Of a stretch of 64,000 bases of DNA, positions 1 to 64,000 are shown piece by piece. Numbering within the stretch: the first letter of the stretch is position 1; every line of letters begins with the position of its first letter. The notes below the pieces were generated by a model that saw only the letters and a program-made list of their open reading frames with translations, did not search any database and was not told the origin of the DNA. The stretch covers positions 1 through 64,000 of the forward strand of contig NZ_NCQY01000003.1 of NCBI RefSeq assembly GCF_002894645.1, in the 5' to 3' direction. The DNA is from Salinibacter altiplanensis (GTDB lineage Bacteria; Bacteroidota; Rhodothermia; Rhodothermales; Salinibacteraceae). The translations under genes were made by a program, and so were the position numbers.

Positions 1-770
1 AACCCCCCGAAGCCGCCTCCACCCCCAAAACCACCCCCGCCCCCGCCGAATCCGCCGTCGTGCGAGCCCCCGCCACCCCAGATGAAGATCGGCGCGGTCC
101 CGCGGCGGCGTTTCGACACCTGGGCTCCGTTCCCCTGGCCTCCGCCCCTTCGCCAGAGCGAGCTGCCGATGAAGTAGGCAAAGATCAGGAAGATGTAGAC
201 GAGCGTGGTGGAGATGCCACCGTCGTCGGAAGACGAGGCAACGGTCTCCGCCGTGGCGGTGTACTCCCCCGCGGTGGCCTGGATGATGGCGTCGGTGCCC
301 CGATCAAGCCCCGCGTAGAAGTCGCCGGTCCGGAACGCCGGCGTGATGACACGCTCCACGATGCGGTTGGCGATGGCGTCCGGGAGCGCCCCCTCCACGC
401 CGTAGCCCGTGGCGATGAACATCTTGCGGTCGTTCTTCGACACAAGCACCACCACGCCGTTGTCCTTCCCCTCCTGCCCCACGCCCCAGTCGCGCCCCAG
501 CGAGATGGCGTAGTCGTCCACGGGCGCCCCGTCGAGGGAGGACAGGGTGACCACCACGATGGACGTCGACGAGGTGTCCTCGTACGCCACCAGCTTGCGG
601 GCCAGCGCGCGTTCTTCTCCCCCAGAGAGCATACCGCCCCGGTCCAGCACCGGGCCACTCGGCTTCGGCGGAACGTCGTAGCGCTGGGCCACGGCCGGCG
701 ACGCCCACGCCACGGCAAGGAGCCCGAAGGCGGTGAGAAGGAGCAGAATGTGGCGGAGGCGGTGTGGCAC
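1..770 (-). CDS. TPM-domain (YgcG/Psb32-like) exported protein, C-terminus cut by window edge
   Basis: The minus-strand frame opens with an exported leader (VPHRLRHILLLLTAFGLLAV, then an Ala-rich site ending near AVAQ). A TPM domain follows: VLDRGGMLSGGEERALARKL, then the block IVVVTLSSLDGAPVDDYAI, GRDWGVGQEGKDNGVVVLVS and ATGYGVEGALPD. A membrane segment (LVYIFLIFAYFIGSSLW) comes next, then a Gly-rich tail (repeated GGGGFGG) that runs off the window at base 1. This is the usual YgcG order of signal, TPM, TM and Gly-rich C-terminus. I chose the GTG at 768-770 because it gives a clean signal peptide; an in-frame GTG at 854 would add 28 residues. It lies downstream of lemA on the same strand, a pairing common in bacteria. 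TPM domains have been linked to photosystem repair and to acid phosphatase activity, but the role here is unknown. Confidence 0.85.
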   Translation of the reverse strand, partial: MPHRLRHILLLLTAFGLLAVAWASPAVAQRYDVPPKPSGPVLDRGGMLSGGEERALARKLVAYEDTSSTSIVVVTLSSLDGAPVDDYAISLGRDWGVGQEGKDNGVVVLVSKNDRKMFIATGYGVEGALPDAIANRIVERVITPAFRTGDFYAGLDRGTDAIIQATAGEYTATAETVASSSDDGGISTTLVYIFLIFAYFIGSSLWRRGGGQGNGAQVSKRRRGTAPIFIWGGGGSHDGGFGGGGGGFGGGGGFGG

Positions 771-885
771 GGACCGGGGCAGGTCGAGTACAGAATTGCG
801 AGCGGAACGGAAACGTGACCCGTAAGACGGGATGCGCAAGAGTTTCTCTGTCACGCTCCATTCCTTTCGTTTCACGCGTGACGCA

Positions 886-1491
886 TCACTCATCCCCAAA
901 GTTCACGTCCGGGGCCTGGTCTGCCCCTGTCTCCGCCTCGAACGGCGTCTTTGGCTGAAAGCCCATAAGGCCGGCAAAGATCACGGTCGGAAACGAGCGC
1001 ACCCGCGTATTGTACTGGCGCACGCTGCTGTTGTAGTCGCGCCGCGCCACCGTGATGCGGTTCTCCGTCCCTTCCAGTTGCGCCTGCAGGTCGCTGAAGT
1101 TCTGCGTGGCCCGCAGTTTCGGGTAGTTCTCGGAGACGGCCAGCAGGCGGCCCAGCGACTTGCCGAGGGCCGACTGGGCCTCCTGAAATTGCCGGAGCTG
1201 TTGCGGATTGTCGAGGTCGTCGGCGCTGACCTGAATCGAGGTGGCCTTCGCCCGGGCCTCGGTCACGGAGGTCAGGGTCTCCTGCTCAAAGTCGGCCGCG
1301 CCCTGCACCGTCTCCACGAGGTTCGGAATGAGGTCGGCCCGTCGCTGGTAGGTCGTCTGCAGATTGGACCACGCCTCCCGTACTCGTTCGTCGTTCTGCA
1401 CAAGGCGGTTGTACGAGCTCGTGGCCCCACAGCCGACGAAGCCGAGGACGACCACAAGGACGGCGAGGGTGATGGCGCCTTTGCTTCGCAT
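886..1491 (-). CDS. lemA: LemA family protein
   Basis: 201 aa, a typical LemA length. An N-terminal hydrophobic helix (ITLAVLVVVLGFVGCG) anchors the protein and may be a lipobox, with Cys21. The family body follows: YNRLVQNDERVREAWSNLQT, then QRRADLIPNLVETVQG, the long helix with EARAKA, and the block ENYPKLRATQNFSDLQAQLE with TENRITVARRDYN. The C-terminus has the family's FPTVIFAGLMGF. The TPM-domain gene lies about 115 bp downstream on the same strand, so the two probably form one unit. LemA proteins are coiled-helix membrane proteins without an agreed biochemical function. The call is firm at family level only. Confidence 0.93.
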   Translation of the reverse strand: MRSKGAITLAVLVVVLGFVGCGATSSYNRLVQNDERVREAWSNLQTTYQRRADLIPNLVETVQGAADFEQETLTSVTEARAKATSIQVSADDLDNPQQLRQFQEAQSALGKSLGRLLAVSENYPKLRATQNFSDLQAQLEGTENRITVARRDYNSSVRQYNTRVRSFPTVIFAGLMGFQPKTPFEAETGADQAPDVNFGDE

Positions 1492-1824
1492 GGACGCAGG
1501 GAACGTTGAGGGAAAAAGAGCAGGTCGCGTATGGAATCGCCCTTACGGATCACGAGGCTCGGAGTTGCGGCCCTGACTTGCATCCGCGACCGTACGTCCA
1601 CGGGAAACGTGTTGGCCCCAAGATACTCGGCCTTAGGGTACAGTTCCTATCGGGCACGCCCCTCGGCATTTTGGGAACAGATTTTGCTGCCTCAGAGGCA
1701 AGGAACCTTTCATCTTTTTCTTCTAGAACCTACACTTTTTCTACGGGCACCAGTGGCCCCACCGGTTGGCAGACAAGCAGGACGAAGCTCCCCCCTTCAC
1801 GCACGCCCCCCGATACGCTCCGCC
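1492..1824. other. Divergent intergenic region (lemA / sensor kinase)
   Basis: About 330 bp separate the divergent lemA and sensor-kinase genes. The kinase frame stays open back to an ATG at 1531, but that extension is rich in Pro/Ser/Arg and does not resemble a domain, so I treat it as non-coding. An AT-richer, pyrimidine-rich patch lies near 1705-1745, and promoters for both directions are expected here. I cannot point to a defined box. Confidence 0.5.
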
Positions 1825-4800
1825 ATGGAGTCAGACGAGCCCCCACACGCTCGCGCCTCTCGTCCTCCGTTCCCGGCGTCCCCCTCTCCGTTCTCGGCGA
1901 CGGCCCCCTCTGCGGAGGTGCCTCCCTATCAGGGGCTTGACGAAGAGGGTGAGCGCGCGTTCGACCGTGCCCTCGACCTTGCCACCCGCCTCTTCGAAGC
2001 CCCGATGGGCATGGGGACCCTTCTTGCCGACGGGTCCCCCCAGGTCGTGGCCACCAGCGGACTTCGCGAAGCGGGATTTGAGGCCCAGGACGACAGCGTC
2101 AGCCCCCGGTTCTGCACGCAGACGCTTCAGTCACCGGGAACGACAGTCGTCACAGACGCCACGAACGATCCCCGGTTTGCCGACCACCCGTGGGTGACAA
2201 AAGAGTCCGGGCTCCGGTTTTACGCCGGCGCGCCGCTGGTGGGCCCGCAGGGCCGCCCGGTTGGGACCGTGTGCGTCTTGGGGACGGCCCCACAGTCTCC
2301 CGCCCCCGCCGACCTCGACCGGCTTGAGGGCCTTGCCGAGACGATCGTCAATGAGCTGGAGCTACACCGTCGGACTCAGGAGCGGGAACAGGCCCGGCAG
2401 CGGTACACCGCCATCTTCAACCAAACCTATCAGTTTACCGGGCTGCTGACGCCGGATGGCACCCTCGTCGAAGTGAACGACACGGCCCTCGACTTTGGGG
2501 GGCTGGCGCGGGCGGACGTTCTCGGCAAGCCGTTCTGGGAGACACACTGGTGGCAGACCGGTCCGGACGCAAAGAAGAAGCTCCGAGAGGCGATCGAGCG
2601 CGCCGCCCGCGGCGAGTTTGTGCGGTACGAGGCGGAGGTACAGGGGACGGAGGAAACACGAACGATCGACTTCTCCCTCCGTCCGATCACCGACGCGGAC
2701 GGAGCGGTCACGATGCTGATCCCCGAAGGCCGGGACATCACCGAGCGGAAGCGGCAGGAGCGACAGCTCCGACGGGAAAAGCAAAACACCGAGGAGGCCC
2801 TTCAGGCTCGGGACACCCTGCTCGGGTCCATCACCGGAAATATTTCGGAGGGCATCTACCGGTCGACGCCCAACGAGGGCCTCGTCTACGCCAACCGGGC
2901 CCTCGCCGACATGCTAAGGTACCCGAGCGTCGATAGAATTTTGGAGGCCGATCCGGTTGACTTCTACGCCGATTCGAGTCAGCGGGCAGACGTCCTTCGA
3001 CGGTCCAACCGGCATGGCGGAATCGACGGGGTGGAGGTCGAATTTCAGCGGAGGGACGGGACGACGTTCACGGGTCTCCTGAGCGGGACGACCGTCCGGG
3101 GCCCCGACGGGAAGGTGCAGTGCTACGACGGGGTCGTGACCGATATCACCGACTGGAAACAGCAGGAGCAACGGCTCCGGCGAAGCCGCGAGCGGTGGCG
3201 CCGCCTCGTCGAGAAGCTCCGGGACGGACTTCACATCTCCGTCGACGACGAGATTCGATACGTCAATCCGGCGGGGGCCGAGATTATAGGGGCGGACGAA
3301 CCGGAGGACGTGATCGGCCACTCGCTCTGGGATTTTCTGGCCCTGGAGAACACACAGCAGGGCACCATTGAAGATCGTCTCCAACAGGTCTACGGGGACC
3401 GGGCGTCGACCCCTCCTCGGGAACTAACGATTACCGACGTAGACGGAGACCACCGCATCATCGAGACCTACACGGTCCCCATCGAGTTCGACGGAGAGGC
3501 GGCCGGGCAGACGGTGTTTCGAGACATCACCGAACAGAGGGAGATGGAGCAGGAACTCCGCGAACGGGAGAAGCGGTTCCGCTCGATCACCGAAAACGTC
3601 TCGGATGGCATCTACCGGTCCACCCCCGATGAGGGACTTGCCTACGTCAATCGGGCCTTCGCGGAGATGTTTGGATACGAGAGCGTCGAGGAGCTCCTCC
3701 AGATTGACCCGATTCAGTTGTATGCACACCCCGAAGACCGACGGAAAAGCCGACGCATCACGCAAGAAAAGGGGCACATAGACGCGGTGGAGGTGCTGTT
3801 CGAGCGCAAAGACGGATCGACATTCACCGGCCTCGCCAGCGCCACCACGGTCCGCGACGAGGACGGCGAGGTGGTGTACTACGATGGGGCCATCATCGAC
3901 ATCACCGAACAGAAGCAACAGGCCCGGACGCTCCAGGACCGGCAGCAAAAGTTGGAGTCGCTGTACGAGGCGACACGCCGTCTTCTGAAGTCCGAGACCG
4001 CCGACGCGGTCGCGTCTCGCATCCAGGACGTGCTCCGGGACGTGTTCGACTATCCCGTCGAGGGCGTTGACCTTGTCCGCGAGGGACAACTTGCCCCCGT
4101 CGAGGTCGCGACCGCAACCACCCATCAGGTGCCAACGATCTCCCCAATCCCGGTCGATGGGGACAGCGTCCGGGCTCGGGCCTACCGGTCCGGGGAAACG
4201 GTGGTGGTGGAACATGTGGAGGCCCTCGACAACGACCCGGAGTACGGCGACCTGTGCTCGGTGGCCTGCGCGCCGATGGGCGAACACGGGGTCGTGTTCA
4301 TGGGCCAGGTGTCGTGCGACGAGTTTCCCCCGTTCGACCTGCGCCTCATCGAAGTGCTATCGACCTACGCCGCTGTGGTGCTCGACCGCCTGGCCCGGGA
4401 GCGGGAGCTCCTCGCGGCGAAGGAGAAGGCCGAGCAGGTCAACGACATGAAGTCGGCGTTCCTGGCCAACATGAGCCACGAGATTCGCACGCCCTTGACC
4501 TCGATCATCGGGTTCGCGGAGGCCATCGGGGACGAGGTGGGAGGCGGGGACACGACCGTGTCCCAGTTTGCGGGCCTCATCGAGCAGGGAGGCCGCCGCC
4601 TGCTCGAAACGCTCGACGCGGTTTTGAACCTGTCAAAGCTGGAGGCCGAGGAGATGGAGCTCACCTTCGCGCCTCTCAACCTGGCGGCGCAGGCCGCGGA
4701 CGCAGGGGCCCTGTTTGAGCAACAGGCCGCGAAGGCCGGCATCACCCTCCAGGTTGATGTCCCCTCGGAGCCTCTTTGGGCACGGGCCGACGAGGGCGCG

Positions 4801-5145
4801 CTGCGCATCGTGCTGCGCAACCTGGTGTCGAACGCGGTCAAGTACACCGGCGAGGGCGGCCGGGTCTGGATCCGCGCTCGCAGGGCAGAGGACCAGGCGG
4901 TCCTGGAGGTAGAGGACACCGGCCAAGGCATGGATCCGGCAGCGGTTTCGACCCTCTTCAAAGCCTTCAACCAGGCCTCGAAGGGCAAGGGGCGGGAGTA
5001 CGAAGGAACGGGCCTGGGACTGGCCGTCACCAAGCAGGCCGTCGACCAGATGGGGGGCACCATCGAGGTCGAAACGGAAAAGGGAGTGGGCAGCCGCTTC
5101 GTCGTGCATCTGCCACGGCCGGACCAGGACCCGGCGGACGCGTAG
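1825..5145 (+). CDS. Multi-sensor histidine kinase, GAF-PAS4-GAF-HisKA-HATPase
   Basis: 1106 aa with no membrane segment, so probably cytosolic. Order: GAF at about 55-190 (GLRFYAGAPLVGPQGRPVGT); four PAS repeats at about 200-325, 330-450, 455-575 and 580-700, each ending in a D-I-T-E/D motif; a second GAF at about 705-850; HisKA with phospho-acceptor His near 885 (FLANMSHEIRTPLTSIIGFA); HATPase with N-box NLVSNAVKYT, DTGQGMD and GTGLGLAV. There is no receiver or output domain, so a separate response regulator is needed and none is adjacent. PAS 2 and PAS 4 are close copies (both contain DGIYRSTP or EGIYRSTP and a TFTGL core). The GAF2-kinase half resembles the kinase at 31349-33493. Start set at the ATG at 1825, just before the first recognisable domain. 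Ligand unknown. Confidence 0.9.
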   Translation: MESDEPPHARASRPPFPASPSPFSATAPSAEVPPYQGLDEEGERAFDRALDLATRLFEAPMGMGTLLADGSPQVVATSGLREAGFEAQDDSVSPRFCTQTLQSPGTTVVTDATNDPRFADHPWVTKESGLRFYAGAPLVGPQGRPVGTVCVLGTAPQSPAPADLDRLEGLAETIVNELELHRRTQEREQARQRYTAIFNQTYQFTGLLTPDGTLVEVNDTALDFGGLARADVLGKPFWETHWWQTGPDAKKKLREAIERAARGEFVRYEAEVQGTEETRTIDFSLRPITDADGAVTMLIPEGRDITERKRQERQLRREKQNTEEALQARDTLLGSITGNISEGIYRSTPNEGLVYANRALADMLRYPSVDRILEADPVDFYADSSQRADVLRRSNRHGGIDGVEVEFQRRDGTTFTGLLSGTTVRGPDGKVQCYDGVVTDITDWKQQEQRLRRSRERWRRLVEKLRDGLHISVDDEIRYVNPAGAEIIGADEPEDVIGHSLWDFLALENTQQGTIEDRLQQVYGDRASTPPRELTITDVDGDHRIIETYTVPIEFDGEAAGQTVFRDITEQREMEQELREREKRFRSITENVSDGIYRSTPDEGLAYVNRAFAEMFGYESVEELLQIDPIQLYAHPEDRRKSRRITQEKGHIDAVEVLFERKDGSTFTGLASATTVRDEDGEVVYYDGAIIDITEQKQQARTLQDRQQKLESLYEATRRLLKSETADAVASRIQDVLRDVFDYPVEGVDLVREGQLAPVEVATATTHQVPTISPIPVDGDSVRARAYRSGETVVVEHVEALDNDPEYGDLCSVACAPMGEHGVVFMGQVSCDEFPPFDLRLIEVLSTYAAVVLDRLARERELLAAKEKAEQVNDMKSAFLANMSHEIRTPLTSIIGFAEAIGDEVGGGDTTVSQFAGLIEQGGRRLLETLDAVLNLSKLEAEEMELTFAPLNLAAQAADAGALFEQQAAKAGITLQVDVPSEPLWARADEGALRIVLRNLVSNAVKYTGEGGRVWIRARRAEDQAVLEVEDTGQGMDPAAVSTLFKAFNQASKGKGREYEGTGLGLAVTKQAVDQMGGTIEVETEKGVGSRFVVHLPRPDQDPADA

Positions 5146-5189
5146 ACCAGATCTACGCCTCTGATGAATTGGCGCCGTTCCCCCGGGTC

Positions 5190-5696
5190 TCACCCGAAGC
5201 GGACGACAAGGTCGACGTGCTCACCGGCCCAATCAACGTGGGCCTCTTTTTGAAACGCAATGATGACGACGCCCTCGTACGCCACCACGCGGTCGAAGAA
5301 ATATTCGACGGTGGACGGCACGGCCCGATCCTCCCCGTCGTCGGGCGTGTCGACGTGCGAGTGCACAAAGAGGGCGTCCGCGGCGTCAAAATAGACGAGC
5401 GCCGATTCCTCCGCCGCGTGATCGAAGGCCTTGCGAAGGGCATTTTGGGTCTGCATGCGCTGCTCGTTCAGCAGGGACGGCACTCGGAACTGGTGCACAT
5501 TGGCGGGGGTGTGGCGCGTGAGCGTGGCCAGGGCCTGCTGCCGCGTCTCGCGCGCACCACCATGAAAAAGGATCCGGGCCGTAGACGGCTCGCCCCCCTC
5601 GCCCAAGAGCGCCTGGAGGGCTTGCTCAAACGCATCGGTGTCGTGTTGGACGAGAGAGACCCCCTCTGCGTCGGGCGTCGAATCGGAATCGGCCAT
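5190..5696 (-). CDS. Small degenerate AAA-ATPase-like protein
   Basis: 168 aa from ATG 5696. The fold reads like the core of an AAA+ domain of the type found with contractile injection systems: a beta strand and loop where Walker A should be (ARILFHGGARETRQQALATL), a Walker B-like strand (ALVYFDAADALF), a helix with TVEYFFDRVVAYEGVVIIAF and a final strand HVDLVVRFG. The Walker A loop has lost the GKT/S signature, and Walker B has DA in place of DE, so ATP hydrolysis is unlikely. It converges with the kinase to its left (44 bp apart). No injection-system gene is in the window. It may be a non-catalytic paralogue or a decaying gene. The assignment rests on pattern resemblance only. Confidence 0.6.
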   Translation of the reverse strand: MADSDSTPDAEGVSLVQHDTDAFEQALQALLGEGGEPSTARILFHGGARETRQQALATLTRHTPANVHQFRVPSLLNEQRMQTQNALRKAFDHAAEESALVYFDAADALFVHSHVDTPDDGEDRAVPSTVEYFFDRVVAYEGVVIIAFQKEAHVDWAGEHVDLVVRFG

Positions 5697-5810
5697 GGCA
5701 TGCCGAACGCTGGACAAGAGAACTGGACCGCTCTTAGTTCCGGAGAAACGTGCTTGTTCCCCGGTCGGAGCGGAAAGGCGCGGGGGAGTGTGGGCGTGGG
5801 AGAGACGAGA

Positions 5811-5834
5811 AAGGGGAAGGGGAAGGGGAAGGAG
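5811..5834. repeat. Short purine hexamer repeat (AAGGGG x3 + AAGGAG)
   Basis: Three perfect tandem copies of aagggg, then aaggag, in an otherwise non-coding purine-rich strand. The tract sits between the AAA-like gene and the coding-like remnant on its upstream side. Such tracts are prone to slippage. No gene reads through it convincingly. Confidence 0.8.
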
Positions 5835-5884
5835 AAAAGAAACACGCACACGTCCCCGCGCGCCCCGTTTTCCCCATCCGCCCT

Positions 5885-6060
5885 TTCGCCTGTTCGAAGC
5901 TCCCCCGTGCTCTGCGCGGCGACGCCGTTGATGCTCAGAAAGACGGCCTCGCAGAGGGCCTCCCGGTCGGCAATCTTGAGAATGGACTCTTCGGCCCGCT
6001 CGTAGTCGTTCACGACGGAGGCGTAGAAGGCGGTGCCCGCGTTGGTGAGGCCCCGTACCG
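5885..6060 (-). pseudogene. Coding-like remnant, truncated at both ends
   Basis: On the minus strand this stretch has the very high third-position GC and composition of real genes here. It encodes about 55 residues including GLTNAGTAFYASVVNDYERA and EESILKIADREALCEAVFL, then SINGVAAQS. Upstream, the frame meets a TGA at 6092-6094 with no ATG, GTG or TTG before the conserved-looking part. The only early start is the GTG before NDYERA. Downstream the frame stays open, but the translation becomes low-quality (Phe/Pro runs across the purine repeat). I read it as the relic of a gene cut at both ends. A very short genuine gene starting at that GTG is the alternative. No family recognised. Confidence 0.4.
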
Positions 6061-6122
6061 CCCGGCAATGGGACGGCGAGTGCGAGCCCTCTCACGCTGA
6101 GCACCGCCGGCCCCCCACGGCC

Positions 6123-7007
6123 TCATTTCCAAAGCGGGTCGTCCCACGAAAGAAAGTACCCGAGTGTGAACGTCGAGCTCGCAGGAAGACGGTTCGAGCG
6201 GGTCGACTGACCATGCACGGGAATGCGGACGCCGGCCTGCAGTGCACCCGGCCCGAGGCGCCATCCCACCGTCGGAGTGATCTGCACGAGCTCACGGGGC
6301 GCAAACGCGAACCCCGTTCGGGTATCGAGCGCGGACTGTCCAAAGAGCCCGTCGACCGCGATCTTCCATTCGAACCGATCCAGAGAGCCCCCGGCTGCCG
6401 CATTGAAGACCCACTCGTTTCCGGGGTCGCGGGCAATCGCTTCGTTCTCCTCCCGCCACCGGTACCCGGCCCACCCGGACACGTACATCGGCCACGGATG
6501 CAGGCTCTTCCCCACCTCCAGCAGCACACTCCAGTCGCGCTGTCCCTGCGAGAGAGAGATCGTCTCGGCGTCGTTTTCGAAGGTCCCGGTCGTGAGCGTA
6601 ACGCCGCCGCGGAGGGCGACCGCCACCGGCAGACTGCCCACGCCAAACAGGCTCGGCCCTGCCCGAAGAAAGAAGCGCGGATCGCCCAGCCCGGTGGACA
6701 GGAGGTCGGTCCCCGCCCCGTTGAACTCTTGGCGGTGGAGGGGCAGGTCGACCCACGTGTCGAGCCCCCGGACGAGGCCGAGCGCGCCGGTCAGCCGCGC
6801 CGTCGTGATGATCGACCGCGCACTCGGGTCAAGCTCATCGAGGGGCACGACCGTGCCCGTCTGCCCGAAGCCTTCCTTCGTGCTCTGATGAGCCACCTGG
6901 AGCTGCACCCATCCCGTGCCCGGCGCCTCCACCCACTGTCCGTGGCTGGGGGCCGGGAGGACGGCACCGAGAAGGACCGCAAGTCCGAGGACAACTGCGT
7001 GGCGCAT
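6123..7007 (-). CDS. Outer-membrane beta-barrel protein
   Basis: 294 aa with a signal peptide (MRHAVVLGLAVLLGAVLPAP, cleavage after SHGQ). The body is a run of amphipathic strands typical of a barrel of 10-14 strands: GWVQLQVAHQS, LDTWVDLPLHRQEF, DPRFFLRAGPSLFG, VALRGGVTLTTGTF, MYVSGWAGYRWREENEA, FEWKIAVDGLFGQ, VQITPTVGWRLGPG and TLGYFLSWDD. It resembles barrels annotated as transporters of the phenol-degradation meta-pathway family, but I cannot fix a substrate. It is the last gene of a three-gene minus-strand operon; its ATG begins 4 bp after the stop of the DUF3179 lipoprotein, so the two are probably translationally coupled and the barrel may serve the same process. Confidence 0.75.
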   Translation of the reverse strand: MRHAVVLGLAVLLGAVLPAPSHGQWVEAPGTGWVQLQVAHQSTKEGFGQTGTVVPLDELDPSARSIITTARLTGALGLVRGLDTWVDLPLHRQEFNGAGTDLLSTGLGDPRFFLRAGPSLFGVGSLPVAVALRGGVTLTTGTFENDAETISLSQGQRDWSVLLEVGKSLHPWPMYVSGWAGYRWREENEAIARDPGNEWVFNAAAGGSLDRFEWKIAVDGLFGQSALDTRTGFAFAPRELVQITPTVGWRLGPGALQAGVRIPVHGQSTRSNRLPASSTFTLGYFLSWDDPLWK

Positions 7008-7011
7008 GGCA

Positions 7012-8136
7012 CTACCCCTGGTCGGTCCAAAGGGCCGTCTCTGGTTGAAAGACCGGCCACGCGAACCAGAACGACATGTAGGCAGTCTCGACCGGATCGA
7101 GCCGGGCGGAGCCGTCCAGGGCGCGGCCGTCGAGCGTCCAGGTGCGGCCGGTCTGGTCGTCGACGAAGCGTCCCTCCCCGGTGACCGAGAAGGACAACGA
7201 CTGTCCGTCGAGCCGCGGCCGGTAGGCCATCGCCCCGCGGGCGTCCTGGTTCCAGAAGACGACGACCTCTCGTCCCCCCACGGTCACCTCTACGGCCCGG
7301 GCCGCCGACCCGTCGTCGAGCTCGCCGAAGGGAATCGCAAGCCCTCCGTTCTCCACCGGAAGGCCGAGAACCCGCTCCTTCGGCGGGCGGCGGCCGTCGA
7401 TGGGGGTATCGAAGAGCAGCCGCTCATTGCTCGGGGCGTTGTAGTTGCCGTAGGGGTAGCCGCGTGCGGTGTAGTCGCGGCTGTGGCCGGTCTCCGACGA
7501 GACGACCTTCGTGTCGGGGTGGAGTTCTTTCCAGTGCTCCCAGGTCATCCCCGTCACCGGCAGCTGGTTCAGGTCCGTGCCGACGTCAGCCCCGCATCGC
7601 GCCCCCCGGCTCATCTGGGGCCAGAGCGACTCGTCTTCACCGCGGTCGAACATCAGGAGGTTGTTGTTGAACAGGAGCCCGGACACCCCGAACTCGGCCC
7701 CGTCTACCGTGCTCCGGTCGAACGCCAGCGTGCTTCCGGTAAGGGGACAGAGCGTGACCGCAAAGGTGCGCCCGGCAAAGTCATCGATGTTAATAATCTC
7801 GTGGTGCCACAGGATGTTGTGCGGAACGGCCAACGGCTGATCCCCGAAGAGGAGCCCGATTACGCGGTCCCCATCGGCCAGATAGCCGGCGTCCTCGGAG
7901 CCCGGCTCCACGAGCCGATCGTCGCCGGTCGTGTAGCCGTTGAGGGACGGAATCCCGTTTCGGGGAACCCCCCCGTCCGCGAGCTGGCCCGTGGGAATGG
8001 TGCAGTTGCTGAGATTGAAGTTCGACCGGTCGCCGCCCCCGTCCCTCTCCACGCCGCCCGCATCGCAGCCGACGAGCAGCCCTCCCCCCAGGAGCAGTCC
8101 AAGGAGAAGCCGGGGCGCCGCACGAAAAACCATCAT
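7012..8136 (-). CDS. DUF3179 lipoprotein
   Basis: 374 aa. The leader MMVFRAAPRLLLGLLLGGGL followed by LVGC gives a lipobox, so the mature protein is lipid-anchored. The DUF3179 domain has HHEIINIDDFAGR, then TLCPLTGSTLAFDR, EFGVSGLLFNNNLLMFDRGE, and WEHWKELHPDTKVVSSETGH near the middle. Family members usually carry a C-P-L-C motif; here the second Cys is Thr (CPLT), while the paralogue encoded just upstream keeps CPLC. It follows that paralogue by 57 bp and precedes the barrel gene by 4 bp. DUF3179 function is unestablished; the His and Cys suggest metal or redox binding, which would be altered in this copy. A second in-frame ATG lies one codon later. Confidence 0.88.
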   Translation of the reverse strand: MMVFRAAPRLLLGLLLGGGLLVGCDAGGVERDGGGDRSNFNLSNCTIPTGQLADGGVPRNGIPSLNGYTTGDDRLVEPGSEDAGYLADGDRVIGLLFGDQPLAVPHNILWHHEIINIDDFAGRTFAVTLCPLTGSTLAFDRSTVDGAEFGVSGLLFNNNLLMFDRGEDESLWPQMSRGARCGADVGTDLNQLPVTGMTWEHWKELHPDTKVVSSETGHSRDYTARGYPYGNYNAPSNERLLFDTPIDGRRPPKERVLGLPVENGGLAIPFGELDDGSAARAVEVTVGGREVVVFWNQDARGAMAYRPRLDGQSLSFSVTGEGRFVDDQTGRTWTLDGRALDGSARLDPVETAYMSFWFAWPVFQPETALWTDQG

Positions 8137-8193
8137 GGGAAGTCGAAATTGTCATCCAACAGTCAGTGTGAAGGACACGGGGCACGGATGGAC

Positions 8194-9342
8194 TCAGGAG
8201 TCCCCGCGGTCGTCGTAGAGCGCGGCATCGGGGCGAAAGGCCAACCAGGCGAACGCGAAGTAGTCGCCGTGCTGGAGGCGGTCGAGCTGTGTGCCCTCCA
8301 ACGGCCCGTCGAGGGCCGTGCCGGTCACCGTCCACGTGCTTCCGGTCTCTTCGTCTCGGAAGCGCCCGTCGCCTGCGTAGGCAAAGTGCAGCGTGCGCCC
8401 GTCCACCTGACGGTCAAACACCCCGGTCGAGCCGGTCTCTTTCGAGTTCTCGATCCGCGCCGCGTCGAGGGCCGAGACGGTCCCCGGCGCATGAAAGACC
8501 GCCAGGGACTGGTCCCCAATCGTGTCGTGAACGACACGCTGCTCCTCGGTTGTCGAGTGGGGATAGGCCTTGTGGCGGTCCCCGACGCTCACCGCCACGA
8601 CCTTCTCCATCGGCGGGAGGCGGTCATCCGTCGGGCCGTCGTAGGCGAAGGGCTTGCTGTCGATGTCGTCGTAGCCGGCGTACGGATTGCGGCCGTAGGG
8701 ACGGCTGTGGCCCGTGTCGCGGGAGAGCACCTCGCCGTCCGGGTGAGCCTCTTCAAACTGGCGGAAGGAGACGATCTGAGACGGGAGCTGCTCCAGGGTT
8801 TGGCCCGTGAGGTCCCCGACGACGGCCGTCCCCGTCAGCTGCTGCCACAGCGTTTCGGTCTTGCGGTCGTACATCACGAGGTCCGAATTGCGAAGCAGGC
8901 CCGACACCCCAAACTCAACGGCCTCCCCATCGAGCGTGCGCTCGAACACCAGGGCACTGTAGCAGAGCGGGCAGAAGGTGACCGCCACCGGAGTCCCCGC
9001 CACCCGGTCGTTCACGATCTCGTGGTGGGTGAGAATCTGAAGCGGATAGGCCCGGGCCACGCCGTCGTGCTCGAAGGCAATCACCGGCTCCTCCGGGGCA
9101 ATCCAGTCTTCGGCCGCCCCCACCGACACGAACGACGGAGCGTCGACCGACGGGATGCCGTCCTTCGGCGGCCCGCCCGACCTCAACGTCGCCAGGTCAA
9201 TGCTGTGTGCCGAGTGGTCCGTGTCGAACTGCTGCAGCGCCGGCGGTGCCCCGGCGGGGAGCGACTGGGCCTGTCCGTTCGGCACGACGACAAGTGCCCA
9301 GAGGCCCATCGAGACCAATGCGAGAAGCAACGGGTGTTGCAT
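8194..9342 (-). CDS. DUF3179 exported protein
   Basis: 382 aa with a Sec signal peptide (MQHPLLLALVSMGLWALVVV, cleaved near GQAQ), not a lipobox. The DUF3179 domain carries HHEIVNDRVAGTPVAVTF, directly followed by CPLCYSALVFER, then EFGVSGLLRNSDLVMYDRKT and RQFEEAHPDGEVLSRDTGHS. It keeps both cysteines of the family motif. It is the first gene of the minus-strand operon and a clear tandem paralogue of the next gene. The promoter should lie in the 521-bp region on its right. Biochemical role unknown. Confidence 0.9.
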   Translation of the reverse strand: MQHPLLLALVSMGLWALVVVPNGQAQSLPAGAPPALQQFDTDHSAHSIDLATLRSGGPPKDGIPSVDAPSFVSVGAAEDWIAPEEPVIAFEHDGVARAYPLQILTHHEIVNDRVAGTPVAVTFCPLCYSALVFERTLDGEAVEFGVSGLLRNSDLVMYDRKTETLWQQLTGTAVVGDLTGQTLEQLPSQIVSFRQFEEAHPDGEVLSRDTGHSRPYGRNPYAGYDDIDSKPFAYDGPTDDRLPPMEKVVAVSVGDRHKAYPHSTTEEQRVVHDTIGDQSLAVFHAPGTVSALDAARIENSKETGSTGVFDRQVDGRTLHFAYAGDGRFRDEETGSTWTVTGTALDGPLEGTQLDRLQHGDYFAFAWLAFRPDAALYDDRGDS

Positions 9343-9863
9343 AAAGAGACAAGTATCCGTTGGAGGAGCGCACGAGACAGGCAGCGAGCCGCGCTGGGGC
9401 TTAGGAGGCCTCCGCGCAGGAAGTGTTACGCACTGTGAGTAGATCGCGCCAGGGACACCCTCTCAACGGCGCGCGCACTCGAAACCGCCCCGGATCGGCA
9501 AGCCCCCGTCCGGGACCGCAGCACAAACGTGGACGCCCCGACTTTTCCCAGCCCTCCGGCGGACACCGGGGGCCTCTGGGCCCGTCGCCGCCCCCCTAGA
9601 CGTCCGGCCGTCCCTGGGCTGCACTGAAGAAACGCCCCCGGCCGCCGATAACCTACGACGAGTGGAGATTGCAAAATGACCCGATGGCGCGAACTTCGGG
9701 CCCGACGCTCAACCACCAGGAGGCTGAATTCTCCCCCTCTCAGCGCCTAGGCCCGCCCCCCGCCAGACCACCGGGCCGCCGGGCCTCGCCCTGCGTCGCT
9801 TGGGTAATCCCGCTTGGGCACTCCCGTGTCGTCACGTCTGCTTTTTCCTGCACACACGAGAAC
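9343..9863. other. Divergent intergenic region (DUF3179 operon / kinase)
   Basis: 520 bp between the DUF3179 operon and the following kinase, which are divergent. Frames are open across parts of it but give Pro/Arg/Ser-rich low-quality translations. No RNA gene or clear palindrome seen. It presumably holds both promoters. Confidence 0.5.
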
Positions 9864-11390
9864 ATGCACCGGACATTAAACCCAAGTGGACTGGTCATCG
9901 CCCTTCTGGGGTTTGTGTTGACCCGCTACACCGTCACGTTCGCCCACGTGGAGGCACCGATGACCTTCGTGGTCGGGGGAGTCATCCCCCTCGTCCTGGG
10001 ACTGTCGCTGTCGGTGTGTGGGGTAGCCCTCACCATCGGCTCGTTCGAGGCCTGGTACGTGCGCACCATCGTGCAGTGGACGGTGCTCGGGACCGTCGCG
10101 ATTAGCGTCCTCATCGTGGCGACCCTCTACGGAGGACCGACGTCTTTCTTGGAAGAGGTCCGGACGGTCGGCATCTTCTCGAATGTACTGATCGGGGGAA
10201 GTGTAGGAGGAGCCCTTACGGGCCTGTACGCCGCCCAGAACAGGGCCGTCCGACGGAAGCTGCTCAATCGTCAAAATCGCCTCGTCATCCTCAACCGCCT
10301 ATTGCACGACCGGGTGATGAATGCCGTGACGGTCATCAAGGGAAGCGCCCCGTTGCTGCGAGACGGCGCGGACTCGGGCCTGGAGCCGGTGGACGCCATT
10401 CTGGAGAAGTCCGAGTCCCTTGAGGCCGTCATGAGCAGCGTGCAGGACCTGGCGGAGCCTGGCACCGAGGCCGAGCGGCAGCCGGTGGACGCCACCGATG
10501 CCATCGAAGAAGCACTGCGGCGGGCACGGGCGGATCATCCCAACGCAACATTTGTGGCCCCGCCGCTCCCCTCTGAACTTTCGGTGTACGCCAACCACCG
10601 GCTGGCAGACGTGGTCGGTCAACTGCTCAAAAACGGGGCGGAACACGCCACCGTGGACGCTCCCCGTGTGGCCCTCACCCTCGACACGGCGCCCGACACG
10701 GTGACGATCTCCGTCTCCGACGAGGGACCCGGGCTTTCGGATCGGAACCGGGAGGCCCTGGAGCACGGCACGACCATCTCCGAACATGGGGACCCGACGA
10801 CGGGGCTTGGGCTGTACCTCGTGCGGCTGTTCGTACGCACGTTCCGCGGAACCGTCCACACCGAGGTGACCGACGAGGGAACCACCGTCTCGGTCTCTCT
10901 CGAGCGGGTTCCCGACTCCACACCGGCCGAGTTCACCTCCCCGGTGGACGCCGTCGGCGTTGCGCCGACGCGGCTCGGGGCCCTCGCCCTCTCGGGCCTA
11001 GCAGCAGGCGTGGTCATGGGGGCGTACATGCATCTCACGACCGGAGCCGTGCCGGTGATCGGTGCCCTCTACGGCACGAAGAGCCTCCTCATCGGCGTCC
11101 TGACCCATGAGTTTCACAGTCTCGTGTTTGGTCTGATCTACGCCGGCATTCTCACTGCTCTTCCCCACTGGTGGCAGGCAGATTGGCGTGGAAGCGTCGG
11201 CGTGGGCGCCGCGTGGGGGGGCGCGCTGTGGCTCGTGGCCAGTGGACTGGTCATGCCGATCTGGCTCAATCTCGTCGGGGTCACGTCCCCGATTCCAACC
11301 CTCCGCCCGAACAGCTTACTGGCCCACCTTCTGTGGGGCGTCGTGCTTGGGCTTGGGCACTACGTGAGTCAGAAATGGCTCTTCTCGTAG
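9864..11390 (+). CDS. Histidine kinase with N- and C-terminal membrane domains
   Basis: 508 aa from ATG 9864. The N-terminus holds about four membrane segments (LVIALLGFVLTRYTV; MTFVVGGVIPLVLGL; TIVQWTVLGTVAISVLIVAT; a shorter one before AAQNRAVRR). A helix with LNRLLHDRVMNAVTVIKGSA carries the phospho-acceptor His near 148, a divergent H-box like that of haloarchaeal kinases. The ATP domain has QLLKNGAEHA, SDEGPGLS and TGLGLYLVRLFVR. After it come about 140 more residues with four or five membrane segments (LGALALSGLAAGVVMGAYMH; VFGLIYAGILTAL; GVGAAWGGALWLVASGLVM; LLAHLLWGVVLGLGHYV). A membrane domain after the kinase core is rare. No regulator is adjacent. An in-frame upstream start (9669) would add a low-complexity tail, so I rejected it. 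Confidence 0.85.
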   Translation: MHRTLNPSGLVIALLGFVLTRYTVTFAHVEAPMTFVVGGVIPLVLGLSLSVCGVALTIGSFEAWYVRTIVQWTVLGTVAISVLIVATLYGGPTSFLEEVRTVGIFSNVLIGGSVGGALTGLYAAQNRAVRRKLLNRQNRLVILNRLLHDRVMNAVTVIKGSAPLLRDGADSGLEPVDAILEKSESLEAVMSSVQDLAEPGTEAERQPVDATDAIEEALRRARADHPNATFVAPPLPSELSVYANHRLADVVGQLLKNGAEHATVDAPRVALTLDTAPDTVTISVSDEGPGLSDRNREALEHGTTISEHGDPTTGLGLYLVRLFVRTFRGTVHTEVTDEGTTVSVSLERVPDSTPAEFTSPVDAVGVAPTRLGALALSGLAAGVVMGAYMHLTTGAVPVIGALYGTKSLLIGVLTHEFHSLVFGLIYAGILTALPHWWQADWRGSVGVGAAWGGALWLVASGLVMPIWLNLVGVTSPIPTLRPNSLLAHLLWGVVLGLGHYVSQKWLFS

Positions 11391-11559
11391 TGGTCTCTCG
11401 TGGTGGTCTCCCAGGGCCGCCGGGCCCGCCCCGACCGCTCATCGCCCCCATTCTCGTGGCGTCTCCGGATGGCGACCGCAGTGGGACCAGCGTGCCTCCG
11501 TCCACTTCGCCGTGAGGGCCAGGGCCTAAGGACGGGCCCGGTCTCCGCACGCGTCCTGC

Positions 11560-12636
11560 TCAGTGCGCCGGGGCGGGCGCGGGGCGAGGCCCCCCAGCAC
11601 GATGAGCGGGGTGGGCCACGGTGGCCGCCCCCACCACGCCGGCCTGTCCGCCCAGGTCCGACGCGACGACCTCAAGGTCCGTCACGGCGGCGCCCAGCGC
11701 CCGCCGGCGGACGACGCCCGCGGCCCGGTCGACGTACGGGGGATGGCCCTCGATCATCCCGCCCCCCATCACCACGCGCTGTGGGTTGAAGGCATTCACC
11801 ACGCCCACCAGCCCGAGCCCGAGATACTCGGCCGTCGCGTCAACGAGACGCTTCGCGAGGGGGTCTCCTTCCTCGAAGGCCGCGTGGACGGTCCGGCCCG
11901 TGATGTCCTCGACGGCCCCGCCGGCCCTGTCGAGAAGCCCGGCGCCCGCATCCGGGTCCGTCCGGACGGCCTCTTGCGCTCGCTCTTCCAGGGCCCACCC
12001 GCCCGCGTAGGCCTCCCAGCAGCCCCGGTTGCGACAGTGGCAGGCCCGCCCGTACGGCATGATCGTCGTGTGTCCCAGTTCGCCCGCCAGGCCCCGGTGC
12101 CCCGCCAGCACCTGCCCGCCACTCACGACGCCTCCCCCGATGCCGGTGCCCACGAACACCACGACCAGATCGTCGATGCTTCGACCGGCGCCGTGGCGCC
12201 ACACCCCCCAGGTAACGGCGCGCACGTCGTTGGTGACCGTTACGGGCAGGCCGAGCGCATCGTGCAGGTGCGCCTGGAGGGGCACATCGGTCCACCCGAG
12301 GTTCGGGGCCGACCGCACAACCCCAGACTCGGCGTCGACCTGTCCGGCCACCCCGACGCCCGCGGCGACGGCCTCGCCCGCGGACTGCGAGAGACACTCC
12401 TCCACACACGTCGCGATGCCCTCAAGGACGTGCCGGGCCCCCTGGCGGGCATTGGTGGGATGGCGGTGGCGGGCCTGAATGGCACCGGACGCATCGACCA
12501 GGGCGGTCTCAATCTTTGTCCCGCCGATGTCGATGCCAAGTGTAGAAGCCGAGGAAGACGAAGACACGGTGTCAGAGGGCGATGGGGAAGAACACTCGTC
12601 GACAGGGACGGACCGCAACTGGGGCCACCCGCTCAC
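11560..12636 (-). CDS. ROK-family sugar kinase (glucokinase-like)
   Basis: About 358 aa from GTG 12636, or 335 aa from GTG 12567. The ROK fold is clear: phosphate-1 loop LGIDIGGTKIETALV, GVAGQVDAESG, the substrate Asp in VTVTNDVRAVTWGV, the phosphate-2 region VFVGTGIGGGVV, ELGHTTI, the zinc motif as CHCRNRGCWEAYAGG, and the adenosine loop VMGGGMIEGHP. It should phosphorylate glucose or a related hexose with ATP in the cytosol; specificity cannot be read here. The GTG at 12634-12636 overlaps the TGA of the small gene upstream (GTGA), which suggests coupled translation; the first 25 residues from that start are Ser-rich and not part of the domain. It lies downstream of an ECF sigma gene. Confidence 0.9.
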   Translation of the reverse strand: MSGWPQLRSVPVDECSSPSPSDTVSSSSSASTLGIDIGGTKIETALVDASGAIQARHRHPTNARQGARHVLEGIATCVEECLSQSAGEAVAAGVGVAGQVDAESGVVRSAPNLGWTDVPLQAHLHDALGLPVTVTNDVRAVTWGVWRHGAGRSIDDLVVVFVGTGIGGGVVSGGQVLAGHRGLAGELGHTTIMPYGRACHCRNRGCWEAYAGGWALEERAQEAVRTDPDAGAGLLDRAGGAVEDITGRTVHAAFEEGDPLAKRLVDATAEYLGLGLVGVVNAFNPQRVVMGGGMIEGHPPYVDRAAGVVRRRALGAAVTDLEVVASDLGGQAGVVGAATVAHPAHRAGGPRPAPAPAH

Positions 12637-12893
12637 GGAGACGATGCGGACGCGGCACAGCCAAACAGGGCGTCTACGCCGTCCGCCCCCACGATCAGGA
12701 GCTGCTCCGAGGCATCCCCCGCCCGGACGAAAATGGCCTCCTCGGCGTGACACTGAAGGCACGGCAGCACCTGAGACTCCGGCAGGCCGAGCCGATTTGC
12801 GAACTGGCGCACCGTCCCGATGGCCTCGCCGTCCTCGGCGAGCGTGACGTCCTCTTCGGGGTGGGCTTGATGGGAGCGCTGTGCGGTAGGCAT
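12633..12893 (-). CDS. Small hypothetical protein with CxxCH motif
   Basis: 86 aa from ATG 12893. No family recognised. Visible features: an acidic start (HPEEDVTLAEDGEAIG), a helix VRQFANRLGLPES, the cysteine cluster LPCLQCHAEEAIFVR, and a hydrophobic strand EQLLIVGADGVDALFGC. The C-x-x-C-H could bind a metal or haem, but no signal peptide is visible. It sits between an ECF sigma gene and a ROK kinase, with start/stop overlaps or short gaps, where anti-sigma or redox-sensor genes often occur; that role is inference. A GTG at 12950, overlapping the sigma-factor stop, would add 19 residues. Confidence 0.6.
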   Translation of the reverse strand: MPTAQRSHQAHPEEDVTLAEDGEAIGTVRQFANRLGLPESQVLPCLQCHAEEAIFVRAGDASEQLLIVGADGVDALFGCAASASSP

Positions 12894-12946
12894 GGCACGA
12901 TTGGGGATTGGGGAAACAGATGCGAAGGCCCCGGGCAGACGTTCGT

Positions 12947-13597
12947 TCACGCCGCCATTTCGTACACCTCCTCGTAGGCCTCATCGAAGCGCGACTCCAG
13001 CTCATCGCGCAGGGCCGTGCGGGCCCGGTGCAAACGCACGCGGACGTTGACGCGGGTGAGCCCGAGGGCCTCCGCCACCTCCTTCGTCGACTGCTCTTCA
13101 AGGTCCCGAAGACGCAGCACTTCGCGGTACGACTCAGAGAGCTCCTCCATCGCGTCGTAGAGGAGCCGGTGCTCCTGTCCCCGCTCGGCCTCTTCCACCG
13201 GCCCGCGGTACGAGGGAGCTTCTCCTCCCTCCGCCCTCGCATGCATGTGTTCGAGCGTGTTCTCGTCCAGGCAGCTGCGGCGCTGGTCATCCCTGTAGCG
13301 CGCAAGCGCCACATTCTTCGCGATGCTGTGGAGCCACGTCGTGATCTTCGCGTCGCCCCGAAAGTTGGGGAGACTGCGGAGGGCCTGAAAAAAGACCTCC
13401 TGCACCAGGTCTCGGGCCGCGCCGGCGTCGTTGGAATACCGGCGGAGCACCCCCTCGATGTAGTCGCGATGCCCGTAGATCCATCGCCGAACGGCATCTG
13501 GATCGCGGTTGCGGAGGGCCTGGAGGGCGGCGTCGCCGGGCGGACTGTCGGGCGCGCCGGCGCTGTCGGAAACGGAGGAAGGAGACGAGTCGGGCAT
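12947..13597 (-). CDS. RNA polymerase ECF-type sigma factor
   Basis: 216 aa from ATG 13597. Region 2: AVRRWIYGHRDYIEGVLRRY, then ARDLVQEVFFQALRSLPNF and TTWLHSIAKNVALARYRDD. Region 4: LSESYREVLRLRDLEEQSTK with the helix-turn-helix EVAEALGLTRVNVRVRLHRA. The linker between regions is unusually long and acidic (LDENTLEHMHARAEGGEAP). The first 30 residues are Ser/Pro/Asp-rich. There is no anti-sigma factor of the ZAS or FecR type next to it; instead a small CxxCH protein and a ROK kinase follow. Targets are unknown. Confidence 0.92.
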   Translation of the reverse strand: MPDSSPSSVSDSAGAPDSPPGDAALQALRNRDPDAVRRWIYGHRDYIEGVLRRYSNDAGAARDLVQEVFFQALRSLPNFRGDAKITTWLHSIAKNVALARYRDDQRRSCLDENTLEHMHARAEGGEAPSYRGPVEEAERGQEHRLLYDAMEELSESYREVLRLRDLEEQSTKEVAEALGLTRVNVRVRLHRARTALRDELESRFDEAYEEVYEMAA

Positions 13598-13772
13598 GGG
13601 CACGGAGACAAGAACGATCGGGAGTAGATGCGGTTGGTAGCACAGCGCTTTTGCCGGCACTCCATGTACGGGTCAAAGACTGTACCAGGCGTTCATCGCG
13701 TCGTCCCTATTTCTTGTAAGTAGTTCCAGGACAACGAGATACGGCATTCTCGCTTCCCTCTAGGCGTCTCGG

Positions 13773-13813
13773 TAGTGACGATATATAGACACTAAGTCGA
13801 TATATCGTCACTA
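13773..13813. repeat. 14-bp perfect inverted repeat, 13-bp spacer
   Basis: The left arm tagtgacgatatat (13773-13786) and right arm atatatcgtcacta (13800-13813) are exact reverse complements, separated by 13 bp. The spacing of arm centres is 27 bp. The sequence is AT-rich in a very GC-rich region, and the right side contains its own palindrome cgatatatcg. It lies between the ECF sigma gene and the flavoprotein-polyferredoxin gene, about 240 bp before the latter. It could be an operator for a dimeric or tetrameric regulator, or a recombination site. There is no poly-T on either side, so it is not a typical terminator. Confidence 0.85.
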
Positions 13814-13919
13814 TGCCCTCCCCCTGTGGTCCCGCACCCGGCGTCCGCCGGCGAAACGAGAACGGGCCCGTGTGCGCTCAACTGGGACACACAAGGGCCA
13901 GCGAGGCTCTCCGGCCCTC

Positions 13920-13945
13920 GTAGGTTTCCCTTGTAGGTTTCCCTT
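13920..13945. repeat. 13-bp tandem direct repeat
   Basis: gtaggtttccctt occurs twice in exact tandem (13920-13932 and 13933-13945), followed by a partial third copy (gtagattt). The repeat is about 110 bp before the start of the flavoprotein-polyferredoxin gene, in its likely promoter region, so iterated regulator sites are possible. It has no other visible copy in the window. Confidence 0.75.
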
Positions 13946-14055
13946 GTAGATTTACGGGCGGGCTTGTAACACTGGCTCGTGCTCTTCGACCGCAAGGATG
14001 GGCCACAGGCCCTCTCTTTGCGCCCCTTGTCCTCGTTTTGCTCTCCGCACGCCCC

Positions 14056-16359
14056 ATGCTCGACGCGCTCGCCCGCTACGCCAACTGGCTCCACCTGCAG
14101 TGGCCCGCCGGCACGCCCGAAATGCTTCCCAAGGTGGACGACCACTTCCGCACAAACATCGACGGGGTGTACGTCGTGGGGGACTTAGCAGGGGTGCCGC
14201 TCCTCAAATTCTCGGTCGACGGCGGGGCACGGGCCGTCCGGGACATCCTCGCGCAGGGCATCGATCCGGTGGAGCCGGAGTCGGAGGACGGGCCCTACGA
14301 CATCGTCATCGTGGGGGCGGGGGCCGGCGGCATGGCCGCGGCCCGGGAGGCCGAAAAGAGCGGGCTTTCCCACTGCGTGCTGGAGTCGCAACGCCGGTTT
14401 GCGACGATTAAGGACTTTCAGGCCGAGAAGCCAATCTACACCTATCCGGAAGCGATGACCCCGGAGAGTGACCTTGACATTACCGCGGGGGTCAAGGAGG
14501 CGCTCGTCGAGGAGTTGGAGGCACAAACCAAGGATCTTCCGGTGCGCCACGCGACGGCCCACCGGGTCGACCAGACCCCCGAGGGGCACGCGGTGGTGAC
14601 CACCGACGGCGATCGCATCCGTGGCCGGCGCGTGATCGTGGCCATCGGGCGGAGCGGCAACTTCCGCAGCCTGGGCGTGCCGGGCGAGGACAAGGATCAT
14701 GTGCAGCACCGCCTGCACGACCCCACCCGGTGCCGCGGCGACCGGGCCCTGGTGATCGGCGGGGGCGACTCGGCGGCGGAGGCGGCCACTGCGCTGACGG
14801 AGGCGGGGGCCGACGTGACCCTCTCGTACCGCCGCGACGACTTCGTGCGGCCCAAGGAGGAGAACGTGGAGCGTCTCTACGAGCTCGCGACCTACCACGA
14901 CGGTGAGGGCTCGCTGACCCTCAAGATGCCGACCGACGTCGAGGAAATTCGGGAGGGCGAGGTCGTGCTCTCCGACGAAAACGACGCCCCGGAAACGGTC
15001 GACGCGGACCATGTCTTTGCGACGATCGGGCGGGAGGCCCCGCTCGACTTCTTCCGTCGCTCCGGCATCGAGCTGCGCAACGATTGGGGCAGGGTGCCGG
15101 ACTCTCTTCAAGACGCCGTGTCGGGCCTTGCGTGGCTGAAAGACCTGCGCTGGGACCGAATCACAGCCTTCGCGGCCTTCTTTTTCTTCATGGCGGCCGT
15201 CTACAGCTGGAAGGACGGCGGCTGGATTGGCCAGTGGGCACAGGCGACCGGCTTTTTCCCGTTCGGCTGGTCCCCGGACACGAGCGGGACGGGCGCCTTC
15301 GACATTCTGCTGACCTCGATGCAGAAGCCGGGCTTTTACTACACGTTCGCCTACTCGGCGCTCGTCGTGGTCTTTGGGTTCAAGCGCATCCGAAGGCGAA
15401 AAACGCCCTACATCAAGGTGCAGACGCTTACCCTGATGGGGATTCAGGTCCTGCCGCTCTTCATCTTGCCGGAGTTCGTGCTTCCCTACCTCGGGGCGAA
15501 CGGCCTGCTGCCGGTCGGCTTTCTCGACGCGCTCTTTCCCACCAGCGAGTACGCGGTGCACGGGCGCCAGTACTGGCGGGCCTACGGGTTCATCCTGGCG
15601 TGGCCCCTCTTTATCTGGAACGTGTTCACCGCCGACCCGCTCTGGTGGTGGCTCGGCATCTGCTTCGTGCAGACCTTCGTGCTCATCCCCGGAATGATTT
15701 ACTTCTGGGGCAAGGGGGCCTACTGCGGCTGGATTTGCACCTGTGGGGCCCTGGCCGAGACGCTCGGGGACCAGCACCGCGAGAAGATGCCGCACGGGCC
15801 CGGCTGGAACAAGCTCAACCTGGCAGGGCAGGTGATTATGGGCGTGGCGTTTGCGTTGCTGTTTCTGCGAATTGGGGGGTGGATCTGGCCGGGCGGCTGG
15901 GCGGCGGAGACCTACCGCGCAGTGCTCCACGGCGGGAGCACAGGGCTGGGCTACAGCTGGGTGGTGGATGTGCTGCTGGCCGGCATGGTGGGCTTCGGGG
16001 TCTACTTCTGGCTCAGCGGGCGCTTCTGGTGTCGCTTCTTCTGCCCGCTGGCGGCAATCATGCACATCTACCACCGGTTTAGCCGCTTCCGCATCCTGGC
16101 GGACAAGAAGAAGTGCATTTCGTGCAACCAGTGCACGAGTGTCTGTCATCAGGGGATCGACGTGATGGCCTACGCCCAGAAGGGCGAGCCGATGGACGAC
16201 CCGGAGTGCGTGCGCTGCTCCGCGTGCGTGGAAACGTGCCCGACCGGCGTGCTGGAATTCGGGCAGGTGCGGCCCAACACCGGCGAGGTGATTCACCGCG
16301 ATGCACTGGAGGCGTCGCTCACCCGCATTCAGGAGCACGAGAACGGCACCGCGGCGTAG
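14056..16359 (+). CDS. FAD oxidoreductase fused to membrane polyferredoxin
   Basis: 767 aa from ATG 14056. The first 75 residues (NWLHLQWPAGTPEMLPKVDD; TNIDGVYVVGDLAGVPLLKF) look like the C-terminal FAD-binding end of a thioredoxin-reductase-type enzyme. The usual N-terminal FAD fold then follows (YDIVIVGAGAGGMAAAREAE, about 83), with an NAD(P)-binding fold (ALVIGGGDSAAEAATALTEA, about 234). After about 370 come six or so membrane segments with a NapH/NosR-like motif (AYCGWICTCGALAE) and FWCRFFCPLAAIMH, then two 4Fe-4S clusters (CISCNQCTSVC; CVRCSACVETCPTG). The protein should pass electrons between NAD(P)H/flavin and a membrane pool or partner; direction and partner are unknown. A TTG at 14038 is an alternative start. 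Confidence 0.88.
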   Translation: MLDALARYANWLHLQWPAGTPEMLPKVDDHFRTNIDGVYVVGDLAGVPLLKFSVDGGARAVRDILAQGIDPVEPESEDGPYDIVIVGAGAGGMAAAREAEKSGLSHCVLESQRRFATIKDFQAEKPIYTYPEAMTPESDLDITAGVKEALVEELEAQTKDLPVRHATAHRVDQTPEGHAVVTTDGDRIRGRRVIVAIGRSGNFRSLGVPGEDKDHVQHRLHDPTRCRGDRALVIGGGDSAAEAATALTEAGADVTLSYRRDDFVRPKEENVERLYELATYHDGEGSLTLKMPTDVEEIREGEVVLSDENDAPETVDADHVFATIGREAPLDFFRRSGIELRNDWGRVPDSLQDAVSGLAWLKDLRWDRITAFAAFFFFMAAVYSWKDGGWIGQWAQATGFFPFGWSPDTSGTGAFDILLTSMQKPGFYYTFAYSALVVVFGFKRIRRRKTPYIKVQTLTLMGIQVLPLFILPEFVLPYLGANGLLPVGFLDALFPTSEYAVHGRQYWRAYGFILAWPLFIWNVFTADPLWWWLGICFVQTFVLIPGMIYFWGKGAYCGWICTCGALAETLGDQHREKMPHGPGWNKLNLAGQVIMGVAFALLFLRIGGWIWPGGWAAETYRAVLHGGSTGLGYSWVVDVLLAGMVGFGVYFWLSGRFWCRFFCPLAAIMHIYHRFSRFRILADKKKCISCNQCTSVCHQGIDVMAYAQKGEPMDDPECVRCSACVETCPTGVLEFGQVRPNTGEVIHRDALEASLTRIQEHENGTAA

Positions 16360-16600
16360 TCGCCGTCCACCCGGCCCCTCTCTGTTCCTCGTCTTCGTCC
16401 CTCACACTCCGACACACCCCCCCCAGGGCCGTTGTCCAAGCGGACTGTTTTTTATCTCTGTAACGTGCTCGGTCCGTCAGAAACACATCTTCTCCCCGGA
16501 AACGAGCCGCGGGCCCCCGCTTCCAACGGATCTTACAGGGACGACGGTTTTACACGTTGTGTGCCTTTTTCCCTCTGGATGTCAGCCCTCCCCCGTTGCC

Positions 16601-17233
16601 ATGCACACGAACGCTGGTCCGAATTCGTCCCCCGACTCCGACGACGCGATTCCCCTCGGTGTAGGCGGGGTGGAGGCCGCCGTCGGCGACCACATTGCCC
16701 ACTTTTTCCGGGGGGAGGACCAGCGGTTTTCGGTCCTCGGGCCGTATATTGAGACGGGGCTTCGGCGGGGCGACCGGTGCGTGTTCATCTCCCAGCCGGA
16801 GGTGGGAATAAGCCTGTGCGACTGGCTCTCGGAGCGGGGGATGGACGTGGGCAGCGCCCGCGAGGCCGACCGACTGATCCTGGACCCGGGGCGGGACACG
16901 ACGGGCGACATGAAGCGCCTCGCCGACCGAATCGACGCGAGCGTCGACGAGATGGACGATTCCTTCGTGCGGTGGTCCGGCGACGGCGAGTGGTGCCTAG
17001 CCCGTGATATTACAGTGGAGGAGATGCTCCGCTGGGAGGCCCTCTACGACGAACATTCGTCCCAGTGGCGCATGCTGGCGCTGTGCCAGTTCGACCTGAC
17101 CACATTCGAGAGCGACGTCATCATGGATGCGCTCCGTACACACCCGTACTGCGTGATGGGCGACGTGGTGGTCCCCAACCCGTTCCACGAGTCCCCGGAC
17201 GCGGTGCGCGAGGCCCTCACCAGCAGCACGTAG
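16601..17233 (+). CDS. MEDS-domain sensory protein
   Basis: 210 aa from ATG 16601. The MEDS (DcmR-type sensory) fold is recognisable: DHIAHFFRGEDQRFSVLGPY, IETGLRRGDRCVFISQPEVG, then SFVRWSGDGEWCLARDITVE and LRWEALYDEHSSQWRMLALC, ending near TFESDVIMDALRTHPYCVMG. In many bacteria and archaea this domain is joined to a histidine kinase or found beside one; here it stands alone about 100 bp upstream of a large kinase on the same strand, so it may be that kinase's input partner. It contains several Cys residues, which could matter for ligand or redox sensing. Ligand unknown. Confidence 0.8.
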   Translation: MHTNAGPNSSPDSDDAIPLGVGGVEAAVGDHIAHFFRGEDQRFSVLGPYIETGLRRGDRCVFISQPEVGISLCDWLSERGMDVGSAREADRLILDPGRDTTGDMKRLADRIDASVDEMDDSFVRWSGDGEWCLARDITVEEMLRWEALYDEHSSQWRMLALCQFDLTTFESDVIMDALRTHPYCVMGDVVVPNPFHESPDAVREALTSST

Positions 17234-17329
17234 CCCCCCGCTCTTGCCCCACCTCCCCTCAAGGACCGTCGCGGACTGGGGCCCCACCGCCGCGTCCGGC
17301 ATTGACTACGAGCGATTAGTTCCGGTAGC

Positions 17330-20083
17330 ATGGAGGCTTCCCACCACACATCCAACCTCGACCCCTCGTCGGTTCTCGGCTTCGGGTCGGCCCTGGCCCT
17401 GCTCGACTCTACCGAGGAGGTCGCCCGCCTCCTCACGGGCGCCCTCCGGTCGATGGGCCTCGCGGACCTGCAGGCGGTGATCCTGACCGGGACGGACGGG
17501 GAAGCGCCGTGTGTGCTGGGCAGCACCGGCACCCACCCACTGCCCGATCCGGTCGTCGACGAGCTGCGTCACGGCCTCCCCTTCGACGACGCCGCGGACG
17601 AGGGCACGGCCCCATCCAGTCGCCGCGTGGCGGTGCCTGCGGAGAGTGCCCTCGCCGCTCAGGGAATCGACCGCCTCGCGACCGCCCGCCTGGGCACCCT
17701 CGATCAGGAGTTCGGGGTGGCCGTGGCGGGCCTTGTCGAGGGCCATACCCACACGCCCCTGGAGCAGTCCTCGCTGCAGATGATGGCGGCCCAGACCTCA
17801 ATGGCCCTGCACCGGATCGAGCTCGACCAGGAACGAGCGAGCCAGGCGGAGGCCCTGCGTGAAAGCGAGGCCCGCTACCGGGAGCTGTACGAAAACGCAC
17901 CGGTCGCCTACGTCTCTGCCACCGCCGAGGGCGAGATCCGAATGGCAAATCGGCGCGCCACCGAGCTGTTCGACGTTCCGGAGACGGCACTCGTGGGGCG
18001 ATCGATTCCCAACTTCTGCGCGGACACCCCGAAGGGCCGCGAGGCCGGCCGGCGGCTGGAAGAGCGCCTCCGGAGTGGGGCACCGGTGCGCGACGATGAG
18101 GTGGAGCTGTGCCGCCTCGATGGGACGCGCATCTGGGTAAGCCTCACGATGCGCCCCATCGAGGCGGACGATGACAGAAACGATCGCCTCATCATGATGG
18201 TCGACGTGACCGAGCGGCGACGCATGCAAGCGGCCCTGCGCGAGGCCCGCGATGAGCTCGAGGACCGGGTGAACGCCCGCACCGCCGAGCTGGAGCAGGC
18301 CAATGAGCGACTTGAACAGCGCACGCAGCGGCTGAAGGCCCTTCGCAACATCGATCAGGCCATTCTCGCCGCCGAATCGCCGGAGGAGATTGCGTCGGCC
18401 ACCCTCCGGCGCATCCGCCGGATCGTTCCCTTCACCCGGGCCAGCGTGTCGGTAATCGACTGGGAGGCAGACCGCGCTCACGTTTTGGCCACCCGCCAGG
18501 ACGACGAGGTCCTGGCGGGCGGGACGACGATGCCCCTCGATGACTTTTACATGACCGACGCCCTGCGGGCCGGCGAGACGGACGTGATTCCCGACCTCGC
18601 CGATCGGCCGCACTCCGGCACCGCGGAGACGGTGCAGGACCTCGGCGTCCGGTCGGTTCTCTGTATCCCCATGACCGTGGGGGAGGACCTGATGGGCGTT
18701 TTGAAGGTGGGGCGTGCCCAGCCCGACGCGTTCACGGACATGGACCACCGCGTGGGGGCAGAGCTGGCCACCCACCTCGCCATTGCCCTCCGGCAGGCCC
18801 GCCTGCAGGGACGCGTGGAGGCCCGCACCACCGAGCTCGAACAGGCAAACGAGCGCCTGGCCCACCAGGCCCACCGGCTGCGCACCCTCCGCAACATCGA
18901 CCAGGCCATTCTCGCGGCGGAGTCCCCGGAGGAGATCGCGACGGTCGCCATCCGGCGCGTCCGGGACATCCTTCCGTACAAGAGCGCGACCGTTACGGAT
19001 GCGGACTGGGACACCGGAACGGCCCGTGTGCTAGCGGCCGAGGACAACGTGCTGGATCCCCCCGCGACGCTGCCCCTCGAGGAGATCTACCTGAGCGATG
19101 CCCTGCGGGCCGGGGAGACAGAGGTTCTCTCCAGAGCAGACTACGCGCCGGTGCCGGAGGCCCAGGCGCGCATGGACGAGATGGGCCTCCAGTCCATCCT
19201 CTGCGTGCCGATGGTCGTCGAGGACGAGGTCATCGGGATCGTGCACGTGGGCCGCTCCCAGCCGGACGCGTTTACGGACGACGACTGGCGAATCGGGCGC
19301 GAGCTGGCCGACCACATGGCCGTCGCGCTCCGGCAGAGCCGGCTTCTGGAGGAGGTGCAGACCCAGCGCGAGCAGCTCGAAGAACGGGTGCAGGAGCGGA
19401 CCGAGGAGCTGGAGTCGTTTACCTACTCGGTGTCGCACGACCTGCGCACCCCCCTCCGTGCCATCGACGGATACACGCGCATCCTGAAGGAGGACCACGC
19501 CGATCAGCTCGGCGAGGAGGGCCAGCGCCTCCTGAACGTGGTCTACGAGAGCGCGCAGACGATGGGCACCCTCATCGACGACCTGCTCACGCTCTCCCGG
19601 CTGGGCCGCCACGAAATGACCCACGGGACGATCGACATGGAGGCCCTCGCCCGGGAGACCATCGACGAGGTGCGGCGGGCCCACGACGTGGCGGCCGAAA
19701 CGTTCAATCTCGCCGCTCTCCCCGACGCGGCCGGAGACCGGTCGATGCTCCGTCACGTCTTTTCCAACCTCTTCTCCAATGCCGTCAAGTTTACTCAGAA
19801 CGAGGACTCCCCCCAGATCGACGTGCATGGCGAGGTGCGCGACGGCACGTGCGTGTACGCTGTGAACGACAACGGCGTGGGGTTCGCTCCGGCCCGGGCG
19901 GAGGAGCTCTTCGGGGTGTTCGAACGGGCCCACGAAGCAGACGCCTTTGAGGGGACGGGGGTCGGGCTGGCCGTCGTTGAGCGCATCGTCCGTCGTCATG
20001 ACGGCCGCGCATGGGCCGAGGGCCGCGAAGGCGAGGGCGCGTCGTTCTTCTTTTCTCTCCCCCCGCCGGAGGCCGCGTCGTAG
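17330..20083 (+). CDS. Multi-sensor histidine kinase, GAF-PAS-GAF-GAF-HisKA-HATPase
   Basis: 917 aa, no membrane segment. A GAF-like domain (1-165) comes first, then PAS (about 175-300; YRELYENAPVAYVSATAEGE), a coiled linker, and two tandem GAF domains (about 342-500 and 525-680). The GAFs begin with the same LRNIDQAILAAESPEEIA and both contain DALRAGET and QPDAFTD, so they arose by internal duplication. HisKA has SYSVSHDLRTPLRAIDGY-like sequence (TYSVSHDLRTPLRAIDGYTR) with His near 702; the HATPase has NLFSNAVKFTQN, NDNGVGFA and GTGVGLAVVERIV. The kinase half is closely similar to the next gene. It sits in a same-strand run of signalling genes and probably feeds the single-domain receiver at 21220. 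Ligand unknown. Confidence 0.9.
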   Translation: MEASHHTSNLDPSSVLGFGSALALLDSTEEVARLLTGALRSMGLADLQAVILTGTDGEAPCVLGSTGTHPLPDPVVDELRHGLPFDDAADEGTAPSSRRVAVPAESALAAQGIDRLATARLGTLDQEFGVAVAGLVEGHTHTPLEQSSLQMMAAQTSMALHRIELDQERASQAEALRESEARYRELYENAPVAYVSATAEGEIRMANRRATELFDVPETALVGRSIPNFCADTPKGREAGRRLEERLRSGAPVRDDEVELCRLDGTRIWVSLTMRPIEADDDRNDRLIMMVDVTERRRMQAALREARDELEDRVNARTAELEQANERLEQRTQRLKALRNIDQAILAAESPEEIASATLRRIRRIVPFTRASVSVIDWEADRAHVLATRQDDEVLAGGTTMPLDDFYMTDALRAGETDVIPDLADRPHSGTAETVQDLGVRSVLCIPMTVGEDLMGVLKVGRAQPDAFTDMDHRVGAELATHLAIALRQARLQGRVEARTTELEQANERLAHQAHRLRTLRNIDQAILAAESPEEIATVAIRRVRDILPYKSATVTDADWDTGTARVLAAEDNVLDPPATLPLEEIYLSDALRAGETEVLSRADYAPVPEAQARMDEMGLQSILCVPMVVEDEVIGIVHVGRSQPDAFTDDDWRIGRELADHMAVALRQSRLLEEVQTQREQLEERVQERTEELESFTYSVSHDLRTPLRAIDGYTRILKEDHADQLGEEGQRLLNVVYESAQTMGTLIDDLLTLSRLGRHEMTHGTIDMEALARETIDEVRRAHDVAAETFNLAALPDAAGDRSMLRHVFSNLFSNAVKFTQNEDSPQIDVHGEVRDGTCVYAVNDNGVGFAPARAEELFGVFERAHEADAFEGTGVGLAVVERIVRRHDGRAWAEGREGEGASFFFSLPPPEAAS

Positions 20084-20195
20084 CGTGCCCTCGTCGCGCT
20101 CCTCTCATGTGTTCCCACACTCTCGCTCGATGATGTCCGTGGGCCCCGGCGCGTGCTCCCGGTCCCCCCGACGCTTGCGGCCCCGGCAGGCACCG

Positions 20196-21227
20196 ATGCT
20201 CAACCTCCTCCTTTTTTCCGTCCTTCCCTTTGCGGCCCTTCTCGGAAGCGCCGCCTACACGCTCGTGGTGTCCTACCGGCTTCGGGACTGGCGCCCGGGG
20301 CTCTTCGTGGGGGTGCTGGTGCTGATGGCCGTTCACCAGGGGAACGAACTCTTCGTGTTTGTGGAGGCCGGGCCGGGCCGGGCGCTCTCCGGGTTCGGCG
20401 AGTACCCCGAGACGACCGCCAACCTCCTCGCAAGCGCCGCCACCGTGCTGCTGCTCCGGTTTGTGACGCGGGAACGACACCTGGCCGAGCAGCTCCAGGG
20501 CCTGGCCGGGACGCTCGAAGAACGCGTACAGGAGCGGACCGAGGAGCTCAACGCATTCGCCTCGTCGGTGTCCCACGATCTGCGCGTGCCGCTCCGCGCC
20601 ATCGACGGCTACACGCAACTGCTCAAACAACACCACGCCCACCAGCTCGACGAGGAGGCCCAACGTCTTTTGGACGTCGTCCGGGAGAACACCCAGAAGA
20701 TGGGGACGCTCATCGACGACCTGCTTACGCTTGCCCGCCTGGGCCGCTGCGACATGAATGTCCAGCCCCTCGACATGAACGCCCTCGTGCAGAACACCTA
20801 CGAGGACCTGGGGCGAACGGCCCCCGCCACCGACAGCGTGGACTTTGAGGTTCATTCCCTCCCGCCCGCCGCCGGCGACCCGTCGATGATCCGCCAGGTG
20901 GTCCTCAACCTGCTGTCCAACGCCGTGAAGTTTTCCCGCAACGAGCCGACGCCCCGTGTCGAGGTGACGGGAACGCAGACCGACGCGGAGACCGTCTTCT
21001 CTGTGCGCGACAACGGCGTGGGGGTCGACATGAACTACGCCGATAAGCTCTTTGGGGTCTTCGAGCGCCTTCACGACGAGGAGGAGTTCGAAGGCACCGG
21101 CGTGGGGCTGGCCATCGTTGACCGCGTCCTGCGCCGCCACGATGGCCGGGCCTGGGCCGAAAGCACCAAGGGCGAGGGCACGACGGTATACTTCTCACTT
21201 CCGCACACCGCCGATACGCATGAGTAG
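20196..21227 (+). CDS. Membrane histidine kinase
   Basis: 343 aa from ATG 20196. Three N-terminal membrane segments (LLLFSVLPFAALLGSAAYTL; PGLFVGVLVLMAVHQGNELF; TANLLASAATVLLLRFVT) are followed by a short coiled linker (LEERVQERTEELNAFA), HisKA with SSVSHDLRVPLRAIDGYTQ (His near 127) and HATPase (NLLSNAVKFSRN; RDNGVGVDMN; GTGVGLAIVDRVLRRHDG). The catalytic half closely matches the preceding kinase, so the pair likely arose by duplication with a swap of sensor. Its last 8 bases overlap the start of the receiver gene (ATGAGTAG), strong evidence that kinase and receiver are made together and work as a pair. Confidence 0.9.
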   Translation: MLNLLLFSVLPFAALLGSAAYTLVVSYRLRDWRPGLFVGVLVLMAVHQGNELFVFVEAGPGRALSGFGEYPETTANLLASAATVLLLRFVTRERHLAEQLQGLAGTLEERVQERTEELNAFASSVSHDLRVPLRAIDGYTQLLKQHHAHQLDEEAQRLLDVVRENTQKMGTLIDDLLTLARLGRCDMNVQPLDMNALVQNTYEDLGRTAPATDSVDFEVHSLPPAAGDPSMIRQVVLNLLSNAVKFSRNEPTPRVEVTGTQTDAETVFSVRDNGVGVDMNYADKLFGVFERLHDEEEFEGTGVGLAIVDRVLRRHDGRAWAESTKGEGTTVYFSLPHTADTHE

Positions 21228-21684
21228 TGCAACCGCGACCCAGCACGTTGACCTTTTGCTGGTGGAGGATCAGTCGTCCGACGCCGAGCTCGCGCTCCGC
21301 GCGCTCCGCACCCTCGACCTGGGCACGCGCCTGCACCGGATCGGGAACGGGGCCGAGGCGCTCGACTTCATCTTCGGGCGCAACGCCCATGCCGACCGGA
21401 GCGCGGAGGCGCCGCCGGGCCTCATTCTGCTGGACCTGAAGCTGCCGAAGGTGAGTGGACACGAGGTGCTTCGCGCCCTCAAGTCCGACGAACGGACCCG
21501 GCAGGTCCCCATTGTCGTGCTCTCCTCCTCCGGGGAGCGCAGCGACGTGGAGCGGTGCTATGCGCTCGGCGCCAACAGCTATGTCGTGAAGCCGGTCGAC
21601 TTCAACGCCTTCACGGAGACCGTCCAGCGCATTGGCACCTACTGGCTGCAGACGAACGAGGGCGCGGGAACGTGCATGCCGTGA
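21220..21684 (+). CDS. Single-domain response regulator (Rcp1-like)
   Basis: 154 aa. A lone receiver domain: [18 protein letters not shown] with the acidic pocket, phospho-acceptor Asp near 72 in [20 protein letters not shown], the Ser/Thr switch in [11 protein letters not shown] and the Lys in [13 protein letters not shown]. The insertion after [11 protein letters not shown] is typical of the Rcp1 type that serves phytochrome-like kinases. No output domain, so it probably acts by protein contact or as a phosphate relay. Its ATG lies inside the end of the kinase gene (8-bp overlap), so the two are coupled. Confidence 0.93.
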
Positions 21685-21773
21685 GGAGGAGCCACGAACA
21701 GGCCACGAACAGGCCCCGCAACGACACGCGCCCCACCCCTCAGAGCCCGTTCTTCCCTGCGACCGCTACGCCC

Positions 21774-23729
21774 ATGTCGACCGACGAGCCGCTTCACATT
21801 CTCATGCTCGAAGACGTGGCCACCGACGCCGAGCTCGTCGAGCGTGAGTTGGACCGGGAGGGGTTCAACTTTGAGGCGCGACGGGTAACGACCGAGGATG
21901 CGTTCCGGGAAGCGCTCGAGGCGCTGGATCCCGACATCATCCTGGTCGACTACTCGCTTCCCCAGTTCGACGGCATGGCGGCGCTGGGGGTCGCCCAGGC
22001 GGAGTGCCCCCACGTCCCCGTCGTCTTTGTGTCCGGTGCCATCGGCGAGGAGCGAGCGATTGAGACGCTCAAGCAGGGGGCCACGGACTACGTCCTCAAA
22101 GACAAGCTCTCCCGCCTCGGCCCGGCCGTGCGCCGTGCCCTTCAAGAGGCCGCGGAGCGCCGCGCTCGCCGGGAGGCGGAGGCGGCCCTGCGCCAGGCCC
22201 ACGACGAGTTGGAGCAGAAGGTGGCCGCACGAACCGCGGAGCTGCGGGAGGCAAACACCGCCCTGAAAGAGGAGGTCGACGAGCGCAAGCGGGCGGAGCG
22301 CGCCCTCCGGAAGAGCCGCGAGCGCCTCACACGCATCATCGACTCGGCGATCGACGCCATCATCAGCATCGACGCCGACCTACAGGTGCACCTGTTCAAC
22401 GAGGCCGCCGAGGAGATCTTCCAGCGCTCGGCGGAGGCGGTGGAGGGCACCCCGCTGGCCCCGTTCTTGACCGACCCGTTCGAGGCAGTGGTGCACCGCC
22501 ACATCGACGCACACCAGGAGGCGCAGGGGAGCGACGGAGCCCCCGAGACAGACGGACGCTACCTGGCTGCCCCGGAGGGCCTGGAGGCGCGCCGGGGCGA
22601 CGGCACGACGTTTCCCGTAGAGGCCACACTCTGTCCCATCCAGCTCCCCGCAGAGGACCGCTACCTCATTATTCTCCGCGACGTCGACGACCGCAAGCAG
22701 GCCGAGGAAGAAGTCGCCCAGCTCGAGTCGGAGCGATCCTACCTGCAGGAGGAGCTCGAAAGCGAGTACAACTTCGACACGATCGTCGGCACGTCCGCGC
22801 CCATGCAGGAGGTGTTCGACGCCATCGACCAGGTGGCCGACACCGAGACGACCGTCCTCGTCACCGGCGAGACCGGCACCGGAAAGGAGCTCGTGGCCCG
22901 GGCCCTCCACGCCCGCAGTGCCCGCAGCGACCAGGTGTTCGTTACTGTCAACTGCGCGGCCCTCTCGACCGACCTGATCGAAAGCGAGCTGTTCGGGCAC
23001 GAGAAGGGGGCCTTCACCGGGGCCACCACCCGGCGCGAGGGCCGATTCGAGCTGGCGGACGAGGGGACCATTCTCCTCGACGAGATCGGCGAGCTGCCGC
23101 TCGAGACGCAGGCAAAGCTGCTCCGCGTCCTGCAGCAGCAAACCTTCGAGCGCGTCGGCGGCAGCGAGACGATTGAGGTGGACACCCGCATCCTGGCGGC
23201 GACGAACCGCGACCTGGCCGCGGCGGTGGAGGCGGACGCGTTTCGATCGGACCTGTACTACCGACTCAACATTTTTCCCATCGAGCTTCCCCCCCTCCGG
23301 GACCGGGGCGACGACCTTCCGCTGCTGGCGGAGCACTTCCGCGAGACGTACGCGTCCCGAACGGGCACAGACATCGAGGGCTTCAGCGCAGGGGCCATGG
23401 CAACACTCAAAGACTACGACTGGCCCGGCAACGTGCGGGAGCTGGCCAACATCATCGAACGGGCCGTCATTCTCACGCGTGGTCGCCACATTCGGGCCGA
23501 GCACCTATCGGTCACAGGCTCGGCTACGGACGGTGGGAACGTCCAGGGGCCCTCCTCTCTCGCGACACTGGAGGAGGCCCAGCGGCGCCATATCGAGCGG
23601 GCCCTGGAGCACACCGACGGTGTGGTGGGCGGAGACGAGGGGGCCGCCCAGCTCCTTGACGTGAAGCGCACGACCCTTCTCTCCCGAATGGAACGACTGG
23701 GCATCGCCCCCAGCGAATATCGGGCGTAG
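21774..23729 (+). CDS. Sigma-54-dependent regulator, REC-PAS-AAA-Fis
   Basis: 651 aa from ATG 21774. Receiver ([20 protein letters not shown]; Asp near 58 in [14 protein letters not shown]; Lys in [10 protein letters not shown]), a coiled linker, PAS (about 180-310; [20 protein letters not shown]), then the AAA+ core: Walker [18 protein letters not shown] near 364, the sigma-54 contact loop GAFTGAT near 412, Walker B as [20 protein letters not shown], and the R-finger region [19 protein letters not shown]. The C-terminus is a Fis-like HTH ([20 protein letters not shown]). Binding of RpoN is implied by GAFTGA. It is about 90 bp downstream of the Rcp1-like gene and likely the transcriptional output of this island. 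Targets unknown. Confidence 0.93.
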
Positions 23730-23987
23730 CCCCCCACTACAGACTGGAGCCCCTGGCCTCGGCCGCGCCTGCTCGCGGTGTCTTTGCGTCACCCCCCATG
23801 ACGTAGTGGAGCCGCTACCATCTTGGCATCAATCTTGCTCCTATTTACGTTCCATACGGGCTCTTGCGGCGTCTGAATCGTTGCCCCGAGAGGACCGTAT
23901 ACAAAGTCAAACACGCGATGGAGGAGAGCGAGCGTCCGGCCGACCGGAGGCGCGTTGCCTCCGCTTTTCTCTCCAGCCCTTGTCACG

Positions 23988-25934
23988 ATGTCTACGAGCG
24001 AGACCCAGGGTGCCCCCCTGCCCAGCAATCGTGGAGATCCGGAGGCAGCCCCTTCTCTGCCCGAGCAGTCCGGGTTCGCAGATGCGGTGCTCGCGGCCAT
24101 CCCCAGTCCGGTCTTCGTCTTTGGCCCCGACGATACGCTCGCATGGAGCAATGACCGTCTGCAAGACGCCGCGGGCGATTCGGCCCGGGCCCTGCGCGGG
24201 AAGCACCTGCCCGAGCTATTCGGGGAGGACGATGTCGCGGCCGTTCGGCAGGCCCTCGACGCCGCACGGACCGGGGACCGAGCCGCGGCGGTGGAGGCTG
24301 CACTCCGTCCCCAAGACGGCCTGCCCCGCCCGTGCACGTTCACGGCTCGGCCGATCGATGGGGGCTCGTCGGGGTACGTTATGGGCATCGCCCGGATGGA
24401 GCTCTTCTCCGCGGCCCAGAACGAAACACTTCGCCTTGAGCGCGATCAGTTGGCGGCACTGTACACGGGCCTCCCCAGCCCGGTGGTGCACTACGAAGTA
24501 CAGAACGGAACGGCCATTGTGCGCAGCATCAACAAAGCCTTCGAGGAGGTCTTCGGGGGCTCACGAGCCGAAATCGTCGGTCGCAACCTGGATGCCCTCC
24601 TCGCCCCCGACGACTGCCGGTCCGGGGCCGAGGCCCTGACTCGGCAGGTGAAGAACGAGGGACGGGTGCAGGCCGAAGTGGTTCGCGAAACGGACGAGGG
24701 GCCCCGACACTTCCGGCTCGACTCGGTGCTCTTCTCCGACGGCGAGACGCCGAGGGGATACGCGATCTACACCGACATCACCAAGCAGAAGGCGCGGGAG
24801 CAGACGCTGCGCGATGAGCAGGAGGCCCTGCGGGCAATGTACCGCATTACCGCCGACCAGGAGGCCTCCTTCGAGAACAAGGTCAGCCGCCTCGTCAATC
24901 TCGGGTGTGCGTACCTGGACCTCCCGTACGGATTTTTGACGCGCATCTCGGACGACGCGCAGCACATCCTCTCTTCCACGGGGAACCATCCACTGCTTCA
25001 GACCGGCGCGTCGTGCCCCCTCTCCAAATCGTACTGTCAGAAAACGATGCAGGAGGAGGGCTTGCTGGCCCTCCAAGACGCCGCCAGTGCGGGATGGACG
25101 GAGGAGCCGGCCTACGAGGAATTCGGGCTGGGCACCTACATCGGCTCACAGATCTTGGTGAACGGGGACGTCTACGGCACGCTCTGCTTCGCCGCCTCCG
25201 AGCCCCGCGCCACCGCCTTCACCGAGCGGGAGCAAACCTTCGTGGAGCTGATGACCCGCTGGACCAGCTACGAGCTCGAACACCGTCGCGCCACGGAGCG
25301 ACTTGAGCGCCAAAACGAACGACTCGACAACTTTGCCGGCCTGGTGGCCCACGACCTGCGCAACCCTCTCAACGTGGCGAAGGGGCGCCTTGAACTCGTC
25401 GACGACACGGAGGACCTCAGCCACCTCCCCGCCATCGATCGGGCCTTGATGCGGATGGACGCGATTATCGAGGACCTGCTGGCCATCACCTGGGGGAGCC
25501 AGCGCCTCGACCCCGACAACCTCGAAGACTGCGACCTCGGCCGCCTGGCTACATTGTGCTGGGAGCGGGTTGACATGCCCGAGGCCCATCTCGCCCTCGA
25601 TGCCGCCCCCCGCGTGCACGCCGACGAGAACCGCCTCCAGCGGCTTCTGGAAAACCTCTTCCGCAACGCCATCGAGCACGGCGGCGACGGGGTGACCCTC
25701 CGCGTGGGCGCCCTCGACGACGGGTTCTTCGTCGAGGACGACGGCCCCGGCATCCCCCCCGACCAGCGCGAGCAGGTGCTCAAGGCGGGATACTCGTCGA
25801 ACGAGGAAGGGACGGGGCTCGGCCTAAGCATCGTGAAGACCATCGTCGACGCCCACGGGTGGTCCCTCTCCCTCACGGAGGGACGTGAGGGCGGGGCTCG
25901 CTTCAACATTACCGGCGCCGACGTAAAGGCGTAG
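23988..25934 (+). CDS. Histidine kinase, PAS-PAS-GAF-HisKA-HATPase, haloarchaeal type
   Basis: 648 aa from ATG 23988. PAS (about 25-130; AIPSPVFVFGPDDTLAWSND), PAS (about 150-275; LYTGLPSPVVHYEVQNGTAI, ending YAIYTDITKQKA), GAF (about 285-430; SRLVNLGCAYLDLPYGFLTR, then CPLSKSYCQKTM), and a kinase core with LVAHDLRNPLNVAKGRLELV (His near 455), NLFRNAIEHGGD, VEDDGPGIPPDQREQV and GTGLGLSIVKTIVDAHGWS. Both the H-box and the HATPase follow the pattern typical of haloarchaeal kinases, which suggests transfer from or with haloarchaea; that is inference until a tree is made. Last gene of the plus-strand signalling run, about 260 bp after the sigma-54 activator. Confidence 0.9.
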   Translation: MSTSETQGAPLPSNRGDPEAAPSLPEQSGFADAVLAAIPSPVFVFGPDDTLAWSNDRLQDAAGDSARALRGKHLPELFGEDDVAAVRQALDAARTGDRAAAVEAALRPQDGLPRPCTFTARPIDGGSSGYVMGIARMELFSAAQNETLRLERDQLAALYTGLPSPVVHYEVQNGTAIVRSINKAFEEVFGGSRAEIVGRNLDALLAPDDCRSGAEALTRQVKNEGRVQAEVVRETDEGPRHFRLDSVLFSDGETPRGYAIYTDITKQKAREQTLRDEQEALRAMYRITADQEASFENKVSRLVNLGCAYLDLPYGFLTRISDDAQHILSSTGNHPLLQTGASCPLSKSYCQKTMQEEGLLALQDAASAGWTEEPAYEEFGLGTYIGSQILVNGDVYGTLCFAASEPRATAFTEREQTFVELMTRWTSYELEHRRATERLERQNERLDNFAGLVAHDLRNPLNVAKGRLELVDDTEDLSHLPAIDRALMRMDAIIEDLLAITWGSQRLDPDNLEDCDLGRLATLCWERVDMPEAHLALDAAPRVHADENRLQRLLENLFRNAIEHGGDGVTLRVGALDDGFFVEDDGPGIPPDQREQVLKAGYSSNEEGTGLGLSIVKTIVDAHGWSLSLTEGREGGARFNITGADVKA

Positions 25935-26024
25935 GCCCCCTGCAGAATCCGTTCGGGCGCTGCGGGAGACTGTGGTACGGGGACTGTGCCTCGCAACGGC
26001 CGCCGGGGCGGCCGGCCGGACCCC

Positions 26025-26879
26025 TCAGTGCAGTCCGGCCTCGAAGAGAAGCAGGCTCGCCGTGATGGTAAAGAGGATTCCAAGCCCAACCTCCATTACC
26101 CGATCCGGGACCCGCTCTGCAAGGATCGGTCCGAGCTGCGCCCCGGCGACAACGCCCGGCACTGTAAAGAGCAACAGGTTGCCCATCGTTGCGAGGCCGG
26201 TGAGCCCCCCCTGCCCGATTTGAATCATGTGCCCCACCGACGCGATGAGGGCTGTGATGGCGACCACGAAGACGCTCGTGGCAACCGACACGCTGCTGGG
26301 CACCCGGCATCGTTGCAGCAGGAAATACCCGTTCAGTTCGCCGAGGCCCGAGGACACCATCCCGAGGAACAGCCCCCCGACCCCAGAAATCAGCCGGCCC
26401 TCCACGGTGTTGCAGACCGTGTAGCAGATCTCCTCGCCCTCGGCCGTCACGAGGCACGTCTCGGCCGACTCTGGGTCTTCGCCGGCCATTTCTTCGAGGG
26501 CTGCCGTCTCCTCCTCGTCCGGCGCCCGCAGAAAGCTCACCGCCACGGCAAACAGGCCCATTCCGAGGATGACCTTGAGAATGTCGGCGTCGGCGAAGTG
26601 CGCGATTACAACCCCTGCAACGGCGGCCGGCACGGTGGCGGACAACAGCATGCCCCCCACCCGGTAGTCGACGAGCTGACGGCGCACGTAGGCGTACACG
26701 CCGCTTCCAAACCCGAACACCTCCACCACCAGCCCCGATCCCACAGCGAGCTCCGGCGGCAGACCAAGGCCCAGGATAAACAGCGGCGAGAAGAAGGTCG
26801 CCCCTCCTACCCCGGACGCCATCGCGATGGTGGCGATGACAACGCCAGCGGGAAGCATGTACCAGAACTCAGCGGTCAT
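26025..26879 (-). CDS. TauE/SafE family membrane permease
   Basis: 284 aa with about eight membrane segments: LPAGVVIATIAMASGVGGAT, FILGLGLPPELAVGSGLVVE, LLSATVPAAVAGVVIAHF, VILGMGLFAVAVSFLRA, ISGVGGLFLGMVSSGLGELN, VATSVFVVAITALIASVGHM, LTGLATMGNLLLFTVPGVVA and VMEVGLGILFTITASLLLF. The G-G-A-T-F-F-S-P-L-F motif of the family is near the N-terminus. A hydrophilic, Glu-rich loop of about 45 residues with three Cys (ETCLVTAEGEEICYTVC) sits in the middle, longer than usual. The family exports or imports sulfur compounds or organic acids. The substrate here cannot be told. A small membrane-protein gene lies 56 bp upstream on the same strand. Confidence 0.88.
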   Translation of the reverse strand: MTAEFWYMLPAGVVIATIAMASGVGGATFFSPLFILGLGLPPELAVGSGLVVEVFGFGSGVYAYVRRQLVDYRVGGMLLSATVPAAVAGVVIAHFADADILKVILGMGLFAVAVSFLRAPDEEETAALEEMAGEDPESAETCLVTAEGEEICYTVCNTVEGRLISGVGGLFLGMVSSGLGELNGYFLLQRCRVPSSVSVATSVFVVAITALIASVGHMIQIGQGGLTGLATMGNLLLFTVPGVVAGAQLGPILAERVPDRVMEVGLGILFTITASLLLFEAGLH

Positions 26880-26935
26880 GGGCAGTCGGTCCAGCGGGTT
26901 TGAAAATGCAGACGCAAAGTCCCCTACGAGATGGA

Positions 26936-27349
26936 TCAGGCAGGGGGCGCGGAGGAGGAGTCCTCACTGCCTTCAGCCTCGGTCGCCGGCTCCTTCGGCG
27001 AGGACGTCTTCTCCCGCACGGTCTGGACGGTCGAGTAGGCGCTGTACCCGATGAGTCCCACCACGAGCAGGTACACCCAGATCGGAAGGTTCTCGCCAGC
27101 AATAAACAAGTAGATGTAGGCCGACAGGACACAGAGCGAGGTGGCCACCACCGGGAGAAACGGCGACCGTCCCTGCCGCAGGTTCCGCACCAGCCACGCC
27201 ACCGACAGCCAAAAAAAGGGAATGGCCCCGACCGAGATGCTGCCAAAGATCATGGGATTCACCCCGTACTGCGCCCCGAGACTGAAGAACCAGTCCTTGA
27301 ACGCGGTCCAGAGTCCAGCGAGCACAATGCCTGCGAACGGGTCCGTCAT
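26936..27349 (-). CDS. Small membrane protein, unknown function
   Basis: 137 aa from ATG 27349. Three to four hydrophobic segments (FAGIVLAGLWTAFKDWFFSL; FGSISVGAIPFFWLSVAWLV; FLPVVATSLCVLSAYIYLF; PIWVYLLVVGLIGYSAYST) and an acidic, Ser/Glu-rich C-terminal tail (SPKEPATEAEGSEDSSSAPP). No family recognised. It is encoded directly before the TauE/SafE gene, probably in one operon, so it may assist that transporter. The protease on its right is divergent. Confidence 0.75.
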   Translation of the reverse strand: MTDPFAGIVLAGLWTAFKDWFFSLGAQYGVNPMIFGSISVGAIPFFWLSVAWLVRNLRQGRSPFLPVVATSLCVLSAYIYLFIAGENLPIWVYLLVVGLIGYSAYSTVQTVREKTSSPKEPATEAEGSEDSSSAPPA

Positions 27350-27585
27350 GGCCTCATGGCGTTTGACTGAAAACGTGGCTGTTCTACGTTTTCTCTGTCC
27401 GGCGTCCGTTACGAGGGGCGACGCGAGCCCCCCAACGGGACCACGCCGATGGAGATATTTGTCGAGTGCAGGGATCGGCGGCCGGGCCGATGCGGGTGCT
27501 GGTGGGAAAGACCGGCGCCGTAACGCCCGTTTGGGACGGCACACCGAGTGAGGCGCCACGCTGCGGCACTGCCTCTTTGTCTCCG

Positions 27586-29001
27586 ATGCGATTCGTTCTG
27601 CTTCCGCTCCTCGTACTGTCGCTGGTTCATCCTGCCCATGGCCAGTCCGCCCCCACCGAGGAGGCCTCCGCCCCGTCGTCATTTGCACGGCTGAGCGATG
27701 CGGCACAGTCCCTGGCCCAGCAGGTGCGCCGGGCCGTCGTGCAGGTCAAGGTGCGGCGGGTGGAGGGCCTTCAGGGCTCCGGGGAGGGCTCGACGCAACT
27801 GGCGGAGGTCTCAGGGAGCGGCTCAGGAGTCATCGTGGACTCGACAGGATTTATCGTCACGAACGCACACGTCGTCTCGGAGGCCACAGAGGTGTGGGTA
27901 CAGCGGGCAACGCCAACCCCACCCCCGCCCGGGGAGAAGTCCATCCTGCGCCGACGCGGCTCGCTTCTGAAGGCGGAGGTGGTGGGGATCGATCCCGAGA
28001 CGGACGTCGCCGTACTCGACGTGCCCGGGACGGACTACCCCACACTCCCCTTCGGCAACTCCGACCGGTTGCGGCGCGGGCAGGTGGTCTTTGCCTTCGG
28101 CAGCCCCATGGGACTGGAAAACTCCATGACGATGGGGATCGTCAGCGCCACGGCCCGACAGATGCGCCCGGGCGACCCGATGGTATATGTGCAGACCGAT
28201 ACGCCCATCAACCCCGGGAACAGCGGCGGCCCGCTGGTCAACCAGGACGGCGAGATGGTGGGCCTCAACACGTTCAACGTGTCACAATCCGGGGAGAGCG
28301 CGGGGCTCGGGTTTGCCGGGCCCAGCAACATCGTGGAGGCGGTGTATCGACAAATCCGGGCCCACGGGTCCGTGCGACGGGGGGTGATCGGGGCAAACGC
28401 ACAGACCGTCACCCCAGAGTTGGCCCAGACGCTCAGCCTCAGCCAGGGCTACCGTGTTATTCTGGCGGACGTATACCCCGGCAGTCCCGCGGAGCGAGCC
28501 GGACTCCGGCCCGGCGATGTTGTGACCCACCTCAACGGAGAACGAATGCACAACGGCCGCGAACTCGACGTCAACCTCTACCCAAAGGCGGGCACGACCG
28601 TCACACTGGGCATCGTGCGCGAGGATTCTACGTTCGAGGCCCGGGTGCCCGTCGTGCAACGTCGGGGAGGGTCGGCGCGCTTCGCCGAGATGGCCACCCC
28701 TGAGGAGCACCTCGTGGCTCGGCTCGGCATTCTGGGGCTGCCCCTCACGGACGAGGTGGCGAAACACCTGTCGAGTCAGCGGCTGCCCAGCGGCGTAGTG
28801 GTGGCCGCCAGCAATCGCCCCCCCGCGCCCTGGGGAGACGGGTTGCAGCCCGGCGACGTGATTTACACCATCGACGGGCAGCGAGTCGAGAGCCCTTCTG
28901 CGCTCCGGTCCCTGATCGACGCAAAGGCGCCGGACGACCGCGTCCTGGCCCATGTTCTCCGCGACGGAACGATGCACTATCTCGTGCTGCCCGCGGGGTA
29001 A
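27586..29001 (+). CDS. Exported HtrA/DegP-like serine protease with two PDZ domains
   Basis: 471 aa from ATG 27586 with a signal peptide (MRFVLLPLLVLSLVHPAHGQ). Trypsin-like domain with the full triad: His in FIVTNAHVVSEATEV, Asp in ETDVAVLDVPGTDYP, Ser in INPGNSGGPLVNQDGEMVG. A first PDZ (about 300-375; VYPGSPAERAGLRPGDVVTH) is followed by a second (about 385-470; SGVVVAASNRPPAPWGDGLQ, then PGDVIYTIDGQRVESPSALR). It should act in the periplasm in quality control or regulated proteolysis. The loop after the His (VQRATPTPPPPGEKSILRRR) is Pro/Arg-rich and unusual. Upstream in-frame ATG/GTG codons give no signal peptide, so I set the start at 27586. Confidence 0.93.
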   Translation: MRFVLLPLLVLSLVHPAHGQSAPTEEASAPSSFARLSDAAQSLAQQVRRAVVQVKVRRVEGLQGSGEGSTQLAEVSGSGSGVIVDSTGFIVTNAHVVSEATEVWVQRATPTPPPPGEKSILRRRGSLLKAEVVGIDPETDVAVLDVPGTDYPTLPFGNSDRLRRGQVVFAFGSPMGLENSMTMGIVSATARQMRPGDPMVYVQTDTPINPGNSGGPLVNQDGEMVGLNTFNVSQSGESAGLGFAGPSNIVEAVYRQIRAHGSVRRGVIGANAQTVTPELAQTLSLSQGYRVILADVYPGSPAERAGLRPGDVVTHLNGERMHNGRELDVNLYPKAGTTVTLGIVREDSTFEARVPVVQRRGGSARFAEMATPEEHLVARLGILGLPLTDEVAKHLSSQRLPSGVVVAASNRPPAPWGDGLQPGDVIYTIDGQRVESPSALRSLIDAKAPDDRVLAHVLRDGTMHYLVLPAG

Positions 29002-29390
29002 GGCACAGGCCCCTCCGTCCCGGCGTTCACCTTGCGGCACGACGGGAATGCGACGTGGGTTGTGCCGGATGCGTGTCCTCGAGCAGCCTGATTCTCACCG
29101 GGACGGAGCTCCGTTCGACCCGCTGTCCCCCACAGCCGACGGGCTTGCTCCCACTCCCAGCACGGGTCTCGCACACTGGGGACTTCCGTGGGTCGGCTTC
29201 GACGGGGAGTTCCGTTCTGCCGCTTGCCTGCACATGTGAGCGACAAGGACGCTCGGCCGGCGGCAGGGCATCCATCGCCCGCTCTGGTCACCTCTTCTGG
29301 AGGAGACAGGTGTAACAGCACACCGCGGGCCCAAACGAAGCCAGGCCTACTCGTGCGCGTGGCGTTCGCGCTTCACGTGCGTTCGACCCG
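29002..29390. other. Intergenic region with no recognised feature
   Basis: About 390 bp between the protease and the GH15 gene, both plus-strand. The open frames here are short and lack coding character. No hairpin with a T-tract, RNA gene or repeat was seen. The GH15 promoter should lie here. Confidence 0.5.
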
Positions 29391-31283
29391 ATGACGAAAA
29401 GCCCCCTCCCCCGCGAAGTGGCATACTCCCCCATTGAGGACTACGGGCTCATCGGCGACATGCATACCGCGGCGCTCGTCGGCACGGACGGCTCCATCGA
29501 CTGGTGCTGCCTGCCGCGGTTCGACGCCCCAAGCGTCTTTGCCCGCGTCCTCGACGCCGACAAGGGCGGCTACTTCCAGGTTGCCCCCCGGGGCGGGCAG
29601 GGAACCAGCACGCAGTTCTACTGGCCGGAGACGAACGTGCTGGTGACCCGCTTCCTCTCGGACGACGGCGTGGGAGAGGTGCGCGACTTCATGCCGGTGG
29701 CCGGACGGGCCGATGAGGCCGACCGCCGGCAGATCGTCCGGATGGTGCGGGCCGTGCGCGGAGCGGTAACCTTTCGGGTCGCGTGCCATCCCGCCTTCGA
29801 CTACGCCCGGGCCGACCACGACACGGACCTGACAAGGAATGGCGCCTGCTTCCGTGGGGCCGACCAGGCGCTGAGCCTCGCTACGGAGGCCGACCTGGCA
29901 CGTGAAGGAGACGGGGTCGTCGCCGACGTGACACTGGAAGAGGGCGAGAGCACAACCCTCCTCCTCCGCAACATCGACCCGGGCGACGGCTGCGCCCCCA
30001 CGTTGGGGGCCGGGGAGGCCGAGCGTGCCTTCCGCGATACGGTGCAGTACTGGCGCGACTGGCTCTCGCAATGCACCTACACCGGCCGCTGGCGCGAGCA
30101 GGTCCACCGCTCGGCCCTGGCGCTGAAGCTTTTGACCTACGAGCCGACCGGCGCCATCGTGGCGGCCCCCACCTGCAGCCTGCCGGAAGACATCGGGGGC
30201 ATCCGCAACTGGGACTACCGCTACACCTGGGTCCGCGACGCAGCGTTCACGCTGTACGCGTTCCTGCGCATCGGCTTTACCGAGGAAGCGCGCGAGTTCA
30301 TTGGCTTTCTCTCGAACACGTGCCGGTTGGAGGCGGCGGGCGAGGGGCCGCTCCAGATCATGTACGGCATCGATGGGCGCACCGAGCTGCCCGAAGAGAC
30401 CCTGGATCACCTGGAGGGCTACTGCGGGTCGGCCCCCGTCCGGGTGGGCAATGGGGCCTACGACCAGCTCCAGCTCGACATCTACGGGGAGATCACTGAC
30501 GCGATCTACCTCCACGACAAGTACGGCGCCCCCATTTCCTACGAGACGTGGCAGTCGGTGCGCCGGTTTGCGAACTGGGTCTGTGAGAACTGGGACCGGC
30601 CCGACGAGGGGGTGTGGGAGGTGCGCGGCGGTCGCCAGCAGTTCGTCTACTCGAAGCTGATGTGCTGGGTCACCGTGGACCGGGCGCTCCGCCTGTCCCG
30701 AAAGCGCTCTCTCCCCGCCCCGGAGACCGAGTGGCAGCAGTGCCGCGACGCGATCTACGAGACGATCATGGACGACGGCTGGAACGAGGAGCGACAGGCG
30801 TTCACGCAGCAGCTGGGTGGCGACACGCTCGACGCCTCAAACCTAATGATGCCGCTCGTCCGGTTCATCTCTCCGGGCGACCATCGGATGCTGAGCACAC
30901 TCGACGCGACGCTGCAGTCGCCCGATCAGGGCGGGCTCGTCACGGGCGGGCTCGTCTACCGCTACAACGTGGACGAGACCGAAGAGGGCCTGGAGGGCGA
31001 GGAGGGCACCTTCAACATCTGCACGTTCTGGCTGGTGGAGGCGCTTACCCGAGCCGGCCAGGTGGAGCCGGAACGGTTGGAGAACGCACGCCTGATCTTC
31101 GAGCAGATGCTCGGCTACTCGAATCACCTGGGCCTCTACGCCGAGGAGACGGGCACCCACGGCGAGGCGCTGGGCAACGTCCCGCAGGCCTTCACCCATC
31201 TGGCCCTCATCAGCGCCGCCTACAACCTCGACCGCGCCCTGGACGAGGACAAGGCGACGAACAGCCGTGGCGGGGGCTCCTGA
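29391..31283 (+). CDS. GH15 family glucoamylase/trehalase-like hydrolase
   Basis: 630 aa, the usual length for cytosolic GH15 proteins, and no signal peptide. The N-terminal beta domain opens with [20 protein letters not shown] and [19 protein letters not shown]. The (alpha/alpha)6 barrel has [80 protein letters not shown], and the C-terminal [17 protein letters not shown] and [16 protein letters not shown]. It should hydrolyse an alpha-glucan end or trehalose, releasing glucose; relatives include both glucoamylases and mycobacterial trehalase, so substrate is open. It converges on the kinase to its right. It is alone here, about 12 kb from the other two glucan hydrolase genes. Confidence 0.9.
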
Positions 31284-31348
31284 GCGGAAGAGGCCGGACC
31301 GTTGAGAAGCAGCCTCCCCCCTCGCCGACCGGCCCGACAGGGAACGAC

Positions 31349-33493
31349 TCATCCTCCCCCCATCCCTCTCGGGACCTCCACCCTCGCCGTTTCGGCCTCC
31401 GGAGGCCCGGACGTGGGAAGCCGCACGGTAAATCGGCTGCCTGTTCCCTCCTCCGTCTCGACCTCGACCTCCCCTCCCATTTTTTCGGTCGCCTTCTGGG
31501 TGACGGCCAACCCCACGCCACTGCCCTCGTACGCTCGGCTAATTCCCTCCGACGCCTGCCGAAACGGTTCGAAGAAATCCTCGGCCAGCGCCGGGTCCAT
31601 TCCAATTCCACTGTCCTCAACCTCGAGGACTGCACGGTCGTTCTTCCGGGATACCCGAATCTGTACGCCCCCCTCTTCGGTGTACTTGATGGCGTTGGAA
31701 ATCAGGTTCTGCAGGACGATCTGCACGCTTCCCACATCCCCCCACGCCCACACCGCCGGCTCGTCTGCCTGAACCGTCACGTTCAGTCCCTTCCCCGTCG
31801 CCCAGGGCCGCAGTTCCTCGGCGGTCCGGCGGGCCCTCTCGACCAGATCCACCGGCTCCATCTCAAGCTCCATCTGTTCCGCCTCCAGTTTTGACAGGTT
31901 CAGCACCCCGTCGAGGGTGTCCAGCAGGCGGCGTCCGCCCTGTTCGATGAGCTCGGCAAACCGACTGCCATTGCCACACCCATCCCCGATCTCGTCCCCG
32001 AGGGCGTCGGCAAAGCCGATGATCGACGTAAGCGGCGTGCGGATTTCATGGCTCATGTTGGCCAGAAACGAAGACTTGAGACGAGCAGCCTCCTCGGCCC
32101 GGTCCCGCGCCGCCTCGGCCTCCGCCCGCGCCTCTTCCGACTCCTCCTTTGCCGCACGCAGGGCCCGCTCCCGCTCAAGACGACCAAGCACCAGTGCCGC
32201 GTACCCCCCGAGCACCTCAATCAGGTACGTGTCGAACCCGCTAATCGCTTCCGGCTCCGGAGAGGCCGACGCAAACGTGCCGTACTCGCCGATTGGGGCA
32301 ACGATGACCGACCGCAGATCGCCGTAGTCGTTGGGGTCGTCCACCTCCACGTCCTCCAGGTCGTCGACCGCGAACGTCTCGCCGCTGCGGTACACCTCCG
32401 CGACCACGCTGTCCCCCGTGACGTCGAAGGCGGGGCGCTCGGGCATGAAGCGAAAGGTGGACTCCGCCACGCTGACCACCTTCAGAGCCCCCTCCTCCAC
32501 GAGCCGAACCGACACGCCTCGGTACCCGAGCACCTCACGCACGAGCCGGACCAGGCCCTCCGCCACCTCGTCCCGACTGCTGGCCCGTAGGAGGTCGTCG
32601 GTCGCCGCGTAGAGGGCCTCCACCTTCGCCTGCCGGTCCTTCAGCTCCTTCTCTCGTCGTTTTAGCTCTTGGGTGCGGCGCCGGACGGCAGACCGCAGGA
32701 ACAGGATCACGGCAAGGCACACCAGCCCGCCCCCGCCCCCTCCCAGAAAGGCCCACCACAGGTATGTCTCGGTCAGTCCAATCTGCACTAAGTCATCGTC
32801 GTCCCGGGGAAGGATCTGGTAGGAGAGATCGTACTGGCCGATGATGCCTGTTACTTCCACCTGGTCTCCTTCCTCGAACCGCCCGAGGCGAATGCGGTCT
32901 GTGTGTCGACTCGACACGAAGACGGTGAGTTGAGCGTCCCCGCCCCTCTCCTCGCGGAGCACAAAATAGTCGCCCCCACGGTTCGCACTGCGTGCCGTAA
33001 TCGTCCCCGAGACGCGCGCAAGTCGGCCCTCGTGGCGGTCTGTGGCCGCCGATGGGACGGAGAGGGGAATCGGATCCATCGCCCGCGGGGACGCCGCCAC
33101 ACGCTCGTACCCAAGCCCCTCGATCTCGGCGAGTCCGTCCTCGTACTTCAGCGTCCCCCACACCCGAGCGCTGTCCCCACGGCCGAGATCCGGGGCGGCC
33201 GGCAGACGCACGTGAAGCTCCCCCGTCGCATCCTGAAGGCTACCGACGCCCTTCTCCGGAAGGGGCAGCGCACCAGGGGCGGCGGCCACACGTCCCGCCA
33301 CCGCCACCGTGTCGCCCACGCGGTCCGGCACGCCATCGTCGTCGAGGTCTTGCCGGACCTGCGCAATAGGAGCGGGCGCCTGGTGCCGGAGGCTGTCCAC
33401 CGGCGAGGCATGCCCCACCGGGACACCGCCCCCGCCCAGCACCAGGCCCACGGCGAGCAGTCCCCAGGGAATCGGGCAACGCACAACAAACAT
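31349..33493 (-). CDS. Histidine kinase with exported OB-fold-like sensor and GAF domain
   Basis: 714 aa from ATG 33493. A signal or anchor helix (IPWGLLAVGLVLGGGGVPVG) leads into an exported part of about 200 residues with two OB-fold-like units (VGDTVAVAGRVAAAPGALPL; DATGELHVRLPAAPDLGRGD; then GRLARVSGTITARSANRGGD and EGDQVEVTGIIGQYDLSYQI). One membrane segment (WWAFLGGGGGGLVCLAVILF) is near 240-262. GAF (about 290-430), a coiled linker, HisKA with FLANMSHEIRTPLTSIIGFA (His near 480) and HATPase (NLISNAIKYTEE; DSGIGMDP; GSGVGLAVTQKATEKMGG) follow. The GAF-kinase half is a paralogue of the kinase at 1825-5145. OB-type domains are usual in nucleic-acid or metal-binding exported proteins, and are unusual as kinase sensors. 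No regulator is adjacent. Confidence 0.87.
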   Translation of the reverse strand: MFVVRCPIPWGLLAVGLVLGGGGVPVGHASPVDSLRHQAPAPIAQVRQDLDDDGVPDRVGDTVAVAGRVAAAPGALPLPEKGVGSLQDATGELHVRLPAAPDLGRGDSARVWGTLKYEDGLAEIEGLGYERVAASPRAMDPIPLSVPSAATDRHEGRLARVSGTITARSANRGGDYFVLREERGGDAQLTVFVSSRHTDRIRLGRFEEGDQVEVTGIIGQYDLSYQILPRDDDDLVQIGLTETYLWWAFLGGGGGGLVCLAVILFLRSAVRRRTQELKRREKELKDRQAKVEALYAATDDLLRASSRDEVAEGLVRLVREVLGYRGVSVRLVEEGALKVVSVAESTFRFMPERPAFDVTGDSVVAEVYRSGETFAVDDLEDVEVDDPNDYGDLRSVIVAPIGEYGTFASASPEPEAISGFDTYLIEVLGGYAALVLGRLERERALRAAKEESEEARAEAEAARDRAEEAARLKSSFLANMSHEIRTPLTSIIGFADALGDEIGDGCGNGSRFAELIEQGGRRLLDTLDGVLNLSKLEAEQMELEMEPVDLVERARRTAEELRPWATGKGLNVTVQADEPAVWAWGDVGSVQIVLQNLISNAIKYTEEGGVQIRVSRKNDRAVLEVEDSGIGMDPALAEDFFEPFRQASEGISRAYEGSGVGLAVTQKATEKMGGEVEVETEEGTGSRFTVRLPTSGPPEAETARVEVPRGMGGG

Positions 33494-33942
33494 CACATCA
33501 GCAACAACAGGCAATGGGGAACGGCGCGCCGAATGGCGAGGCCGTGCAACACATAACCTGCGCAAAAAGTGCTCCATCTTCAGTGCAGATCTGCACACAC
33601 GCCCGGTCATGAGGTTTTGCAACGCGGTCGGGGTCGTCAACCGTAGCCGTTCCCACAACGATTTCTTCGGCCCTACACACAGCCTTGGGCGCACCGGCAA
33701 CGTTCGGGCGCAGGGCGGAGCGCGTCGTGCAGTCTCGCGGCCCGAAGAAACGACTCCCGGCCCTTTCAGAACTTCACGCTGCGTGAAGGCACGTCCGTGC
33801 CATCGATGGGCCACGCGCACAGCCGAGCGGGGCACCGTCCCCGTTGTGGGCTCCCCGTTGTGGTCTGCCTCGTGGGCCAGGCCGGGCGCCGGACTGTTCG
33901 CCCGTGCCTTTGCGTCTCGGCTGCCCGTCCGGGACCGCTGTG
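33494..33942. other. Intergenic region with a short dyad
   Basis: About 450 bp between the RND pump stop and the kinase start, both on the minus strand. It should hold the kinase promoter. One dyad, cttcacgctgcgtgaag (33772-33788; 7-bp arms, 3-bp loop), is visible; it lacks a T-tract and may be an operator or a weak terminator of the efflux operon. No coding frame is convincing. Confidence 0.5.
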
Positions 33943-36900
33943 CTAGCGTTCGGGGTACGGGAGCCGTTCGACGCCGAAGAAGATGGCGTAGAGGACGGGC
34001 ACCACGATCATCGTAAGCACCGTGGCGAAGAGGAGCCCCGACGTGATGGTGACGGCCATGGCCACGAAGAACGCGTCGGTGAAGAGAGGGATCATGCCCA
34101 GCGCCGTCGTGATCGACGCCATCATGACCGGGCGCAGCCGGACGACGCTCGCGCCCACAATGGCCTGGTAGAGCGACGCGTCCTGCCGCCAGATCTCAAT
34201 CTCATCGATCACGACCACGGCGTTTTTGATGAGGAGGCCCGACAGGCTCAGGAAGCCCAGCAGGGCCGTGAACCCGAAGGCCGCCCCCGTTACGAGCAGG
34301 CCGGCCACCACGCCGATCAGGGCCAGGGGCACGGTGAGCCAGATAATGAGCGGCTGGCGGAGCGCGTTGAAGAGCGCGATCGTGATCAGCACCATCAACA
34401 CGAGGAAAATCGGAACGGCCGAGAAGAGGGAGGCATTGGCCTCGTTCGAATTTTCGTACTGTCCGCCCCACTCAATGTCATACCCCCGCGGAAGCGAGAG
34501 CTCCTCTACCGTCGGCCGCACCCGCTGGAACACCGAGGTCGCCGTCCCCGAGATGGGGTCGGCAAACACACTCATGGTGGGGGCGCGCTTGTGCCGCCAC
34601 ACGACCCCGTCCTCGAAGCCCGTCTCGAACGTGGAGACGACCTGCCGGATCGGAACGTACTGGTCCGCCACGGGACTCCACACCTGTGTATTTTTCATGT
34701 TGCTGGCACGGGCCCGCTCGTCGGAGGGGGCCCGCATCACGATGGGCAGCAGGTCGTTCCCCCGTCGATACACGCCCATGCGGGTGCCCTCGAAGGTGCG
34801 CTGGACCGCACGGGCCACGTCGGGGCGCGTCACACCGAGGGCACTTGCCGCATCTTCTGCCATCTGGGGACGGGTAACCTCCACGCGGCTGCGCCAGTCG
34901 GTACGGACGGCCTTGGTGTTGTCGTCCGCGCGGAAGATCCCCTCCACCCGTTGGGCAATGGCGCGAAGCGAGTCGGGGTTGGGGCCGCTGATGCGCGCCT
35001 GAATGCGTCCGTTGCCGCCCCCGGGGCCAAAGACGAACGGAAAGGCGTACACGTTGGCCCGCGGGAGCATCCTCGAGAGACGGGCGTCCACCGAGTCCTT
35101 GAGGCTCGCGATCGTCCGCCAGTCGTCGACGTCCACAATGAGCTGGCCGTAGGAGGGATTCTGTCGCTCCGGGCTGTAGGGGAGCACAAACCGAAGCGCC
35201 CCCTGTCCCACCACCGAGCTCACGTGGGTGACGGCGTCGAGATCCTGCACGTACTGCTCCGCCTCCCTCACGGCCGCCTCGGTGTCGCGGATGTGCGTGC
35301 CCTGTGGCATCCACACGTCCACGAGAAACTGCGGGCGCGTGGAGTCGGGGAAAAAGCTTTGCTTGACGAACCCGGCGCCCCACACCGACAGCCCCATGAG
35401 CCCCGTGATGACCGCCACCGTCACCCAGCGGTAGTTCATCGCGCCCTGGAGCAGGCGCCGGTAGACGGTGTAGACCGGCCCGTCGTGGGCGCTCTCGACC
35501 GCGTCGTCCGGGGCGGGCTTTTTCAGAAAGTCGACGCCCAGAAGGGGCGCGAGGGTCACGGAGAGCACCCAACTCAGGGACAGCGAGTAGAGAATCACGA
35601 GGAACAGCGACCCCAAGAACTCCCCACTGCTATCGGAGGACGTTCCGATGGCGGCGAAGCCGAGGACGGCCACGGCCGTGGCGCCGAAGAGGGGCCACTT
35701 CGTCTGCTCCACAATCTCCGACGCGGCCTCCACCCGCTCGCGCCCCTCCTTCAGGCGCGTGAGGATGCCGTCCACAATGACCACGGCGTTGTCCACGAGC
35801 ATGCCGAGCGCAATGATGAGCGCACCCAGCGAGATCCGCTGCAGCACCACGTCCGTCGCGTACATCAGGATGAAGGTGCCCAGGACGGTCACCGCGAGCA
35901 CAAACCCCATCAGGAGCCCACTGCGCCACCCCATCGCCACCAGCAATACGAGGATCACGATTGCGATGGCGGTGACCAGGTTCCAGACGAAGCCGCTCAC
36001 CGCCTTGCTCACGTCCTCGGCCTGAAAGTTAACGTAGTTGTACTCGATGCCCAAGGGCCGGTCGGCCTTCAACGCGTCGAGCCGATCCTTTACGGCCTGC
36101 CCCATCGTGACGACGTTGCCCCCGTCGACGGTCGACACCCCGAGGCCAATGGCCGGCTGCCCATCGTACCGCATGAGCGCCCGGGGCGGCTCGGCATAGC
36201 CGCGCCGCACCGTGGCGATGTCCTCTAGGAAGATCTGGGTGCCACTCGAGCTCGCAATCAAAATCGACCGCAGATCGTCCAGCGACGCCGTCGCCCCCGA
36301 CGGACGGACCGAGATGTGGCTGTCCCCCACCCGCACGCGCCCGGCATCGACGACAATGTTGTGCGTGCGCAGCTCCCCGGCAATCCGGTCGACGCTAATT
36401 CCTAGATTCGACAACCGATCACGGTTCGGCTCGACGTAGATGGTCTCCTGCCGGTCCGCAAAAATTTGGACCTTGGCGACGCCGTCGACCTGCACCAGCG
36501 CCCGCTTCAGCTCCTCCGCGTGATCTTCCAGTTCCTGTTTGCTGTAGCCCTCCCCGGTAATGGCCATAAAGATGCCGTACACGTCCCCGAAGTCGTCCTC
36601 CACCAGCGATGGGCCCGACCCGGGGGGAAGCCGCCCCTGAACGTCGTTCACCTTGTCGCGCAGGTCGTCGAAGGCCTGTGTTACGGCGTCCCCGATGACG
36701 TCGCTTTTCATCTCGACCTCCAGCGTCGAGCGGCCGCGGCTGGAGCGGGACGTGATCTCCTTCACCTTCCCCATTTCCTGGACGGCCTCCTCGATGGGAT
36801 CGGAGACCTCCTCCTCGACTTCGTGGGCCGTCGCCCCCGGATACGGGGTCACCACCAGTGCACGCTTGATGGTGAACTCCGGGTCCTCCAGACGCCCCAG

Positions 36901-36993
36901 GTTGAGGAACGCGACGACGCCTCCCACCACCACGAGCACCGTGGTGACGTACGTCAGCGTCCGGTTCTGAATGGCTGCCTTGGCGATGTCCAT
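33943..36993 (-). CDS. RND efflux pump inner-membrane subunit (AcrB/MexF-like)
   Basis: 1016 aa, full length for the family, with 12 membrane segments and two large periplasmic loops. N-terminus: MDIAKAAIQNRTLTYVTTVL; first porter loop: LVVTPYPGATAHEVEEEVSD. TM4 carries the proton-relay motif as LGMLVDNAVVIVDGILTRLK, with Asp followed by Asn in place of the Asp-Asp pair of AcrB. The C-terminal half repeats the pattern (YDIEWGGQYENSNEANASLF; GFLSLSGLLIKNAVVVIDEI; ASITTALGMIPLFTDAFF). It exports drugs, dyes or other amphipathic compounds in a tripartite complex; the gene order TetR, TolC, fusion protein, pump on one strand makes the complex clear. It follows the fusion-protein gene by 60 bp. 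Confidence 0.95.
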   Translation of the reverse strand: MDIAKAAIQNRTLTYVTTVLVVVGGVVAFLNLGRLEDPEFTIKRALVVTPYPGATAHEVEEEVSDPIEEAVQEMGKVKEITSRSSRGRSTLEVEMKSDVIGDAVTQAFDDLRDKVNDVQGRLPPGSGPSLVEDDFGDVYGIFMAITGEGYSKQELEDHAEELKRALVQVDGVAKVQIFADRQETIYVEPNRDRLSNLGISVDRIAGELRTHNIVVDAGRVRVGDSHISVRPSGATASLDDLRSILIASSSGTQIFLEDIATVRRGYAEPPRALMRYDGQPAIGLGVSTVDGGNVVTMGQAVKDRLDALKADRPLGIEYNYVNFQAEDVSKAVSGFVWNLVTAIAIVILVLLVAMGWRSGLLMGFVLAVTVLGTFILMYATDVVLQRISLGALIIALGMLVDNAVVIVDGILTRLKEGRERVEAASEIVEQTKWPLFGATAVAVLGFAAIGTSSDSSGEFLGSLFLVILYSLSLSWVLSVTLAPLLGVDFLKKPAPDDAVESAHDGPVYTVYRRLLQGAMNYRWVTVAVITGLMGLSVWGAGFVKQSFFPDSTRPQFLVDVWMPQGTHIRDTEAAVREAEQYVQDLDAVTHVSSVVGQGALRFVLPYSPERQNPSYGQLIVDVDDWRTIASLKDSVDARLSRMLPRANVYAFPFVFGPGGGNGRIQARISGPNPDSLRAIAQRVEGIFRADDNTKAVRTDWRSRVEVTRPQMAEDAASALGVTRPDVARAVQRTFEGTRMGVYRRGNDLLPIVMRAPSDERARASNMKNTQVWSPVADQYVPIRQVVSTFETGFEDGVVWRHKRAPTMSVFADPISGTATSVFQRVRPTVEELSLPRGYDIEWGGQYENSNEANASLFSAVPIFLVLMVLITIALFNALRQPLIIWLTVPLALIGVVAGLLVTGAAFGFTALLGFLSLSGLLIKNAVVVIDEIEIWRQDASLYQAIVGASVVRLRPVMMASITTALGMIPLFTDAFFVAMAVTITSGLLFATVLTMIVVPVLYAIFFGVERLPYPER

Positions 36994-37053
36994 GGTTGCT
37001 CACAGCGGAACACGTGAAAAGAGAGGGCGGCCGTGGAGGGCACAGCCTCCGGG

Positions 37054-38154
37054 CTACTTCAGACGGCGAACGGGGCGACCGTCACTGAGCTGATGGACCC
37101 CAGTTGCGACGATGCGGTCGCCGGCCCGCAGGCCCGCCGTAACGACCACGGTGCTGTCGCGCATCGTGCCCAGCGACACCGATTGGCGCGTCACCGTCAT
37201 CGACGAGTCGTCCACCGTCCAGACGGAAGTCGTCCCGCTCGATGCTGAGAAGACGGCACTGGTCGGAATTTCGACCCCCTCCGACGCCTCGGGGCGTGCC
37301 CCCGGGTCTCCCCCCACGACGGCCCGAGCGGTCATGCCGGGGAGGAGGCCGGCGTCGTTCGGCGGGCGGATCGTGAGCGTCGCCTCGTAGGTGCGGGTGC
37401 GGAGGTCCGTCGTCGTCGTGATCTCCGTGAGCGTGGCGGGGAACCGGCGCTCCGGGCGCGTCGAAACGGTGACGAAGAGGGAGTCCGATTGTAGGGCGCG
37501 GCGCATCCGGCTCTGCTCCGGAACGTCGACCTCCACCTCCATCTGGGAAAGGTCCTGCACGGTCACGACGGCCTGCTGCGGGCCGACGGTTTCGTTCAGC
37601 TCCACCATCGTCTCCGCCACACGCCCATCGAACGGGGCCGTGATGCGCGTGTCTCCGACCTGGGTCTGGGCCTGCTCGAGCTGAGACTGGGCCACCTCGT
37701 ACTCGCGCTGCCGCGCCTCCAGTTGCTGTTGCGACACGATGCCCTGAGCGTACAGGGACTTGGCCCGCTCATACGCCGACCGGGCCGCGTTCCGGGTGGC
37801 GCGGGCAGACTGCCGCCGCGACTGCGCGTCGGTGCCGTCGACCCGGGCGATGAGCTGCCCCTTTTCGACGCGCTCCCCCGCCTGTACAGGCAGAGCCACG
37901 ACCGTCCCCGGCACCTCGAACGAGAGGGTGGCCGTCTCGGCGGCCGAGACCGTTCCCGGATACTCACGGGCCGGCGCAGTTCCCGCCCCCTGCACGGTGT
38001 GTACCTTGACCGGCCGCACCGACGGTTCCAGGGACGGAGCGGACGCGCTCTCGGCACCACACCCCCCCAGGAGCACGGCCGCCCCAATGATCAGCGCGAG
38101 CACGGTGCCCGGGGGCATGGGGGCACGAGAACAGAAAGCATCAGACGTAGGCAT
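37054..38154 (-). CDS. Periplasmic membrane fusion protein of the RND efflux system
   Basis: 366 aa. The leader (PGTVLALIIGAAVLLGGCG) is a lipobox with LGGC, so it is a lipoprotein of the AcrA/MexA kind. Barrel-sandwich (lipoyl-like) halves: TATLSFEVPGTVVALPVQAG and DTRITAPFDGRVAETMVELN, separated by a helical hairpin (NAARSAYERAKSLYAQGIVS; QLEARQREYEVAQSQLEQAQ). Then beta-barrel and membrane-proximal domains (LLPGMTARAVVGG; IPTSAVFSASSGTTSVWTVD). It links the RND pump to the TolC-type channel. It lies between these two genes with gaps of 50 and 60 bp, so the three are one operon. Confidence 0.95.
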   Translation of the reverse strand: MPTSDAFCSRAPMPPGTVLALIIGAAVLLGGCGAESASAPSLEPSVRPVKVHTVQGAGTAPAREYPGTVSAAETATLSFEVPGTVVALPVQAGERVEKGQLIARVDGTDAQSRRQSARATRNAARSAYERAKSLYAQGIVSQQQLEARQREYEVAQSQLEQAQTQVGDTRITAPFDGRVAETMVELNETVGPQQAVVTVQDLSQMEVEVDVPEQSRMRRALQSDSLFVTVSTRPERRFPATLTEITTTTDLRTRTYEATLTIRPPNDAGLLPGMTARAVVGGDPGARPEASEGVEIPTSAVFSASSGTTSVWTVDDSSMTVTRQSVSLGTMRDSTVVVTAGLRAGDRIVATGVHQLSDGRPVRRLK

Positions 38155-38203
38155 CGACAGATCGTGGCGTCGTTGAAGAAAACAGTGGACCCGAACGAGT
38201 GCT

Positions 38204-40678
38204 TTACCGTCCGTCCTTCATGAAGGCACGGAGGCGCTCACGGACGGCCGCCCGCTCGTCGGCGGTCTGCAGCGGCCCGATGCGCGAGATGGCCCGTTCC
38301 GTCTGCAGGAGCCGAAGCAGGAACGAGTAGCGGGCGTCGACCTCCGCCAGGCGAGCATCCAGGACCGCCTCCTGGGCGTCGAGAAGGTCGAGCACATCGG
38401 CCGCCCCGGCGGTGTAGGAATCTTGGACAAGCTCAATCGTCTCTTGGGCCGTGCGCCGACCGGCCTCCGCCTCCCGCAGGCTGAGGTAGCCGGCCGTGGC
38501 CTGCTCAGTTCGCGCCCGGATGCGCTCTTCGAGGCTGGAGCGCACCTCCCGGCGCTGGGCCGTGAGCTGGCTGAGCCGGGCCCGCCCCTGCTCGATCTGC
38601 GCGTCGCGCTGGAAGCCTGTGAAGAGCGGCAGGCTGAGGGAGAGCCCCACGTTCCAGGTGGTGCTGGGCGTCTGCGGAATGGCGGCGCCGGCCGGTCCTC
38701 CCGGCAGGGAGATCGACTCGGTGCCCGCCCCGCCCTCCAGCACGCGACTGTTGAGCTGCCCCTCCAGGGCCACGGTGGGGGCCCAGTAGGACTGCTGCCC
38801 CGCCTCCACGCCCCGGCGGGCCGCCGCGATCTGTTCGTCGAGCGCCTGGAGCGCAGGGGCATTCGACACCCCCTCCTCCAGCAAAAAGTCGGTAAGGCGC
38901 TGGCGCGCGGACGGGGTGTGCCCGTGCTCCGCAAAGACCGACTCCGGGAGCGTCAGGACGGAGGCGGACGGCGACAGCCCGGCCACTCCCGCGAGGCCTT
39001 CGGGGGATCGGGCCAGCACCTGCGCGAGACGCGCCCGCGCCACCTCGACCCGCGCCTCGGCGTCGAGAACCGTGCGCCGCGCCTGGGCCGCCTGGGTTTT
39101 GAACCGCAGCACCTGCTGACGCCCTGCCTGCCCGGATTCCTCCTGGGCCCGGGCCAGGGACAAGTTTTCCCGACTAAGGGCGAGGTCGCCCCGACGGACC
39201 TCGGCCAGCGCGCGGGCCTGGAGGACCGAGACATAGGCGCTCGATACCTGGAGCGCAACGTCCTGCTCGGAGCGTTCCACGTCGGCCGCACCGGCCGCCC
39301 GCTGGCGCTTCGCAATCTCCAGGTCGCCTACGTCACGGGGCGAGAACAGGGTCTGTGAGAACGAGACCGATCCGCTCAGCGCCCGCTCGGGCTGGGCCCC
39401 AAAGCTGGCCGCGGCCTGGTCGGCATCCACTTGGCGGGCCCGCGCCCCCGCCTGCACCTGCGGGAGCAGGTCGGCCCGCTCCACCCGCACGTTCTCGCGC
39501 GTCGCCGCCAGCCCCGATCGCCGGGCACTCAGCTCGTGGTTGGCCCCCACGCCCCGGCGCACCGCCTGGGCGTACGTCATCGAATCCGTAGAGGCCGGGG
39601 TGGGCGTGCCGGTTAGGGTTGCCCGCAGGCGCAGGTCGCTCGGCACAGAGAAGCCGAGCCCACGGGCCGTCGACTCGTTGACGTAGGGCGTCCGCGGGGA
39701 GGGGAGCTTCACAGAGAGCGACTCGGCGGCCGCGCCCCGAAGCAGGTCCACGGCGTGGAGGGCCACGCGTCGCGAAATGGGATCGGCGGAGGGGGCGGAC
39801 GCCGTCGCCAGTGCCCCCCGGTCCACGAGCTCACGCCCTCGGTGGACGGCCGTCGGAATCTGGCGCGTGCGCAGGCCCGAGATCAGCCGGTCCTTCTCCA
39901 CCGACGAAAGCGGCAGCGGCGTTGCGAGGTAGGCCGCGTCTGTGTCGGGGGGCAGGGCGTTCAGCGTGGCCTCGGCCGTAGACCGGGCCGGCACCACGCG
40001 CCAGCTCACGTTCGACGAGTCCCGCCGCTCGAGCCGGTCGCGCATCTGCTCGGCGAGCGCGGGCGCCCCCTCTATCATACGAGCCGGCACCAGGAGCGCC
40101 GGGGCCGACGCCGGCGCCAGCGACCGCAACAGGTCCATGTTTTCACGCACCAGGCCCGGCTCGGTGACGTAGGTCAGGTTCGCCGCGCCGCTGGCGTCGT
40201 CCGCCATCGGAATTCCCTGCAGGCCCGGGTCGAGGACGTGGGCCGCCACCACCGGCACGCTTCGTGTGGACTTTAGCGAGAGCCGATGAGAGGCCGACAG
40301 GCCCACGGCAATGATGACTGCGGGGCCCGGCCCGTCGTCCGCGAGGCGCCCGAGGGCCGTGCTATCACTCGCGCTCAGGACTCGCCGGTACCGCTCCGGA
40401 AACCGCACGCGGCGCTCCGGGCCCACGAGAGATCGGACTTCTCGCCGAATGGTTTCGGCGGCCTGGCGGTGCGCCCGCGAGGAATCGCTGAGTACGAACC
40501 CGATTTCCACGTCCGCCTCGGGCGCCGGCTGGGCGGCTGCTTGCGGGTGGGAACGAGACAACGCCCCAAGGACACTCCCCAGGAGCACCACTGCGAGCAC
40601 CCGTCCCCACGACACGGAGGCCGTGCCGGGACGCCAGTGGTCGGCGGACAGACGAGCGAGAAACGTCAAGGAGTCCAT
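38204..40678 (-). CDS. TolC-like outer-membrane channel fused to an N-terminal solute-binding-like domain
   Basis: 824 aa from ATG 40678, about 350 residues longer than a usual TolC. A signal region (VLAVVLLGSVLGALSRSHPQ, AAAQ) leads into about 330 residues resembling ABC substrate-binding proteins of the Pfam ABC_sub_bind type: EADVEIGFVLSDSSRAHRQA, ALGRLADDGPGPAVIIAVGL, RSVPVVAAHVLDPGLQGIPM, then NMDLLRSLAPASAPALLVPA. The C-terminal 470 residues are an OEP channel with two halves (LTGTPTPASTDSMTYAQAVR; SLALSRENLSLARAQEESGQ; TWNVGLSLSLPLFTGFQRDA; ELVQDSYTAGAADVLDLLDA-like ends). It gives the outer-membrane exit of the RND pump. The fused domain might sense or bind substrate. It follows the TetR gene by 116 bp. 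Confidence 0.88.
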   Translation of the reverse strand: MDSLTFLARLSADHWRPGTASVSWGRVLAVVLLGSVLGALSRSHPQAAAQPAPEADVEIGFVLSDSSRAHRQAAETIRREVRSLVGPERRVRFPERYRRVLSASDSTALGRLADDGPGPAVIIAVGLSASHRLSLKSTRSVPVVAAHVLDPGLQGIPMADDASGAANLTYVTEPGLVRENMDLLRSLAPASAPALLVPARMIEGAPALAEQMRDRLERRDSSNVSWRVVPARSTAEATLNALPPDTDAAYLATPLPLSSVEKDRLISGLRTRQIPTAVHRGRELVDRGALATASAPSADPISRRVALHAVDLLRGAAAESLSVKLPSPRTPYVNESTARGLGFSVPSDLRLRATLTGTPTPASTDSMTYAQAVRRGVGANHELSARRSGLAATRENVRVERADLLPQVQAGARARQVDADQAAASFGAQPERALSGSVSFSQTLFSPRDVGDLEIAKRQRAAGAADVERSEQDVALQVSSAYVSVLQARALAEVRRGDLALSRENLSLARAQEESGQAGRQQVLRFKTQAAQARRTVLDAEARVEVARARLAQVLARSPEGLAGVAGLSPSASVLTLPESVFAEHGHTPSARQRLTDFLLEEGVSNAPALQALDEQIAAARRGVEAGQQSYWAPTVALEGQLNSRVLEGGAGTESISLPGGPAGAAIPQTPSTTWNVGLSLSLPLFTGFQRDAQIEQGRARLSQLTAQRREVRSSLEERIRARTEQATAGYLSLREAEAGRRTAQETIELVQDSYTAGAADVLDLLDAQEAVLDARLAEVDARYSFLLRLLQTERAISRIGPLQTADERAAVRERLRAFMKDGR

Positions 40679-40794
40679 ATACAAGCGGTAAACATTGTCG
40701 ATGACAGGATCCGGCACTCGAATTCGGGTGCCCCACTGCAGCATGCATATATCATACCACCGCAGGGAAAACGTCCGACACAGGAGACACGCCC

Positions 40795-41442
40795 TTAGTG
40801 TCCGTCGTCCGGCGAGGCGGTCTCGGGATCCACCGATGCGTTCGTGTAGGCGGCCCAGAGCATCTCGAAGGACTGGTCAATCAACGCTTCGTCCAGTTCC
40901 GGACCGTCGTTGAGATGCTCCTGCACCAGGTGCGTAACCGTGCCGATGAAGAACGACCCGTAGACCGACTGCGGGAGATCGGGAAAGAGCCCCTGCTCCA
41001 CTCCGTCCCGGTGGATTTCTTGAAACGGGGACCGCAGGTCTTCGGGCTGAGCCCGCTGGGCACGCCGGAGGTAGGCCGACGACTCGTACTGCAGAATAAA
41101 GCGGTAGAGCCGGGGGCACTCCATGTAGTTCTGGATGACGGCCCGCCACGTCATCCGAAGGCGGTCACGCACCGAAGCGTCCTCGTCGAACCCCATGTCC
41201 AGGATCGACTGGTGCGCCTCAGCCCGTGCCTCCGCGTACAACTGGTCGACCAGATCGTCCTTGCCGTCGAAGTACCGGTAGATGGTTCCGGCCCCGACCC
41301 CCGCGGTCTCGGCAATCTCCGACATGGACGTGCCGTGGAATCCCTGCTCGTCGAACAGACAAAGCCCCGCCTTGAGAATGTCGCCTCGCTTGCCCGGTGT
41401 GTCTTCGATCGGCTCACTTTGTGGTTTGGAATGAACGTTCAT
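40795..41442 (-). CDS. TetR-family repressor of the efflux operon
   Basis: 215 aa. N-terminal HTH: GDILKAGLCLFDEQGFHGTS, then MSEIAETAGVGAGTIYRYFD and GKDDLVDQLY, the typical TetR pattern. The C-terminal ligand domain is all helical (LRMTWRAVIQNYMECPRLYR; SVYGSFFIGTVTHLVQEHLN). It is the first gene of the minus-strand efflux operon. The ATG lies inside a 16-bp palindrome (41429-41444), so binding there would block its own translation start or transcription. It likely represses the pump until an inducer binds. Inducer unknown. Confidence 0.93.
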   Translation of the reverse strand: MNVHSKPQSEPIEDTPGKRGDILKAGLCLFDEQGFHGTSMSEIAETAGVGAGTIYRYFDGKDDLVDQLYAEARAEAHQSILDMGFDEDASVRDRLRMTWRAVIQNYMECPRLYRFILQYESSAYLRRAQRAQPEDLRSPFQEIHRDGVEQGLFPDLPQSVYGSFFIGTVTHLVQEHLNDGPELDEALIDQSFEMLWAAYTNASVDPETASPDDGH

Positions 41443-41444
41443 TC
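41429..41444. promoter_or_regulatory. 16-bp palindrome at the TetR gene start (likely operator)
   Basis: gaatgaacgttcattc is a perfect palindrome and includes the start codon of the TetR gene (41442-41440). TetR regulators commonly bind such palindromes close to their own gene. A near copy is at 42471-42486 (gaatgaatgttcattc, one base pair changed at the centre). Confidence 0.7.
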
Positions 41445-41585
41445 AGTTAATTCAGAATGCCCCTGTGCGTTTCGACCGAGCCACCGATTCACGCGGACCT
41501 TCATCCCCCTTCATGTTTTCTCTACCACGCAGCCGGCTCGCGATGCCCCCGGCAACGAACGGCCTCCACGATTCATGCGCGTATG

Positions 41586-41624
41586 AAACAAAAAAAGGAC
41601 CGCCCCACGGAGGGGACGGCCCTT
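41586..41624 (-). terminator. Rho-independent terminator after the barrel gene
   Basis: On the minus strand a stem with GGCCGTCCCC and GGGGCGGTCC, loop TCCGT and one bulge, is followed by a run of seven or more Ts. It lies about 20 bp after the stop of the small barrel gene and before the TetR operon, which it should insulate. Confidence 0.85.
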
Positions 41625-41645
41625 TGGTGTCCGGCGGATGTAGAA

Positions 41646-42275
41646 CTAGAGGTCGAAGCGCAGGCTCAGTGTGCCGGTGAACGCACTGGTGGAGACGTCC
41701 TCGAAGTTGTTGGCGTCTCCCAGATCGGTGAACCCAATGTTGTACCGCCCGTCGAGGGCGATCTCACTGAGCGGGCCCTTGTTCAGCGCGTAGGCGATCT
41801 CTCCACCCACGACGCCGCTGAACTCCGCGTCATTGAAGCCATCGTCGGCGTCTTCGCCGTCGATCTCGCTATTGGTGACGAAGCCGAGGGCCGGCCCGAC
41901 GTATATGCGCGGGGTCACCGGCGCAGTCGGGGCGCTCAGCTTCAGCAGCACCGGAATCTCGATCACGTCCTGGCGGACGCGGATGTCATTTCCCGCGGCG
42001 CTGTTGTGATTCTTCGTGCCCCGTCGGGAGTAGAGCACCTCCGGCTGAACGGCAAAGGCCTCGTTGACCTGGTAGTTCAGGAAGACCCCGCCCGTGAAGC
42101 CCGGCCGAAAGTCATTGGAGGCCACGTCGTCGCCGTAGAAGGTCGCCTGCGTGACGCCGCCCCGGACGCCGAGGTCAATGGGCGACTGGGCCTGGCTCGA
42201 CATCGGCAGGGCGAACCCTACCAGAAGTGCCAGGGTTGCGATCGAGGCTGTGAGTTTCGATGTTACAGTTTGCAT
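41646..42275 (-). CDS. Small outer-membrane beta-barrel protein (porin-like/PorT-like)
   Basis: 209 aa with a signal peptide (SIATLALLVGFALPMSSQAQ). The body is an eight-strand barrel pattern with a family start IDLGVRGGVTQATFYGDDVA, then GGVFLNYQVNEAFAVQPEVL, YSRRGTKNH, VIEIPVLLKLSAP, PRIYVGPALGFVTN, VVGGEIAYALNKG, IALDGRYNIGFTDLGD and a C-terminal TGTLSLRFDL ending on a hydrophobic residue. This is the Bacteroidetes outer-membrane barrel type often called PorT or OMP_b-brl. No substrate can be assigned. It is monocistronic, with its own terminator on the left and 680 bp of non-coding DNA upstream. Confidence 0.85.
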   Translation of the reverse strand: MQTVTSKLTASIATLALLVGFALPMSSQAQSPIDLGVRGGVTQATFYGDDVASNDFRPGFTGGVFLNYQVNEAFAVQPEVLYSRRGTKNHNSAAGNDIRVRQDVIEIPVLLKLSAPTAPVTPRIYVGPALGFVTNSEIDGEDADDGFNDAEFSGVVGGEIAYALNKGPLSEIALDGRYNIGFTDLGDANNFEDVSTSAFTGTLSLRFDL

Positions 42276-42955
42276 GGTCTACAAGTGGTTGTTGTGCTGT
42301 GGATTGTGTGACACAGGGGTGCTGCGACGGATAGGGTGGTGCCGTCGGTCGCAGCGCGCCCTGTGTTTTCTTTTGTGGGCACCGGAGCAGCCTCACCGGT
42401 GCGGGGGAAGGCCTTGACCCGAGCAGCATCCTCGATGCGGACGCTGCCCATCGGCCTACTTGGCGTAGCGGAATGAATGTTCATTCAGAAAACCCGCATG
42501 TTAAGTGGTCGTTCCTCTGCCCGGGAGGCTTCACGGGGTTTCCCACCGTCTCTCACAGGGCTTTCGGCGAACCGCCGTGTCCCGTCGTCTCCGGGGGGCT
42601 CGGGCGTGTCCGCACGGCCCAGCAGGCAGAATGATTGCGGGAGAGTCTTCACGGGAGGCGCTCCGCGATCCGATGAGTAGCAATCGATGAGTATCAATTC
42701 GGGCTTCTGTCCTACTCAACGGTCCTTCGTTACGCCGGGGTCGTCGCCTCTTCTCACATCTCTTTCCCTCCGACGCATCCACCGGGGGCCAAGGGGCGGA
42801 CGCCGACGAGACGGGTCCTTCCCCGCTGTAACGGGCCCGAAGGCCCCTCAACGAACAGCCCAGTTGCGCATCCGCGCCCCAGTGTTTTTGCCATGCCTCG
42901 TGCAGGCCGTTCCCACCGTTGTCCCGTCTCTCCCTTCCCTTCCTGACCTCGCATC
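42276..42955. other. Long divergent non-coding region
   Basis: About 680 bp between divergent genes (barrel and GH63-like). It contains a near-palindrome matching the TetR operator at 42471-42486 and an inverted repeat caccgg/ccggtg near 42380-42402. A 73-codon minus-strand frame begins inside the palindrome (MNIHSATPSRP) and echoes the start of the TetR protein (MNVHSKPQSEP), but the rest has no domain. The remainder shows no convincing gene. Confidence 0.5.
42471..42486. promoter_or_regulatory. Second TetR-operator-like palindrome
   Basis: gaatgaatgttcattc differs by one base from the perfect palindrome at the TetR gene start. It lies 195 bp upstream of the small barrel gene and 470 bp before the GH63-like gene, so the TetR could also act on the barrel gene. 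Evidence is sequence similarity only. Confidence 0.55.
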
Positions 42956-45598
42956 ATGACCGCCGAACACGACCGCCTCGACGCCTCGGCGGCCCCTGGG
43001 GCCGACTGGAAGACGTGGGGCCCCTACCTCGCCGAGCGCGCCTGGGGCACCGTTCGCGAGGACTACAGCGCCACCGGGGAGGCCTGGGAGCACGTTCCCC
43101 ACGACCATGCCCGCAGCCGCGCCTACCGCTGGAACGAGGACGGCCTGGCGGGATTCTGCGACCGCGACCAGACCGTCTGCCTCGGCCTCGGCCTCTGGAA
43201 CGAACGGGACCCGATCCTCAAAGAGCGCCTCTTCGGCGTCACCGGCACGCAGGGCAACCACGGCGAGGACGTCAAGGAGTACTACTACTACCTGGACTCC
43301 ACGCCGACCCACTCGTACGCGAAGATGCTCTACAAGTACCCGCAGGTCGCGTATCCGTACGCCGACCTCGTGCACGAGAATGAGCGGCGGAGCACGGACG
43401 ATTCGGAGTACGAGCTCGTCGACGCCATCGGCGACGCCCTGAAAGCAGGTCGCTACTTCGACGTGTTCGTGGAGTACGCAAAGGCGGGCGAAGAAGACAT
43501 TCTCTGCCGCATCACAGCCCACAACCGCGGCCCGGACGCCGCGCCGCTCCACCTCCTCCCGCAGGTCTGGTTTCGCAACACGTGGTCGTGGACGCACGAC
43601 GCCCCGCGGCCGGAGATGGAGGCCACGGACAACCGTGAGGTGCGGCTCCGACAGGAGGCTCTCGGGGAGCGGTGGTGGTACGCGGAGGCCCCCGACGGGG
43701 CGGCGGTCGACCTGCTCTTTGCCCACAACGAGACGAACCGCGAGCGCCTCTTCGGGGCACCAACCCCGAGCCCCTACGTCAAGGACGGGATCAACAATTG
43801 CGTGGTGGAGGGAACCGCGGACGCCGTCCACCCCAAGCAGCGTGGCACGAAGGCGGCCGCACACATCCACACCGAAGTGCCCGCCGGCGCGGCCCGCACG
43901 GCGGAGATCCGTTTCACCCCCGAGCGCAAACAGCGCCCCTTCGTGCACTGCGACCGGCTGATCGACGACCGGCGGGACGAGGCCGACGCGTTCTACGACG
44001 CGGTGCAGCGCGACGATCTGTCCGACGACGAGACGCGCATCCAGCGGCAGGCCTTCGCCGGGCTCATGTGGTCGAAGCAGTTTTACCACTACGACGTGGA
44101 CCGGTGGCTGGAGGGCGATCCGGCCCAGCCCGACCCGCCGGAGGGCCGCTGGCGCAACCGCGGGTGGGAGCACCTCAACAACAAAGACGTCGTGTCGATG
44201 CCCGACGCCTGGGAATACCCGTGGTACGCGGCCTGGGACCTCGCCTTTCACATGATTCCGGTCGCCCTCATCGACGCGGAGTGGGCCAAGCGGCAGATGG
44301 TCCTCCTCACCCGCGAGTGGTACATGCACCCGAGTGGCCAACTGCCCGCCTACGAGTGGGCCTTCGACGACGTAAACCCGCCGGTCCACGCCTGGGCCGC
44401 GTGGCGCGTCTACCAGATCGACCGCAAGCAGCGCGGCACGGGCGACACCGAGTTCCTGGAGAAGGTCTTCCACAAGATGCTGCTCAACTTCACCTGGTGG
44501 GTCAACCAGAAGGACCGCGACGGGCAGAACATCTTTCAGGGCGGCTTCCTCGGCCTCGACAACATTGGCGTCTTCGACCGCAGCCAGGAACTGCCCACGG
44601 GCGGACACCTGGAGCAGGCCGACGGCACCGCCTGGATGGGCATGTTCTGCCTCAACATGCTGGCAATGGCCCTGGAGCTGGCCAAGACGAAGCCGGCCTA
44701 CGAGGACGTGGCCACCAAATTCTTCGAGCACTTCGTCTACATCGCCCACTCCATCAACGACACCTGCGGGGGCACCGGCCTGTGGGACCCGGAGGACGGG
44801 TTCTACTACGACACCGTCCACTGCCCGAGCGGGGAGATGATTCCGCTCCGGACCCGCTCGTTTGTGGGGCTTATTCCCCTGTTTGCCGTCGAGACGCTGG
44901 ACAAGGAGCAGCTGGCGGAGCTGCCCGACTTCCGACGCCGCATGAACTGGTTTATCGAAAACCGCCCCGATCTCATGGAGCACCTCACGCTCGATGCGGG
45001 GGACGACGACAAGCCGCGCGTGCTGCTCTCGCTGGTCGATGAGGACCGGCTCCGGCAGGTCCTCGGCCGCATGCTGGACCCCGACCAGTTCCTGTCGGAC
45101 TACGGCCTGCGCTCCCTCTCGAAGGAGCACAAAGACGCCCCCTTCACGTTCAATGCCGACGGGCAGCAGTTCTCCGTGCAGTACGAGCCGGCGGAGTCGC
45201 GGAGCGGCCTGTTCGGCGGCAACTCGAATTGGCGGGGCCCGGTGTGGTTTCCGGTCAACTACCTCATGATCGAGTCGCTACAGAAGTTCGACCACTACTA
45301 CGGCGACGACCTAACCGTGGAGATGCCGGAGGCCGACGAGCCCCAACCGCTGTGGGACGTGGCCGGGCACCTGTCCCGCCGCCTCACCCGCCTCTTCCGG
45401 AAAGACGAAAACAACGAGCGTCCGGTCTTTGGCGACGAAGAGCTCTTTCAGGAGGCCCCACACTGGCAGGATAAGCTGCTCTTCTACGAGTACTTCCACG
45501 GGGACAACGGGGCCGGCCTCGGCGCGAGCCACCAGACCGGCTGGACCGCCCTCGTGGCCAAACTCCTCCAGCAGAGCGGCGGCTCCAAAGATGATTAA
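42956..45598 (+). CDS. GH63-like glucosidase (MGH1 family)
   Basis: 880 aa, no signal peptide, so cytosolic. An N-terminal beta-rich part ([39 protein letters not shown]) is followed by an (alpha/alpha) barrel with the family blocks [100 protein letters not shown] and [16 protein letters not shown]. Members of this family act on mannosyl- or glucosyl-glycerate, or as alpha-glucosidases; in a halophile, turnover of a glycoside osmolyte is plausible but unproven. It is 172 bp upstream of a GH133-like gene on the same strand, so the two probably share transcription. Confidence 0.9.
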
Positions 45599-45770
45599 TG
45601 TTGTGGGGTGCGAGTTGGTGGGGCTTTGAGTTCGAGTTTGAGAGATTCTGCATTTCGCACGCCCCTCGTTGCTTCCCTGTCGGCATTGTCCCCCTGGAGC
45701 CCCAAAACCCCAAGGCCCCCCACAACCCTTAACGAAAACGCCCCCATCCCCAAGCGCTCCCACACGCAAG

Positions 45771-47747
45771 ATGCTCGACGTGGCCCGTGATCGTTGCAGT
45801 GATCTGGACATCGCCCAGGCCCGCGAGTGGCTCGTCACGAATGGGATCGGCGGGTACGCCTCCGGCACCGTGGGCGGCCCCCGGACCCGCGCCTACCACG
45901 GCCTCCTCGTGGCCGCGCTCGATCCGCCCCTCGGCCGCACCCTGCTCGTCTCGCACGTCGACGAAACGATCACCCACGACGACCGCGACTACGACCTGGC
46001 CACCCACCGCTGGGGCGACGGCACCGTGGCGCCCCGCGGCATCGTGCACCTGGATCGCGTCCGCCTGGAGGGCACCGTGCCGGTGTGGACGTACACGCTC
46101 GGCGATGCGCTCCTGGAAAAGCAGGTGTGGATGGACGAGGGTGCGAACGCGACGTACGTGCAGTATCGGCTCCGGCGGGCCCGGGCCCCACTGACCCTCC
46201 GGGCCAAAGCGTTCGTCACCCACCGTGACCACCACGCCCCCACGCAGGCCGGCGACTGGCAGATGAACGTGTCGGCGGTTGACGAGGGCCTGCGCATTGA
46301 CGCCTACGATGGAGCAACGCCCATTTTTCTGCGCAGCACCAGCGCCGAACTCACGCCCGCCCACACCTGGTACCGCGACTACGCGCTGGCCGTGGAGGCG
46401 GACCGGGGCCTTCCGGACCGCGAGGACCTGCTCCACGCCGCCACGGTCGAGGCCCCACTCGCCCCAGGCGACACGCTCACGCTCACGTTCAGCACCGAGC
46501 CCAACGCCTCCCTCGACGGCCCCGCGGCCTGTGCCCGTCGACAGGATCGTGATAAACAGTTGGTGACACAGGCGGGCCTCGACGACGCCTCCGCCGACAT
46601 CCAACATCTTGCCCGCGCCGCCGACCAGTTCGTGGTGGACCGCCCCACCGCGGAGGACCCGGACGGCACGTCCATCGTCGCGGGCTACCCCTGGTTCGGC
46701 GACTGGGGGCGCGACACGATGATCGCCCTCCCCGGCCTCACGCTCACGACCGGGCGGCCCGACGTGGCCGAGCAGATCCTGCGCACCTATGCTCACCACG
46801 TGGACCGGGGCATGATTCCGAACCGCTTTCCCGACCAGGGCGACACGCCGGAGTACAACACCGTGGACGCGACGCTCTGGTACATCGAGGCCATTCGCGC
46901 CTACGTCCACACGACCGGCGACACGGAGTTGCTCCGCGACCTCTTCCCGGTCCTTCACAACATTGTAGAATGGCACGTGGAGGGCACGCGGTACGGCATC
47001 CAGGCGGACCCGAACGACGGGCTCCTGCGGGCGGGCGAGCCGGGGGTGCAGCTCACGTGGATGGACGCGAAGGTCGGCGACTGGGTCGTCACGCCCCGCA
47101 TCGGGAAGCCGGTGGAGGTGAACGCCCTCTGGTACAACGCGCTGCGGAGCCTGGAGGCCTTCGCCGAGACGCTGGGCGAGCCCGCCGATGCCTTTCGCGA
47201 ACGGGCCGACCGGGCCCGGACGGCGTTCGGGCGCTTCTGGGCCCCGAAGTGCGGCCACCTGAAGGACGTGATCAATGGCCCGAACGGCGACAAGCCCCAC
47301 CTGCGCCCGAACCAACTCTTCGCCGTGTCGCTGCCGTACAGCCCCCTTTCGCCGGAGAAGCAGCGCGCCGTTGTCGAGACCTGTGCCGCCCGCCTCTACA
47401 CGCCCCACGGCCTTCGCAGCCTGTCGCCCGACGATTCGGACTACGTTGGCGCCTATCGGGGCGGCCGCGAACACCGGGACGGCGCGTACCACCAGGGCAC
47501 CGTTTGGAGCTGGCTCATCGGGCCGTTCGTCAAAGCGCACCTGCGGGTGCACGACGACCCGGCGACGGCCCGTGCCTACCTTGCGCCCCTGCGTCGCCAC
47601 CTAGCGGGCCACGGGGTCGGGAGCATCAGCGAGATTTTTGACGGCGACGCCCCCTTCACGCCCCGCGGCACGCCGGCCCAGGCCTGGGGGGTGGCGCAGC
47701 TGCTGGAGGCGTGGGCCGCCACCGACGAGGCGCAAACAGCTTCGTAG
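45771..47747 (+). CDS. Glycogen debranching enzyme (GH133-like)
   Basis: 658 aa from ATG 45771. The N-terminal beta domain starts EWLVTNGIGGYASGTVGGPR with YHGLLVAAL. The catalytic (alpha/alpha)6 barrel has IVAGYPWFGDWGRDTMIALP, RTYAHHVDRGMIPNRFPDQG, EYNTVDATLWYIEAIRAYVH, GVQLTWMDAKVGDWVVTPRI, GKPVEVNALWYNALRSLEAF, YHQGTVWSWLIGPFVKAHLR and ISEIFDGDAPFTPRGTPAQA. This is the amylo-alpha-1,6-glucosidase (GDE C-terminal) type that removes glycogen branch stubs. It lacks the transferase half found in eukaryotic enzymes, as is usual in bacteria. Co-oriented with the GH63-like gene upstream, it suggests a glucan- or glycoside-turnover pair. Confidence 0.92.
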   Translation: MLDVARDRCSDLDIAQAREWLVTNGIGGYASGTVGGPRTRAYHGLLVAALDPPLGRTLLVSHVDETITHDDRDYDLATHRWGDGTVAPRGIVHLDRVRLEGTVPVWTYTLGDALLEKQVWMDEGANATYVQYRLRRARAPLTLRAKAFVTHRDHHAPTQAGDWQMNVSAVDEGLRIDAYDGATPIFLRSTSAELTPAHTWYRDYALAVEADRGLPDREDLLHAATVEAPLAPGDTLTLTFSTEPNASLDGPAACARRQDRDKQLVTQAGLDDASADIQHLARAADQFVVDRPTAEDPDGTSIVAGYPWFGDWGRDTMIALPGLTLTTGRPDVAEQILRTYAHHVDRGMIPNRFPDQGDTPEYNTVDATLWYIEAIRAYVHTTGDTELLRDLFPVLHNIVEWHVEGTRYGIQADPNDGLLRAGEPGVQLTWMDAKVGDWVVTPRIGKPVEVNALWYNALRSLEAFAETLGEPADAFRERADRARTAFGRFWAPKCGHLKDVINGPNGDKPHLRPNQLFAVSLPYSPLSPEKQRAVVETCAARLYTPHGLRSLSPDDSDYVGAYRGGREHRDGAYHQGTVWSWLIGPFVKAHLRVHDDPATARAYLAPLRRHLAGHGVGSISEIFDGDAPFTPRGTPAQAWGVAQLLEAWAATDEAQTAS

Positions 47748-47908
47748 AAACGAGGCCCCACGGTTGCCTCCCAGCGCCAGGGCAGGACCGCTCCCCTGTA
47801 ACACTCGTTTTGTTTCTTGGACCTCCTGTGGAAGGAACGGCCGCGGAAGAACAGACCGGCGTCCGCCCCGAGCACGACCGTAGAACATCCGTCATACTGA
47901 TTCGCCCC

Positions 47909-48913
47909 GTGAAAAGCGCTTCTCCCGTCGAGCACGCCGTCCCGACCGTGCTCCGTCGCTGCTGCTGGCTTGTTGGTCTTTGCCTCGTGGTGGGTGTCGG
48001 TGGGTTTTCGGAGGAGACCGCTCCCCCCCAGACACCTTCTACAGAGGCAGAGTCGGATTCAATTTCTGCCCTTCCCCTTTCGGAGAGCCCGCTCTCGAAG
48101 CAAACCCTCACGGCCTGTACCGACAGCACGCTCCAGAAGCAGCTCCACCAGGAGATCAGCCGATCCGAGTGGACGGAACTGATGGAGCAGGGCAACCTGG
48201 CAATCGGGGTGGTCGACCTGTCCGTGCCGGCGGATCCCCACTACGCGGCAGTGAACGGACACCACATGCTGTACGCCGCGAGCCTGCCGAAGATTGGTAT
48301 TTTGTACACCGCCGTTCGCCAGATGGAGTACGGAGGCCTGCGGCCGTCGCCCGCGGTGCGCAGCGACCTGCACAAGATGATTCGGGTGTCGAGCAACGCC
48401 GCCGCCACCCGCATGATTGACCGAGTGGGCGGGCTGCGGGCCGTCAACCAAGCCCTGGAGCACGCGCCCGCGTCCCTCTACGACCGGGACCGGGGCGGCG
48501 GAATCTGGGTGGGCAAACGGTTTTCCTCGGACTCGCGCCGCCGGCCCGATCCGCTTGAAGGCCTCTCGCACGCCGCCACGGTCCATCAGGTGGCCCGCTT
48601 CTACACGATGGTCGCCACCGGACGCCTCGTCAATCGGGCGCGCAGCGCACAGATGCTGGAGATTCTTTCCAATCCGGGCCTGGACCACAAATTCGTCCAC
48701 GTGCTCCGGCGCCGTGCCCCGGAGGCCTCCATCTACCGCAAGTCCGGCTCGTGGCGCACCTGGCACGCCGACTCGGCCCTGGTCTGGGGCCCGGAGCGCC
48801 GCTACGTAATCGTCGCGCTCGTGAAGGACGCGCAGGGCGGCCGCGTCGTGCGCGAGCTGCTTCCGATGGCGGAAGCGGCCCTTGGCCTCTCTTCCTCTCG
48901 CTCGAACTCCTGA
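47909..48913 (+). CDS. Exported serine hydrolase (beta-lactamase/PBP-like, class A fold)
   Basis: 334 aa from GTG 47909 (an alternative GTG is at 47948). Signal helix: RRCCWLVGLCLVVGVGGF. The class A catalytic motifs are all visible: S-x-x-K in LYAASLPKIGILYTAV, S-x-N in IRVSSNAAATRMIDRVG, and K-S-G in IYRKSGSWRTWHAD. It may be a beta-lactamase-like hydrolase, a D,D-peptidase or an unrelated serine hydrolase. The long Pro/Ser/Glu linker after the signal suggests a tethered protein. It converges with the next gene, a second protein with the same three motifs. The start codon is uncertain. Confidence 0.82.
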   Translation: MKSASPVEHAVPTVLRRCCWLVGLCLVVGVGGFSEETAPPQTPSTEAESDSISALPLSESPLSKQTLTACTDSTLQKQLHQEISRSEWTELMEQGNLAIGVVDLSVPADPHYAAVNGHHMLYAASLPKIGILYTAVRQMEYGGLRPSPAVRSDLHKMIRVSSNAAATRMIDRVGGLRAVNQALEHAPASLYDRDRGGGIWVGKRFSSDSRRRPDPLEGLSHAATVHQVARFYTMVATGRLVNRARSAQMLEILSNPGLDHKFVHVLRRRAPEASIYRKSGSWRTWHADSALVWGPERRYVIVALVKDAQGGRVVRELLPMAEAALGLSSSRSNS

Positions 48914-48955
48914 GCCCTGGCCTTTCCATGCAGATCTCCAAGTCCCTCAAGACCG

Positions 48956-50230
48956 TCAGCCCTCGTGGAGGTCCGCGACGATTCGCTCGATGAAGGTGGC
49001 CAGCGATTGGTGCTCCACGGCCGAGTTGACCCGAAGCACGTTCGACATCATCGCGACCATGTAGACGCGCCCGTCGGCCGTCTCGACGATGGCGATGGAG
49101 TTCATGTAGTTGAACCGGTTGCCGGTGTAGGGCTCGCAGGTAAACCCTTCCTCCTCCTCGCAGCTGTAGAGGCTGCCGGACTTGAAGTAGACGGCGTCGT
49201 CGCGCAGGGTGGGGGCCGAGGCGTAGCGGATTCGGTTTCCGGTCATGTAGAGGAGCCGCTTCAGCTCGAGGCTCGACCACGGGTCGACGATCCGCCCCTG
49301 TTCGAGGCGGAGCATCCACCGCATCAGGCCCTGCGGGGTGCCGATGCTGCCCCCCGGGACGTCGATGCGGCGACTGGCCGTGTGCGTAAAGAAGCTGCCC
49401 AGCCGCCACATGCGCTCCGGAATGCCGGCGGCGTCGAGCGGCTTGTGGACGACGCGGTGCGCAATCCGGCCGAGCGAGTCCGCCGGGGTCGACTCCAGAA
49501 ACTGCTGCTCCCGCTCCTCGGACGCCGGATACTCGTCGCCGAAGGCCCGCATGAGGGTTGCCTCCTTCCACACCACACTGGCCGCCGCGTTGGAGCTCGG
49601 CGAGAGCATAAAGTCGACCCACTCGTAGAGCGAAAAGACGTCCGAGGGCCGTGGCTGACGCCGGGTGTATTCGTTGGTCTCCGGGTCGAAAAGAGGGATG
49701 GTGTGGTGGTCGGACACGATCCACTGGCCGGCCTGGACCGTGTGCTCTTTGAGCAGCGCCCGTCGCCGTTCGGGGCGGTCCGGGTAGCGGCGCCTCAGCT
49801 CCGCGAAGAAGCCAGTGGCGATGGCGAGCTTGCCGACGCTGCCGGGCTGGTAGCGATTGGTGGGGCGGAGCTCGGCGTAGCGGGCCGGGGCGCCGGGCGT
49901 GATGTCGAAAACCGTGATGCCGTAGCTGTCGTCCCGATCGGCAAAGAGCCGCTCCAGACGCCGCTGCAGGGCCGGGTCGGGCGCCGGAACGGTGTCGAGG
50001 GAGTCCGCCCCGGGGAGATGCAGTTGGATGTCCATCAGTGACTTGCGGGCGCCCTCGGGCGGCAGGTCGCCCTCCAGCTCGCCGTTCTGCACTCGCTCCA
50101 GGTACAGCAGGCGGCGGATGCCGGTGAGGTCGTACCCGTCAATCGGGTACGGGAGGTGGAACGCGGCGAGGAACGCAACGAGCCCGGCACAGAGGGCGAC
50201 AATCAGCGAACGGCGCATGACACAGCTCAT
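48956..50230 (-). CDS. Exported serine hydrolase (beta-lactamase/PBP-like)
   Basis: 424 aa from ATG 50230 (another in-frame ATG at 50218). Signal or anchor: SLIVALCAGLVAFLAAFHLP. Motifs: S-x-x-K in RYQPGSVGKLAIATGFFAEL, S-x-N in MLSPSSNAAASVVWKEATL, and K-S-G in AVYFKSGSLYSCEEEEGFTC. A domain insertion with many Arg/Glu lies between the second and third motifs. Two Cys near the KSG (SCEEEEGFTC) could form a disulfide. It resembles the gene it converges with in motifs, but overall similarity is weak. Its start is 48 bp from the stop of the dikinase-like gene, so both may be one minus-strand unit. Substrate unknown. Confidence 0.82.
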   Translation of the reverse strand: MSCVMRRSLIVALCAGLVAFLAAFHLPYPIDGYDLTGIRRLLYLERVQNGELEGDLPPEGARKSLMDIQLHLPGADSLDTVPAPDPALQRRLERLFADRDDSYGITVFDITPGAPARYAELRPTNRYQPGSVGKLAIATGFFAELRRRYPDRPERRRALLKEHTVQAGQWIVSDHHTIPLFDPETNEYTRRQPRPSDVFSLYEWVDFMLSPSSNAAASVVWKEATLMRAFGDEYPASEEREQQFLESTPADSLGRIAHRVVHKPLDAAGIPERMWRLGSFFTHTASRRIDVPGGSIGTPQGLMRWMLRLEQGRIVDPWSSLELKRLLYMTGNRIRYASAPTLRDDAVYFKSGSLYSCEEEEGFTCEPYTGNRFNYMNSIAIVETADGRVYMVAMMSNVLRVNSAVEHQSLATFIERIVADLHEG

Positions 50231-50277
50231 GGATTTGATTCGTGGCGTTTCGTGTGAGCCCGACGACTCCACTCTCG

Positions 50278-53226
50278 TCAGCGGGGCCGCGGGGCCGTGA
50301 GGTCGACGGTCGGGCGCGGCTCGGCCTGCGCGTCGAGCGTTCGGTAGTAGGATCGAGCCTTGCCCGGGCCGGCCTCCACAAAGGGACGGACCTGAAAGAG
50401 CCAGAGCGTGCCGTCGCGGAAGCCCAGCTCCACGTCGTACGGCCCCTCGGAGGCGACGCCCGGCACGGAGGGGAGGCGGTCGCGCAGGGTCTGAGCCAGG
50501 CGGCGCAGGCGCTCCCGATTGGCCGCTGTCAATACTGGTCGGTGGAACGAGGTGGCCCTCGTCTCGACCCCGCCCTCCGGCGGGAGTACCGTAATGGTGG
50601 GGGTGCGAAGCGGCGAGAGCAGGGCGGCATCGTGTGCGTCGTCGCTGTCGTTCTCGCGGGGGCGCACCAGCGTCATTTCAGTTGCCTCACCCTTTACGGC
50701 CCCCGCCACCCCTCGACTAAAGGAAAGAGTGAGGGCCTCGGGACCGCCCTCCGACACGCCCGTCGTAATAAGGACGCCGGACTTGTCCGCGTTGACGCTC
50801 TCGGAGAGGAGCACAGACGGGTAGACATGCTCCGGATTTTTGAGGACGCGCTGCCGCCATCGGTAGCTGCGCTCGGTATAGGGGGAGGCCCAAACCTGCC
50901 GGACGGCGTCGAAAATCGCACTCGAATCGACCACGTTGGGCCTCGTTAGGTTGAGGCCGGCCCCGGTAAAGGTGGGCAGGTCCTCCATGTTGGTGTCGCT
51001 GCGGACGAAGACGCCCACCTCTCCCATCGGCCCGCCGAACACATCGCGGAACGTGCGGGTCAGTGCGGCCCGGAAGTCGTCCCGCAGGGGCATGTCGCGG
51101 ATGGCCATCCGCAGCGTGTCGAGCCGGCGTCGCACCCGGAGAGGCGGATCCCCCCGGCCCGCCGGGGCCGTTTCGAAGGTCGCCGTCAGGTAGTCCCAGT
51201 ACGACCCGTTGGTCCCGGGCATCGGCTGATTCATGTGGGCGCGGAAGACGCCGAAGGGAATCGCGAGGCCCGGCGAGACGTGGTCGGGGAAGAGGGCGTT
51301 GAGCTGGCCGAGGTTGGCCGCCTTTGGGCCCACGATGCGCCCCCCATCGGAGGCCCGGAGGTCTCGGAGTGGGCGGAGATCCGTCTCGGCCAGCTCCATC
51401 GCCTCGGTCTCCACCGTGATCAGGGTGTCGGCGGACGCGGGGGCGACGAGGCGGCGCTCGATCTCGGTCATGCGCTCGGCCGGCACCATGCGGACCGTTC
51501 CCTCCGGCGACACGGCGAGGAAGACGCGGGTGCCGTCGTAGCGTGTCAGGGCCTCGATCTGATCGGCGGTGATCGCCGCGGTGGGAATGCCGAGGTTGCG
51601 GGCCAGGAGCTGCACGTGCGAGACCGCATTGCCGCCGCTCGACGTCAAGAGCCCGGCCACCGGCGAGAGGTCGGGGGGCACGTGCTCCAGGACGTACAGA
51701 TCATCCTCGTCGAGATCGGTCGCGGGGGGCAACTCGGTGACGACGTGCAGGGTGCCGGCGGCGACCCCGGCGGTGAGGCCCCGGACGCGCCCGGTGTCGT
51801 CGAGGTCGAGGAGGCGATGCTCGCGCCCGGCCACGCGTGCCTGGAGGCGACCCAGCGTGCCCGCCACCCGCCCAAGGGGAAGCAGCACCGAGTTGCGGAT
51901 CCGATCGTCGATGAAGCCCCGGGCCGCCGGCTCGAAGGCCGCGTAGCGGTTCACGACGTGCTGGTAGTGGGCCGTCGTCATGGCGGTGCCCCACTCCGCC
52001 ACGCGCCGGAGTGCATCGACCCAGCGGTCAAAGTCGGATCGAGAAACCGTAGACGCCGCCGGGAGGGCCAGGCGGTCGGAGACCCGTTCCCACTCCCACA
52101 GCTCAAGGTGCCCGGCGCCGGCCGCGGCCCGGGCGAGCGCCGCTCCTTTCTCGAGCAGGCCGCGATGCCGGTCGGGGGTCCAAGCGGCGGCGCGGCGGAG
52201 CAGCTCGGTTTCGAGAGATACGGAAAGGGCCAGGGCCGTGCGTCGGTAGTCGGGGTCGAGGGTTGGGAGACCGCGTCGTAGACGGAGGAGCAGCCGGCTG
52301 CCCCGCTGCACGCGCTCGTCGGCCGCCAGCGACGGCCAGTCCGACACCAGGGAGCGGGCCGCGTCCGTGAGGGCGTGGTCGGCAGGCAGCGACGCGACGT
52401 GAGACTCCAACCGATCGGCCCCGTCGGAGGCGTAGACGGCGGTGAGGTCACGCTCCAGTTGGGTCAGCTCGGAAAGAAGCTCGTCCGAAAGGGTATCTTC
52501 GCGGGCTCGTCGAAAGTCACGAACCCGGCCGAGCACCGACGAGTCGGGCTGGCCGTGAATTCTCACGCGGAGGGGCATGAACGCCGACAGGGAGTCGGCA
52601 ATGGCCTCCGAGGTGGCGCGGATGCGCTGCTGCACGTTGCCGGCACCCCCCTGCGGAAGGTCGCGGACGGCCTGGCGCAGGAGATAGAAGTGCGAGCGGA
52701 CCCGGTCCTCGTCGCGGAGCATGTGCCGGAGAAACGAGCGCCCCCATTCCGCCTCGTCTTCTGCCTGGAACGCCCCGCGGTAGTACTGGGCGCGGCGCAA
52801 AATCCACCCGTCGTCGACGGCGTAGAGGTACCGGCCGAGCTGATACTGCTTGAGACGGCTGTGCCGGTCGCCTGCATCCCAGAAGGCGTCCGTGTCGGTC
52901 CCCGCCAAAATCTGCCCGAGGTACAGCCCGTGTCGCGTCTGCAGGGCCTTCGCCTCCGGCTTCAGCATCGCGTGCTGGAGGCCGCCGGGCGTGTCGCAGC
53001 GCTCCCGCGCTGGAATGACGCTGCCGTCCGGGCAGAACCACCGGATGCCGGCGTACGGCCCGCGGCGGTCCTCCTTCCAGGACGCAACAAGGGCCTCGAT
53101 GCGCTCGGTCGACGCGGGAGCGACATCGGCGGACGGCGACTGGGCCGTGGCCGAAACAGGAGCTCCAACCAGAAGGCCTACGACGAGAAGAATCTGCGGT
53201 GGAAGGAGAAGGGAGCCGTCATTCAC
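50278..53226 (-). CDS. Exported dikinase-like protein (phosphohistidine domain then PPDK/GWD-type ATP-binding domain)
   Basis: 982 aa from GTG 53226, whose translation starts with a signal peptide (LLPPQILLVVGLLVGAPVSA, then TAQS). About 480 residues of mostly helical, Arg-rich sequence follow with no recognised domain. Then a phosphohistidine swivel (SSGGNAVSHVQLLARNLGIP; His near 534), and a C-terminal ATP-binding domain (RIVGPKAANLGQLNALFPDH near 632; VFVRSDTNMEDLPTFTGAGL near 744; PSVLLSESVNADKSGVLITT; a final DVELGFRDGTLWLFQVRPF). This order, His domain before ATP domain, is that of alpha-glucan water dikinase, the reverse of PPDK and PEP synthase. An ATP-using kinase in the periplasm would be odd, so the signal or the activity needs explaining. 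It may be exported but use another donor, or be non-catalytic. Confidence 0.82.
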   Translation of the reverse strand: MNDGSLLLPPQILLVVGLLVGAPVSATAQSPSADVAPASTERIEALVASWKEDRRGPYAGIRWFCPDGSVIPARERCDTPGGLQHAMLKPEAKALQTRHGLYLGQILAGTDTDAFWDAGDRHSRLKQYQLGRYLYAVDDGWILRRAQYYRGAFQAEDEAEWGRSFLRHMLRDEDRVRSHFYLLRQAVRDLPQGGAGNVQQRIRATSEAIADSLSAFMPLRVRIHGQPDSSVLGRVRDFRRAREDTLSDELLSELTQLERDLTAVYASDGADRLESHVASLPADHALTDAARSLVSDWPSLAADERVQRGSRLLLRLRRGLPTLDPDYRRTALALSVSLETELLRRAAAWTPDRHRGLLEKGAALARAAAGAGHLELWEWERVSDRLALPAASTVSRSDFDRWVDALRRVAEWGTAMTTAHYQHVVNRYAAFEPAARGFIDDRIRNSVLLPLGRVAGTLGRLQARVAGREHRLLDLDDTGRVRGLTAGVAAGTLHVVTELPPATDLDEDDLYVLEHVPPDLSPVAGLLTSSGGNAVSHVQLLARNLGIPTAAITADQIEALTRYDGTRVFLAVSPEGTVRMVPAERMTEIERRLVAPASADTLITVETEAMELAETDLRPLRDLRASDGGRIVGPKAANLGQLNALFPDHVSPGLAIPFGVFRAHMNQPMPGTNGSYWDYLTATFETAPAGRGDPPLRVRRRLDTLRMAIRDMPLRDDFRAALTRTFRDVFGGPMGEVGVFVRSDTNMEDLPTFTGAGLNLTRPNVVDSSAIFDAVRQVWASPYTERSYRWRQRVLKNPEHVYPSVLLSESVNADKSGVLITTGVSEGGPEALTLSFSRGVAGAVKGEATEMTLVRPRENDSDDAHDAALLSPLRTPTITVLPPEGGVETRATSFHRPVLTAANRERLRRLAQTLRDRLPSVPGVASEGPYDVELGFRDGTLWLFQVRPFVEAGPGKARSYYRTLDAQAEPRPTVDLTAPRPR

Positions 53227-53353
53227 AGTGCCGGGAGCAGGATGTCCGTGGTGTAGAACCAACGAAGGGTCGGATGTGTGCTCCGGAGGGCCAGAACGTT
53301 TCGTTCGCCCGGAGGCCTTCGAATTCGGGAGAAGCGCCCTCCGGGAAGAGGCG

Positions 53354-53989
53354 TCAACCGATCGTCGACATTCCCACGACGAGCGTATACACCACGGCAC
53401 CCATTACCAGGAGGGCAGCGCTGCCGTGCACCCACCGCCGGTCGGTGATGATTAGCCCCCCCAGGAGAGACGCGAGCCCCACGTTTACAGCGATATTTTG
53501 TACCAGGCGCGCAGTTTCAACGATCTGGGTGTCCTGCACGGCCCACGCGGCCCCGCTGAACAGCTGGCTGGCGACCAGCAGCCCAATGAACGCCCCGAAG
53601 AACCACCGGCGGTGGGCCGCCGAGAAGTAAAAAGCCTCCAGGTCGAGAGCCGCCTGCGAGTCGCTTGTCCGGCCCCGATCGGTTCCCAGACGCGTCCGGT
53701 CCGGGTCCGGGAGGGCAAACGCGCAGATCAGGTACAGGAGCAGAAACCCCAGCAGCACGGGCGTGAAGACGGCGGCGTGCGCCAGCGCCTCCTTTTGGAG
53801 AAACCGGAACGACTGCCACCAGATCTGCACGATTACCAGAAAGGCGATGGCCGCCCAGGCCAGGGGAAGCCAGTGCCAGTGCACCGTCCGGCTGGGCCGC
53901 ACGAGCTCGCGGAGGCTCCGGGCCAGATCCGTGAGCCCGAGGCCGACGATGATCGAAACGAGGGCGATCAGGTATTCGAGTTGAGACAT
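53354..53989 (-). CDS. Multi-span membrane protein, unknown function
   Basis: 211 aa from ATG 53989. Five to six hydrophobic segments: YLIALVSIIVGLGLTDLARS, WLPLAWAAIAFLVIVQIWWQ, VFTPVLLGFLLLYLICAFAL, WFFGAFIGLLVASQLFSGAA, VNVGLASLLGGLIITDRRW and AALLVMGAVVYTLVVGM. A hydrophilic loop (DPDRTRLGTDRGRTSDSQAA) lies in the middle. No family recognised. It is upstream of the dikinase-like gene on the same strand, separated by 127 bp. Confidence 0.8.
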   Translation of the reverse strand: MSQLEYLIALVSIIVGLGLTDLARSLRELVRPSRTVHWHWLPLAWAAIAFLVIVQIWWQSFRFLQKEALAHAAVFTPVLLGFLLLYLICAFALPDPDRTRLGTDRGRTSDSQAALDLEAFYFSAAHRRWFFGAFIGLLVASQLFSGAAWAVQDTQIVETARLVQNIAVNVGLASLLGGLIITDRRWVHGSAALLVMGAVVYTLVVGMSTIG

Positions 53990-54156
53990 GAAAACGGGGG
54001 CCGCGGGGCAACCGGAACGCACGCTGTCGACACGTAACCGTACACGACGCACAGGTTCGGGGCCTCGGCGACCCTACGAATCCGTGCGGGAGGCTGCCCT
54101 CGGCCCGGAACCGAGACGATTTTCCAACACGAGACGGTCGCCCAAGCGATCCCCCC

Positions 54157-54432
54157 TCACGTCTCGAGACAGTCGATCGGCTCTTCGGCACCGTCCCCGG
54201 AAGGCTCTGCCTGGACGGCGGCCTCCTCATCGAGCGTCTGGTTGAGGGCCACGAGCCCGGTCTTGAGGCGCTGGACGAGGCGATCGCGCGTGCCGGGACT
54301 GAGCGAATCGTAGCACCCCTCGCGCAGTGCCCGAAGCGCGTGGCGGTGATGACGGCGTGCCTGCTGCAATTGGTCGGTCACGGGAGCAAGGAGACGGGTG
54401 CGGGGGACGGGCGGCCGTGGCCATTCTGCCAC
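54157..54432 (-). CDS. Small hypothetical protein
   Basis: 91 aa from GTG 54432, or 74 aa from GTG 54381. Helical, with ARRHHRHALRALREGCYDSL and RDRLVQRLKTGLVALNQTLD, then an acidic end (EEAAVQAEPSGDGAEEPIDC). No family recognised. It is minus-strand, about 170 bp upstream of the membrane-protein gene and divergent from the DUF4279 gene to its right. The acidic tail and codon use support a real gene, but the length makes this tentative. Confidence 0.5.
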   Translation of the reverse strand: MAEWPRPPVPRTRLLAPVTDQLQQARRHHRHALRALREGCYDSLSPGTRDRLVQRLKTGLVALNQTLDEEAAVQAEPSGDGAEEPIDCLET

Positions 54433-54698
54433 GGGTCAAGGCACAGGCGGGGGAAAGTCGTCGGGACTGTTGGCTACCGATGCGTGTCACACATCCTCAC
54501 GGCGTTTCAGGTCGCCTTGCCCAACAGTGGGCCGCGGCCTCCCAGTCGGGCACGTCCTGAAGTGAGATGCCGACGTCAGGTGTAACGCCCCCGATCGTCC
54601 CAAGACGCAAGGATCGCCGCGCTTTGAGCAGGGGGCCGCGACGAGCCGCCCCCATGACGCCGACGGTTTCGTCTACAGCCCCTCCCCCATTCACCCCC

Positions 54699-55118
54699 AT
54701 GCCGCCCCATTCAACGAGCAACACGACGCACATCGGATTTTCGGCCACGCTCCGGGTCATGTGCGCCGCGGAGCGGCACGACGAGATCGAACAGGTTACG
54801 GGGCTGACGGCGACCCATCAGCACGAGCACGGCGAGCCGGGCTTGTTCGGGCAGCCCTGGCCGAAGGACCTCTGGGCCCTGGAGTCGCCCCTGCCCCCGG
54901 ACACGGCCCTCGGTGAGCACCTGGAGTGGCTGTGGACCCGGGTAGAGCCCCACCAGGACTACTTTCGGGGACTTGCCGCGGAAGAGGGCGTAGACGTCGA
55001 CCTCTTCTGTGGCTACCGCAGCGATTGTGACGAGTGTGGCTTCGAGGTGCAGCCCGACGCGCTCAACATCGTGCAGGCGCTCTCAGTGCCGTTGGAGGTC
55101 TCGGTGGTGTTTACCTGA
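54699..55118 (+). CDS. DUF4279 domain protein
   Basis: 139 aa from ATG 54699. The fold pattern fits DUF4279: a first strand HIGFSATLRVMCAAERHDEI, a helix-and-loop EQVTGLTATHQHEHGEPGLF, GQPWPKDLWALESPLPPDTA, the helix LGEHLEWLWTRVEPHQDYF and closing strands VDLFCGYRSDCDECGFEVQP and SVPLEVSVVFT. These domains occur with immunity or unknown roles. No toxin gene is adjacent here. It precedes mlaE on the same strand by 68 bp. Confidence 0.72.
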   Translation: MPPHSTSNTTHIGFSATLRVMCAAERHDEIEQVTGLTATHQHEHGEPGLFGQPWPKDLWALESPLPPDTALGEHLEWLWTRVEPHQDYFRGLAAEEGVDVDLFCGYRSDCDECGFEVQPDALNIVQALSVPLEVSVVFT

Positions 55119-55186
55119 GCAGCCCCTCCACCGCCGTGCCGGCCCGTTCCCAACCGCCCCGCCCCTCAGTCATTCTCACAGCTTCT

Positions 55187-55954
55187 ATGATCAGCGCCCT
55201 CGCAAGCAAAGTGGTGACGCTGTTCCAACACGTCGGGCGGTTCGTGAGGCTGCTGGGAGAGGCATTCGGAAGCCCCATCTACGACGGCCCCACCTACCGG
55301 CAGAACCTGGCCCGGGAGATGAAGCAGGTCGGCGTAGAGTCGCTGCCCATCGTCGCCATCGCCGCGGCGTTCACGGGGGGCGTGACGACCGAGCAGACGA
55401 TCTACCAAATGCGCTACCCACTCATTCCGGAAAGCACGGTGGGCGCCATCGTGGTGCCGTCCGTCATTCTGGAGTTCGGGGCACTTATTACGGCATTCAT
55501 CCTGGCGGGCCGCGTGAGCGCCCGGATCGCGGCGGAGCTGGGCTCGATGCGCACGAACGGCCAGATCGACGCGCTCAGCGTGATGGGCATCAGCGCATCG
55601 GGCTATCTGGTCTGGCCCCGGGTGCTGGCCGGCGTGATCACGTTTCCGTTCCTGTACATCGTCGCGAGCGTAGTGGGCGGGGCGGCCGGGTTTGGGGTGG
55701 CCGCCACGTCCGGCACCGTCACGCCCGCGGAGTTCTTGTCCGGCGCCCGGTCGTTCTTTACGGGGTTCATGGCGGTCTACGGCCTGGTGAAGGCCGTCGT
55801 CTTCGGGTTCTTGATTACCGCCATCGCCTGCTACGTCGGCTTCTACACCGAGGGCGGGGCCCAGGGAGTGGGACGGAGCGCCACCCGGGCCGCCGTAACA
55901 ACGTGCATGTTCGTGCTGGTGGCCGACTACCTGCTCGCCCTCCTCATGCTTTGA
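55187..55954 (+). CDS. mlaE: MlaE-type ABC lipid-transport permease
   Basis: 255 aa from ATG 55187. Family pattern: a short N-terminal amphipathic helix (FQHVGRFVRLLGEAFGSPIY), REMKQVGVESLPIVAIAAAF, then TGGVTTEQTIYQMRYPLIPE, the core ELGSMRTNGQIDALSVMGIS with about five membrane segments (PSVILEFGALITAFILAGRV; VLAGVITFPFLYIVASVVGG; FFTGFMAVYGLVKAVVFGFL; TTCMFVLVADYLLALLML). It moves phospholipid across the inner membrane with MlaF and MlaD; direction cannot be told. It heads mlaE-mlaF-mlaD; no MlaB or MlaC gene is in the window. The coding end is duplicated (see repeat). Confidence 0.93.
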   Translation: MISALASKVVTLFQHVGRFVRLLGEAFGSPIYDGPTYRQNLAREMKQVGVESLPIVAIAAAFTGGVTTEQTIYQMRYPLIPESTVGAIVVPSVILEFGALITAFILAGRVSARIAAELGSMRTNGQIDALSVMGISASGYLVWPRVLAGVITFPFLYIVASVVGGAAGFGVAATSGTVTPAEFLSGARSFFTGFMAVYGLVKAVVFGFLITAIACYVGFYTEGGAQGVGRSATRAAVTTCMFVLVADYLLALLML

Positions 55955-55974
55955 CGAGCTCATGCTTTGACAAG
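55943..55974 (+). repeat. 16-bp tandem duplication spanning the mlaE stop
   Basis: ctcatgctttgacgag (55943-55958) is followed by ctcatgctttgacaag (55959-55974), 15 of 16 bases identical. The first copy holds the last codons and TGA of mlaE; the second repeats codons and stop beyond it. It looks like a recent slippage duplication with no effect on the protein. Confidence 0.8.
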
Positions 55975-56042
55975 CCGTTCGCCCTGCGCGTCCCATCGCG
56001 CTGCTCCCCCATCGCGCCCCTCTGCTCCGACGCCCACGTGCC

Positions 56043-56777
56043 ATGATCGAGGTCGAAAACGTCCACAAAGGGTTTGACGGAACGCCCGTGCTAGAGGGGG
56101 TCGACTTCGAAATCGACGAGTGCAATCTCTTCGCGATCGTCGGCCACTCGGGCTCGGGCAAGAGCGTGCTGCTCCGTCACCTGGTGGGCCTGCTGCAACC
56201 TGATCAGGGCCACGTGCGCGTCGGGGACACGGACCTGGCCACGCTGTCGGACGACGAGCTGGAAACAGTCCGTACGCGCTTCGGCATGCTCTTTCAGGGC
56301 GGGGCCCTGTTCGACTCGATGACGGTCTACGACAACGTGTCCCTTCCGCTCCGGCTCCACACCGACCAGCCCGAGTCCGAAATCGAAGCCCGAGTGATGG
56401 AGGAGCTGGAGCGGGTGGAGCTCCGGGCTGCGGCCGATCAGACGCCCGCGTCGCTTTCCGGTGGGCAGGTCAAGCGGGTGGCCCTGGCCCGCGCCATCGT
56501 TCGGAAGCCCCAGTACCTGTTCTACGACGAGCCCAGCAGCGGCCTGGACCCGGAGACCTCGAGCGTGATCGATGCCCTCATCAAGCAGCTCTCCCGCACG
56601 CTCTGCCGCATGGGGGTGATGGTGACGCACGACATGCACTCGGTGCTCTCGATCGCCGACCAGGTGGGCTTCCTGCACGAGGGGCAGATGCGGTTCGTGG
56701 GCACCGTGGAGGAGCTCCGGGCCTGCACCGACCCCGTGCTCTGCGACTTTCTGGAGGCGAATGCCTACCAGCTCTGA
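56043..56777 (+). CDS. mlaF: MlaF-type ABC ATPase
   Basis: 244 aa from ATG 56043. Walker A in AIVGHSGSGKSVLLRHLVGL, signature LSGGQVKRVALARAIVRKPQ, Walker B YLFYDEPSSGLDPETSSVID, and the switch His in MGVMVTHDMHSVLSIADQVG. It powers lipid movement by the MlaE permease. It lies 88 bp after mlaE and 60 bp before mlaD on the same strand. Confidence 0.95.
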   Translation: MIEVENVHKGFDGTPVLEGVDFEIDECNLFAIVGHSGSGKSVLLRHLVGLLQPDQGHVRVGDTDLATLSDDELETVRTRFGMLFQGGALFDSMTVYDNVSLPLRLHTDQPESEIEARVMEELERVELRAAADQTPASLSGGQVKRVALARAIVRKPQYLFYDEPSSGLDPETSSVIDALIKQLSRTLCRMGVMVTHDMHSVLSIADQVGFLHEGQMRFVGTVEELRACTDPVLCDFLEANAYQL

Positions 56778-56837
56778 GGCCGTCTCGGAGCCGCCCCAGG
56801 ACTTCTTTTTGTCTTTTCGACGCGATTCTTCCGTGCC

Positions 56838-57785
56838 ATGAGCTCAGACCGCAGCGACGAAAAAGAACGGGCGCGTTTCTGGAACGAGTTTCGGGTGGGC
56901 GTCCTCGCCGTCACGGCCCTCGGGCTCCTGGTACTGGGCGTCCGATTTCTGCAGAGCACCGCCCTCTTCGGAAGCACCTACACGCTGACCGCCCGCTTCG
57001 AGCAGGCGGAGGGCGTGGCGGCCGGCACGCCAGTCACGGTGCGGGGCATCTCTGTGGGCACCGTCGATCGGGTTGCGCTCGCGGAAGATGCGGGCGTCCG
57101 GGTGCGGATGCACATTCAGGACGACGTGCAGCTGCGGGAGGGCACGACCGCGTCGGTCGGCGGCATCGCGGCCCTCGATGATGTGAGCGTTTCGCTCAAT
57201 CGGGCGGACGCGGGCGATCCCCTTGCCACTGGGGCCCGCCTCCCCACAGTGGAGCAGGGCACGCTCGACGAGCTGCAGGAACGGGCCCTGCCAATTGCCG
57301 AACGGATCGACAGCGTACTGGCACAAACCTCCGGCACACTGTCGGAGGCGCAGCGCGTCCTCACGGGGTCGGAGCCAAACGTGCAGCGCCTGACCGAAAA
57401 CCTCCGCTCGGCCTCGGCGGGCATCGATGCGTTCGTGCAGCGGGAGCGTGCGCCCATGCGCCGCGCCATCGGCCACCTCGAACACACCACCGCCACCCTG
57501 GAGGCGCTCGTCGACACGCTCAACCGCGACACGCTGGCCCGGGCGGTGGAGGACGCAGAGCGGACCCTGCACTACACCCGCCGCACGGCCCGGTCGCTCG
57601 AACAGGGCGCTCAGGACCTGGAGGCGATCCTGGCGGACCTGCGGGCGGGACGGGGCACCGCGGGCAGGCTCCTGGACGACCCAGGCCTCTACCACCGGGC
57701 CGACTCCCTCTCGCTCCGGATGGACCGCATTCTGGAAGACTTTGAAGAGAACCCGGGGCGCTACATCAGCCTCGAAATTTTCTGA
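56838..57785 (+). CDS. mlaD: MlaD-type MCE-domain lipid carrier subunit
   Basis: 315 aa from ATG 56838. A single N-terminal membrane anchor ([20 protein letters not shown]) and an MCE domain ([59 protein letters not shown]). The following long helical part (about 155-300; [40 protein letters not shown]) would form the periplasmic channel-like extension. It works with MlaE and MlaF. The C-terminus has a short YISLEIF. The final gene of the mla set; transketolase follows after 154 bp. Confidence 0.93.
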
Positions 57786-57939
57786 GCAAGCCGCCGCCCC
57801 TGGGCCGGTGAGGGACCGTAGGGCTGTAACGAACGCCCCCTCTCCACTACGGAATCGACGGAGTCGGGGGCGCCCCGTCGAGCCGAGGCACGGTCGCCCC
57901 TCCTCGAACGGTTTCCTGGGTGCAATCCTCCGCCCCGCC

Positions 57940-59988
57940 ATGGCCTCCTCTTCCGTCCACGAAACCTGCGTCAACACGCTTCGCTTCCTGGCCGCCGACG
58001 CGGTCGAGGAGGCCGGCAGCGGCCACCCCGGCATGCCGCTCGGCGCGGCACCCATGGCGTACGTGCTGTGGGATCGTTTTCTGAAGCACAACCCCAACAG
58101 TCCCGACTGGCCCAACCGCGACCGCTTCGTGCTGTCGGCGGGCCACGGCTCGGCGCTGCTCTACGCACTGCTGCACCTCTACGGCTACGACCTGCCGCGG
58201 GAGGCGCTCAAGAACTTCCGGCAGCTGCACAGCAAGACGCCCGGCCACCCAGAGTACGGCCACACGCCCGGCGTCGAGACGACCAGCGGCCCCCTCGGGC
58301 AGGGCTTTGCCAACGGCGTGGGCATGGCCCTCGCCGAGCGGTACCTGGCCGACACTTTTAACACGGACGCGCATCCGCTCGTCGACCACTACACGTACGG
58401 CATCGTCAGCGATGGGGACCTGATGGAGGGCCTCTCCGCGGAGGCCGGCGCGCTGGCCGGGCACCTCGGCCTCGGCAAGCTCATCTACCTCTACGACCAG
58501 AACTGTATCTCCATCGAGGGCGAGACGGACCTCGCCTTCACCGAGCGCGTGGCCTCCCGCTTCGACGCGCAGGGCTGGCACGTGCAGCACGTGGAGAACG
58601 GAAATGACCTCGGCGACATCGAGGTGGCTATTGAGGCGGCCCAGGAGGCCACGGAGCGCCCGTCCCTCATCTGCGTCCGCACCCACATTGGCTACGGCAG
58701 CCCCCAGCAGGACACGGCCGACGTGCACGGCTCGCCGCTCGGGGAGGAGGACCTGGCGGCGACGAAAGAGCGGCTCGACTGGCCGACGGAGCCCCGCTTC
58801 CACGTCCCCGAAGACGCCTACGAGCACTGCCGGCGCACGCTGCGGACCGGTCCCGAGCAGCAGGCCGCCTGGGAGGAGACGGTGGACGCCTACCGCGAGG
58901 CCCACCCCGACGCGTGCCGCCTCTTCCTGCGGGCGATGGACGGAGAGGTGCCCGAGTACGAGGCCGACCACGTGCCCACCTTTCAGCCCGAAGACGGCCC
59001 GATCGCCACACGCAACGCCTCGGGCGAGACGCTGCAGGAACTGGCCGCCAACATCTGCACGCTCGTCGGCGGCTCCGCCGACCTGGCGCCGTCCAACAAG
59101 ACGCACCTGGAGGGCTACGGCACCTTCCAGGCCGACCGGACGGGGCGCAGCCCGGAGACTACTTCCTCCTTCCAGTCGGGGCGCAACATCCACTTCGGGG
59201 TCCGCGAGCACGGGATGGGGGCCGTCACCAACGGGATCGCCCTGCACGGCGGCCTGCTTCCGTTCGACGCCACCTTCTTCGCGTTCTCCGACTACATGCG
59301 CCCGGCCCTGCGCCTGTCGGCCCTGATGGGCCTGCACCGCGTCACGGTCTTCACGCACGACTCGATCGCGCTCGGGGAGGACGGCCCCACGCACCAGCCG
59401 GTGGAACACCTGATGGCCATGCGCGCCATTCCCGGGTATACGGTCCTCCGCCCCGCCGACGCCAACGAGACGGCCGCCGCCTGGCGATTTGCCGTGGAGC
59501 ACGACGGCCCGGTGGGGCTCGTCCTGACGCGGCAGGACCTCCCCATTCTCGGCCCGCACCGCATTCCGGACGATGCCATCGAGCGTGGCGCGTACGTCTT
59601 GGAGGACCCCGACCGCACCCCGGACGTTATCCTCGTGGCGACCGGCTCGGAGGTACACCTCGCCCGAAACGCCGCCGCGGCCCTGAGCGACGAGAGCGTG
59701 GCGACCCGCGTGGTCTCGATGCCGTCGATGGAGCGGTTCGAGGAACAGTCCAAATCGTACCGCCACGACGTGCTGCCGCCGGACGCGCCCACGGTGGCCG
59801 TGGAGGCCGGCGTCACGCGCGGTTGGCATCACCTCGTCGGCGACGACGGGGCCGTTCTCGGGCTCGACCGCTTCGGCCTTTCGGGGCCCGGAGAGGAGGT
59901 CTATGAGGAGCTCGGCTTTACCGTCGATCGCGTCACCGACGCCGTGCACGACGTCCTGGAGGGCACAGCGCCCCCAACGGCCTCGTAA
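57940..59988 (+). CDS. tkt: Transketolase
   Basis: 682 aa from ATG 57940, full length. TPP-binding half: [40 protein letters not shown], the metal-binding [20 protein letters not shown], and [20 protein letters not shown]. Second half: [20 protein letters not shown], with [20 protein letters not shown] and C-terminal [17 protein letters not shown]. It transfers two-carbon units among pentose and hexose phosphates in the cytosol. First gene of a same-strand pentose-phosphate set. Confidence 0.96.
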
Positions 59989-60063
59989 CCTCGCGCTCTG
60001 CTCCTGGCGCCTCCGCCACACCACTCCACACAACGCGCTCCAACGCATCCTCCCAAGCTCCCT

Positions 60064-62832
60064 ATGCCCGATACCACAACCGCCCCTGCCGCCCCCCTCG
60101 CCGCCCGCGACGAAGGCCAGTCCCTCTGGCTCGACTACATCCGCCGCAGCCTCATGTCCAGCGGCCAGCTCGACCGGCTCATCGACGAGGACGCCCTCCG
60201 CGGCCTCACCTCCAACCCTGCCATCTTCCAGAAGGCCATCGGCGGAAGCGACGAGTACGACGAGGCCATCGAGGCCTTTCTGGGGGAGGATCCGGAGATG
60301 GACGCCGGCGAGATCTACGAGCGCCTGGCCATCGAAGACATCCGCCGCGCCGCCGACACCCTGCGCCCGGTCTACGACGAGACCGGCGTCGACGGCGTCG
60401 TGAGCCTGGAGGTCTCCCCGCACCTCGCTCACGACACCGAGGGCACCATCGAGGAGGCGCGTCGGCTCTGGGACACGGTCGACCGGCCCAACCTCATGAT
60501 CAAGGTGCCGGCCACCGACGCTGGCATCCCCGCCATCGAGCAGCTGTTGAGCGAGGGGATCAATGTGAACGTCACCCTCATGTTCTCGCTGGGTCACTAC
60601 GAGAAGGTGGCCCAGGCCTACCTGCGCGGCCTCCGCCGGGCCGACGACCCGAGCGGCATCGTCTCGGTGGCCTCCCTCTTCGTGAGCCGCGTGGCGCGGG
60701 AGGTCGACCACCGCCTCAAGGACCGAGGCCTGACCGACGAGGTGGACTTCAACGGCAGCGACGTGGCCATCGCCAACGCCAGGAAGGCCTACCAGCGCTT
60801 CGAGGAGATCTTCCACGGCGACGCCTTTGCCGACCTCCGCGAACAGGGCGCCTTCGTGCAGCGGCCGCTCTGGGCGTCGACCAGCACCAAGGACCCGACC
60901 CGCTCGGACGTGCTGTACGTGGAGACGCTGATCGGGGAGCAGACGGTCAACACGATCCCGCCCGACACGCTCGACGCGTTCCGCGACCACGGCACCGTCG
61001 CCGGCCAGACGGTGACGGCCGACCGGGACCGGGACGAGGAGGTCCTGCGGCGGCTGGGCGACATCGGCATCGATCTCGACGACGTGACGGAGACGCTGCA
61101 GGAGCGGGGCGTGAAGAAGTTCGTCGACCCCTTCGACGACCTCATGGAGACACTTGAGAAGAAGCGCGAGGCCATCGTTGGGGACTCGCCCGATTCCGTC
61201 TCGTTCGACCTCAGCGGCCACGAGGACCGCGTGGTCCAGCGCCTTCAGACGTGGCAGAACGACGACTTCGCGTGCCGGATGTGGCGCCGCGACCCGACGC
61301 TCTGGGCCGATGAAGACACGCCGGAGCTCACCAACCGTCTGGGCTGGCTCGACCTTCCCGAGTCGATGCAGGAGGAGGCCGATAACATTACGGCCTTTGC
61401 CGACTCGGTGACGGGCGACGTCGACGACGTGGTGGTGCTCGGCATGGGCGGCTCCAGCCTGGCCCCGGACGTGTTCGGCCAGGTGTTCGAGCCGGCAGAC
61501 GGCTATCCGGACCTCACTGTGCTCGACAGCACGCACCCGGACGCCGTCGAGGCCCTGGCCGGCGACCTCGACCTGGAGCGGACGCTCTTCGTCGTCGCCA
61601 GCAAGTCCGGCACCACGACCGAGACGCTCTCCTTTTTCCGCTACTTCTGGGACCGGGTCTCGGGCGTCACCGACACGCCGGGGGACCACTTCGTGGCGAA
61701 CACCGATCCGGGGTCAAACCTGGAGGACCTCGCGCGGGAGCGCGACTTCCGGGCCGTCTTCCTCGCCCCCCCGGACGTGGGCGGGCGCTACTCGGCCCTC
61801 ACGCCCTTCGGCCTTGTGCCGGCGGCCCTGATGGGCATCGACCTACAGCGGCTGCTCGATCGGGCCTGGACGGCCGAGGAGGCCTCGGCCTTCTGCGTGG
61901 AGGCGCCGAACAACGCCGGGCTGGAGCTGGGCGCCGCACTGGGCGAGCTGGCCGAGGCCGGGCGTGACAAGGTCACGTTCGTCACCTCGCCGACGCTCGA
62001 CAGCTTCCCGGCGTGGCAGGAGCAGCTCATCGCCGAGAGCACCGGGAAGGACGACACCGGCATCGTACCGGTTGCCGACGAGCCGCTGGCGGGCCCCGAT
62101 GCGTACGGCGACGACCGCGTCTTCGTCCATTTCTACCTCGACGGGGAGCAGGACCGGGCCACGATTGGAAAGCTCGATGCGCTCAAGGACGCCGGGCACC
62201 CGGTCCTCCGCGTCCGCCTCGACGACCGCTACGACCTGGCCCGCGAGATGTACCGCTGGGAGATGGGCGTCGCGTCGGCCGGGGCGGTGCTGGGGATCCA
62301 CCCCTTCAACCAGCCGAACGTGGAGGCCGCGAAGCGCCTCGCGAAGGAAGCCATGCAGTCCGAGAATGGGACCGGCGGCGAGACGCGCACCATCGCCGCC
62401 GACGACACAGGGGCCCTGGAGAAGGAGCTGGGCGAGTGGCTCGGCGCGGCCGACGCGACGAGCTACCTCGGCGTGCAGGCCTACCTGGCCCCGACCAACG
62501 AGACCACGGCGGCGCTGGACGAGCTCGTCACCACGCTCCGGGACCAGACCGGCCTCGCCACCACGCTCGGCTACGGCCCCCGCTTCCTTCACTCCACCGG
62601 CCAGCTGCACAAGGGCGGCCCGCCGAACGGCCTCTTCCTGCAGCTCGTGGACACCCCGTCCGCGAACGGGCCCGTCCCGGAAACCGACTACACGTTCAAG
62701 GAGCTGATCGCGGCCCAGTCCACCGGCGACTACCAGGCGCTCCGAGAAGCGGACCGCACCGTGCTGCGGGTGCGGGTCAACTCCTCAGAACTTGGTCGGG
62801 TTGTTGAGGCGATTGAGGCGCAGCTTGCATGA
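60064..62832 (+). CDS. tal-pgi: Bifunctional transaldolase/phosphoglucose isomerase
   Basis: 922 aa, the length of the known fused enzyme. Transaldolase half (1 to about 360): ALRGLTSNPAIFQKAIGGS, then the Schiff-base Lys in PNLMIKVPATDAGIPAIEQL, and NVTLMFSLGHYEKVAQAYLR. PGI half (about 380-922): VVVLGMGGSSLAPDVFGQV, FVVASKSGTTTETLSFFRYF, a catalytic-type region PFNQPNVEAAKRLAKEAM, and GPRFLHSTGQLHKGGPPNGL. It links the non-oxidative pentose phosphate pathway and glycolysis by interconverting sedoheptulose-7P, fructose-6P and glucose-6P. It is 75 bp after transketolase, and the fusion is characteristic of several bacterial lineages. Confidence 0.95.
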   Translation: MPDTTTAPAAPLAARDEGQSLWLDYIRRSLMSSGQLDRLIDEDALRGLTSNPAIFQKAIGGSDEYDEAIEAFLGEDPEMDAGEIYERLAIEDIRRAADTLRPVYDETGVDGVVSLEVSPHLAHDTEGTIEEARRLWDTVDRPNLMIKVPATDAGIPAIEQLLSEGINVNVTLMFSLGHYEKVAQAYLRGLRRADDPSGIVSVASLFVSRVAREVDHRLKDRGLTDEVDFNGSDVAIANARKAYQRFEEIFHGDAFADLREQGAFVQRPLWASTSTKDPTRSDVLYVETLIGEQTVNTIPPDTLDAFRDHGTVAGQTVTADRDRDEEVLRRLGDIGIDLDDVTETLQERGVKKFVDPFDDLMETLEKKREAIVGDSPDSVSFDLSGHEDRVVQRLQTWQNDDFACRMWRRDPTLWADEDTPELTNRLGWLDLPESMQEEADNITAFADSVTGDVDDVVVLGMGGSSLAPDVFGQVFEPADGYPDLTVLDSTHPDAVEALAGDLDLERTLFVVASKSGTTTETLSFFRYFWDRVSGVTDTPGDHFVANTDPGSNLEDLARERDFRAVFLAPPDVGGRYSALTPFGLVPAALMGIDLQRLLDRAWTAEEASAFCVEAPNNAGLELGAALGELAEAGRDKVTFVTSPTLDSFPAWQEQLIAESTGKDDTGIVPVADEPLAGPDAYGDDRVFVHFYLDGEQDRATIGKLDALKDAGHPVLRVRLDDRYDLAREMYRWEMGVASAGAVLGIHPFNQPNVEAAKRLAKEAMQSENGTGGETRTIAADDTGALEKELGEWLGAADATSYLGVQAYLAPTNETTAALDELVTTLRDQTGLATTLGYGPRFLHSTGQLHKGGPPNGLFLQLVDTPSANGPVPETDYTFKELIAAQSTGDYQALREADRTVLRVRVNSSELGRVVEAIEAQLA

Positions 62833-62968
62833 CGCGCAAAATGTGATGTCGTGATGTGACTATCTCCTCCAAACGCCTCACGCATCGCTCCTCACGCATC
62901 ACGTTCCCCCCACGAAGCGAATTTGCCTCCGTTCCGGCGGCCTCGGTTGACGAAGCCCTCAAGACACG

Positions 62969-63721
62969 ATGCCCGACATCAACGCTTTCGTTTTCGACCT
63001 CGACGGCACGCTCGTCCAGACCGAACGGCTGAAGGCCCGCTCGTACGCGAAGGCCGCCGTGGCGCTCTGCCCCGAGGACGTGACCGAAGACGACGTGATG
63101 GAGGCGTACAAGGACGTCGTCGGCGAGTCGCGCCAGGTGGTGGCCACCACGCTCATGGAGCGCTCCGGCCTGGAGGCGGTGTCCGCCGAGCACATGACGG
63201 AGATCGGCGTAGACGCGCCGTGGCAGGCCTTCGTGCAGGTGCGGCTCGGCTACTACCACGACCTCGTGGGAGACCCCGACGTGCTCCGCGAGAACCGGTG
63301 GCCTCACTCGCTCGCGCTCCTGGAGCGGGCCCGCGAGAACCAGTGCGCCGTCGCCCTCGCCACCACTTCACGCCGCACACAGGCCTGCCATGTGCTCGAC
63401 GTTCTCGGCCACGACGACACGTTCGATTTCGTGGCCACGGCCGACGACGTGGCGCGCACCAAGCCACACCCCGAGATCTACCGGATGTGTGCCGTGGAGC
63501 TCGGCGTGGCCCCCGAGCGCATCCTCGCCATCGAGGACTCGCCCACCGGCACCGAGGCCGCCCTCGCGGCCGGACTCCACTGTATCGCGTTCGGGACGCC
63601 GTTCACGGAGGCCCGGCTCCAGGCGGAATCTTCCCTCGACGACCGCTGGATCGTGACGGACCCGAACGACCTCCTCAACACCGTCGATACCCTTCTGGAA
63701 GAGCCTGCCTTATCGAAATAG
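62969..63721 (+). CDS. HAD-family phosphatase/phosphoglucomutase-like
   Basis: 250 aa from ATG 62969. HAD motifs: nucleophile Asp in FVFDLDGTLVQTERLKARSY; cap segment; Thr/Ser motif in CAVALATTSRRTQACHVLDV; Lys and acidic motif in ARTKPHPEIYRMCAVELGVA, and ILAIEDSPTGTEAALAAGLH. The first motif and cap resemble beta-phosphoglucomutases and sugar phosphatases. It lies between tal-pgi (136 bp before) and gnd (70 bp after) on the same strand, so a sugar-phosphate substrate is likely. Confidence 0.9.
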   Translation: MPDINAFVFDLDGTLVQTERLKARSYAKAAVALCPEDVTEDDVMEAYKDVVGESRQVVATTLMERSGLEAVSAEHMTEIGVDAPWQAFVQVRLGYYHDLVGDPDVLRENRWPHSLALLERARENQCAVALATTSRRTQACHVLDVLGHDDTFDFVATADDVARTKPHPEIYRMCAVELGVAPERILAIEDSPTGTEAALAAGLHCIAFGTPFTEARLQAESSLDDRWIVTDPNDLLNTVDTLLEEPALSK

Positions 63722-63746
63722 CCCCCGGAGGCGGCGCCTCGGGGCT
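63720..63746 (+). terminator. GC-rich hairpin just after the HAD gene
   Basis: The inverted repeat agcccc...gaggc with gcctc...ggggct (a 2-bp bulge on the left side) begins on the stop codon of the HAD gene and would form a strong stem. There is no T-tract after it, so it may be a pausing, stabilising or attenuating hairpin between the HAD gene and gnd. Confidence 0.45.
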
Positions 63747-63790
63747 CCTCTAGCTCGACATTTACGCTCCACAAAAACCTGCTTCCACTT

Positions 63791-64000
63791 ATGAAACTCG
63801 GAATGATCGGACTCGGCAAGATGGGCGCGAACATGAGTCGCCGCCTCATGCAAGACGGCCACGAGGTCGTCGGCTTCGACCTCGACGAGAGTGCCGTGGA
63901 GGAACTTAAGAACGACGGCGCCGCGGGGGCAACGGCCCTCGACGAACTCGTCGACCAGCTCGACCCGCCCCGCGTCTGCTGGATCATGGTGCCGGCGGGC
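63791..64000 (+). CDS. gnd: 6-phosphogluconate dehydrogenase, N-terminal part (window edge)
   Basis: Only the first 70 residues are in the window; the gene continues past base 64000. They include the NAD(P)-binding motif MKLGMIGLGKMGANMSRRLM, then QDGHEVVGFDLDESAVEELK and PPRVCWIMVPAG, which match 6-phosphogluconate dehydrogenase (or the closely related 3-hydroxyisobutyrate type). The pentose-phosphate neighbours favour gnd. It would oxidise 6-phosphogluconate to ribulose-5-phosphate with NAD(P). Confidence 0.88.
   Translation, partial: MKLGMIGLGKMGANMSRRLMQDGHEVVGFDLDESAVEELKNDGAAGATALDELVDQLDPPRVCWIMVPAG

Follow-up and report, generated by a model that had tools for sequence, protein, structure and literature searches.

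Dikinases spend ATP on the phosphorylation of their acceptors, and the periplasm is commonly assumed to do without this nucleotide (e.g. PMC5740924), a consideration that counts against placing such an enzyme there. A gene on a contig of Salinibacter altiplanensis (NZ_NCQY01000003.1; the window is the whole stretch analysed, positions 1 to 64,000) nevertheless appears to encode exactly this combination: a dikinase preceded by an export signal. Is the protein, here called A, truly exported, is its active site intact, and with which other genes does it travel? The features on which the answers rest are collected in Table 1.

Table 1. Features of the A locus, with positions in the window
Feature	Position	Strand	Remarks
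Gene C, exported class-A-beta-lactamase-like protein (PF13354)	47711..48913	+	converges on B
C-B-A cassette, segment missing at the same place in same-genus G005	47720..53350	.	empty-site comparison
Gene B, exported SxxK protein, beta-lactamase fold	48956..50272	-	starts 5 bp after A
Gene A, exported PPDK-type dikinase	50278..53226	-	982 aa; GTG start assumed
PPDK_N ATP-binding domain of A, residues 631-957	50356..51336	-	K635, R742, T761, E933, Q945, R947
Phosphohistidine swivel domain of A, residues 476-600	51427..51801	-	H537 at 51616-51618
N-terminal, mostly helical region of A, residues 30-475	51802..53139	-	C65/C77 and 26 polar/aromatic residues invariant
Export signal of A, residues 1-28	53143..53226	-	hydrophobic core, end SATA-Q; present in 13/13 orthologues

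The export signal and the domains of A

The open reading frame of A is real. Its start codon is uncertain, being either the GTG at 53226 or an in-frame TTG farther upstream, and the hydrophobic stretch that ends in SATA-Q (12-residue Kyte-Doolittle mean 2.64) is kept under either choice. From the assumed GTG, the hydrophobic core has no preceding Lys or Arg, and this missing positive n-region counts against the reading of A as an exported dikinase. The comparison set comprises window A and 13 full-length orthologues with 38-48% identity, including one in the genome G041 and one in Mesonia profundi; in every orthologue the signal and the order of domains are kept, as are the catalytic His and the ATP-site residues tested. 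In all 13 an N-terminal hydrophobic core is found with 1-4 Lys or Arg ahead of it. The signal peptide proposed in the sequence-only reading is thus borne out in all 14 copies, and the worry that homologues might start downstream of it finds no counterpart among the 13 orthologues.

Pfam arranges the protein as N-terminal region, His domain and ATP domain, in agreement with the earlier claim of a swivel followed by a PPDK-type ATP domain, the order of alpha-glucan water dikinase (GWD). The PPDK_N family (PF01326) is matched in all 14 members, above the cut-off in window A (E 4.8e-21), and the PEP-utilizers swivel family (PF00391) matches all of them weakly (best E 0.0014; residues 520-555 in window A, E 0.0018). 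The swivel motif SSGGNAVSHVQLLARNLGIP is present as first described, its catalytic His being H537 instead of a residue near 534. This His and the six ATP-site residues of Table 1 are invariant in the 14-sequence alignment, which excludes loss of the active site for these members and disposes of the suspicion that the catalytic residues might have decayed across the family. Five of the invariant positions, H537, K635, R742, T761 and E933, align with H825, K22, R117, T136 and E297 of the rifampin phosphotransferase RPH-Lm (PMC4844700). By the features tested, A is a member of the PPDK-type dikinase superfamily.

Its place within that superfamily is less conventional. By sequence, A finds PEP synthase and rifampin phosphotransferase (RPH) entries in NCBIfam and the PDB only via its ATP and swivel domains. 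A PPDK-type ATP domain, a swivel His and the same catalytic residues are shared with PEP synthase, but in A the His domain comes before the ATP domain, an export signal is present, and Pfam detects neither a PEP/pyruvate barrel nor a PEP-utilizers_C match. RPH and the two-component phenol dikinases (HpeHI, PpsAB) resemble A in being small-molecule dikinases devoid of a pyruvate barrel (PMC4844700, PMC12167813), and A retains the equivalents of K22, R117, T136 and H825 of RPH; in RPH, however, the ATP domain comes first, the drug-binding domain second and the His domain last; the enzyme has not been described as exported, and its drug-binding domain finds no match in the N-terminal region of A. 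Identification of A as PEP synthase, PPDK or RPH was ruled out by the domain order, the missing barrel and the low equivalog scores, 82.7 bits for PEP synthase against a cut-off of 598 and 70.6 bits for rifampin phosphotransferase against a cut-off of 999.

The N-terminal region had been described as an unrecognised helical stretch of about 480 residues. Its size is closer to 445; the remainder of the description has held, with no Pfam family consistently matched across the 14 members and a mostly helical fold predicted from low-confidence models only (pLDDT 33 for whole A and 44 for this region, from an alignment of two usable sequences only). C65 and C77, which lie 12 residues apart, are the only cysteines common to all 14 proteins and the sole cysteines present in three of them, a pattern that would suit an exported protein with a disulfide bond. 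Invariant too in this region are 26 residues with polar or aromatic side chains, among them R55, D138, R150, E156, E158, R220, H224, E375 and E378; an active site would be conserved in such a way, and the region is proposed to bind the acceptor.

Partner genes and a three-gene cassette

Two further genes accompany A. In a related locus (L020) A and B overlap by 4 bp. The true start of C in the window probably lies near 47940, directly ahead of the hydrophobic core. Both B and C carry export signals and SxxK, SxN and KSG motifs that are conserved in alignments, like the class A beta-lactamases and PF13354 serine hydrolases, and C scores 67 bits against PF13354. Unlike class A beta-lactamases, they fall far under the NCBIfam cut-off for that class (C reaches 19.5 bits against 200 and B gives no score), and they occur only with A: among 394 genomes each has one orthologue per genome, found only alongside A. 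Nearly every neighbourhood that was read shows the order A, B ... C again, and so does the fragmented genome G041.

The survey of A was confined to Bacteroidota, where it is present in 12 of the 394 genomes, that of the window included; G041 and Mesonia profundi hold further copies. With cut-offs of E <= 1e-30 for A and E <= 1e-20 for B and C, the three genes match the identical 12 genomes, which span six families and 11 genera. The probability of such a profile match by chance comes to 4e-23 if genomes are treated as independent and to 1.6e-17 by genus, figures that are too small given shared ancestry. In G225 the three genes and the nucleotide transporter-like gene discussed below are all present but scattered over two contigs. 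The divergence of the four proteins is correlated (Spearman 0.66-0.91), as expected of jointly inherited genes, and was given no weight of its own. Judged from gene content and order, A belongs to a conserved module of exported proteins, a conclusion that goes beyond the sequence-only reading, in which neither the two linked hydrolase genes nor the transporter figured.

A non-exhaustive scan of genome contigs with one protein returned Mesonia as its sole match. A plasmid search with A gave ATP-domain matches only, covering 20-35% of the query, viral contigs gave no match, and a defence-system library contained no match for A, B or C. Of A, the same-genus draft G008 harbours on contig C8 (L031:13881-14999, minus strand) no more than residues 514-772, at 70% identity and close to the contig end; no B was found in this genome, and the fragment is either a remnant or the product of an assembly break.

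The genus itself offers an empty site. In the same-genus genome G005 the GH63-like and GH133-like genes are followed by an 80-bp gap, a membrane-protein gene equivalent to window 53350-53989, and transketolase, and the C-B-A segment is likewise missing from the same-genus genome G001. C, B and A therefore form one insertion relative to G005, and the module behaves like a cassette of three genes, whose base composition is not distinctive.

Nucleotide transporters and the supply of ATP

The fourth regular member of the module is a protein of about 940 residues that combines a TLC ATP/ADP-transporter domain with HEAT repeats (NTT-HEAT). The TLC domain (PF03219) was recognized with 30.3, 34.9 and 36.3 bits against a cut-off of 21, and the gene sits between B and C in Mesonia, in both genomes of the same class and in most of the rest. 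NTT-HEAT fusions are widespread in free-living bacteria (PMC5381601); the module protein shares their TLC and HEAT architecture, whereas the text of PMC5381601 makes no mention of a tie to SxxK proteins or to a dikinase that is exported. When the module protein is used as query, 10 of the 12 A-bearing genomes score at least 490 bits and every other sampled genome at most 350, a gap that points to subfamilies with different partners. Among the NTT-HEAT proteins of Bacteroidota, those of the module (L019:3598-6438 and relatives) form a separate high-scoring group.

The two A-bearing genomes of the 12 that are devoid of a module-type NTT-HEAT protein are that of the window and G054. It is also missing from G041 and G008, two incomplete genomes in which no TLC protein at all was found, and these absences were counted against the idea that the transporter supplies A with ATP. 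Contig C7 of the window genome (G000:C7) encodes two adjacent NTT proteins, a plain one (453 aa; L042:6880-8241) and a HEAT-repeat fusion (903 aa; L042:8545-11256), both on the minus strand. Relatives of this pair occur in same-genus genomes that do not possess A, so the pair is not module-specific, and since the window genome has no NTT of the module type, an NTT-fed supply of ATP is presumed there.

A transporter of another kind, belonging to the MFS group, lies divergently beside A in G054 (L025:7094-8611, minus strand) and G041 (L030:3874-5388, plus strand). The two proteins are 61% identical to one another and come from different families, both without NTT-HEAT; the window genome does not share this gene. 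The MFS protein could be a substitute transporter.

Proposed chemistry and competing readings

The association of A with two exported hydrolases and, usually, an ATP-transporter-like protein suggests ATP-run phosphate chemistry outside the cytoplasm. The earlier proposal of a new extracytoplasmic phosphotransfer protein is accordingly a plausible one, in view of the signal and of the full set of dikinase catalytic residues, and no description of an exported dikinase, a periplasmic GWD or an A/B/C module was found in the open-licence literature. In this superfamily a phosphate of ATP is transferred to His with release of AMP and inorganic phosphate, and the swivel then conveys it to the acceptor domain (PMC4844700, PMC12167813). 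As all residues for this chemistry are retained, A most likely does likewise, with the acceptor bound on its N-terminal region.

The sequence of events might be as follows. NTT-HEAT would carry ATP through the inner membrane, probably swapping it for ADP or AMP. Once this ATP is bound by the C-terminal domain of A, its beta-phosphate would move to H537 while AMP and phosphate leave; the swivel domain would then turn towards the helical N-terminal region and phosphorylate the acceptor held there. B and C, with their SxxK motif and beta-lactamase/DD-peptidase fold, may prepare the acceptor or process the product. The weak step concerns the acceptor: the beta-lactamase fold of the partners suggests a molecule that contains an amide or a peptide linkage, perhaps one of the wall or envelope, and the best guess from these genes is that phosphate goes to a hydroxyl group, either on a component of the cell envelope or on a small molecule entering the cell, in both cases with such a linkage. 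In the window genome the cassette would have arrived without its own transporter, and ATP may come from the genus-wide C7 pair or from outside the cell.

We consider the chances about even that A works as a dikinase in the periplasm, forms the core of a conserved module and phosphorylates an acceptor handled by B and C. A more specific version, in which free-living Bacteroidota dedicate translocase-exported ATP, a secreted dikinase and two SxxK enzymes to the phosphorylation and modification of an envelope component, is tentative and holds with distinctly lower probability.

The same genes might instead inactivate drugs or toxins outside the cytoplasm, A acting on a periplasmic antibiotic in the manner of RPH and B and C hydrolysing other wall-targeting agents. 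RPH is indeed a dikinase and shares both catalytic domains with A (PMC4844700), C has a class A beta-lactamase fold, and a patchy distribution and an inserted three-gene cassette suit an accessory trait. This reading is nonetheless unlikely: the N-terminal region is unlike the rifampin-binding domain of RPH in every search, C lies far below the class A beta-lactamase cut-off and B gives no score, resistance would hardly be expected to pay for an ATP transporter of its own, and deep divergence, down to 38% identity, has not separated the four genes.

Less likely again is a role in nucleotide scavenging or in the sensing of extracellular ATP, with A using ATP from outside the cell and NTT-HEAT taking up the products. 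Such a direction of transport agrees with the characterized NTTs, which import nucleotides (PMC5381601), and several module genomes have no module-type NTT. The scheme, however, leaves the invariant N-terminal region without a function, and likewise the two SxxK proteins that co-occur perfectly with A. ATP is, moreover, scarce in open water.

The domain order and a set of neighbouring glycosidases had led the sequence-only reading towards a relation with GWD and a possible link to glucans. GWD and PWD are plastid enzymes with starch-binding domains. A shares their order of His domain then ATP domain, but no CBM family was matched in the 14 members, and no glucan gene is conserved nearby. The order is the part of the proposed relation that stands; kinship does not follow from it. 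GWD1_pHisD (PF22973) is matched weakly in 6 of 14 members (best E 0.012, none above the cut-off), and by sequence the ATP domain finds PEP synthase and RPH. According to PMC12892837, no structure of GWD or PWD had been solved. The glucan link itself was rejected: the GH63-like and GH133-like genes are resident flanks around the empty site, and their residence in same-genus genomes devoid of the module deprives the link of support, as does the lack of conserved glycosidases near A in other genomes. With partners of peptidase/beta-lactamase type instead of glycosidases, an extracytoplasmic GWD-like enzyme phosphorylating glucan or another polysaccharide is highly improbable.

Slightly more remote still is a non-catalytic A that binds nucleotides or acts as a scaffold in the envelope, which would suit a location where ATP is not expected, yet catalytic residues that are invariant over 14 sequences at 38-48% identity are unexpected for a dead enzyme.

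To return to the exported dikinase, a secreted enzyme with an intact ATP site and a phyletic tie to an ATP/ADP-translocase-like protein renders the assumption of an ATP-free periplasm directly testable, and culturable flavobacteria such as Mesonia make the test feasible. Were the reading true, NTT-HEAT proteins would gain their first concrete role.

A last observation concerns the surroundings of the cassette. An Mla-type ABC transporter operon block (window 54735-57742) adjoins it, and in G001 this block is located elsewhere, at C35:85305-88235, so that this flank has been rearranged too.
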